Below, one piece after another: positions 1 to 33,285 of a stretch of DNA of 33,285 nucleotides; positions within the stretch are counted from its first letter, which is position 1, and every line of letters starts with the position of its first letter. The notes below the pieces were generated by a model, which had not been told where the DNA came from, ran no database searches, and saw only the letters and a program-made list of their open reading frames with translations. The stretch lies in the IMG/VR virus record IMGVR_UViG_3300027721_000961, positions 1-33,285 of that record, one strand, 5' to 3'. The position numbers and the translations under genes are program-made. The stretch is from a virus.

Positions 1-97
1 TTTCTCTTATGGATTTATCAATCTTTTTCTGGTGTCTTTCGGCATCCTTTATACCTTTTTCGGATAAATCCCAATCATCGTGTAATATAATACCCAT
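1..97 (-). CDS. yhbH: YhbH/YeaH-family protein, N-terminal fragment (cut by window edge)
   Basis: Thirty-two codons are visible, starting at ATG 97-95 and running off the left edge with no stop. A good ribosome site (GGAAAGGG, about 7 bases upstream) supports the start. The peptide contains DWDLSEKGIKDAERHQKK, which closely follows the N-terminus of Bacillus YhbH as I remember it (DWSLHRKG, then a RHQKK motif). YhbH/YeaH (UPF0229) is a VWA-like protein encoded beside PrkA/YeaG and SpoVR/YcgB in many bacteria and linked to sporulation or starvation. The prkA homologue lies just upstream at 498-2474, which strongly supports the call. The VWA part lies outside the window, so completeness cannot be judged. 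Confidence 0.72.
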   Translation of the reverse strand, partial: MGIILHDDWDLSEKGIKDAERHQKKIDKSIRE

Positions 98-121
98 TTT
101 AAAACCCTTTCCGTTTAAATT

Positions 122-376
122 TTAATCTTCTGATTCTTCAACATCTTCATTCTTTACAGACTCTTTCTTTTTAGAACATTTATCATTTGTAGAAAAGCCC
201 ATTTTATGTTTTTTCTTTTTCTTTTTATTTTCATAGCAATCATCATCATCAAACATTCTTATTTTATTTAAGAACTCTGTTTCTTCAACTTCATCAAAAT
301 TATCAAAGGAAGAGGCTATCACAGTTGTTTTTGATTCGTCCTCAACATCTCCGATTTGTACAGTTATTCTAATCAA
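122..376 (-). CDS. Small hypothetical protein with acidic and lysine-rich tracts
   Basis: 84 aa, not recognised. The start is TTG at 376-374, chosen because GAGAGGA lies 7 bases upstream and a strong promoter lies just beyond. Residues 1-35 look like a small globular segment (beta-type start MIRITVQIGDVEDE, then alternating acidic and hydrophobic residues). An acidic patch (FDDDDC) follows, then a lysine run, and an acidic tail (NEDVEESED). It sits between prkA and the yhbH-like gene and probably shares the yhbH transcript. The prkA, YhbH and SpoVR families have no member like this that I know of, so it may be an unrelated insertion or a phage-specific partner. The coding call rests on start signals and position only. 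Confidence 0.6.
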   Translation of the reverse strand: MIRITVQIGDVEDESKTTVIASSFDNFDEVEETEFLNKIRMFDDDDCYENKKKKKKHKMGFSTNDKCSKKKESVKNEDVEESED

Positions 377-407
377 TATATTATCCTCTCTTTCTTTTCT
401 TTTTTAT

Positions 408-436
408 ATTATACTATATTTATCAAAAGTTGTAAA
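408..436 (-). promoter_or_regulatory. Sigma70-type promoter for the 84-aa/yhbH-like unit
   Basis: On the minus strand, -35 TTTACA (436-431) and -10 TATAAT (413-408) are separated by exactly 17 bases. It lies 32 bases upstream of the TTG start at 376 and just downstream of the prkA terminator. The same two hexamers with the same spacing recur at 2526-2554 and 3542-3570. Confidence 0.85.
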
Positions 437-442
437 CTAAAT

Positions 443-479
443 AAAAAAGGCTGGGTGAATATAGATACACCCAGCCTTT
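443..479 (-). terminator. Rho-independent terminator after prkA
   Basis: A perfect 12-bp inverted repeat (446-457 with 468-479; arm AAAGGCTGGGTG) with a 10-base loop. On the minus strand the stem runs into six T residues (448-443). It lies about 20 bases beyond the prkA stop and ends that transcript before the next promoter. Confidence 0.92.
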
Positions 480-497
480 CCCAATCATAAGAAACTT

Positions 498-2474
498 TTA
501 CGATTGTTTTCTCAGTATTTCACCGACAAATGAAAGAAGAACATTTGCACAGTGTTCACAGTAACCTTTTTCCATCAAGGTCTTAAACGCTTTACTTCTC
601 GCTTTCATCCTCTTTGGATCGGTACTTGTGGTATTTACAATTGACAGATTGACCACATTTTTAAGATCACTCATTAGTTTCTTTTCAATCGCTTCTTTCA
701 AAGGTGCATAAGAATCATATTTAAATTCCTTGCCACGATCTCCGCAACTTGATTTATGAACAAATATACCGTTTCTAAATTCATCTTTGGAATTTACAGG
801 GACGCCAATAAGTTCTTCAAGTGATCGCATCAGTTTTTCATCAGGTGAACTATATTCACCCGTTGCTGTATCTTCAATCTTTTCTTTTCTACAGTAAGCT
901 CCGACATTCAACATATATCGGTTAAACAATTCGGTTGCTTGTTCGTCATAAGCGTGAAGGAATGCCATATTGATTTCTTTTTTGGCAAACTCACGGAACT
1001 CAGCAAGTGCTGAATCTTTTTCAGCAACCAACAGGTTTGTAAAGTTCTTAATATCCTGTTCTTCAATACCAGTGTGGTGATCAAAGTTTTGTTTAAGTGC
1101 TCGCAGAACATCAATTGGATTGATACAGTTTTTATCTTCTTTTGATGCGAGTGCTATATTAAGTGCATTGATAATAAACCTTGGAGATATACCTTGGTCC
1201 ATACCTTCACCATTTCTTCTCCCATCCTCACGAATCTTTTTAATATCAACTTCTTCCTTTTTAAATTCGTTAGATGTTCTACCATCATAGAGTTTCATTT
1301 TTTCAATCAAAGAGGAAACTTTGGTAGATTTCTTTAGCCTTGTTAATACGGCAAACTGTGCTGCCAATTCAAGGGTACCTGGAGCGATATGAATATTCCT
1401 AAAATCAGATTCTTGAATCATTTTCTTATAAATTTCAATTTCTTCGGATACATTCAAATTCCAGGGTACGATTACTTTATACATACGGTCATGAAGTGCT
1501 TCATTTTTCTTGTCCGATTTAAATGTATCATACTCTGTTTGGTTTGTATGCGAAAGAATCAATTCATCAAGATAAATCTGTGGAAAACCAGGTGACTTGA
1601 TTACTTGTTCTTGTGCCGCTGAAATAAGAACATAGTGAAATTTAATATCTGCTTTTAAAATTTCAATATATTCAATCAATCCACGGTTGGCAACTTGCAA
1701 TTCACCGTCAAAGCTAAATGCTCGGGGATCGGTTTCACCGTAACGAGCAATCTTAGCCATATTTACCCGACCGATTAACTCGGTAATATCTTGAGATTTT
1801 GGGTCGGATGGTTGAAATGTGCCAATTGCAATTCTTTCCTGTTCGGATGGTATTACTGCTGTAACCGGGATTTCAGACCAACGAACAGTTCCATCATCGT
1901 CAGTATAATTTTCTTTAACAACTTGACGACAATGAGGACAAAGATAACCCTCTATTTTAATACCCAACTTTTCTTCCCAATATGCTCGGTCATTGATTGG
2001 AATTGCATGCAAAGGTTCTTCATTGATCGGACAACCTTTGATTGCAAACATTGGTGTATCATCTTTTTCAAGACCTCGCTTTAATAGCGCCGCGATTGTA
2101 GACTTACCACTCGCGACTGGGCCCACCATGATTAAAATTCTTTTTCCTGTTTCAGTCCTACGTGCAGACGCTTTCAAGAATTTCATAACATCATGGATAG
2201 CCATCTTTGATTCAAGACCAAAGATTTTTCCATCAAAAAACTTATACTCCACGAGGTCTTCATACCCCGCTAATTTAACATCATTTGGTACATCATTAAC
2301 ACCGTATTTCATAATCATATTGAAAATACGACCTGGGGCAAAATTAGCAACCTCAGGATTTTTATGAACTAATTCTAAATAATCAAGCGAGTTTCCTTCC
2401 CATTTATGAAACGGATTAATTTTCTTTTGGGAAAGAATTGCTTGCTTGAAGTCTTCCATTAAAGGTGATAACAT
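498..2474 (-). CDS. prkA: PrkA/YeaG-family AAA+ protein (serine kinase/protease family)
   Basis: 658 aa, close to the usual 630-645 aa of bacterial PrkA and apparently intact. Visible landmarks are the N-terminal KWEGNSLDYLELV, Walker A GPVASGKST (residues 118-126), AIKGCP followed by NEEPLHAIP, GTFQPSDPKSQDI, the FDGEL/ANRG segment, SHTNQTEYDTF and DEKLMRSLEELIG, all in the PrkA family order. Cys pairs C179/C182 (CPHC) and C639/C642 (CEHC) could bind metal. PrkA was first described as a serine protein kinase; B. subtilis PrkA has been reported as an ATP-dependent protease affecting sporulation. It has its own promoter (2526-2554), an AAAGGAG ribosome site and its own terminator (443-479). 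In a phage it presumably acts on a host stress or developmental programme, but the target is unknown. Confidence 0.96.
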   Translation of the reverse strand: MLSPLMEDFKQAILSQKKINPFHKWEGNSLDYLELVHKNPEVANFAPGRIFNMIMKYGVNDVPNDVKLAGYEDLVEYKFFDGKIFGLESKMAIHDVMKFLKASARRTETGKRILIMVGPVASGKSTIAALLKRGLEKDDTPMFAIKGCPINEEPLHAIPINDRAYWEEKLGIKIEGYLCPHCRQVVKENYTDDDGTVRWSEIPVTAVIPSEQERIAIGTFQPSDPKSQDITELIGRVNMAKIARYGETDPRAFSFDGELQVANRGLIEYIEILKADIKFHYVLISAAQEQVIKSPGFPQIYLDELILSHTNQTEYDTFKSDKKNEALHDRMYKVIVPWNLNVSEEIEIYKKMIQESDFRNIHIAPGTLELAAQFAVLTRLKKSTKVSSLIEKMKLYDGRTSNEFKKEEVDIKKIREDGRRNGEGMDQGISPRFIINALNIALASKEDKNCINPIDVLRALKQNFDHHTGIEEQDIKNFTNLLVAEKDSALAEFREFAKKEINMAFLHAYDEQATELFNRYMLNVGAYCRKEKIEDTATGEYSSPDEKLMRSLEELIGVPVNSKDEFRNGIFVHKSSCGDRGKEFKYDSYAPLKEAIEKKLMSDLKNVVNLSIVNTTSTDPKRMKARSKAFKTLMEKGYCEHCANVLLSFVGEILRKQS

Positions 2475-2525
2475 CTAAAAACTCCTTTCTTTTGTTTTTT
2501 ATTTTATCTCTCACTCTTTAAAAAC

Positions 2526-2554
2526 ATTATAACACACGGAATAAAAATTGTAAA
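2526..2554 (-). promoter_or_regulatory. Sigma70-type promoter for prkA
   Basis: Minus-strand TTTACA (2554-2549), 17 bases, TATAAT (2531-2526), 52 bases upstream of the prkA ATG. It matches the hexamers and spacing at 408-436 and 3542-3570. There is no terminator between the upstream gene (ending at 2562) and this site, so prkA may also receive read-through. Confidence 0.85.
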
Positions 2555-2561
2555 TATTTTT

Positions 2562-3017
2562 TTATTCTTTTGGTTCTTTTAACAATTTTAAAACATCTTC
2601 TCTGGAGGCAATTATTAGATTTTGATTTTTTGGTGCCTCTTTCTTTTTTCTTTTCATTTCAATTTCTTTATCTTTTAATAATAACATACGGTTTCTTATT
2701 TGTAAATATACTTGGTAATTTTCATCTGTTATTAATTCTTTACTTGCTTGTGTTACTGAGTTTATTAAACCTGTTGCTACTTCAACAAGTCTCGCTGTTA
2801 TATTTCCATTATTTAATTCTTCTTCAACAGTATCTAATATTTTATTTGCTCTTTCTATATTATCTCTTATTATATTTCTTGGGTTATTTTCTTTTTCCCA
2901 TTCTTCTTCAAATTTATCTGGTCCACTTTCAGATACTTCTGGTTCCAACTCAATAGTTTCATCATGTTGGTTGTCTTGCATATTAAATTCTTCTTCTAAA
3001 TTTTGTCTATCTAACAT
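2562..3017 (-). CDS. Possible terminase small subunit (gp16-like)
   Basis: 151 aa. The first ~50 residues are acidic and probably disordered. A helical core (about 50-120) includes NIIRDNIERANKILDTVEEE and ARLVEVATGLINSVTQASKE, and a lysine-rich linker and short helical tail (EDVLKLLKEPKE) follow. T4 gp16 (164 aa) has the same plan: acidic start, a core around R-x-x-E-V-F-A-T-L followed by T-T-T-N-R-E-I-L, and a C-terminal tail. The small terminase recognises phage DNA and stimulates the large terminase during packaging. The ATG overlaps the stop of the upstream HAD gene (ATGTTAG). The large terminase is not in this window, so the call rests on fold pattern and proximity to head genes. A generic helical DNA-binding protein is the alternative. 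Confidence 0.45.
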   Translation of the reverse strand: MLDRQNLEEEFNMQDNQHDETIELEPEVSESGPDKFEEEWEKENNPRNIIRDNIERANKILDTVEEELNNGNITARLVEVATGLINSVTQASKELITDENYQVYLQIRNRMLLLKDKEIEMKRKKKEAPKNQNLIIASREDVLKLLKEPKE

Positions 3018-3511
3018 TGTATTTTTTCCTTAACAATACTATTCAATTTTTCTATGGTTTCATCACTTGATTTGTGTAATATGCCAATACCTCCGTTATC
3101 TTCCCATTCATTTATGTTTTGTTCAAAATCATCAATTAAAATAGAATTAGAATTTGAATATAACTTTTTTTCTTTTCTATGGCATATAATTGCATCTTTA
3201 TAAAATTCATAACCAAGATTATTTTTTATCCAGTCCAACTTACCGTTTCTTACATCTTCATGTACTGTAAAATTACCACGAGCAGCAGCTGATAGTAAAG
3301 TTGGTTTATATGTATTTATACCTTTCCATAGATTTTTACCATCTATTGTCCAAGGATTACTTGCCCAGAATTTTCTACCTGCTTTAACCAGTAGAAAAAA
3401 CCTTTTCTCCATATCATCTATGTCCCAAAAATTTTCACAAAAATTTGTTACATTTGTTTTCCAATCTACCAATACATCATCCATGTCACAATAGATTTTA
3501 AATTTTTTCAT
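3011..3511 (-). CDS. HAD-family 5'(3')-nucleotidase-like phosphatase, untagged
   Basis: 166 aa. HAD motif I is YCDMDDVLVDW, with nucleophile D9 and acid/base D11. The late acidic motif is ILIDDFEQNINEW (D127/D128). The compact size and the D-M-D-D-V-L-x-D-W start are typical of phage and bacterial 5'(3')-deoxyribonucleotidase-type HAD proteins, which dephosphorylate nucleotides and can tune dNTP pools. It lacks the N-terminal capsid tag seen on the other HAD protein here (17971-18699), so it is expected to act in the infected cell. It has its own promoter and overlaps the next gene by 7 bases. The substrate is inferred from family resemblance only. Confidence 0.8.
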   Translation of the reverse strand: MKKFKIYCDMDDVLVDWKTNVTNFCENFWDIDDMEKRFFLLVKAGRKFWASNPWTIDGKNLWKGINTYKPTLLSAAARGNFTVHEDVRNGKLDWIKNNLGYEFYKDAIICHRKEKKLYSNSNSILIDDFEQNINEWEDNGGIGILHKSSDETIEKLNSIVKEKIQC

Positions 3512-3541
3512 TTATATATCCCTTCTTATTTTTATAAAATC

Positions 3542-3570
3542 ATTATAACATAAATTATGAAAAATGTAAA
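3542..3570 (-). promoter_or_regulatory. Sigma70-type promoter for the HAD/small-terminase unit
   Basis: Minus-strand TTTACA (3570-3565), 17 bases, TATAAT (3547-3542), 31 bases upstream of the HAD gene ATG. It begins only five bases beyond the T-run of the capsid-gene terminator, so this unit is uncoupled from capsid transcription. Confidence 0.87.
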
Positions 3571-3575
3571 TAAAC

Positions 3576-3601
3576 AAAAAACCCATTTCCGAGGAAATGG
3601 G
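3576..3601 (-). terminator. Rho-independent terminator after the major capsid gene
   Basis: Inverted repeat CCCATTTC/GAAATGGG (3582-3589 with 3594-3601) with a four-base loop. On the minus strand it is followed by six T residues (3581-3576). It lies about 30 bases past the capsid stop. Confidence 0.9.
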
Positions 3602-3633
3602 CTCTTTGTTATTCATTTATTCTTTGATAAAAA

Positions 3634-4836
3634 TTAGGCAGGTAGATTTGTCAAAGAAACTTTTTGATAGTAATTCTTTGATCCATATAGATGATCGTGA
3701 ATACCATATCTTGACATCAAGCCAACTGTTGGATGGAATGAATCTTCAAATACTGCACGGGATGCCAGCAATTGAACATAAGGCAGGTAAATAACACCTG
3801 TATCATATTCTGAAGGTCCTTTATAACCAATAAGGAATTGATTTGATGATTGGAAGGTGTCACGATAAACACTCAATCTTCCATCAATAGAACCGATTCT
3901 TGCGATACCAACTTGTGATGTATTAACATTACCAGCGACTGGTGCGATAGTAAAACCGGCCATTGCTTCAAAAATTGCTACGGCATATGGGTTACCAACG
4001 ATCCAGTTACCAGAACCTCTACGAGTATTAATTGCAATATCTTGTGAACGTCTTAGGATATAGTGATAAAGTTCTCTATATCTTTCAAGTTCCCATCTAC
4101 CACCTGGAACGCCTGTACCTGAAGCTGCTTGGTAGTTCCAAGTTCTGTCAAAAAGTGCACCACCGGCAACACAAACTGAGTCAATCTTTTGAATCAATTC
4201 ACGGTCAATTTCTGCTGTGATTTCATAAGCCAGAATGTCCATCATTTCTTCTTCAAGATTCAATCCGTGCATAGCCTTCAAATCTTGTGCAACTTCAAGA
4301 GACCATCTACTTCTCAACTTTCTTGTTTTTGCTTCGATTTGTGCTTTTTCAACTGTCATGTTTACTTCTTTAATTTCTGCGTTTGTACCGATACCAAGAC
4401 CACGGTTATTTGTGCCTGCATCGGAACCCAAAGTTTCACCAGCGGATGTAATAACTGATCCAGAATAAGTTGAATCAATTGTATTATATCCAAGTTCAAC
4501 ATTTGCTGTTGAGTCGTAATCTTGACCGGCTCTAAAGCGAATTGCGAATGCCAAACCAACTGGACCTGTCATTGGTTGAACACCAACGAGGTCGTGTGCT
4601 ACTAATTCAGGGAAGGTTCTACGAACCATAGGTACTGCGATTTTGTGGAACATACCTGATCCAGCGTAACCAGCTTGTGTACCAAGAGAGTCATTACCGA
4701 ATGCTGTTGCTTCCATCAGAAAGTTATGCTCATTTTCAAGCATGATTGCTGTTGCTCTACGAACATTATAGTTCTTAATTTCATTACCTTCATTAAGAAC
4801 TTCTTTCCACTTAACTAACAAGTCTTTAATTTCCAT
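3634..4836 (-). CDS. Major capsid protein, gp23-like, with cleavable propeptide
   Basis: 400 aa. It aligns by eye with T4 gp23: the start EIKDLLVKWKEVLNEG resembles gp23 AELLNKWKPLLEGEG, and MVRRTFPELVAHDLVGVQPM corresponds to MVRRAIPNLIAFDICGVQPM. In T4 the propeptide is removed by gp21 after an (I/L)-x-E motif. Here NFLMEATAFG gives a predicted cut after E42, leaving a mature shell protein of about 358 aa (T4 is cut after residue 65). It forms the prohead lattice around the scaffold. It is preceded by an AGGAG ribosome site and followed by a strong terminator. No separate gp24-like vertex gene is present in the window. Confidence 0.95.
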   Translation of the reverse strand: MEIKDLLVKWKEVLNEGNEIKNYNVRRATAIMLENEHNFLMEATAFGNDSLGTQAGYAGSGMFHKIAVPMVRRTFPELVAHDLVGVQPMTGPVGLAFAIRFRAGQDYDSTANVELGYNTIDSTYSGSVITSAGETLGSDAGTNNRGLGIGTNAEIKEVNMTVEKAQIEAKTRKLRSRWSLEVAQDLKAMHGLNLEEEMMDILAYEITAEIDRELIQKIDSVCVAGGALFDRTWNYQAASGTGVPGGRWELERYRELYHYILRRSQDIAINTRRGSGNWIVGNPYAVAIFEAMAGFTIAPVAGNVNTSQVGIARIGSIDGRLSVYRDTFQSSNQFLIGYKGPSEYDTGVIYLPYVQLLASRAVFEDSFHPTVGLMSRYGIHDHLYGSKNYYQKVSLTNLPA

Positions 4837-4872
4837 TTATATATATTCTCCTATTAATATTTTCACCTTTTT

Positions 4873-4878
4873 ATTATA
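4873..4878 (-). promoter_or_regulatory. Possible -10 element upstream of the capsid gene
   Basis: TATAAT on the minus strand in the 50-base gap between scaffold and capsid genes, 37 bases upstream of the capsid ATG. No good -35 lies 16-18 bases away. A capsid-specific promoter would help raise capsid over scaffold, but this site alone is weak evidence. Confidence 0.3.
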
Positions 4879-4886
4879 AACAAGTT

Positions 4887-5888
4887 TTAGATTTTATTTG
4901 TTCTTAAAATATTTAAGTATTGTTTTTTGAATGATGCGAAAGGACTGGTATCTTCTTTAATCATTTTTTTCTTTTTACGTTTTTTGATTTCGGAATGACC
5001 TTCAGACATTTTTTCTTTTTTGTCTTCTTTCTTTTTGTCTTCTTCGTCTTCGTCGTCTTCTTCGTCTACTTCTTTCTTATCTTTCTTTTCATCTTCTTCA
5101 TCATCTTCTTCATCTACTTCTTCTTTGTCCTCATCATCTTCTTTTTCATCTTCTTCATCTACTTCTTTCTTTTCGTCGTCCTCGTCCTCATCATCCTCGT
5201 CCTCGTCCTCATCATCTTCTTCATCTACTTCTTTTCCGTCTTCGGCTTTTTTGTCTTTTTTGTCTTTTTTGGTGTCTTTTTCATCGTCTTTTTCCTCATA
5301 TTGTTCAACTATAATTGAAAATTTACGATCAATTTCTGCTTTGTCTTGAACACCTTCGAGAACTGCCATAACATGACCCTTTTGTTTCTCGGTCAAGCCT
5401 TCACATTTCTCATACAAATAAAGTTGTGCTGCCATTTTTTGTGCATCAGAAACAACTTCCAAATTCTTTTCTGTTATTGAGTTCATTTCTTTGCGAAGTT
5501 TAAGAATTTCTTCCTTTGCTTCTTTCAAAAGACTTTTAACTTCTTCATCCAAAAGTCCTTGATCTACACCAAGACGAACTTTAAATTGTTCAATAAGGTC
5601 ATCATAAAGTTCACCCTTTTTTGCGAACTCCAAAATTTTTTCAGGAATTGCAAGTTCTTCTTCAAGAATGTTATCAACAAAATTTGAGAATTTGGTTGTT
5701 ACATCTTTCTTATATTCTTCAAATTTTTGTTCATACTTCTCAACTAAAGCTTCCTTTTCTTCATCAAGTTTGCTTTCAGAAATTTCTTTAGCCTTGATGT
5801 CGATTACATCTTGTAGCTTTGTTTTGATTTCTGCTTGAGTAGATTCATTAAGCTTATCTGCACCAAGCAATTGTAAAAGTTTATCCAT
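4887..5888 (-). CDS. Prohead scaffold/core protein, gp22-like, with very acidic insert
   Basis: 333 aa. Residues 1-205 are charged and helical, with coiled-coil character. Residues ~205-305 are an extreme D/E/K tract built from V-D-E-E-D-type repeats. The last ~40 residues are basic, then end in a short helix (SFKKQYLNILRT) that could contact capsid subunits. Position between the gp21-like protease and the gp23-like capsid protein matches T4 gene 22, whose 269-aa acidic product forms the core and is later degraded. Internal L-N-E and similar sites (for example DKLNE at residues 11-15) would allow protease digestion. The acidic repeat may explain the longer length. The ribosome site is AGGAGGA. 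Confidence 0.85.
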   Translation of the reverse strand: MDKLLQLLGADKLNESTQAEIKTKLQDVIDIKAKEISESKLDEEKEALVEKYEQKFEEYKKDVTTKFSNFVDNILEEELAIPEKILEFAKKGELYDDLIEQFKVRLGVDQGLLDEEVKSLLKEAKEEILKLRKEMNSITEKNLEVVSDAQKMAAQLYLYEKCEGLTEKQKGHVMAVLEGVQDKAEIDRKFSIIVEQYEEKDDEKDTKKDKKDKKAEDGKEVDEEDDEDEDEDDEDEDDEKKEVDEEDEKEDDEDKEEVDEEDDEEDEKKDKKEVDEEDDEDEEDKKKEDKKEKMSEGHSEIKKRKKKKMIKEDTSPFASFKKQYLNILRTNKI

Positions 5889-5968
5889 ATAATATCTTCC
5901 TCCTAAATGTATTACTATAATTATATTTATTTATTAAAATAATAGAAACCAAATATCTTGATTTCCAT

Positions 5969-6178
5969 TTATTTCCAATGAATTACGGTGTACCCTTTTT
6001 TATTCATATCGTCAATATCTTCTTCTGTTACAATAGAGCCGATAGGATAATCCCAACTTTGAGTCCACAATACTTCGTTTCCTTTCAGATATACTTGTGT
6101 TTGTTTAGTCCACCAAGTATTGAAAGCCATCTCACTTGATTCGGATATAAATCTATCTATTTTACTTAGTAATTTCAT
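5969..6178 (-). CDS. Small tagged head/internal protein between protease and scaffold
   Basis: 69 aa, family not recognised. The first 13 residues, MKLLSKIDRFISE, fit the N-terminal tag shared by many genes here and end in I-S-E, a predicted gp21-type cut site, leaving about 56 residues. The rest has aromatic-rich beta character (NTWWTKQTQVYLKG, ending GYTVIHWK). Its ATG overlaps the stop of the protease gene (TAATG). T4 has no gene at this exact place between 21 and 22, so this looks like a cargo gene inserted into the assembly operon. Confidence 0.8.
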   Translation of the reverse strand: MKLLSKIDRFISESSEMAFNTWWTKQTQVYLKGNEVLWTQSWDYPIGSIVTEEDIDDMNKKGYTVIHWK

Positions 6179-6954
6179 TATAAACCTCTGTTCAAGTAAA
6201 ATTCAATTATACCTTCTTTATTTGATTCAACAATTCTTTTAATTTGTTCTTTTGTTTTACCTTTGAAAATGAATGCTTGTAGATATTCAACTACATTATC
6301 CATAACATTCTCATTTTTGGTATCACCCTTCCATTCTTTTTCAACTTCATCAAAAAATTTCTTTTTTTCTTCAGGTGATAACTCACTTGGAGATGATACA
6401 TTATATTTCTTTAATTTTTCTTGGAAGAATTTTTGATATGCTGATTCCTCATTTTTCATATTAAACTCCTTACCTTCATATATTCCATTAATCCAAGAAG
6501 GATTATTTGATGGGTCTGTTACAAGGTCCCATGTTATCAAATTAAAGTCTTCATTAACATATCCATTTTCTGATACTGTTCCGAGACCTCGTGATGATAT
6601 ACCTAAACTACCTTCTTTTACTAATGTTTTTGCTATTTGTCCCATAGGTGTGTCAAGTACTTTTGCTTTACCATAAACATGGTCACCTTTCCACTCAACC
6701 ATCTTGGTTAATATAGCGATTTTGTCCATATTAATTTCTGGATTTGGTGGATGTCCAAGTTCACCCCATAGAGAACCTTTATCTACTTTTTCATTAATCT
6801 TTTTAATTTCTCTTTCAAGTATATCTCTTTTGTATTTTCTCTTATTGTTATTTTCAATTTCAGCAGATGAAAAGATACCAACAATATGCATGTTTTTATC
6901 TGATTTGCTTTCTACTAATTGAAGTTCATAAGATGTTTCAGTAATAAGTTTCAT
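6178..6954 (-). CDS. Prohead maturation protease, gp21-like
   Basis: 258 aa. Family landmarks are VGIFSSAEIENNNKRKY (the family's N-x-N-K-R start), GELGHPP with catalytic His68, and GISSRGLG with the catalytic Ser at 120 or 121. A later Asp (D143/D147) could complete the triad. These match the T4 gp21 motifs GELNHPP and GVSSRGLG. The enzyme sits in the prohead core, cleaves after (I/L)-x-E, removes the capsid propeptide, trims internal proteins and digests the scaffold. Its own start, MKLITETSYELQLVESK, contains L-x-E-type sites (ITE, LVE) compatible with self-trimming. It lies between the gp67-like and scaffold genes, as in T4. It should be the processing enzyme for every tagged protein listed here. 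Confidence 0.95.
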   Translation of the reverse strand: MKLITETSYELQLVESKSDKNMHIVGIFSSAEIENNNKRKYKRDILEREIKKINEKVDKGSLWGELGHPPNPEINMDKIAILTKMVEWKGDHVYGKAKVLDTPMGQIAKTLVKEGSLGISSRGLGTVSENGYVNEDFNLITWDLVTDPSNNPSWINGIYEGKEFNMKNEESAYQKFFQEKLKKYNVSSPSELSPEEKKKFFDEVEKEWKGDTKNENVMDNVVEYLQAFIFKGKTKEQIKRIVESNKEGIIEFYLNRGL

Positions 6955-6957
6955 GTA

Positions 6958-7125
6958 TTACTCTCCCGATTTAGGTTCAATATCAATATCATTTTTTAAA
7001 CCCAATTTATTTTTCAGCCATTCATTTTTATGTGTATGAATTTCTTTTTGTAGAATTTCCTTTGCATTTACAAATTCATCATTTTCAAAGTGATCTAAAG
7101 CTTTTTTAATTGACTCAATATTCAT
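6958..7125 (-). CDS. Prohead core protein, gp67-like (55 aa)
   Basis: A short gene with ATG at 7125 and AAGGAG six bases upstream. Its stop lies just before the protease ATG. The sequence MNIESIKKALDHFENDEFVN, then AKEILQKEI, follows the pattern of T4 gp67 (a helix of type EAIKSNDLVAARKLFAEAM). The position between portal and protease genes matches T4 genes 67/68. T4 gp67 is a minor core protein needed for correct head shape and is cleaved by gp21. This protein lacks the long acidic tail of T4 gp67, ending after IDIEPKSGE, and no gp68 homologue follows. Small size limits certainty. Confidence 0.72.
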   Translation of the reverse strand: MNIESIKKALDHFENDEFVNAKEILQKEIHTHKNEWLKNKLGLKNDIDIEPKSGE

Positions 7126-7191
7126 AACTAACTCCTTATATTATTTATTTATTACTCTTTTATTTAATACATCTTTCGGATATTATTGGTA

Positions 7192-8769
7192 TTAATATGT
7201 TTCCTCTGGTTCTTTAGGAACAAGACCCAATTGTTTATCCTTTATTTTACCTTCAAGATTTAAATCTATTTCTTCATCAGACCATTTAAGATACCTTTTC
7301 ATCAAATAATATTTACTCATTTCTTCTCTATCTGCAATACTTGAATAGTTATTAAAACGAGTTTCTAAAAAGTTTTGTTCCATTTGTTCTTTGTAATTAG
7401 ATGGAGCGGTCATATGAATTTTTATTTTTTTATGATCTAAGTCATATTGTTTTTTTAGACCTTTGAAATCCAAATGTAGTAAGAATACTTTTTCAAATTC
7501 TTTACAAAATTTATCTTGTTGTTTTTCTAAGTATTTACTCCATTTTATTTCATCACGGGATATTTCACCTGTATTACTTCCACCAAAAAGAACGTCACCT
7601 TCTCTTTTTTCTTGTGATGCTGTTACTCTTGATGCTGGGTATTTTAATGCTCTATACATTTTTCTTGCAAAGTAATAAATGTCATCCAACTCAGCAAAAC
7701 CGGCTGCATTACCACCAACAGATTCAATTTGTGATCCACGACCATCTGCTGATTGTGGTAGATAATAATTTTCAAGCATACTAAATATTTCAGGTTCGTT
7801 TGTAAGTTGTCCTGTAGTTGGATTGTATGTTTGTTTTTTAGAAAGTTTTTGTTTTACCTTTTCAACATATTTTAATGCTTTATCTTTTGGCATGTTTCCT
7901 GTATCAATTCTAAATACCAATCTTTCAGGTGCTCTAATAAGTCTGTATATAATAACAGATGTTTCCAAAAGTTTTAATTGATTATATGGAACTCTTGCCT
8001 TTTCAAGATAACCTAAAATATCATGTCTTGATATGCCATATATACCACTGTTAATAAAACCTATTTGTTCAGGATTAAATAATATTAATTCTCTTCCATC
8101 TTTTGCCTTTGCTTCTTCTATGTTGTTTAATGTTGTTGGTGTTTCGGTTAAATACTGAACATAATTATATATGTGTCCCGATTTTGGTTCATAAAAATAA
8201 TCCATTGTTTCAGAAGGAAGTTTCTTTAAACCTATTATACCATTTTTAGGTGTTCTTGTGTCAATTATTCTTTCATAATAAAATCTACCATCAATCATAT
8301 AGGTTCTAAAAGCATCCCACAAAAAGTCTGAAAAATCATCAATTGTATTTTCAAATAGATATTTAAATTCTTTGTTTATATTATTAACTATATTTTCGTT
8401 CTTACTTAAAACCGCATCTCTTATTTCCAATGTTAATAAATCACCATTTATATCTTCTTGTGTTGCTTCATTTGTGGCATCTTCTATAACATCAGCAACT
8501 TCTGTCATTAATGCCATTTCTCTATAACCAAAAATTTTCTGTCTTTCATTTGCCCATGATGGATTAACATATTTGTTATAGAATAAATTAAATGAACCTA
8601 TAGCTAAATGACCTATACCAGGAAATTCATGTAGATTTTCCCAACCTTCACCAGTAGCAGATTTTAAATCTACTTCGGTGGGTATTTCGGCCTTGCTTTG
8701 GAAAGCCTTTAATTCTTCTTGTACAATACCTCTTACTTCGTCATTGTTTTTATTAAAAAACCAGCCCAT
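7192..8769 (-). CDS. Portal protein, gp20-like
   Basis: 525 aa, essentially the length of T4 gp20 (524 aa). Diagnostic stretches are KIFGYREMALMTEVADVIED, VIIYRLIRAPERLVFRID, GNMPKDKALKYVEKV and SADGRGSQIESVGGNAAG. Each has a clear counterpart in gp20 (YREM; IYRISRAPERRVFYVDVGN; GGRGTEI). The portal forms the dodecameric ring at one vertex, nucleates prohead assembly and is the DNA channel. It is the first gene of the assembly block, preceded by an AAGGAAA ribosome site and a TATAAATA element. Confidence 0.96.
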   Translation of the reverse strand: MGWFFNKNNDEVRGIVQEELKAFQSKAEIPTEVDLKSATGEGWENLHEFPGIGHLAIGSFNLFYNKYVNPSWANERQKIFGYREMALMTEVADVIEDATNEATQEDINGDLLTLEIRDAVLSKNENIVNNINKEFKYLFENTIDDFSDFLWDAFRTYMIDGRFYYERIIDTRTPKNGIIGLKKLPSETMDYFYEPKSGHIYNYVQYLTETPTTLNNIEEAKAKDGRELILFNPEQIGFINSGIYGISRHDILGYLEKARVPYNQLKLLETSVIIYRLIRAPERLVFRIDTGNMPKDKALKYVEKVKQKLSKKQTYNPTTGQLTNEPEIFSMLENYYLPQSADGRGSQIESVGGNAAGFAELDDIYYFARKMYRALKYPASRVTASQEKREGDVLFGGSNTGEISRDEIKWSKYLEKQQDKFCKEFEKVFLLHLDFKGLKKQYDLDHKKIKIHMTAPSNYKEQMEQNFLETRFNNYSSIADREEMSKYYLMKRYLKWSDEEIDLNLEGKIKDKQLGLVPKEPEETY

Positions 8770-8796
8770 ATTATTTTCCTTTTTAAGTTATAAACA

Positions 8797-8804
8797 TATT
8801 TATA
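8797..8804 (-). promoter_or_regulatory. Candidate T4-type late promoter box (TATAAATA) upstream of the portal gene
   Basis: TATAAATA on the minus strand in the 51-base gap upstream of the portal ATG, 27 bases from the start. T4 late genes use this exact box with gp55/gp33/gp45. Such strings are common by chance in this AT-rich DNA, so intergenic position is the main support. Confidence 0.45.
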
Positions 8805-8820
8805 TTTATTCTACGGATTT

Positions 8821-9108
8821 TTATTTTTTATACTTATCAACATAATCTGGTGGTAATTCACCTTTATCTTTTAAATCGTTAATGGCAAGTTCTCTTATTT
8901 TATCTTGTATTTTGTTTTCTATTATTTGGTCAGCTTCTCTTGCAAGTCTTTCATCTATTTCTTGTTGTGTTTCAAATGGATCAGGTGTATTACCTTCTGC
9001 TAACCATTTTAGATATTCTTTATAACTTCTATTACCTTCACTTAGCGGAATATATTTACCTGTTTCTGTATCTAATATATTAAATTCTTTTATTTTATAT
9101 TTTGCCAT
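8821..9108 (-). CDS. Tail-fibre-associated small protein
   Basis: 95 aa. It begins with beta-type KYKIKEFNILDTETGKYIP. The segment YKEYLKWLAEGNTPDPFETQ follows, a pattern (short helix, W-L-x-x-G-N-x-P-x-P) seen at the ends of many phage tail-fibre proteins and their companions. The last 40 residues are a charged helix. The ATG overlaps the stop of the large fibre gene (TAATG), so the two are translationally coupled and probably form a fibre/partner pair such as a tip or assembly factor. No chaperone family could be assigned. Confidence 0.65.
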   Translation of the reverse strand: MAKYKIKEFNILDTETGKYIPLSEGNRSYKEYLKWLAEGNTPDPFETQQEIDERLAREADQIIENKIQDKIRELAINDLKDKGELPPDYVDKYKK

Positions 9109-12100
9109 TACATTATCTCCGCATCAAAAGAATATAAACCCGCATATGCTCTAAAAGAACCATTTGCTGTTACTGTTACTCTATGTATCCAACCAATAGT
9201 ATTAGAAACTAAATCATAGTCCGTACAGTTATTATATGTTGGTGTTGTTATAATAGCAGCATCAGGATTATCTCGCATTCTTGTATGAAATGTATCACCA
9301 TCAATTCCACAAACAACACCTGCTAAACCATATCTATAACCATAACCTTGACCAGTTGCATAACTATTCATATAATATCGTTGACACATTGCAGTTTCTA
9401 CTACCGTAGGTCTAAACTCAAATGGTGTTGCAATCGTTCCTGGTTCCAATTGAACTTGTGCCAATCTGAAATAGTTAGATGTACTATTGATATTATTATC
9501 AATATTAGATGTTGCTAATTTATTTGCATTTTCCCAGGTATCCACACTTGAAACATGTCTATCAGAACCACAAGCAAGAACAAAAAAGATTTCTAATCCA
9601 CTACCATTTGTGTAATTCCAAGTTCCAATACCACCACCATCAAATACTATTAATATTTCTTTTTTCTCCCAAGTAGCAGATGAGTCTATAGTAAAATCTG
9701 TTGCGTAAGATGCATCATTAGTACTATTTCTCATTGATATACAGTATGTTCCTGTTTTATATGCTTTAACCCAAAATGATAATACACCAGTTTTACCTTG
9801 AATATATTTGAAATCATAACCTTCAATATTGTAACCAATCATAAAATATTGAGTAGCACCAATACTTGAATCTGCTGTTGTAATTTGAACATTAAGTGAT
9901 GTTGTAGGTGCTCCTTGATTTGCAGGAACATCTGAATTGGATGTAATAGTACATGCGGCGTCACTACTTGCAACATATCTCCATCTATCAGAAGTATAAG
10001 CATTTGATGCTGGTGATGTAAATGTTGCTCCTCTTGCCCAAACTTGAAAATTTCCATTTATGATTAGATTTTTATGTGTATAGGTATCTACAATATATTC
10101 GGTTAATCTATTAACATCCTCTTTAGCACTTGCAGATAACTCTAATGTTTGAAGGTTATTCTCATTATCAATATATTCGGTTAATCTATTATCACCTTCA
10201 TCTATTGCAGCAGATAGGTTGGTAGATAATGTATTTAAACTTTGGTCAATATATTCGGTTAACCTATTATCACCTTCATCTATAGAAGCAGATAACTCCA
10301 ATGTTTGGAGATTATTTGATAGGTCAATATACTCATATAACCTATTATCACCTTCATCTATAGAAGCAGATAGATTGATGGTCTTGCTATCTATATAATT
10401 TCTAACAGCATTATCACTTTCAACACTTGCGGCAGATAATGAATCTGATAGTGTGTTTATATATTCGGTTAATCTATTAACATCCTCTTTAGAACTTGCA
10501 GATAAGTTGGTAGATAAGGTTGATATGTTACTATCAATATATTCGGTTAATCTATTATCACCTTCATCTATTGCAGCAGATAGACTATTAGATAAGGTAT
10601 TTAAGTTTTGGTCTATATATTCATATAGTCTGTTATCTTCCTCTTTTGAAGATGCAGATAATATACTTGATGATGTTAATAAATGCTCATATAACCTATT
10701 ATCACCTTCATCTATTGCTCCTGAAAGGTTGACAGTCTTACTATCAATATATTCGGTTAATCTATTATCACCTTCATCTATTGCAGCAGATAGGTTGGTA
10801 GATAATGTATTTAAACTTTGGTCAATATATTCATATAGTCTGTTATCTTCCTCTTTTGAAGATGCAGATAAGTTTATAGATAATGTATTTAAATTTTGGT
10901 CAATATACTCATATAACCTATTATCACCTTCATCTATTGCTCCTGAAAGGTTAATTGTTGATAGAGTATAATCTATATATTCATATAGACGATTATCTTC
11001 CTCTTTTGAAGATGCAGATAAGTTGGCAGTCTTACTATCAATATATTCGGTTAACCTATTATCACCTTCATCTATTGCTCCTGAAATACTGGTAGATAAT
11101 GTATTTAAACCAAGATTTATATATTCATATAGTCTGTTATCTTCCTCTTTTGAAGATGCAGATAAACTTGTTGATGTGGTTGATATATTATTATCTATAT
11201 ACTCATAAATCCTATTATCACCTTCATCTATTGCAGCAGATAGACTATTAGATAAAGTATTTAAATTTTGGTCTATATATTCATAAATCCTATTATCACC
11301 TTCATCTATTGCTCCTGAAAGACTGATGGTCTTACTATCTATATAATTTCTAACAGCATTATCACCTTCAATGCTTGCAGCAGATAACGAATCTGATAAT
11401 GTGTTTATATATTCGGTTAATCTATTATCACCTTCATTTATTGCCCCTGAAAGGTTGGTAGATAAGGTATTTAAGTTTTGGTCTATATATTCGGTTAATC
11501 TATTATCACCTTCATCTATTGCTCCTGAAATACTGGTAGATAAGGTTGATAAAGCATAATCTATATACTCATAAATCCTATTATCACTTTCATCTATTGC
11601 TCCCGATAGATTATTGGATAATGTATTTAAGTTTTGGTCTATATATTCATATAACCTATTGTCATCCTCTTTAGCACTTGCGGATAATGAATCTGATAGT
11701 GTGTTTATATATTCAATTAATCTATTATCACCTTCATCTATTGCAGCAGATAACTCCAATGTTTGGAGATTATTTGATAGGTCAATATATTCAATTAATC
11801 TATTATCACCTTCATCTATTGCAGCAGATAGGTTAATTGTTGATAAAGCATAATCTATATACTCATATAACCTATTATCACCTTCATCTATTGCTCCCGA
11901 TAGATTATTGGATAATGTATTTAAACCGAGATTTATATATTCAGTTAATCTATTATCACCTTCATCTGATGCTGCAGATATGGATAGAGAGTTTGATGAT
12001 AAGGATAAATTGATTGTATCAACATATGATTTTGGTGTTAATTCATATGAACTAACAGGTGATAATTTTTTAGTATAGATTCTATCACCATATATATTAC

Positions 12101-12512
12101 CTATTGCAGATACATTTTTACTAAAGGTCGTATCTTCTTCAAATGTCCATGATGCAGAGACTTTTTCTGATTGTGTTAGATTTGCATATTGAGTGTGGTC
12201 ATCTTCTCTAAGACCTGTTAATACATTATGTGCCCTTGCATTAAATATATCAATATCACTATATCTTAAATTAGCGGATATTACATCAAATTTTTGTGTA
12301 ACATCATAATCATCTGTATCAACCCAAAATTCAAATCTACCATAATTATCAGTAGTAATTTGAGGTATTGTTGATATACCAGTTACAATAATTTCCGTTG
12401 TGTATATAGTTGCTGGATTATTTGTACCTGCCAAATATATTGATATACCAATATTTTTTTGAGCGTTACCAAAAGTGTCAACTGACCTCGCTAAAATTTT
12501 ATAACGAGCCAT
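9108..12512 (-). CDS. Long tail fibre / receptor-binding protein with 26 tandem repeats
   Basis: 1134 aa. Residues 1-95 form a beta-rich attachment domain (carboxypeptidase-regulatory-like: GTNNPATIYTTEI, TDNYGRFEFWVDTDDYDV). HNVLTGLREDDHTQY (about 95-110) is a collar motif typical of trimeric fibres. Residues ~175-810 hold 26 tandem repeats of 22, 24 or 26 residues, of the type SGAIDEGDNRLTEYID. The C-terminal ~320 residues begin NLIINGNFQVWARG and include TSDRWRY, QLEPGTIATPFEFRP and MCQRYYMN, a widespread phage receptor-binding head with a jelly-roll carbohydrate-binding look. The protein probably forms a long trimeric shaft with the adhesive tip at the C-terminus. The repeats make the gene prone to length change and mis-assembly. 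Confidence 0.92.
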   Translation of the reverse strand: MARYKILARSVDTFGNAQKNIGISIYLAGTNNPATIYTTEIIVTGISTIPQITTDNYGRFEFWVDTDDYDVTQKFDVISANLRYSDIDIFNARAHNVLTGLREDDHTQYANLTQSEKVSASWTFEEDTTFSKNVSAIGNIYGDRIYTKKLSPVSSYELTPKSYVDTINLSLSSNSLSISAASDEGDNRLTEYINLGLNTLSNNLSGAIDEGDNRLYEYIDYALSTINLSAAIDEGDNRLIEYIDLSNNLQTLELSAAIDEGDNRLIEYINTLSDSLSASAKEDDNRLYEYIDQNLNTLSNNLSGAIDESDNRIYEYIDYALSTLSTSISGAIDEGDNRLTEYIDQNLNTLSTNLSGAINEGDNRLTEYINTLSDSLSAASIEGDNAVRNYIDSKTISLSGAIDEGDNRIYEYIDQNLNTLSNSLSAAIDEGDNRIYEYIDNNISTTSTSLSASSKEEDNRLYEYINLGLNTLSTSISGAIDEGDNRLTEYIDSKTANLSASSKEEDNRLYEYIDYTLSTINLSGAIDEGDNRLYEYIDQNLNTLSINLSASSKEEDNRLYEYIDQSLNTLSTNLSAAIDEGDNRLTEYIDSKTVNLSGAIDEGDNRLYEHLLTSSSILSASSKEEDNRLYEYIDQNLNTLSNSLSAAIDEGDNRLTEYIDSNISTLSTNLSASSKEDVNRLTEYINTLSDSLSAASVESDNAVRNYIDSKTINLSASIDEGDNRLYEYIDLSNNLQTLELSASIDEGDNRLTEYIDQSLNTLSTNLSAAIDEGDNRLTEYIDNENNLQTLELSASAKEDVNRLTEYIVDTYTHKNLIINGNFQVWARGATFTSPASNAYTSDRWRYVASSDAACTITSNSDVPANQGAPTTSLNVQITTADSSIGATQYFMIGYNIEGYDFKYIQGKTGVLSFWVKAYKTGTYCISMRNSTNDASYATDFTIDSSATWEKKEILIVFDGGGIGTWNYTNGSGLEIFFVLACGSDRHVSSVDTWENANKLATSNIDNNINSTSNYFRLAQVQLEPGTIATPFEFRPTVVETAMCQRYYMNSYATGQGYGYRYGLAGVVCGIDGDTFHTRMRDNPDAAIITTPTYNNCTDYDLVSNTIGWIHRVTVTANGSFRAYAGLYSFDAEIM
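10085..11985 (-). repeat. Coding tandem repeats of the tail-fibre shaft
   Basis: 26 degenerate units of 66, 72 or 78 bp within the fibre gene. Each encodes a core of type D-E-G-D-N-R-L-x-E-Y-I. Eight units are 22 aa, two are 24 aa and most others are 26 aa. Whole sub-blocks recur in different combinations, indicating recombination inside the gene. Confidence 0.95.
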
Positions 12513-12952
12513 TAATAAATACCCCCACTCATACCGAAGAAATCTAAAACTATTTGATATTCTGGTATATTTACATCAACCAATGTTGATTTATAACTTA
12601 AAATATCAAATGTTTTTTCAAATTTAATATCTGTTGAATATAGACTATAATATAGGAAATAATTATCATCATTTTTAAAATCTATATCCGTTGAATATAA
12701 ATCATAATATAATATTTCTGTAATATTTCTAAATCTTAATATGTATGAATATTCTTCTGAATTTCTATCTATAAATTTTGCACCGAAATATAAAGAATCA
12801 AAAGATTTTTTAAATTTAATATCTGTTGAATATAGGTCATAATATAAAAAATATCTATCACTATTCTTTAAGTCTATATCTGTTGAGTATAGATCATAAT
12901 ATAATGTTTCTGATATGTTTCTAAATGTTTTTGTATCAATCTTATTTAACAT
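12512..12952 (-). CDS. Repetitive virion protein of LYYDLYSTDI repeats
   Basis: 146 aa with a 64-residue tandem duplication: FRNISETLYYDLYSTDIDLK at residue 10 recurs as FRNITEILYYDLYSTDIDFK at residue 74. Each half holds two copies of LYYDLYSTDI 19 residues apart (residues 17, 36, 81, 100), giving four in all. The alternating aromatic/polar pattern suggests stacked beta strands. It overlaps the tail-fibre start by one base and follows an Ig-like gene, so a fibre-attachment or baseplate-decoration role is likely. No family was recognised. Confidence 0.75.
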   Translation of the reverse strand: MLNKIDTKTFRNISETLYYDLYSTDIDLKNSDRYFLYYDLYSTDIKFKKSFDSLYFGAKFIDRNSEEYSYILRFRNITEILYYDLYSTDIDFKNDDNYFLYYSLYSTDIKFEKTFDILSYKSTLVDVNIPEYQIVLDFFGMSGGIY

Positions 12953-13249
12953 TTATAATTCTACAACATCAACATCGGTTATATGATAATATGTATAACC
13001 CCCATATAATATTTTCCATTTTACTGTATATGAACCAACAATTCCAGTTACAACTGTATCTAATATTGTATATATTTTTTCACCACTTATCATTACAATA
13101 TGTTCATCAACAACTATATTATTTTCACTATCATATATTGTTGCATATGCACCGCTTGGATTAAACGGTGCACCTGTATGATCATTTATTGATAATTCCA
13201 AGGGTCTTATTTCATTTTGATTTATTTCTTGATGTGTTCTATTTGCCAT
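12953..13249 (-). CDS. Small Ig-like/BppU-type tail protein
   Basis: 98 aa. After a polar start (MANRTHQEINQNEIRPLELS), it has a predicted beta-sandwich: AYATIYDSENNIVVDEHIVM, KIYTILDTVVTGIVGSYTVK and YTYYHITDVDVVEL. This order (property definition, optional value, G-S-Y-T-V-K-W-K) resembles the N-terminal BppU-like or Ig-like domains used to attach fibres to baseplates. It is immediately followed by the repeat protein and the fibre gene. Function inferred from fold pattern and place. Confidence 0.6.
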   Translation of the reverse strand: MANRTHQEINQNEIRPLELSINDHTGAPFNPSGAYATIYDSENNIVVDEHIVMISGEKIYTILDTVVTGIVGSYTVKWKILYGGYTYYHITDVDVVEL

Positions 13250-13252
13250 TAT

Positions 13253-13768
13253 CTATTTCCTTTTGGGGAATTTTCCTGTTTGTTTAAAGAAATTACGAGC
13301 GTTCATTACTTGTCTAAATTTATTTACCAATGCGGTTTTTATTTTCTTAGAGAAGTCTTTACTCCATGTTGATACTATTGCTTTTTCCCAATCTTGAAAT
13401 GGTACTTCAGTTAAATCTGTTATATAATATGTTGGTTTGAAAAAATATCTTCTTACAGCTGTTTGTATATATGGATATCTTAACTTAATTTTTTCCCAGG
13501 TAAGTCTTGTATTTTGTGTTCTTATAAATTCATCTATCCATTCTTTTGCAAATTGTTTTCTGGATGATCTTGGCACATAAGTAAAATTAATGGCTTGAAA
13601 AAATCTCCATTGATGACCTGTGGTTGGGTGTGTACCATCAAGAGCATACATAATAATAACAGTAGGTTTGGGGTCATTTTGCCATGCTTGATATGAAAAT
13701 GTATATATGTGACCTGATTTTACCGTAACACCTTTAAATGATTTTCTAAAAACTCTTGATATTGTCAT
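13253..13768 (-). CDS. Conserved phage virion-assembly protein of unknown role
   Basis: 171 aa, basic, ending in a lysine/arginine-rich tail (KQTGKFPKRK). Features are IYTFSYQAWQNDPKPTVIIM, TGHQWRFFQAINFTYVPR, LRYPYIQTAVRRY and FSKKIKTALVNKF. I recall proteins with this order (Y-x-W/Y-x-N-D-P-x-P, then Q-x-R-x-x-Q-A-I-N-x-x-Y-V-P-R) from the structural regions of many large phages, without a known function. Position between the ParB-like and Ig-like genes suggests a neck, baseplate or DNA-end role. It has no N-terminal capsid tag. Confidence 0.65.
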   Translation of the reverse strand: MTISRVFRKSFKGVTVKSGHIYTFSYQAWQNDPKPTVIIMYALDGTHPTTGHQWRFFQAINFTYVPRSSRKQFAKEWIDEFIRTQNTRLTWEKIKLRYPYIQTAVRRYFFKPTYYITDLTEVPFQDWEKAIVSTWSKDFSKKIKTALVNKFRQVMNARNFFKQTGKFPKRK

Positions 13769-13771
13769 ATT

Positions 13772-14248
13772 TTATACTCTCAAATCCAACCACAATACTT
13801 TTGGTTTAATACCTATTATAAAAGCTATATCTAATCTTGTATTACCGGCCATTATCCATGGACCTCTTTCACCTTGTATTACTATAGGCATTGGCATTTT
13901 AGAATTTGATTGATAGCCTTGTAATATATATTCAACATCACGAGGCCTTTTATAAATAGAAACGAGTGATTTTAAATCCTTTAATGTGGTACACCTACTT
14001 CTATTTTTTATTTTATAATCCATAGAATGGGTAAGTGCTATTATAGGAGAATTATCTAAATCTTTTTTAAAATCTTCTAATGTTGGGAATAAGGGAAATC
14101 TAAAACCCATTAAGTGTGCTCTATTTTTCCATCTGTTGTCCTCTTTCTTTTTATATTCAAGAAAATCCATTTTAATTGATTCTGATGTATAACGAACCCA
14201 GTTTGTAAAATTTTTATTTTCGTCTAAATATTTTTCATATATTTTCAT
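13772..14248 (-). CDS. Tagged ParB-like protein
   Basis: 158 aa. The start MKIYEKYLDE fits the shared capsid tag, with a predicted cut after E10. Residues ~100-158 contain VEYILQGYQ, PIVIQGERGPWIMAGNTRLD and IGIKPKVLWLDL. The G-N-T-R-L motif (135-139) inside this beta-helix-beta pattern is typical of the ParB N-terminal/sulfiredoxin-like fold, which includes CTPases, nucleases and kinases. It lacks the HTH part of true ParB. Overlaps are ATGA with the gene upstream. If the tag works, this small enzyme or DNA-binding protein would be packed in the head. The reaction is unknown. Confidence 0.7.
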   Translation of the reverse strand: MKIYEKYLDENKNFTNWVRYTSESIKMDFLEYKKKEDNRWKNRAHLMGFRFPLFPTLEDFKKDLDNSPIIALTHSMDYKIKNRSRCTTLKDLKSLVSIYKRPRDVEYILQGYQSNSKMPMPIVIQGERGPWIMAGNTRLDIAFIIGIKPKVLWLDLRV

Positions 14249-14430
14249 CTTAAAGTTATTCCTAAAATCTTTTTAACTAATTTAACAAACTCTTTCCAGT
14301 TGTTCTCTTTTATTACATCTTCTAATTTTTTTATTTCATCTGCTGTTGCTTTTTGGTATAACTCAACCATTTCTTGAAACCCAAGGTTACCGATATATGA
14401 TGCCTCATCTAAAAATTTCCTAATTCTCAT
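14245..14430 (-). CDS. Tagged 61-aa helical head/internal protein
   Basis: The start MRIRKFLDEASYIGN carries the tag, with a predicted cut at L-D-E9/A10, the same E/A junction as T4 IPIII-type proteins. The remaining 52 residues, GFQEMVELYQKATADEIKK then a helix ending KKILGITLR, form a small helical bundle. Similar short domains occur in other phages in my memory without a known role. The gene overlaps its neighbours on both sides by ATGA, so translation is coupled with the gp4-like and ParB-like genes. Confidence 0.78.
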   Translation of the reverse strand: MRIRKFLDEASYIGNLGFQEMVELYQKATADEIKKLEDVIKENNWKEFVKLVKKILGITLR

Positions 14431-14888
14431 TTTTTAAATAATTCCTTTTCTGTAAGAATTTTCCATTCAAAACCCATTCTCTTACAATATTTTTGTGCTG
14501 CTTCAAATTTTGCCTGGTTTGTTATCCATGTTGCTTCTTGATGCAATTTTGTTTTACTACTTTTATTACCTCGGGCTGTTGGTGGTATTGTTTCTTTTTT
14601 AGGTTTTATTTCTACAAGATATTCTATATCTTTTTCAGATGTTTTTACTCTCATCCAAAAATCGGGATAATATCTTCTATTTTTCATTTGTATAGGGTCA
14701 TAATATTGAATGATATGAGCCTCTGATGCCCACGCTAAAACATTAGGATTAACATCTATCCATTGGCAAAACATTCTTTCCCAGGATGATCTAATAATTA
14801 TAGGATATCTACCAACATACTTTTCAACATTTTTAGGTATGTATTCACTACAATTACCACCACTTTTTTTACATTTTATAAAAGTCAT
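14427..14888 (-). CDS. Head-completion nuclease, gp4-like
   Basis: 153 aa, like T4 gp4 (about 150 aa). Motifs are RSSWERMFCQWID (residues 33-45), NVLAWASEAHIIQYYDP, RRYYPDFWMRV (D76) and YLVEIKPKKET (E93, K95), followed by TWITNQAKFEAAQKYCK and ILTEKELF. D76...E93-x-K95 is a PD-(D/E)xK nuclease core. In T4, gp4 acts after packaging to finish the head so the tail can join, and its family shares the R-S-S-W-E/E-I-K-P pattern. A Cys pair near the start (C6, C13) is extra. No capsid tag. Confidence 0.85.
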   Translation of the reverse strand: MTFIKCKKSGGNCSEYIPKNVEKYVGRYPIIIRSSWERMFCQWIDVNPNVLAWASEAHIIQYYDPIQMKNRRYYPDFWMRVKTSEKDIEYLVEIKPKKETIPPTARGNKSSKTKLHQEATWITNQAKFEAAQKYCKRMGFEWKILTEKELFKK

Positions 14889-15449
14889 TTATTTTTTAAT
14901 CTCTATCCTTTTAAACCAACCTCTTGCATATTTTTCTTGTGTAGGTGATTTTTTCATATATTCAATATAATGCATACCTTGTAATACATTTAATATAACA
15001 CATAATATTTCCATATCAGATTTTGGTAAACTATTATATGCTCTAAGTGTATTTGTTCCAAATGAACTATCCTCAACTATATCAGAATATATTTTGCCAT
15101 CTCTATTCAATAAGTTAAGGCCTTGTTGTAAAAATTTTACTGCTCTACCTATACCCATATTGACGGCAGTATCAAACATTTCATTTGATATGATTTGGTC
15201 TAACTCATCACCTAAGAATGGATTCCAATATCTCTCTTTATAAAAACTTCTAACTAAAGGATCAAGTTCATTATTTGGAAAATCTTTATTTTTATCCTTA
15301 CACTCATCTATTATTTTCCAACCTTCCCAAGTTGGGTTAAATCTTCTTGATATACCTCTATATGTTTCACCACCAGCATCATCAGGATCATTTACATAAC
15401 CACCCTCATGTGCCATTGTTATATCAAATGCTTTATTAAAATTTGCCAT
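14889..15449 (-). CDS. GH108 N-acetylmuramidase (endolysin)
   Basis: 186 aa, the usual GH108 size. The N-terminal catalytic motif is HEGGYVNDPDDAGGETYRG with catalytic Glu15. Next come SFYKERYWNPF and FDTAVNMGIGRAVKFLQQGL, then the C-terminal peptidoglycan-binding half (ILNVLQGMHYIEYMKKSP, ARGWFKRI). GH108 enzymes cut the glycan backbone of peptidoglycan and are most frequent in phages of Gram-negative bacteria. No signal peptide or membrane anchor is visible, so release would need a holin not identified here. Its place among head genes leaves open a virion-associated role. Confidence 0.93.
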   Translation of the reverse strand: MANFNKAFDITMAHEGGYVNDPDDAGGETYRGISRRFNPTWEGWKIIDECKDKNKDFPNNELDPLVRSFYKERYWNPFLGDELDQIISNEMFDTAVNMGIGRAVKFLQQGLNLLNRDGKIYSDIVEDSSFGTNTLRAYNSLPKSDMEILCVILNVLQGMHYIEYMKKSPTQEKYARGWFKRIEIKK

Positions 15450-15470
15450 AACTTCACCTCTTAAATTTAT

Positions 15471-15836
15471 TTACATAGACCTAAATGAACCCAAATCATC
15501 ACCACCAAACATATAATCAAGCATTTCTCCGGTAAGATTTTCTAAATCTTTTAACTGCACAACAACATCATTTGCTTCTTTATCTATCCTTTTAATGTTG
15601 TCTTTATTACCTGTATTCTTTGCAACTTTTTTTGCCAAATTTATAACATAAATGCAATCACTTTCAATATCTTTTATTTTCTTTTTAATGGTATTTAAAA
15701 TACCATCACCAAGACCTTCATTTATTTCTAAATTAAAATGTTCGGCAATTTCTTTTAATAGTTCGTTATCAACATTATCTTTTTTTAAAGCCTCATCAAT
15801 TTTACTTAAAATGTCCAATTTCTTTCTCCTATCCAA
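15471..15836 (-). CDS. Small helical protein with possible longer propeptide
   Basis: 121 aa, not recognised. It starts MDRRKKLDILSKIDEALKKD, similar in style to the tags but longer. A likely protease site is LEINE40/G41, which would release an 81-residue helical domain (GLGDGILNTIKKKI ... ENLTGEMLDYMFGG). It lies between the acidic/basic pair and the muramidase and overlaps the upstream gene by 8 bases. Assignment to the cargo set is tentative because the site is further in than in most tagged proteins. Confidence 0.65.
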   Translation of the reverse strand: MDRRKKLDILSKIDEALKKDNVDNELLKEIAEHFNLEINEGLGDGILNTIKKKIKDIESDCIYVINLAKKVAKNTGNKDNIKRIDKEANDVVVQLKDLENLTGEMLDYMFGGDDLGSFRSM

Positions 15837-16347
15837 CGAATTGTTTAACTCTTTTGCCTCTCGCTGTTCTATTTTGTTTTGCCATCATTTTCTTTTTTCT
15901 TTGATATTTTTTATATTCTGCTGATCTTCTCCATATTTTTGCTGCTTGTTTTATTTTAACTTTCTTTGTTCTATATTTTTTTTTATTTTCTCTACGAGCT
16001 GCTTTATCTCTCTTTTTTCTAAGTGCAGCCTCATCCATTCCAACAAGTTCATCATCGTCTATTTCTTCCTCATCATCTTCCTCATCATCAAATTGATCCA
16101 TTATTTCCATATACATTTCAAATTGTTCATCATCTAATTTGTCTGGATCAAGTGTCATTAGGAAATCAACCATTGCATTTAGTAATTCAGAATCAGATGT
16201 TATACCTTCTTCATTATCTTCTTCATAATTAGCATCAGAGTCATAATCTACATCTTCTGTATCATCAATATGTTCATCATCTTCATATGTTCCACGATAT
16301 TGAGTTTCATTTAAATATTTTTCAATTCTTTCTATTGCTTTACTCAT
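15829..16347 (-). CDS. Tagged protein with acidic pro-region and basic DNA-binding tail (paralogue A)
   Basis: 172 aa in three parts. The tag is MSKAIERIEKYLNE (cut predicted after E14). A strongly acidic middle (15-106) includes LLNAMVDFLMTLDPDKLDDE. After MDE106/A107, the last 66 residues are extremely basic (about 30 Lys/Arg, three acidic; for example KKKYRTKKVKIKQAAK). M-D-E/A is a plausible gp21-type site, so maturation would strip the acid and free a protamine-like peptide. The next gene upstream has the same plan and a related middle, so they are paralogues. The role as a packaged DNA-condensing peptide, neutralised until cleavage, is inference. Confidence 0.82.
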   Translation of the reverse strand: MSKAIERIEKYLNETQYRGTYEDDEHIDDTEDVDYDSDANYEEDNEEGITSDSELLNAMVDFLMTLDPDKLDDEQFEMYMEIMDQFDDEEDDEEEIDDDELVGMDEAALRKKRDKAARRENKKKYRTKKVKIKQAAKIWRRSAEYKKYQRKKKMMAKQNRTARGKRVKQFVG

Positions 16348-16384
16348 TTTATTTTTTCTCCTAATTTATTATCGGTTATAGTTT

Positions 16385-16813
16385 TTAATTTGTATGGTCA
16401 TCAGTATGATATTTTCTTACTGGTCTACCTGTTGGTGTTTTATTACCTTTCTTTAATCTTTCCTCTGCTCGTTCTCTTTTTCTACCTTCTACCGACTTTT
16501 GAATTTTTTTCTTTTGTTTTTGGACTCTTAGTTTATTTTTATGATAGTATAATCTACCATATGTTTTTTTAGATGCTAATGATTTCTTTGCCATTTTGGC
16601 TTCATCCATATCTGTAACATCAACTTCTAAATTATTTATAATATCAGTTATTGTTTCTAATTGTTCATCTGATAAAATTTCGGGGTCCAGTTCGGTAATA
16701 AAATTTGCCATTTTATTAAAAACTTCTTCATCGGAAATAAATGAAATTTCAGGTGTTGGTTCAAACATTGAAACTTTCATATAATTTTCAAGTTTTTCAA
16801 TTAATGTTTTCAT
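16385..16813 (-). CDS. Tagged protein with acidic pro-region and basic DNA-binding tail (paralogue B)
   Basis: 142 aa. The tag-like start MKTLIEKLENYMKVSMFE is followed by an acidic helical middle, FNKMANFITELDPEILSDE, aligned with paralogue A (LLNAMVDFLMTLDPDKLDDE). The shared junction is DMDE71/A72 and the tail is basic (KTYGRLYYHKNKLRVQKQKK, ending RPVRKYHTDDHTN). A tail of the type R-L-Y-Y-x-K-N-K followed by K-x-x-G-R-K-R is familiar from head regions of other large phages. Cleavage at M-D-E/A would free a basic peptide of about 71 residues. It overlaps the upstream gene by 4 bases. Confidence 0.8.
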   Translation of the reverse strand: MKTLIEKLENYMKVSMFEPTPEISFISDEEVFNKMANFITELDPEILSDEQLETITDIINNLEVDVTDMDEAKMAKKSLASKKTYGRLYYHKNKLRVQKQKKKIQKSVEGRKRERAEERLKKGNKTPTGRPVRKYHTDDHTN

Positions 16814-17172
16814 AATTTACCCATTTTCCTAAAAACTTCTTTGCCTTTTTGTTGAATAAATTTTACATCTTTTGATGTTGGTTTCATTGGCTTCATATAT
16901 TCTAACATATCCAGTAATCCAACTTTAAGTCTACCCATATCACCAGCAGCACTCCAATTTATTTCACCTTCTTTTTTGAAATCTTCTTCATGTTTTTTTA
17001 TTAATGAAATCAACTCTTTTATTGCAGTATCAACTGATTTTTTATTTGAATAATATCTATCAGCAGCTTTTTTATCATTTTCATTAATAACAACTTCATT
17101 TTGTTTATTCTTTTCTTTTAAACCATCTTTAAAAATTCTATCATACTTTTCATTAATACTTTTATATATCAT
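16810..17172 (-). CDS. Tagged helical internal protein
   Basis: 120 aa, family unknown. The start MIYKSINE is a short form of the tag (cut after E8). A second site, VVINE31/N32, lies before a lysine-rich helical body (KKAADRYYSNKKSVDTAIKE, then KVGLLDMLEYMKPMKP and a basic end). Two possible sites would allow stepwise trimming. The gene overlaps both neighbours by 4 bases. A structural or DNA-associated internal head protein is likely, with no enzymatic motif visible. Confidence 0.72.
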   Translation of the reverse strand: MIYKSINEKYDRIFKDGLKEKNKQNEVVINENDKKAADRYYSNKKSVDTAIKELISLIKKHEEDFKKEGEINWSAAGDMGRLKVGLLDMLEYMKPMKPTSKDVKFIQQKGKEVFRKMGKL

Positions 17173-17360
17173 ATTATACCACCATTAATCATCGCTTTTA
17201 TTTTACATCTATTTTCTTCATCCATTTCCAATAGCATTTTTATCTTTTCAGAATCAGAAGATGTTTTGTAGGTTTCAAGAATGCTATCAAAAGAAACCTT
17301 TTTATCTTTTTCGGTTTTTTGTATGTATCTTACATATCTATCAAGTTTATTTAATAACAT
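17169..17360 (-). CDS. Small protein, probable internal head protein
   Basis: 63 aa, not recognised. The first residues, MLLNKLDRYVRYIQKTE, look like the shared tag (hydrophobic/basic start, Y-x-x-Y, ending in E). A better protease site is SILE29/T30. The remaining ~34 residues are an acidic/basic helix ending KAMINGGII. It overlaps the downstream gene by ATGA-type junction and follows the membrane-protein gene by 4 bases. Confidence 0.62.
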   Translation of the reverse strand: MLLNKLDRYVRYIQKTEKDKKVSFDSILETYKTSSDSEKIKMLLEMDEENRCKIKAMINGGII

Positions 17361-17364
17361 ATAA

Positions 17365-17874
17365 TTACCTTTTTAAATGTGGTCTTTCTTTAAAATATTG
17401 TTCGGGGTTTTCTTTTTTCCATTTATAAAATGATTTAACAAATTTGCCTGAAACTAAGAGAATCCAAAATAAAGCATATACACCGAACTTCGTCCAATTA
17501 ACATTTTGGTCTGGTTCTAATAATTTACCTATTTCAATCCAGGCAGTCAATGCGGGATAAAATGCGAGTGTTGGAAATCCTTCAGTTTTTAATAGTTCCC
17601 AATAATGAGCCCAACCTTCATTTATATCTTTACTCTCTTTTATAGTTTTAATTTTTGAGATTTCACTAAAAGATTTAAAAGTTGTTCCTAATTTGCTATT
17701 TATAATTTTTAGAACTTCATCTTCCTTACTTATTAGAGAAGTTGATATTTTTAACCACGCATTTCTAAAAATATCTTCAATAGAATTTGTTGACTTTGTT
17801 TTTAACTTATCCAACATATTTTTTATTATGTTTTCATTTAAAGGTACATCTATCATATAATTTTTTAAACGCAT
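17365..17874 (-). CDS. Tagged two-helix membrane protein
   Basis: 169 aa, first gene of the minus-strand operon. The start MRLKNYMIDVPLNE fits the tag (cut after E14), and a second site, DINE86/G87, follows a helical, charged region. The remaining 83 residues hold two hydrophobic segments (about 100-118, TLAFYPALTAWIEIGKLL; and 129-146, KFGVYALFWILLVSGKFV) separated by a short polar loop, with a basic tail. A packaged protein whose mature part inserts in membranes could act during DNA entry. A holin is an alternative, since a muramidase lies downstream, but the tag argues against an ordinary one. The start has GGAG nearby. Confidence 0.7.
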   Translation of the reverse strand: MRLKNYMIDVPLNENIIKNMLDKLKTKSTNSIEDIFRNAWLKISTSLISKEDEVLKIINSKLGTTFKSFSEISKIKTIKESKDINEGWAHYWELLKTEGFPTLAFYPALTAWIEIGKLLEPDQNVNWTKFGVYALFWILLVSGKFVKSFYKWKKENPEQYFKERPHLKR

Positions 17875-17909
17875 ATGATTATACTCTCCTATTATGACAT
17901 TATATTGAT

Positions 17910-17933
17910 TATTTATATTTATTTATATAAATA
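17910..17933. promoter_or_regulatory. Divergent late-promoter-like boxes (TATAAATA on both strands)
   Basis: The 96-base gap between divergent genes holds two minus-strand TATAAATA boxes (17917-17910 and 17927-17920) and one plus-strand box (17926-17933), 36-46 and 37 bases from the respective starts. T4 late promoters consist mainly of this box. Clustering in the only divergent gap of the window makes promoter function plausible. No TTTACA/TATAAT pair with 17-base spacing is present here. Confidence 0.6.
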
Positions 17934-17970
17934 ATAACATAAATAAATAAAACATACAGGAGCGGTATTA

Positions 17971-18699
17971 ATGAGATTTAATAATTATATAAATGAGTTG
18001 TCATCAAATTATGGTAAAGGTATAACCTTTATTGATATAGATGAAACCATTTTTCGTACCTTCGCTTTGATATATGTATTAGATAAAAATACCAAAGAAA
18101 TTATAAATAAATTAACTAATCAAGAGTTCAATACTTATAAATTAAAAGATAATGAAGAATTTGATTTTCATGAATTTAGAAGTGCCGACCTGTTCAATAA
18201 AACTTCCTTACCCATTGATTCAACAATAAAAAGAATAAAAAGAATGTTCACTAATATTGATCATAGAGGATCAAAGGTAGTTTTATTAACTGCGAGAACT
18301 GACTTTGATAATAAGGATAAGTTCTTAGATACATTTAAAAAATATGGAATACCAATTGATAGTATATATGTTGAAAGAGTTGGTAATTTTCTAACAAGAC
18401 CTGAAATTTATAAAAGAATTATAAAAATGCAAGGTATGCCAACTAATACAGCTGAACAAAAAGAAAAGGTTATATTAGATTATTTAATGACAGGTGAATA
18501 TCGTCGCGTTAGATTGATAGATGATGATATGAGAAATATAAAAAATTTTGTAAAATTTGGTTCTTCTTTTGAAAAAAAGAATCCAGAAATTATTAAAAAG
18601 ATAAAAGAAATACACAATATACCAGAAGATGAAAAGTTTCCAGTTATTCAATTTTTTGGTTTATTGGTTCAAGAAAACGGTAGTTTAAAATCAGTATAA
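17971..18699 (+). CDS. Tagged HAD-family phosphatase (predicted virion cargo)
   Basis: 242 aa. The start MRFNNYINE is the clearest tag (cut after E9), preceded by AGGAG. HAD motifs follow: TFIDIDETIF (D22, D24), KVVLLTARTDF (T107), and RLIDDDMRNI (D184-D186). The cap region between motifs I and II is about 80 residues. The order and R-L-I-D-D-D ending resemble phage and polynucleotide-kinase-type HAD phosphatases, which act on nucleotides or nucleic-acid ends, but the substrate cannot be fixed. It is the first plus-strand gene, next to a likely late promoter. Being tagged while the other HAD gene (3011-3511) is not suggests that this one is delivered with the DNA. Confidence 0.85.
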   Translation: MRFNNYINELSSNYGKGITFIDIDETIFRTFALIYVLDKNTKEIINKLTNQEFNTYKLKDNEEFDFHEFRSADLFNKTSLPIDSTIKRIKRMFTNIDHRGSKVVLLTARTDFDNKDKFLDTFKKYGIPIDSIYVERVGNFLTRPEIYKRIIKMQGMPTNTAEQKEKVILDYLMTGEYRRVRLIDDDMRNIKNFVKFGSSFEKKNPEIIKKIKEIHNIPEDEKFPVIQFFGLLVQENGSLKSV

Positions 18700-18721
18700 T
18701 TATAAAAAGTGAGGAATTACT

Positions 18722-19930
18722 TTGTTGGATAAAATTAGGGTATTATTAATAGAAGATGATGAGATAAGTATTGTTGTTACCAAAGAACTATTGGAAAGAG
18801 CACCGGAAAATTTTATAATAGATACAGCCAAAACACTAAAGGAAGGTATTGATAAATTAAAAAAGTGTTTGACTGATAACTTATATGATATTGTATTATT
18901 GGATTTAATATTACCAAATGGTGAAGGATTAAAGGTATTTAAACAGGTAAAGGATGTTTGTACTCTTATTCCTATAATTATTGTATCTGGATTTGAAGAT
19001 AAGGCAATTGAATGTATGCGATATGGTGCACAAGATTATCTTCTTAAACCTTATTTAAATTCCAAGATATTATCAAAAGCTATTATATATTCAATAGAAA
19101 GATTTAATTCTGATAAAAAATATAAACGATTGGTTGAAAGTACACATGCATCAATATATGAGATTGATATAAAGAAAGGTGTTTTTTCTTTTGTTAATGA
19201 TGTATTTTGCGAAGAAATGGGTGTTTTTAACCAAGAGTTTGTAGGTAAAAAAATAGAAAGTATTTTTACAAAACATTCTTATGAGTTATTAAAAAGTAGA
19301 TTGGATAGTGTTAGAAATGGACGAGATATTTCATCAATTGTTGAATATGAATTTATTACAAAATGTGGAAATAGAAAATGGTTTTTAGTTACTTCTGAAT
19401 ATATTAAACGCAATGGTGAAGTTGTAAAATTAAATTCTATAGCAATAAATGTAACAGAAAAGAAAGAACAAGAAAAACGAATAAGTAGTATTTTAAAAAC
19501 TGCTCCTGTTATTATCGGTTATTTAAAAGATGGTAGAGTTATTCATGATATTAATGATAGAGCTTGTGATGTTTTGGGTTATAGAAAAGATGAGTTGATT
19601 GGTAATAATATAAGAATGCTTTATATTGACAATGAAGAATATGAAAGAGTTGGTCGTATAAAATATGAAGAAATAGAAAAATATGGTATAGGTACCATAG
19701 AGACACAATGGAAATGTAAAAATGGTGAATTGATTGATGTTCTTTTAAGTACTACCTGTATTGATAGAAAGAATATATCTTTAGGTTCAACATTTTCAGC
19801 ACTTGATATAACTGAAAAGAAAAAGCATGAAAAAGAATTAGAGGAAATTCTTAATAGGAAAATTGATCAATGGAAAAATGAAGTATTACAAAATGATATT
19901 GATAAGTTGATTAATATCACCAAGGACTAA
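18722..19930 (+). CDS. Response-regulator receiver with two PAS domains
   Basis: 402 aa, start TTG with GAGG upstream. Residues 1-125 are a canonical receiver: acidic pair D12/D13, phosphoacceptor D61 (DIVLLDLILPNGEG), S89 (IIIVSGFED) and K109 (DYLLKPY). Two PAS/PAC units follow, about 130-245 (ending INVTEKKEQEKR) and 250-370 (DGRVIHDINDRACDVLGYRK, ending LDITEKKKHEK), then a short coiled coil. There is no kinase, GGDEF, EAL, HD-GYP or DNA-binding output. Such proteins normally pass phosphoryl or ligand signals inside two-component networks. In a phage it may read or titrate a host signalling phosphorelay. It sits 22 bases after the HAD gene and 7 bases before a membrane protein gene. No capsid tag is present. 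Probably acquired from a bacterium. Confidence 0.92.
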   Translation: MLDKIRVLLIEDDEISIVVTKELLERAPENFIIDTAKTLKEGIDKLKKCLTDNLYDIVLLDLILPNGEGLKVFKQVKDVCTLIPIIIVSGFEDKAIECMRYGAQDYLLKPYLNSKILSKAIIYSIERFNSDKKYKRLVESTHASIYEIDIKKGVFSFVNDVFCEEMGVFNQEFVGKKIESIFTKHSYELLKSRLDSVRNGRDISSIVEYEFITKCGNRKWFLVTSEYIKRNGEVVKLNSIAINVTEKKEQEKRISSILKTAPVIIGYLKDGRVIHDINDRACDVLGYRKDELIGNNIRMLYIDNEEYERVGRIKYEEIEKYGIGTIETQWKCKNGELIDVLLSTTCIDRKNISLGSTFSALDITEKKKHEKELEEILNRKIDQWKNEVLQNDIDKLINITKD

Positions 19931-19937
19931 ATATATA

Positions 19938-20447
19938 ATGGCCACTGACCCAAATAGAATAACAACTGACCTGGTAGTAAAATTGTTTGATACATTAAAG
20001 GACTCTCATAAACATTTGGAAGATTTAATTGAAAAACAAACAATCTCTATTAATTATTTAACATCTTCAATAAAAGATGGTGTTAAAACCGAAGAAATAA
20101 AAAAGATAGTTGAAACACATGGTACAACTGCAATTTCAACTCTGAATGAAATAGATACCTGCACAGAAACAATAAAAGGTAAATCAACAGATATTTTGGA
20201 TGTAATTAATATGCTACATAAAAAAATTACAGTTATGATAGTTATTATATGTACGGCATTTTCTTTAATGACAATATCTTATATTTTTGTTTCAAATTCA
20301 ATGGATAAAATGGTATATGAAAAAATAACCAAGGCAATAGAAGTTCAAGTACCAAAAACAATAAATGATAGAAGTGTTAATGATATATTTAAAGAGTTGG
20401 AATCAATAAGAAAGGAGATAAACAAATTTCATGGGGAAAATAGATAA
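19938..20447 (+). CDS. Single-pass membrane protein with coiled coils
   Basis: 169 aa. Residues 1-95 are a soluble, helical, probably coiled-coil region. Residues ~98-118 (TVMIVIICTAFSLMTISYIF) are one transmembrane helix, and ~50 residues follow with another helix (IFKELESIRKEINKFHG). No enzyme domain is visible. It lies 7 bases after the receiver-PAS-PAS gene, so the two may form a membrane-tethered signalling pair, or this may be a lysis-regulation protein (a spanin or antiholin is less likely given the long N-terminal coil). Function unknown. Confidence 0.75.
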   Translation: MATDPNRITTDLVVKLFDTLKDSHKHLEDLIEKQTISINYLTSSIKDGVKTEEIKKIVETHGTTAISTLNEIDTCTETIKGKSTDILDVINMLHKKITVMIVIICTAFSLMTISYIFVSNSMDKMVYEKITKAIEVQVPKTINDRSVNDIFKELESIRKEINKFHGENR

Positions 20448-20595
20448 GTTGATAGAAAAGATAGATAAATTGATAGTTGATGATGCAACAGTCACAGGTG
20501 ATGTTGAAGATAATACCGCTGCTGTGGATGGAAAATGTCCTGAAGGTTATAAGTGGTGTGAAAAAGACCAAGTTTGTAAAAAAATAAAAGAATAG
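20431..20595 (+). CDS. 54-aa protein with C-terminal Cys motif
   Basis: ATG at 20431, inside the 3' end of the previous gene (17-base overlap). An AAAGGAG site lies 13 bases upstream, rather far. The N-terminal half, MGKIDKLIEKIDKLIVDD, is an amphipathic helix. The C-terminal half, GKCPEGYKWCEKDQVCKKIK, is a three-Cys motif of the C-P-x-G-Y type found at the ends of several phage proteins. No function assigned. Confidence 0.6.
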   Translation: MGKIDKLIEKIDKLIVDDATVTGDVEDNTAAVDGKCPEGYKWCEKDQVCKKIKE

Positions 20596-20597
20596 TA

Positions 20598-20626
20598 TTT
20601 ACATTTTGATTGTATTATATTATATA
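20598..20626 (+). promoter_or_regulatory. Possible plus-strand promoter before the 115-aa gene
   Basis: TTTACA (20598-20603), 17 bases, TATATA (20621-20626). The -35 and spacing match the three minus-strand promoters, but the -10 is weaker. It lies in the 66-base gap before the GTG start at 20662 and overlaps a long AT tract. Confidence 0.5.
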
Positions 20627-20661
20627 TAAAAATAAATAATATGTAAAAAGGAGTAATGACT

Positions 20662-21009
20662 GTGAGTGAATCATTTAGAGAATCAATCAAAAAATTTAAT
20701 GAGATAACAGGTGAGAATATTACCGAAGAAGATGTTTTTAGATTAGAAAAAATAAAAAATGACAAAGTTGAAGTTGAGGTTATAACTGCAAGTGAAGGTG
20801 AGCTTGAACAGTTAAAATTCAAAGTGGATAGAATTATAAAAGATTTTTCAGAATTTTATGCACCAAAAGGTAGAAGTTTAAAGGCAACTTTTCATATTAT
20901 AAAAGATGATAAAAAAGATACATATGGTGAGAAGGTTGTATTTGGTGATAAAATTGAAATTATTTTAAATATTGATACCGGCAAAGGTTTAAGTATAGAG
21001 GATGAATAA
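20662..21009 (+). CDS. Hypothetical alpha/beta protein, 115 aa
   Basis: Not recognised. GTG at 20662 is preferred to the ATG at 20656, because AAGGAG is 8 bases from the GTG but only 2 from the ATG. The N-terminal part is helical and acidic (SESFRESIKKFNEITGENIT). Strands and helix follow (VEVEVITASEGELEQLKFKV), then a beta-rich C-terminus (KATFHIIKDDKKD, GDKIEIILNID). The stop overlaps the next ATG region (TAATGG). A regulatory or binding role is possible, but no motif supports one. Confidence 0.7.
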   Translation: MSESFRESIKKFNEITGENITEEDVFRLEKIKNDKVEVEVITASEGELEQLKFKVDRIIKDFSEFYAPKGRSLKATFHIIKDDKKDTYGEKVVFGDKIEIILNIDTGKGLSIEDE

Positions 21010-21431
21010 TGGAATGTGGTGAATGTACATTGTGTTGTAAGTTGTTAAAAATAGACGAAACAAATAGCAAAGTAAATGAATATTGTTGTTATTGTAATCC
21101 TAATTTTGGTTGTACTATATATGATAAAAGACCAGAATCTTGTAGAATATTTGAATGTTGTTGGAAACAAATGAAAAACGCCGGAGAAGATTTAAGACCG
21201 GATAAATGTGGTGTTTTATTTGAGAAATGGTCAGATAATGTTATTGTAGGTGCAACTGATGAAATGTTATCAAATTTAGTTTTAGGTCAGATTGATTATT
21301 TTAGAAGTGAAAATATTTCTGTTTTAATAATGGATCATAATAAAAAATCAATAACATATTTTTTAGCGGATGGACATACTAAAGAATATGTAAGGAAAGA
21401 GATAAATGACAGCCCCAAGTTACACAAGTGA
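21009..21431 (+). CDS. YkgJ/UPF0153-type Cys-cluster metalloprotein
   Basis: 140 aa. It begins with C-x-x-C-x-x-C-C (MECGECTLCCKLL; C3, C6, C9, C10). EYCCYCNPNFGCTIYDKRPE follows, then SCRIFECCW, the pattern of the YkgJ family of zinc/iron-chelating proteins (usually 8 or more conserved Cys). Cellular members are poorly characterised; some accompany flagellar lysine methylation or tRNA-related genes. The C-terminal half, VIVGATDEMLSNLVLGQIDY onward, is an alpha/beta extension. Phage copies are found near structural genes, possibly modifying virion proteins. It overlaps the next gene by 26 bases. Confidence 0.85.
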   Translation: MECGECTLCCKLLKIDETNSKVNEYCCYCNPNFGCTIYDKRPESCRIFECCWKQMKNAGEDLRPDKCGVLFEKWSDNVIVGATDEMLSNLVLGQIDYFRSENISVLIMDHNKKSITYFLADGHTKEYVRKEINDSPKLHK

Positions 21432-23019
21432 TTTAACAAATATAGCAACTGGTGATGAGTCATCGGGATGGGTAGAGTTTACAGGTGGTGGATATGGTGG
21501 TCAAGATTCACCGGCATATCAAGATGCTGAGTATCCATATATTCAGGGAAGTTACGCTGTTACTCAAAGTACTCCTAAAAATACAACTATAGGCTCCTTA
21601 GCTTATCCTACTGGTGCTATTACATGGTATAGTGGTTATGCGTTTTTTGTATGGCAAAACTTTTCATCTCCATTTGCCATGGGAACATATGCACAAGGTG
21701 GAATGCGACTTTGTTGTGGTTCCAGTCAAAATGATTTTTATTCATATTATGTTGGTGGTAGTGATAAATCTCCTATGCCTTATGGTGGTTGGCAATGTCA
21801 TGTGGTAGAACCAACTTTTACACCATCAACTTTAGCAAGTGAAACTGTGGGAACACCGAATGGTTATACCTGGGCTTATGTAGGAGCAGCAGTTTATGTA
21901 TTAACTGGTCCAGGTAAAGGTGAACCTCATCAAGTAGATGCAATTAGATATGGTAGAGGTAGAGCAAAATTTGAATATGGTGATGAGGCAAATGGTTATT
22001 GTACGATTGCAGGTTTTGCTGCTGTAAATGATAACCAGACTAACAGATGGGGTTTAATACAAGCTGTAGCTGGTGGTTACTTATTTAAAGGTGAAATGTA
22101 TTTGGGTAATTCAACAAATGCTGTTGATTTTCGTGACTCAGATAGAACTATATTTATACAATGGACACCAAGAGTAACAGCAACTTGGAATCTTATTTCT
22201 GTTAATAATGCGAGTTCTTATGTTTCAATGACAGGTTTTCAGTTTATTGTTCTTGATACAACAACTGGATCCAGAGGAAGTTTTTATGTTTATGATAGTG
22301 CGGAAGCATATCTTGAAAGTTGTGTATTCAATGATATGTATGTTTTTGGTTTTTCAGTAAATACATCTGTAATAGATTGTACATTTAATAGATGTAATTC
22401 AATTACACAATCTTCTGCAACATTTGATGGATGTTTAATATCAAGATTGGTAAACTCTGGTGGAGTATCAGTAAATAATATGGAACTTATATCAAATTGT
22501 GATTTTGTTAGTGATGGAACTGGTCATGCAATGACATTAACAAGTGCTCACGCTAGTAATGAATATACATTTACTGGTAATACATTTACTGGTTATGCCT
22601 CTGTAAGTGGTTCATCGGGTGATGAAGCAATATATAATAACTCAGGTGGTCATGTTACAATTTATATAGATAATGGAGATATGCCATCAATAAGAAATGG
22701 CACAGGTGCAAGTACAACACTTATAAATGCTGTTGTATTAACTTTAACAGGTATGGTTTCAGGAAGTGAAGTTAGAATATATTTACACGGAACAACAACT
22801 GAATTGACAGGCATAGACCTTGTTGATACGCTTGATGATACTGGTATTACATATAAATTTTCTTATTCATATAACTATGCAGAGGATACTTATGTTGATA
22901 TAGTAGTTCATAATGTTGATTATATATATTACAGAATTGATAATTTATTATTATCACCTTCAAATACAAGTATTCCTATTGACCAACAATTTGATAGAAA
23001 TTATAGGAATCCAACATAA
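21406..23019 (+). CDS. Large virion protein with beta-helix region (tail/adhesin type)
   Basis: 537 aa. Rich in Gly, Ser, Thr and Tyr with little helix, typical of a virion adhesin. Residues ~280-430 show short strand/turn repeats (ESCVFNDMYVFGFSVNTSVI, IDCTFNRCN, FDGCLISRL, ISNCDFVSDG), suggesting a right-handed parallel beta-helix. A compact beta domain follows (~440-500, VSGSEVRIYLHGTTTELTG). The C-terminus ends FDRNYRNPT, nearly the same as the next large gene (LERNYSNPA). Start ATG at 21406 with AAGGAAAGAG upstream, inside the previous gene. The role is probably tail spike, head fibre or baseplate component. Confidence 0.8.
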   Translation: MTAPSYTSDLTNIATGDESSGWVEFTGGGYGGQDSPAYQDAEYPYIQGSYAVTQSTPKNTTIGSLAYPTGAITWYSGYAFFVWQNFSSPFAMGTYAQGGMRLCCGSSQNDFYSYYVGGSDKSPMPYGGWQCHVVEPTFTPSTLASETVGTPNGYTWAYVGAAVYVLTGPGKGEPHQVDAIRYGRGRAKFEYGDEANGYCTIAGFAAVNDNQTNRWGLIQAVAGGYLFKGEMYLGNSTNAVDFRDSDRTIFIQWTPRVTATWNLISVNNASSYVSMTGFQFIVLDTTTGSRGSFYVYDSAEAYLESCVFNDMYVFGFSVNTSVIDCTFNRCNSITQSSATFDGCLISRLVNSGGVSVNNMELISNCDFVSDGTGHAMTLTSAHASNEYTFTGNTFTGYASVSGSSGDEAIYNNSGGHVTIYIDNGDMPSIRNGTGASTTLINAVVLTLTGMVSGSEVRIYLHGTTTELTGIDLVDTLDDTGITYKFSYSYNYAEDTYVDIVVHNVDYIYYRIDNLLLSPSNTSIPIDQQFDRNYRNPT

Positions 23020-23044
23020 AGAAATATAGGTTTAAAATTAAAGA

Positions 23045-23052
23045 TATAAATA
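23045..23052 (+). promoter_or_regulatory. Candidate late promoter box (TATAAATA)
   Basis: Plus-strand TATAAATA in the 175-base gap between two large virion genes, 142 bases before the next main start and 17 bases before a possible 37-codon frame. Support is position only. Confidence 0.35.
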
Positions 23053-23069
23053 TAGATAAAGGTGTTATT

Positions 23070-23183
23070 GTGCTAATAAAAAATAATGTGGAAAAGAAAA
23101 TGAATTTTGATTATATACAAATATTCCTTAGCAGAATGATAATCAGAAATTCAAATATAATGATTCATTTAATAAAGAAATAG
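23070..23183 (+). CDS. Possible 37-aa peptide in a 175-base gap
   Basis: GTG at 23070 with AAAGGTG five bases upstream and stop TAG at 23181-23183. The peptide starts MLIKNNVEKKMNFDYIQIF and ends in a hydrophobic/basic helix (SNIMIHLIKK). The frame is open upstream for about 50 more bases. It could be a short real gene, a gene remnant or chance. The 11 bases after its stop lead into the next start. Confidence 0.25.
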   Translation: MLIKNNVEKKMNFDYIQIFLSRMIIRNSNIMIHLIKK

Positions 23184-23194
23184 GAGAAAAATAA

Positions 23195-24556
23195 ATGGCA
23201 AAAATAGTGGATCCCGATGATCTAAATCAGGCAACTGAAGTAACAATAACACCCGGTGTTTCTGGTTCAATACAATTAAATATTGCAGGTAATCTAACAA
23301 CAGATGGTGTTACCATGCAAGCGTTGTATTCATTTTTAAAAGAGGAGTGGAAATCAGATACAAATTTAATTAAGTATCCATTTCCAATGATAGCAATTAC
23401 GGAAGAGCAATTTGAATTAACAAACGATTGGAACTTTTCTGATGTTGAATCTACAGAGTTAATCCGAGACGGTGGTTGGGCTGTTAAGGACTCAACAGGT
23501 ATATCAAGAGAAGAATATATGAATGTTACAACACTTGGTTCATTCAATAATAGTGGTACCGACCAAGCATATTATACACAAGTTTCTGGTGATAATGTTG
23601 TACCTACATCCGTTGTTCTTGCAGGTGAAGTAAACCAAGCAGTAAAGATTTATGGTAATTCAAATTATGGTGGATTTGATTATAGAAGTTACTTTAAAAT
23701 CTTCCTTCGTGAAGAAGGAAAAACTTATGACTCATATAACTTACTATCTGAACAAAACTTGGCTGCATTGACATATAAGAAATATGCAATGCCTTTGTCA
23801 AACGGTCTTGATATTAAGGTTACACATACAGACGTAACAATTGCCGCTGGTGGTGATTATGCAAATGTTGATGTTACATATTATGGTACAAACCAAGCAA
23901 GAGATTTTGATGGTACATCATATAACTTTGATAAAATTATTGAAGGTGATGGTAAAGCAACAACAATAATTTATGAAAAAATTCAATATCTTCTAAGACA
24001 ACCAAGTGATATTGATGAAGGCGGTGGTACAGTTCGTGGTGATATTGCCGATGAACTTTTATCATTTGTTGGTGATACTCTTGTTACAGCAACAGGTGTT
24101 TATATTGATAACTTCCGTGAGGCTGATAGAAACTCTATTGACTTCTATGATGTTACAGGAGCACTTAGAAGATATGCATATGTTGCAACTGGTAACTTAT
24201 TGTTTAATGACAACTTGGTTGCTGATGGTAATGCACAATATTGGATGTTTTTTACATCTATTGGGGCATCTGCTTATGGAACATCAAATGCAATTCTTGT
24301 TCAAGATGCAAATAATGAAACAATTTCTGGAAATGTATCTGGTTCATTTGTAGAATTTACATTTGACTATGACAATAATGATCAACCAGGTGGACAACTT
24401 GGTAGGACACCTGGAGAAGATGCACCTGTTACTGTTGTCGCTATCGGTTTAAACTCAGCACAATTCGTTAAAACTACTGCCACACTACAAAGATCAAAAG
24501 CTAATAACATATCTCTTGTTGCCGCTCTTGAAAGAAATTATAGTAATCCAGCTTAG
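23195..24556 (+). CDS. Conserved large-phage virion structural protein
   Basis: 453 aa, mostly beta. The N-terminal segment has GNLTTDGVTMQALYSFLKEE, WKSDTNLIKYPFPMIAITEE and NDWNFSDVESTELIRDGGW. I recognise this pattern (D-G-V-T-x-Q-A-L-Y-S-F-L-K-E-E-W) from structural proteins of many large metagenomic and jumbo phages, where it is annotated only as virion or tail protein. The middle has GNSNYGGFDYRSYFKIFLRE; the C-terminus ends ALERNYSNPA, shared with the upstream gene. Codons are more GC-rich and regular than in neighbouring genes, as expected for an abundant protein. A GGAG ribosome site precedes ATG 23195 and a long hairpin follows the stop. Confidence 0.85.
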   Translation: MAKIVDPDDLNQATEVTITPGVSGSIQLNIAGNLTTDGVTMQALYSFLKEEWKSDTNLIKYPFPMIAITEEQFELTNDWNFSDVESTELIRDGGWAVKDSTGISREEYMNVTTLGSFNNSGTDQAYYTQVSGDNVVPTSVVLAGEVNQAVKIYGNSNYGGFDYRSYFKIFLREEGKTYDSYNLLSEQNLAALTYKKYAMPLSNGLDIKVTHTDVTIAAGGDYANVDVTYYGTNQARDFDGTSYNFDKIIEGDGKATTIIYEKIQYLLRQPSDIDEGGGTVRGDIADELLSFVGDTLVTATGVYIDNFREADRNSIDFYDVTGALRRYAYVATGNLLFNDNLVADGNAQYWMFFTSIGASAYGTSNAILVQDANNETISGNVSGSFVEFTFDYDNNDQPGGQLGRTPGEDAPVTVVAIGLNSAQFVKTTATLQRSKANNISLVAALERNYSNPA

Positions 24557-24570
24557 TTTAATAGGTGAGA

Positions 24571-24610
24571 TTTTAGGTTGGATGGTATTTTATAACCATC
24601 CAACCTAAAA
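24571..24610 (+). terminator. Long intergenic hairpin (terminator or processing element)
   Basis: A perfect 16-bp inverted repeat (24571-24586 with 24595-24610; arm TTTTAGGTTGGATGGT) with an 8-base loop, 15 bases after a structural gene. The bases after the stem are TAAATAAATT rather than a T-run, so a classical intrinsic terminator is doubtful. It could stabilise or separate transcripts of the two virion genes. Confidence 0.6.
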
Positions 24611-24646
24611 TAAATAAATTGTAAAAAATTATAGGGAGAAAAATTT

Positions 24647-26251
24647 ATGGCGTCATTTCATCAAAGTATAAGAATACCGCCTGATAGTACAGGTAAAAAA
24701 GTATTTAATAGAGTAGAGGCTTGTTTAGGTTATAAAAACGGTGTTGAGGATTTTCATATTAACGATACTGTTGAGGGTGGAACATCTGGAACTTTTGGTA
24801 CTGTTATTAAGGTTGAAGGTACAACAAATATTGGTACAATTCATTTAATATTGAATGTTGATTCACAGTCCGACTCTTTTGTTGATTCAGAAGATTTACT
24901 TGTCGGTGATGTGAAATATGCAGAAGCAAATAATACAGGTGAGTTATATTATCTAAATGCAAATATGTTATTTGGTGGTAACTCTACCCAAAACTCAGCA
25001 TTCGTTGATAATAAAGGTCAGTTGTATACAAGAAACGCTGCGGGTGTTCCTGATTATGATATTTCAGGTAAGCAAAGAGTTGTTCAAGAAATTACAATGT
25101 CGTCATATGATTTTAATGGAATCAAAGATACTCAAACAATTTCAGATGTTGTTACAGGTGCATCAACTGCAACTGGAAATACAACAATGCCTTGTGAGGT
25201 TCTTACTTGTCCGGCAGAAGCAAATCAACATATTAAAAGAATAGGTGACATTTATAATAGATATAATGTTGGTTCTGCACAAATTGCTATTTATACTTTA
25301 TATTTAGGTGATAATGGTAAAGAAAATGTTGTTAGAAAATGGGGTTATTATGATTCTAATAACGGTTTTTATTTTGAAGTAAGAGGGGAACAAATTAATC
25401 TTGTTGTCAGAAGTAAAACATCTGGTACTATAACAGAAATTAGAATACCAAGAGAGAATTGGAATGAAGACCGTTTGGACGGTACAGGTGATGCTAACAA
25501 CTTATCTGGATTTAATTTAGATTTAACAAAAACTAATATTTATTATATTGAGTATAGAGGAACCGCTGGTGTAAATTTTGGTATTTATGATGGTGATTTG
25601 AAATTAGTTATTCATAAACACCAACATACAAATAATTATAATGCAAGAATGACAGCCGGTGCATCATTACCAAGTACATGGGAACAATTTACCACTGGTA
25701 TACCTGCATCTACTTCTGAAATGTATCTACTTGGTATTGTTGTAAAAGGTGGTGCACATTTATTTGAAGTTCCACGAACAGCAATTGGTTTTGCCAGAGA
25801 GAATGTTCCTATACCTTCTGGTGGACCCACTGGTGGTGCATTATGGACACCAGTTATGAGTTTTAGACCTGGTAAAAATAGAAAGTGGATATTTCCACAT
25901 AGAATTTATGTTTATCCATCTATTCCTGTTTTTGGTAGAGTTATGGTTTCTATTGGTGCAGCATTAGTTGGTGCAACATGGGCAAACACAGTTAGTTCAG
26001 TTCAGATAGATACAGCTGCTTATTATTTAGCTGCTGGTACTATTTATGGATCATCATTTGGACCAGCGAATGTAACAACACAAGAAATGATGGTTGATGT
26101 TCCAATGGTTCTACCATATTCAACAAAGCTTATTAGAAAAGCAAATATTGATGATGATAATTATTGTCTTCATATAACACTTGAGTTTAGAGCGATGGCA
26201 AATCAACCAGCTGGATTTTTACATGTTGGTGTTATTTGGATTGAGGTATAA
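24647..26251 (+). CDS. Virion structural/adhesin protein, 534 aa
   Basis: Beta-rich. The start is MASFHQSIRIPPDSTGKKVF. A jelly-roll-like middle has GYYDSNNGFYFEVRGEQINL, RIPRENWNEDRLDGTG and DLTKTNIYYIEYRGTAGVNF, followed by SLPSTWEQFTTGIPA and STSEMYLLGIVVKGG. This sequence (FEVRG, then V-V-R-S, then W-N-x-D-R-L-D-G-T-G, L-D-x-T-K, and Y-I-x-Y-R) recurs in tail or fibre proteins of large phages in my memory. It probably forms a concanavalin-like or jelly-roll sheet module on the tail or baseplate. GGAG lies upstream of ATG 24647. The exact place in the virion is not determinable. Confidence 0.82.
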   Translation: MASFHQSIRIPPDSTGKKVFNRVEACLGYKNGVEDFHINDTVEGGTSGTFGTVIKVEGTTNIGTIHLILNVDSQSDSFVDSEDLLVGDVKYAEANNTGELYYLNANMLFGGNSTQNSAFVDNKGQLYTRNAAGVPDYDISGKQRVVQEITMSSYDFNGIKDTQTISDVVTGASTATGNTTMPCEVLTCPAEANQHIKRIGDIYNRYNVGSAQIAIYTLYLGDNGKENVVRKWGYYDSNNGFYFEVRGEQINLVVRSKTSGTITEIRIPRENWNEDRLDGTGDANNLSGFNLDLTKTNIYYIEYRGTAGVNFGIYDGDLKLVIHKHQHTNNYNARMTAGASLPSTWEQFTTGIPASTSEMYLLGIVVKGGAHLFEVPRTAIGFARENVPIPSGGPTGGALWTPVMSFRPGKNRKWIFPHRIYVYPSIPVFGRVMVSIGAALVGATWANTVSSVQIDTAAYYLAAGTIYGSSFGPANVTTQEMMVDVPMVLPYSTKLIRKANIDDDNYCLHITLEFRAMANQPAGFLHVGVIWIEV

Positions 26252-26827
26252 ATGTTAGATATATACTATGGATATTGGGATTATTGGAGATGGTATCATA
26301 AAGTTACATTTGATGGACCAAATAAATTAATATTAGTGAATCCTGGTGTTACAACTCTTAATGTTAAAGAAGATATTTATTCTGATTGGAAAGAATGGTT
26401 TTTAGGCCATGATGGTGTTGTAACCTCAAAATATCTTGAAGCATCTGAATCTGTCGGTGGTCAACCACTTCCTGGTGGTACAAATCTCGGTGATACTTAC
26501 TTTCTAATTAATGGCTGGAAAATAAAACCTTATCCAGGAAGTTATAGTTTATCAATTGAAGGTAATATTTATACAGATACAGGTGAAGATTTCTTCGTTG
26601 ATGCTGAAGTAACAAGTATACCAAATAATATTCGTATTTTAAATACCGTTTCAAATATTGTTCAAACCGATGAAGTTGAAGTTCCAGCACTTACAGTTGA
26701 AAACATCACACAAGTTGTTGAGGCTGTATGGAATAAAATGTTATCAGAACATCGTATACCAGGAACAACAGGTGAAGCATTACAAAAAATAAAAAATAAC
26801 GCTGCATTAATACCAGCTACGGTGTAG
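26252..26827 (+). CDS. Virion structural protein, 191 aa
   Basis: It starts right after the stop of the previous gene. Its pattern VNPGVTTLNVKEDIYSDWKE, then WFLGHDGVVTSKYLEA, ESVGGQPLPGG and YFLINGWKIKPYPGSYSL, followed by IEGNIYTDTGEDFF, is a recurrent phage structural domain. The C-terminal part has TVENITQVVEAVWNKMLSEH and RIPGTTGEALQKI, the A-V-W-(D/N)-x-x-L-S-x-H module that also occurs in the 629-aa gene downstream. This suggests that the two proteins interlock or share an attachment fold. Precise role unknown. Confidence 0.82.
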   Translation: MLDIYYGYWDYWRWYHKVTFDGPNKLILVNPGVTTLNVKEDIYSDWKEWFLGHDGVVTSKYLEASESVGGQPLPGGTNLGDTYFLINGWKIKPYPGSYSLSIEGNIYTDTGEDFFVDAEVTSIPNNIRILNTVSNIVQTDEVEVPALTVENITQVVEAVWNKMLSEHRIPGTTGEALQKIKNNAALIPATV

Positions 26828-26829
26828 AA

Positions 26830-27174
26830 ATGGGTGTAATACTAACAAGAAAATCCACAAGTAGTTCATCTGCAAGTGGGGGCGGTGTTTATACATCTAC
26901 ACAAAAACTCGCTATTGAAATGGAGATGGAATTTAAAGCTGCAAATGATAGTTATTATAAAGAGTTATCTTATGAAGATGGATTCTTAACTAATATAGGT
27001 ATTTGGTTAGATAATACAAAAGTTTATCAATTATTTAATAAAGATTTAATATATACAAATGAAATGTTATCAACATCATTATTAACAAGAATTTCTGATA
27101 ATGCTAAGTTATTAAAGATACTTGAATATGATGTTGATGATAATCTTACATCAATAACGGTGAGTGCTGGATGA
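26830..27174 (+). CDS. Small structural-region protein, 114 aa
   Basis: Not recognised. A Ser/Gly-rich start (STSSSSASGGGVYTSTQK) leads to a helical segment (AIEMEMEFKAANDSYYKELS) and a beta-rich C-terminus (DGFLTNIGIWLDNTKVYQLF, then ILEYDVDDNLTSITV). It starts two bases after the previous stop, and its own stop overlaps the next ATG (ATGA). Co-translation with its large neighbours suggests a tail or fibre accessory component. Confidence 0.7.
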   Translation: MGVILTRKSTSSSSASGGGVYTSTQKLAIEMEMEFKAANDSYYKELSYEDGFLTNIGIWLDNTKVYQLFNKDLIYTNEMLSTSLLTRISDNAKLLKILEYDVDDNLTSITVSAG

Positions 27175-29060
27175 ATATTTTAGCATATTTTAGTAATAAT
27201 GGTGTTCCTGCCACAAGTTTAATAATACCAACAATAAAAATAAGAGAGATACCTGTCGGTACTTTATTAGTCAATGGTGATTCAATGACTGAAATTGGTG
27301 ATGGGTTTTATTCTTATGATTTTGTTGATTATGATTTAACCAAGGATTATGCTATTATATGTGATGGTACTTCTATATTAAGTGATGCTGATAGATATGT
27401 ATATGCAGGTAATGAAAATTATATTAATGATATAGAAAATAGTAATTTATCAACTCAAATACTTGGTGTATCTGCACAAAATGTTGAAATATCAAATACT
27501 TTAACATTGATACCAACTGCATCTGCTCCTGCAATAGATGATATTGTTGATGCAATTTGGGATGAGCCATTATCAAATCATATAATAAGTGGAACTTTTG
27601 GTGCAGATTTAGCAACCTCTGATGATGTTAATGCAAGTGTTACAACTATAGAAAATTCAGCAATAAGTGGTACTGTTATATATGGTACTATAATTTCAGG
27701 AACTTATGAATCCACCACTGTTAGGGACAATACTTATTTTGAAATTCAAGAAGATGTTACCAATGGTTTGACAGTTGAATTTACATATAATATACCAGAT
27801 AATAATAAAGCTGGTGTTATAAAACTTTTTGGTAGATATATTGGTTTACCTTCAAATACGCATTATATGGAGTTATGGGCATATAATTATGAATCATCTT
27901 CATGGGAAAACCTTCAAGAAATTTTCTTACCTGGTGGTAATACATCTGATACAGAATATATAAAAGAGTATTATGAAAAACATATTGATAGAGATAATAA
28001 TAATGAAGTAAAAATAAGATTGGTTCATAATATATCAACATATAATGTAACTCATGAATTATATATTGATAGTGTTATTGTTTCATCGGTAGATATTGTA
28101 ACAGCAAGTGATATTGCAGATGCGGTTTGGGATGAAGTATTAACTGGTGTAACACATAATATACCAAGAAGTGCTGGTAGACGATTAAGACAAGTTGCTG
28201 GTATGGTAATTACTGATGGCATAGCTGTTGGTGCTGGTAATGGGTTAAATCAGATTGTATTAAATGGTGATGCATGGACAACAAATGGTGCTTATGATCC
28301 TGCTATGATTGCGATTGTTGATGGCATTGGTGTTGGTCAATGTAGAAATATTTTGGAATATCATGGAGATACAAAAACAGCAACAGTTGATAGAAACTGG
28401 AAGGTTCAGCCAAATAATACTTCCGAATATGTTATATATTCAGATTCCGGTAGAGAACATGTTAATGAAGGTCTTGCAAGAGGTTCTGGTTCTGGTTCTA
28501 ATACTATAATATTAAATGAATTAGCATCTGATTTTAATGATGCGTATAGAGGACAAGTAATATTTATAAGGTCAGGTAAAGGTGAAGATCAATCTTGTAG
28601 AATAATTGGATATAATGGAACAACAAAAGAAGTAACAATTGCAAATGATTGGTGGGAATCAGTTGATAATACATCAGCATATGTTATATTACCAACAGCA
28701 ACAATGCGTAGAAAACAAATAGCAGATTCAGTATGGAATCAACCAACATCTGCAAACAATGGTATAAATACTTTTGGAAATTCTGTTAATAATATAAATA
28801 ATATAACAGAATCAATTTCTATATCTGTAACCGAAAACCAAAATTATTTGAAAAGAATTGTTGGTCTTTCTCATGAAAATATATTTATTGATAACCCAAT
28901 ATATGATGGTGATGGTAATCTAACAAGTGCCAGATTAAGGATTTATTCAACTCCTGGTGATGTTGGAACTGATTTAAATATAATTGGTGAATATCAAATA
29001 TCAGCACCGGGTGATGGTCCCGGTAGATTCACAAGTTGGCAACAAATAAGGACATCGTAA
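27171..29060 (+). CDS. Large multi-module tail/baseplate protein, 629 aa
   Basis: The N-terminal ~85 residues (ILAYFSNNGVPATSLIIPTI, then IGDGFYSYDFVDYDLTKDYA) resemble a small BppU/Ig-like tail domain. It carries three A-x-W-(D/N) modules: DAIWDEPLSNHIISGTFGAD, DAVWDEVLTGVTH and DSVWNQPTSANNG. Between them are a beta-sandwich (LTVEFTYNIPDNNKAGVIKL) and paired repeats (GAGNGLNQIVLNG and GSGSNTIILNE; GQCRNILEYHGDTKTATV and DQSCRIIGYNGTTKEVTI). The two Q-x-x-R-x-I-x-x-Y-x-G blocks mark an internal duplication of a small beta domain. Such proteins build tail fibres or baseplate arms. Overlaps ATGA and TAATG with its neighbours. Confidence 0.82.
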   Translation: MNILAYFSNNGVPATSLIIPTIKIREIPVGTLLVNGDSMTEIGDGFYSYDFVDYDLTKDYAIICDGTSILSDADRYVYAGNENYINDIENSNLSTQILGVSAQNVEISNTLTLIPTASAPAIDDIVDAIWDEPLSNHIISGTFGADLATSDDVNASVTTIENSAISGTVIYGTIISGTYESTTVRDNTYFEIQEDVTNGLTVEFTYNIPDNNKAGVIKLFGRYIGLPSNTHYMELWAYNYESSSWENLQEIFLPGGNTSDTEYIKEYYEKHIDRDNNNEVKIRLVHNISTYNVTHELYIDSVIVSSVDIVTASDIADAVWDEVLTGVTHNIPRSAGRRLRQVAGMVITDGIAVGAGNGLNQIVLNGDAWTTNGAYDPAMIAIVDGIGVGQCRNILEYHGDTKTATVDRNWKVQPNNTSEYVIYSDSGREHVNEGLARGSGSGSNTIILNELASDFNDAYRGQVIFIRSGKGEDQSCRIIGYNGTTKEVTIANDWWESVDNTSAYVILPTATMRRKQIADSVWNQPTSANNGINTFGNSVNNINNITESISISVTENQNYLKRIVGLSHENIFIDNPIYDGDGNLTSARLRIYSTPGDVGTDLNIIGEYQISAPGDGPGRFTSWQQIRTS

Positions 29061-29272
29061 TGAGTGTATCAATTGCAACTAATGGTAAATTTACACCGGC
29101 AAGTGGAGGAGCAGTTCGTATAGTTGAAAGAATTGTTTATGTTCCCGTTGGTTCAAGTGATATAGGTGTTACTGCAAGAAAACCACAAGTTATTATTTCT
29201 CGTGTATCTGATGAATATAATAAGAAAAAAGAAGAAATCTCAGTTGAGGTTTTTTCAATTGAAGAGGAATAA
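29060..29272 (+). CDS. Small structural-region protein, 70 aa
   Basis: ATG at 29060 is chosen because it overlaps the previous stop (TAATG) and has AAGGA 7 bases upstream. The sequence is beta-rich at the start (SVSIATNGKFTPASGGAVRI, VERIVYVPVGSSDIGV) and acidic/basic at the end (NKKKEEISVEVFSIEEE). Not recognised. It probably accompanies the large tail protein. Confidence 0.68.
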   Translation: MSVSIATNGKFTPASGGAVRIVERIVYVPVGSSDIGVTARKPQVIISRVSDEYNKKKEEISVEVFSIEEE

Positions 29273-29330
29273 AAAATAATAAATACATAATAGAAGAATA
29301 AAACCTGAAAATTTCGTATTGGAGAAAATA

Positions 29331-29786
29331 ATGTTAAAAGTCAATACAAGTGAGAAAAAAAGATTAAAATTTAATATCAGTGTTTCTGGTGTTCAACCAC
29401 AGGACTTAACTGGTTCAATGAGAATTATGATTGAAAAAATTGAATATGGTTTTCCTATATTAATAGAGAATGGTGATATAATTGTTAATATAGAACCACT
29501 ATCAAATATAGTTAATAGGAAATTTAAAGATGGTGAAATTTTTGAAGCGCATCTTGATATAGTTGCTGGTAATACATATTTAAAACCTTGGGCTGATAGA
29601 ATACAAATTGAAAACCCAATGAAAATTGAAGCAACATTAACAAATGAAGAAGATATAAAAGAAACAAAAACTTTTGATATTAAAATATCTTCATTGGAAG
29701 AAGAAGTTCAACCACCACCTAAACCTCCTGTTAAAAAGATTGTTCAACCAAAAACAAAGTTTGGTAAAATGCTTGGAGATAAATAA
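29331..29786 (+). CDS. Beta-domain head/scaffold-associated protein, 151 aa
   Basis: ATG at 29331 is preferred: GGAG lies six bases upstream, whereas the TTG at 29319 would put that site inside the gene. Residues 1-110 form a beta-sandwich-like domain (RLKFNISVSGVQPQDLTGSM, IENGDIIVNIEPLS, FEAHLDIVAGNTYLKPWADR). I recall similar domains (I-x-P-L, then V-I-A-x-x-x-Y-F-x-P-W-x-D) in head-assembly proteins of other phages. A Pro/Lys linker (QPPPKPPVKKIVQPK) leads to a short C-terminal peptide (FGKMLGDK) that may dock to a partner. It is the first gene before the tagged cargo run. Confidence 0.65.
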   Translation: MLKVNTSEKKRLKFNISVSGVQPQDLTGSMRIMIEKIEYGFPILIENGDIIVNIEPLSNIVNRKFKDGEIFEAHLDIVAGNTYLKPWADRIQIENPMKIEATLTNEEDIKETKTFDIKISSLEEEVQPPPKPPVKKIVQPKTKFGKMLGDK

Positions 29787-30472
29787 TGAAATTTTCAAAT
29801 TATCTAAATGAAAATATATCATTTGATGCAGTTGGTGATTATATATCAGATAACTGTCAACCTTTTTTAAAAGAATTTGGAAACCAATATTCAAAAGAGA
29901 ATTTTATTCACAGAGGTGTGTTATCAGTAGGTTCGGATTTTTTAATAAAGAATACAAGAAAAGATAGAAAACCAAGATATGTTGATGAAAGGTCACATAA
30001 GTTTTTAGAAGAAATAGGTAAAAGAATATTTGGATGGAACATTAGAAAAGAGGGTGTATTTACAGGGTCATTTAAAACCGCTCAGCGTTATGGTAAATTA
30101 GTTATATTCATACCTGTTGGGAGTTATGAATATGTATTTAATAAAGATACTACTGATATATATTCCGAATATGATGGTTTGGATAATGCATTTAAAGCCG
30201 ATGATGATTGGCAAGAAGAAAGAAAAGAACCTTTTTGGAAAAAAGACCCTGCAGGATTAAAACAGGGTGATAAAGAAAGTCAAAATGATATTGACACCCA
30301 TAAAAATACTATAGAGAAAATATATAGAAAAGATTATAAAAAAACTGGTTTAGATAGGATACTTAATAATAACGACCGTTGGGAAGCAATATTTAAATGT
30401 GAGCAATCTATAATATGTTCATATACTCATAAATTAGAATTGAAAAATATTATACAGGGAATTATAAAATGA
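29786..30472 (+). CDS. Tagged protein with possible ADP-ribosyltransferase-like fold
   Basis: 228 aa. The start MKFSNYLNE is a clear tag (cut after E9). The body shows FIHRGVLSVGSDFL (R43), EEIGKRIFGWNIRKEGVFTG, the T93-G94-S95 turn, TAQRYGKLVIFIPVGSYEYV and, near the end, RWEAIFKCEQSII (E200). An Arg, a later (S/T)-containing strand and a C-terminal Glu are the core of R-S-E ADP-ribosyltransferases, the family of T4 Alt, which is itself packaged, cut by gp21 and injected to modify host RNA polymerase. The match here is by motif order only, and the catalytic E-x-E pair is not obvious. Alternatives are a phage structural protein of similar fold. ATG overlaps the previous stop (TAATG). Confidence 0.6.
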   Translation: MKFSNYLNENISFDAVGDYISDNCQPFLKEFGNQYSKENFIHRGVLSVGSDFLIKNTRKDRKPRYVDERSHKFLEEIGKRIFGWNIRKEGVFTGSFKTAQRYGKLVIFIPVGSYEYVFNKDTTDIYSEYDGLDNAFKADDDWQEERKEPFWKKDPAGLKQGDKESQNDIDTHKNTIEKIYRKDYKKTGLDRILNNNDRWEAIFKCEQSIICSYTHKLELKNIIQGIIK

Positions 30473-31869
30473 ATATACTTGAAAAGATAAATTTTTTTGA
30501 AAAGACATTATTAAATGAATCTGGTATCCGAAATATAGTTGACCTTTCAAAAGAATATAAAACAGCGGAGATATATTTTCATATAGATTTAGATGGTGTA
30601 ACAAGTGCAATTGGCATGAAACAATATCTTAAATCTTATGGTATCAAAGTTGTTGATGCCCATACAATTCAATATGGTGGTATGGAATATGCAATACCAA
30701 AACCAAAAGATAAAACTTTAGCTGTTATGGTTGATTTTGCACATGGTAAACCTGTAATGCATATACATACAGACCATCACGATAAACAATCAGGTGTATC
30801 AAAAGACACCAAAACCTCTTTCGTTAAAAGTCCATCTAATGCTGCATATATATCACAAGTATTATCACCAAAAGATTTATTTCCACCAGAAGATGTAAAA
30901 TTAATCAGTACAGTTGATTCTGCTGATTTTGCATCACAAGATATAACACCTGATGATGTTATGAGAGCAACATTTAAACTTAGTTCTAAATTAGATGTTT
31001 CAAAAAATAGACGAGCAATGGGTTTTGTTGTTAATACACTTACTTTGGCATATAAAAATAAACCTGGATTTTTATCAAAATTGGTTCTTCAAGCTAATCC
31101 ATCTTTAATGTCAATGTATAATGTTATCAAAAAATTGGCAAAAGAAGAAGGTTACAAAGCACCTGAAGAAGTTGGTAGTGGTAAACAAGATTATGTATCT
31201 AAACAAGCAAAGAATTTTAAAGAGGGTGGAATAAAAATAATTTCAACCTTAAAGAACGGACAACATACACAAGTTGGTAATACCATCGTACAATATGGTG
31301 GTGGTTATATGGTCAAGGGTTATGACCGTTATACACCATTCAAGAATAATGAATGGGCTCAATATTTAGTTATTGCTTGGCCCACAGGTTTGGTACAAAT
31401 TTCTAAAAACCCATTTGTTAAGGGAAATAACCCATATCATTTAGGTGATTTAGCAATTAAGAAAATACTTCCAAAATTTAAATCTAAATTGAATAAAGAA
31501 ATTACATTAGAGTTTATTAAGAAAGTATTTGAAAATGATATTAAAGATAACAACTCTTTAGGATTTCAATTTAATGATTTTGTAAGTTTATTTGAAGGTA
31601 AAATCAAGGGTCTTGTTGGTTCGGATAGATGGAAAGAAACGGTTGAAGATATAACAAATAAACCTTATTCAAAATTATCATATAATCAAAAAGAAGTTTT
31701 AAGAAAGGTTACAGTTAATCTATATGATTTGATTTTAGCTCAATCTGGTGGACATAAAGATATTACCAATCTATCAGGTTTTAATTTCTTTGGTAAGGGC
31801 TATACTGAGTTAATGAAGGATGTAATGGTTGAGATTGCAAAAGAAATGAAAGATAAAACATTGGGGTGA
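30469..31869 (+). CDS. Tagged DHH-family phosphoesterase (predicted virion cargo)
   Basis: 466 aa. A tag-like start, MNILEKINFFEKTLLNE, gives a cut after E17. DHH motifs follow: FHIDLDGVTSA (D40, D42), VMVDFAHG (D89), IHTDHHDKQSG (D102-H103-H104) and STVDSADF (D150, D153), which bind the two metal ions. The C-terminal ~250 residues (for example TQVGNTIVQYGGGYMVKGYD and LVIAWPTGLVQISKNPF) form an extra alpha/beta part, perhaps a substrate domain replacing the usual DHHA1. Family members include RecJ nucleases, NrnA-type oligoribonucleases and cyclic-dinucleotide phosphodiesterases. The substrate is unknown. Delivery with phage DNA would suit an early role such as removing nucleotide signals. 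Overlaps the previous gene by ATGA. Confidence 0.85.
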   Translation: MNILEKINFFEKTLLNESGIRNIVDLSKEYKTAEIYFHIDLDGVTSAIGMKQYLKSYGIKVVDAHTIQYGGMEYAIPKPKDKTLAVMVDFAHGKPVMHIHTDHHDKQSGVSKDTKTSFVKSPSNAAYISQVLSPKDLFPPEDVKLISTVDSADFASQDITPDDVMRATFKLSSKLDVSKNRRAMGFVVNTLTLAYKNKPGFLSKLVLQANPSLMSMYNVIKKLAKEEGYKAPEEVGSGKQDYVSKQAKNFKEGGIKIISTLKNGQHTQVGNTIVQYGGGYMVKGYDRYTPFKNNEWAQYLVIAWPTGLVQISKNPFVKGNNPYHLGDLAIKKILPKFKSKLNKEITLEFIKKVFENDIKDNNSLGFQFNDFVSLFEGKIKGLVGSDRWKETVEDITNKPYSKLSYNQKEVLRKVTVNLYDLILAQSGGHKDITNLSGFNFFGKGYTELMKDVMVEIAKEMKDKTLG

Positions 31870-31874
31870 TAATA
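31849..31874 (+). repeat. 26-bp direct repeat, copy 1 (end of DHH gene)
   Basis: Identical over 26 bases to 32059-32084. Here it encodes the last residues of the DHH protein (DKTLG, stop) and the GGGGTG ribosome site. A similar tag-coding start follows after a four-base difference (AGGA). Confidence 0.97.
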
Positions 31875-31877
31875 GGA

Positions 31878-32060
31878 ATGAAATTTAAAGATTATATAAA
31901 TGAAAAATCAAAAGATGATATGTATGTTTGTGCAAAGAATGGTACTAATAAAGACCGTTGTCATTGGTCTGGTAATAAACCAGTAGAACAAAAGAATGGT
32001 AAAAAGACTTGTCCTGTTTGTGGTGGTGATGCAGTGAAAAATTGGGAGTATAAAGGATAA
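31878..32060 (+). CDS. Tagged zinc-ribbon-like protein, 60 aa
   Basis: ATG at 31878 is chosen because it places the tag MKFKDYINE at the N-terminus (an in-frame GTG at 31866 would add four residues and lies inside the ribosome site). The body after E9 has MYVCAKNGTNKDRCHW (C18, C28, H29) and TCPVCGGDAVKNW (C45, C48), a possible four-ligand zinc ribbon. The mature part of ~51 residues is basic and could bind nucleic acid or a host protein. Part of a run of tagged genes. Confidence 0.78.
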   Translation: MKFKDYINEKSKDDMYVCAKNGTNKDRCHWSGNKPVEQKNGKKTCPVCGGDAVKNWEYKG

Positions 32061-32084
32061 AGATAAAACATTGGGGTGATAATA
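32059..32084 (+). repeat. 26-bp direct repeat, copy 2 (intergenic relic of the DHH gene end)
   Basis: Identical to 31849-31874 but located in the gap after the zinc-ribbon gene. It still contains the codons for DKTLG and the stop, no longer part of any gene, followed directly by the next tagged gene. It shows the segment was duplicated from the DHH gene end. Confidence 0.97.
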
Positions 32085-32290
32085 TGAGATTTAAAAATTA
32101 TGTAAATGAAGCTGCTCAAGTAGTTGCAAAATTTAAAAAAGGTAGTGATACCTGGGAAATGAAGAAAGAATTTAGATGGGGTGGTTTGCTTACATGGGTT
32201 ATCTATGTAAATGGAAAAGAAACAGATCAATTGGCACCTAATCTTGATAAAACCGCTGCGTTAAAAAAATTTAAGGAAATGGAAAAATGA
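32084..32290 (+). CDS. Tagged internal protein, 68 aa
   Basis: The start MRFKNYVNEAAQVVAKFKKG has a predicted cut at E9/A10, the same E/A junction used in T4 internal proteins. The mature 59 residues are basic and compact (TWEMKKEFRWGGLLTWVIYV, NGKETDQLAPN, then a helix KTAALKKFKEMEK). Size, basicity and tag all resemble T4 IPI-IPIII, small proteins injected to defeat host defences. No homology to a named inhibitor can be claimed. GGGGTG ribosome site; overlaps the next gene by ATGA. Confidence 0.8.
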   Translation: MRFKNYVNEAAQVVAKFKKGSDTWEMKKEFRWGGLLTWVIYVNGKETDQLAPNLDKTAALKKFKEMEK

Positions 32291-32607
32291 AATTCTTTGA
32301 AAGATTAATGATTGAAGAATATTTGAAAGAAGAACCTATTGGCGCAAAAGGTTGGACACAAACATCTTTAAAAAAGTTTGGAGACACAATAGGAATTGAC
32401 CCCAAAGAAAAAGGTTTCTTTGATGCATGTGTTTTGAGAATGAAAGGTAAAGAAGGTTTTGATGATGAAAAAGCTAAAGGTTTTTGTGCCTCAATAAAAG
32501 ATGCTGCATATGGTTCACCCAATTGGAGAGGTAAAGACAAATCAAAAGAAGATGTTGAGAAGGATACAAAAAAGATAAAATTTAAAAAGAAATTACCGGA
32601 GAAATAA
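32287..32607 (+). CDS. Tagged conserved phage protein, 106 aa
   Basis: A longer tag-like start, MKFFERLMIEEYLKE (cut after E15), then PIGAKGWTQTSLKKFGDTIG, KGFFDACVLRMKGKEGFDDE and FCASIKDAAYGSPNWRGK, and a Lys/Glu tail. The F-x-A-C-V-x-R-M-K-G-K block with F-C-A-S-I-K-D-A-A-Y-G-S-P recurs in other large-phage proteins I can recall, without a known function. The mature protein (~91 aa) is strongly basic. C-terminal tail K-rich (KKIKFKKKLPEK) suggests DNA contact. Confidence 0.78.
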   Translation: MKFFERLMIEEYLKEEPIGAKGWTQTSLKKFGDTIGIDPKEKGFFDACVLRMKGKEGFDDEKAKGFCASIKDAAYGSPNWRGKDKSKEDVEKDTKKIKFKKKLPEK

Positions 32608-32608
32608 A

Positions 32609-32941
32609 ATGATAGATATTCTTAATAAAATAGAAACTTATCTTATAGAAGGTAAGGTTGCTGATACAATTTTAAAACAAATAAAATCTTTGGATAAATG
32701 GGCTCTACCTTCATGGGGTGCTAAAAATTTTATCTCTTTGGATAAAGAAAAAGGTGTTCAATTTGATGTTAGTGGTTCTAAATTCAAAGGTCGCATATTG
32801 ATATATTATGATAGAGGGTCAGATACATATACCATTGAAATGGGTAAAGTAACCAAGAAACTTGAGTGGAAACAAACCAATTTAATAAAACAAGTTTTTA
32901 TGAGTGATTTGGTTAATATATTAGACCAACATATAGGATAG
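32609..32941 (+). CDS. Tagged internal protein, 110 aa
   Basis: The start MIDILNKIETYLIEGK fits the tag with a predicted cut at L-I-E14/G15. The body is alpha/beta (WALPSWGAKNFISLDKEKGV, GRILIYYDRGSDTYTIEMG) with a C-terminal helix (LIKQVFMSDLVNILDQHIG). The R-I-L-I-Y-Y-D strand pattern suggests a small mixed fold. No motif for catalysis. GGAG seven bases upstream of the ATG. Confidence 0.75.
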   Translation: MIDILNKIETYLIEGKVADTILKQIKSLDKWALPSWGAKNFISLDKEKGVQFDVSGSKFKGRILIYYDRGSDTYTIEMGKVTKKLEWKQTNLIKQVFMSDLVNILDQHIG

Positions 32942-32946
32942 ATAAA

Positions 32947-33180
32947 ATGAACATGATAAATAAGTATTTAAATGAAAAGAAATATGATATTAAAGATTTT
33001 TTAAAAAATCTTGATAATAAAGACCATAAATCATTAAAAGATAATTATTATGGTGTTGTTAATAATCTTGAACCTTTATATGAAGAAATGATTAAATATC
33101 CTGAATTAAGAGATGAGGCATCTTGGGTAAAAAAATCTATTGATATGTTTAGTAAAATCACATTAGGTAAATATTTATAA
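32947..33180 (+). CDS. Tagged internal protein, 77 aa
   Basis: The start MNMINKYLNEKKYDIKDF is a clear tag, cut predicted after E10. The mature ~67 residues are helical and charged (FLKNLDNKDHKSLKDNYYG, NNLEPLYEEMIKYPELRDEA, SWVKKSIDMFSKITLGKYL). Family unknown. It lies five bases after the previous stop and one base before the next start. Confidence 0.75.
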   Translation: MNMINKYLNEKKYDIKDFLKNLDNKDHKSLKDNYYGVVNNLEPLYEEMIKYPELRDEASWVKKSIDMFSKITLGKYL

Positions 33181-33181
33181 T

Positions 33182-33285
33182 ATGGAAACAGTAAGAAAAT
33201 ATTTAACAGAAGATATTGATGAACAAGAAAAATATTTTTTAAATAGTCTTGTCTCTCATATAAAAGAATATAGAAGTACTATGTT
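33182..33285 (+). CDS. Tagged protein, N-terminal fragment (cut by window edge)
   Basis: ATG at 33182 gives 34 codons before the window ends, with no stop. The peptide begins METVRKYLTEDIDEQEKYFL, with the tag form R-K-Y-L-T-E and a predicted cut after E10. The helical body continues (NSLVSHIKEYRSTM). The ribosome site is weak, so translation may be coupled to the previous gene. The tagged run evidently continues beyond this window. Confidence 0.7.
   Translation, partial: METVRKYLTEDIDEQEKYFLNSLVSHIKEYRSTM

Follow-up and report, generated by a model that had tools for sequence, protein, structure and literature searches.

The closest described system is the bacterial PrkA-YhbH-SpoVR trio (YeaG-YeaH-YcgB in E. 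coli), the genes of which cluster across bacteria, with yeaH and ycgB contributing to antimicrobial-peptide resistance (PMC2375023). Under nitrogen starvation YeaG and YeaH together quiesce the metabolism of E. coli and have been called a 'metabolic brake' (PMC10954441; PMC4664914). The trio is also found in non-spore-formers such as E. coli, and sporulation is one cellular role among several (PMC10954441). In B. anthracis, PrkA is required for efficient sporulation, apparently without kinase or protease activity, and supports survival of osmotic stress; whether even the cellular protein has either activity is a matter of dispute (PMC13001217).

PrkA and SpoVR of phages are already on record. 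The Thermus phages phiYS40, TMA, MN1, phiLo and Lalka carry PrkA, SpoVR and a YhbH-like VWA protein, and their records already name SpoVR and a serine kinase. Huge uncultured phages (LR756511, LR745206, LR756502 and LR756504) also have the trio, mostly as one operon, and the Ralstonia jumbo phage RsoM2USA encodes SpoVR (ORF28) and PrkA (ORF30), although its proteins are reported to be much closer to bacterial ones (PMC8504454). A viral spoVR auxiliary gene from the ETNP oxygen minimum zone has likewise been tied to the physiological state of the host, but the portions of that report considered here count single genes and contain no PrkA-YhbH-SpoVR cassette, phage clade or phylogeny (PMC8940887). 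The PHROGs collection contains all three families, mostly without a function label. Two further records hold parts of the trio. In Enterobacter phage LAU1 (L197:1-3308), yeaG and yeaH at the record start look like the host flank of a prophage, and in Bacillus phage CM1 (L198:2135-3052) a YhbH-like 'sporulation protein' stands alone next to RtcB, neither PrkA nor SpoVR occurring in the stretch around it. In the open-licence literature, where silence is not proof of absence, no description of the trio as a phage cassette was found, and we did not find described the fixed, jointly inherited trio of a T4-like clade that is reported below.

The stretch of DNA analysed here, called the window, is 33.3 kb long and corresponds to the IMG/VR virus record IMGVR_UViG_3300027721_000961 (33,285 nt). 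Its minus strand carries the T4-like head genes gp20, gp21, core and gp23, including the portal protein gp20 (7192..8769; phrog_213, 1e-100), with the late motif TATAAATA at 8797-8804, the head maturation protease gp21 (6178..6954; phrog_207, 1e-54) and the major capsid protein gp23 (3634..4836; phrog_138, 8e-86). Together with gp17, which lies on overlapping contigs, gp20, gp21 and gp23 are all of T4 type and place the virus among the T4-like phages. Compared with cultured T4-like phages, gp23 and gp17 reach at best about 35-38% identity among the matches listed, mostly to cyanophages, and no close cultured relative was found among those matches. Elsewhere in the window, a 402-aa protein with response-regulator receiver and PAS domains (18722-19927, plus strand) appears as a phage-borne signalling protein beside a divergent region, and a large tail-fibre-like protein (9108-12512, minus strand) contains many internal DNA repeats, 78-91% alike to parts of the adjoining contig end.

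The gp23 transcript is closed by a strong terminator (3573..3610, minus strand, as are all features of this block; 17-pair stem, -23.5 kcal/mol, z -8.1), and a sigma-70-type promoter, TTTACA-17-TATAAT with 11/12 matches (3542..3570), opens the following block. This block comprises a 5'-3' deoxyribonucleotidase-like gene (3011..3511; phrog_2643, E 2e-24), the gp16-like small terminase (2562..3017; phrog_445, E 8e-6), which is the left neighbour of the cassette and precedes PrkA in 62 of 71 loci, and PrkA itself (498..2474; 658 aa; 71 distinct phage homologues). Upstream of PrkA stands a second TTTACA-17-TATAAT promoter (2526..2554; 11/12), with TG before the -10, and several relatives have identical hexamers (TTTACA, TATAAT) at this place. 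A sequence-only reading had taken this PrkA to be complete and to possess a Walker A motif, and both points are borne out: residues 30-386 match AAA_PrkA (PF08298; 8e-111, 371 bits) and residues 390-649 the PrkA C-terminal domain (PF06798; 3e-66, 224 bits), each against a cut-off of 25 bits in Pfam, and within the Walker A sequence GPVASGKST the residues G118, P119, V120, K124 and S125 are invariant in 15 phage sequences. The same reading had placed a terminator, a promoter and one small gene between PrkA and the YhbH start, where all three were located: an intrinsic terminator (440..475; hairpin of -14.4 kcal/mol, z -5.1, followed by a T run), a third TTTACA-17-TATAAT promoter (408..436; 11/12) preceding both the small gene and YhbH, and an 84-aa gene with a TTG start (122..376). 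The 84-aa gene has no match to any Pfam or PHROG family; it amounts to 11 ORFs among the first-scan loci and the window, and is absent from most of the clade.

At the left edge of the window, only the first 32 codons of YhbH (DUF444) are present (2..97, minus strand), cut by the contig edge, and this 32-residue stub, too short for the purpose, has no Pfam match on its own. Three contigs (L002, L003 and L004), however, overlap the window across 10,474 bases at 99.91-99.96% identity and run on past its edge through a full YhbH and a full SpoVR into gp17, the large terminase; L002 is from the same population as the window. In L002, YhbH (10378-11670) has 430 aa and matches PF04285 over residues 8-428 (4e-94, 317 bits), SpoVR (11689-13272) has 527 aa and matches PF04293 (1e-97, 327 bits) and SpoVR_C (PF24755, 42 bits), and gp17 (13381-14922) follows. 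The proposed YhbH N-terminus is thus the start of a complete gene, and the leftward extension, which had been set beforehand as a check, yields both a full VWA-like YhbH and a SpoVR. The cassette resembles the bacterial system in that the three families are full length and adjacent, in the order of many bacterial operons, and differs from it in being phage-borne and set among head and packaging genes.

Prevalence was assessed from the 71 distinct PrkA loci that two scans of viral contigs yielded, and was counted in the 45 of them whose downstream sequence exceeds 6 kb. YhbH is present in 45/45, SpoVR in 44/45 and gp17 in 36/45, with the exact order gp16-PrkA-YhbH-SpoVR-gp17 in 34/45. In the reverse test from gp17 (the best 80 of 371 matches, so that the result holds for relatives of at least about 58% gp17 identity), 62 of the 64 loci having enough upstream sequence contain SpoVR; in the two others the upstream sequence ends after about 3 kb, a distance that in other phages of the group is first taken up by several small genes. 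In some T4-like members (L138, L147, L174 and L177), the trio lies away from gp16 and gp17. Three diverged members (L178-L180; 54% PrkA identity) have gp16, PrkA and YhbH, and SpoVR was not found nearby. The trio is a near-fixed part of the genome in a group of uncultured T4-like viruses.

In each of the three protein trees, which are quick searches with SH-aLRT as the sole support, the genes of the T4-like phages fall into a single clade, with SH-aLRT values of 97-99. The sister group in the PrkA, YhbH and SpoVR trees consists of the identical five bacterial loci, of Spirochaetota and delta/Myxococcota type, in which the three genes are adjacent as well. Because all three trees give the same rare bacterial type, which also shares a UBA-like insert in YhbH, the trio of the T4-like clade appears to have been acquired jointly, and once. 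Joint acquisition had been suggested beforehand, with phylogeny against bacterial homologues as its check, and the common sister group rules out different bacterial origins for the three genes. The donor type is rare, since a sample of 198 spirochaete-phylum genomes contains just three with any PrkA at the limit used, two of them of the near type. That the nearest bacterial relatives are mis-binned phage contigs is unlikely, the three loci inspected having a GC content of 0.53-0.66 and neighbours that look bacterial by eye.

The PrkA proteins of the Thermus phages, of LR756511 and of LR745206/LR756504 fall elsewhere in the tree than the T4-like clade. A tree constrained to a single origin of all phage PrkA is rejected (p 2e-61), and so is one holding T4-like and Thermus phage PrkA together (p 0.009); the Thermus rows are long branches, which calls for caution. 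These separate placements and rejected constraints indicate that phages have captured the complete trio several times, with the Thermus phages and the huge phages having done so independently. The Thermus phage trio further differs from the present one in its order (YhbH-SpoVR-PrkA), its much diverged SpoVR and a surrounding region that is not T4-like, and the huge phages represent at least two further origins, near Desulfobacterota-type and YeaG-type PrkA.

Between close pairs, dN/dS of PrkA, YhbH and SpoVR is 0.02-0.18, a range like that of gp17 and gp23, with some dS values near saturation. The distance matrices of the three genes correlate at 0.71-0.77 with each other and at 0.29-0.72 with those of gp23 and gp17, as for a cassette whose members are more tightly linked in descent to one another than to the head genes. 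These data and the trio's presence in 44/45 PrkA loci agree with the earlier suggestion of selection for the module rather than chance. All three genes also contain intein-like insertions in various members, each starting with C or S and ending with HN: in PrkA at two sites (L028:5991-9299, L034:5997-9062, L189:4991-8191 and L033:8529-10819), in YhbH beside the GGT metal-site motif (L138:9438-12074), and in SpoVR inside NEG[FW]A (L190:5282-7978, L266:415-3093, L034:10756-13335 and L256:1-2490). Inteins typically occupy conserved sites in functioning proteins.

The predicted structure of YhbH matches VWA domains (best Z 17.4), and the VWA metal site DxSxS...T...D (D251, S253, S255, T310 and D341) is kept in 41/41 sequences. 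YhbH also has an insert, roughly 40 residues long and UBA-like in pattern (about residues 172-210 of the L002 protein), which forms three helices in the predicted model and weakly matches the NAC-like structure 1tr8 (E 0.036). Among the YhbH sequences checked, those of the T4-like phages and of the near bacteria have the insert, whereas the remaining bacterial ones lack it, L092 among them having an unrelated Gly/Ser-rich insert; it sets the phage YhbH apart from all but the rare near bacterial type.

In SpoVR, residues H106, H110, E274 and H281 are kept in 41/41 sequences. No solved SpoVR structure was found by sequence search. The predicted model (pLDDT 87.7) is largely helical and is best aligned by VIA-align with the gluzincin 3o0y (Z 13.1; 3.9 A, 194 aligned residues), followed by M1/LTA4H (LTA4H Z 10.6), ACE and M32 members at Z of about 7-10.6. 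The gluzincin-like fold is only a lead, because the Foldseek search with the same model gave no significant E-value. The invariant E274 falls within NEG[FW]A, which we take to resemble the third-ligand motif of M1 peptidases. The HxxxH is invariant, but the position of the catalytic Glu in HExxH is occupied by Val in 38, Cys in two and Ala in one of the 41 sequences. SpoVR as a gluzincin metallopeptidase with an HExxH active site is thus rejected, and it should not be called a peptidase. The likeness to gluzincins without the catalytic Glu may apply to cellular SpoVR as well.

Across 47 genomes, in which the searched intervals differ in length, the T4-type late motif TATAAATA precedes gp17 in 33, gp16 in 29 and YhbH in eight, and PrkA or SpoVR in none; gp20, core, gp16 and gp17 of the clade are often preceded by it. 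Sigma-70-type sites with at least 11/12 matches occur before gp16 in 20 of the 47 genomes and before PrkA and YhbH in 12 each, compared with about 0-1% of shuffled 120-base upstream stretches. Counted over all of the first 18 kb of the window, sigma-70 hits are no more frequent than by chance (113 vs 110), so that only the gene-upstream test across genomes is informative. The pattern supports transcription of the cassette by the host polymerase, with late transcription presumably re-initiating at gp17. The sequence-only reading had given each phage gene its own strong host-type promoter, which holds for the genes starting at 3511, 2474 and 376 and fails for the others. Its proposal of early expression survives in so far as the promoter motifs put the cassette outside the late programme, but the late promoter often present before gp16 may read through into PrkA.

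The phage holds an intact, co-acquired bacterial PrkA-YhbH-SpoVR system as a core cassette, and full-length domains, retention of the trio, low dN/dS, invariant residues and several independent captures make it very probable that this system works. In such a system PrkA would be an AAA+ motor, YhbH a VWA adaptor of which the UBA-like insert could bind substrate, and SpoVR an effector with a gluzincin-like fold, and the three together would remodel or inactivate host targets. Transcribed by the host polymerase from the sigma-70-type promoters, the cassette may act like the 'metabolic brake' of E. coli YeaG/YeaH, so that infection could go on, or pause, while the starved host is kept alive. The brake role, with its direction and its target, is suggested by analogy with YeaG/YeaH, by the sigma-70-type promoters and by the missing late motif before PrkA and SpoVR, and we put it at a little under an even chance. 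The placement of the cassette among head and packaging genes counts against it, as does the disputed or obscure state of the targets and biochemistry of the cellular trio (PMC13001217), and growth slowing by YeaG is not obviously of benefit to a lytic phage. The full picture is put forward tentatively: the trio would be core infection machinery in a large uncultured T4-like clade, captured whole several times by phages, its AAA+/VWA/pseudo-gluzincin parts and UBA-like substrate arm forming a machine that is switched on through the host polymerase and sets the growth state of the host.

The same placement might mean that the trio has a part in building the virion or packaging its DNA, as a remodelling machine of AAA+/VWA type that was recruited to the head and terminase genes. 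The trio is fixed between the small and the large terminase in the T4-like clade and is also near TerL or portal in the Thermus phages YS40 and Lalka27b. A general link between trio and terminase is, however, not upheld, and this reading is weakened, because the trio of phiLo is about 19 kb from a terminase-like gene and that of MN1 has no annotated head or terminase gene close by. In the huge phage LR745206 the trio forms a separate operon, in some T4-like members, as given above, it is not next to gp16 and gp17, and the late motif stands before gp17 but not before PrkA or SpoVR. To our knowledge, most T4-like phages package their DNA without PrkA-YhbH-SpoVR. An assembly role is therefore regarded as unlikely.

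We think it equally unlikely that the phage copy opposes the PrkA system of the host, as a decoy or dominant-negative form preventing dormancy or sporulation during infection. Dormancy blocks phage growth, and host-type promoters would suit early action; in a decoy, however, one would not expect strong purifying selection on three proteins that are full length and retain every invariant motif, nor capture of the complete set several times. Another shared biochemistry unrelated to dormancy, for example proteostasis or protection against envelope stress in the infected cell, would fit the roles of yeaH and ycgB in antimicrobial-peptide resistance (PMC2375023) and of PrkA in osmotic-stress survival of B. 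anthracis (PMC13001217), but overlaps with the brake reading, as all of these are stress functions, and as a separate explanation it seems rather improbable. That host genes were picked up by chance and do nothing for the phage may hold for isolated records, Enterobacter phage LAU1 being one. For the T4-like clade, chance capture is refuted, because the trio is nearly fixed, is under purifying selection and has been taken up complete more than once, and overall it deserves hardly any credence.

On the favoured reading, a working PrkA-YhbH-SpoVR system with a possible brake role, a cellular machine of disputed biochemistry has a compact counterpart in phages, which gives two predicted structural hints for that machine, the UBA-like insert of YhbH and the gluzincin-like fold of SpoVR without the catalytic Glu. 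Starved, non-growing hosts are common in nature, and conserved shut-down genes make it genetically testable how phages handle them. The cassette suggests that these viruses supply their own control over the resting state of the host.
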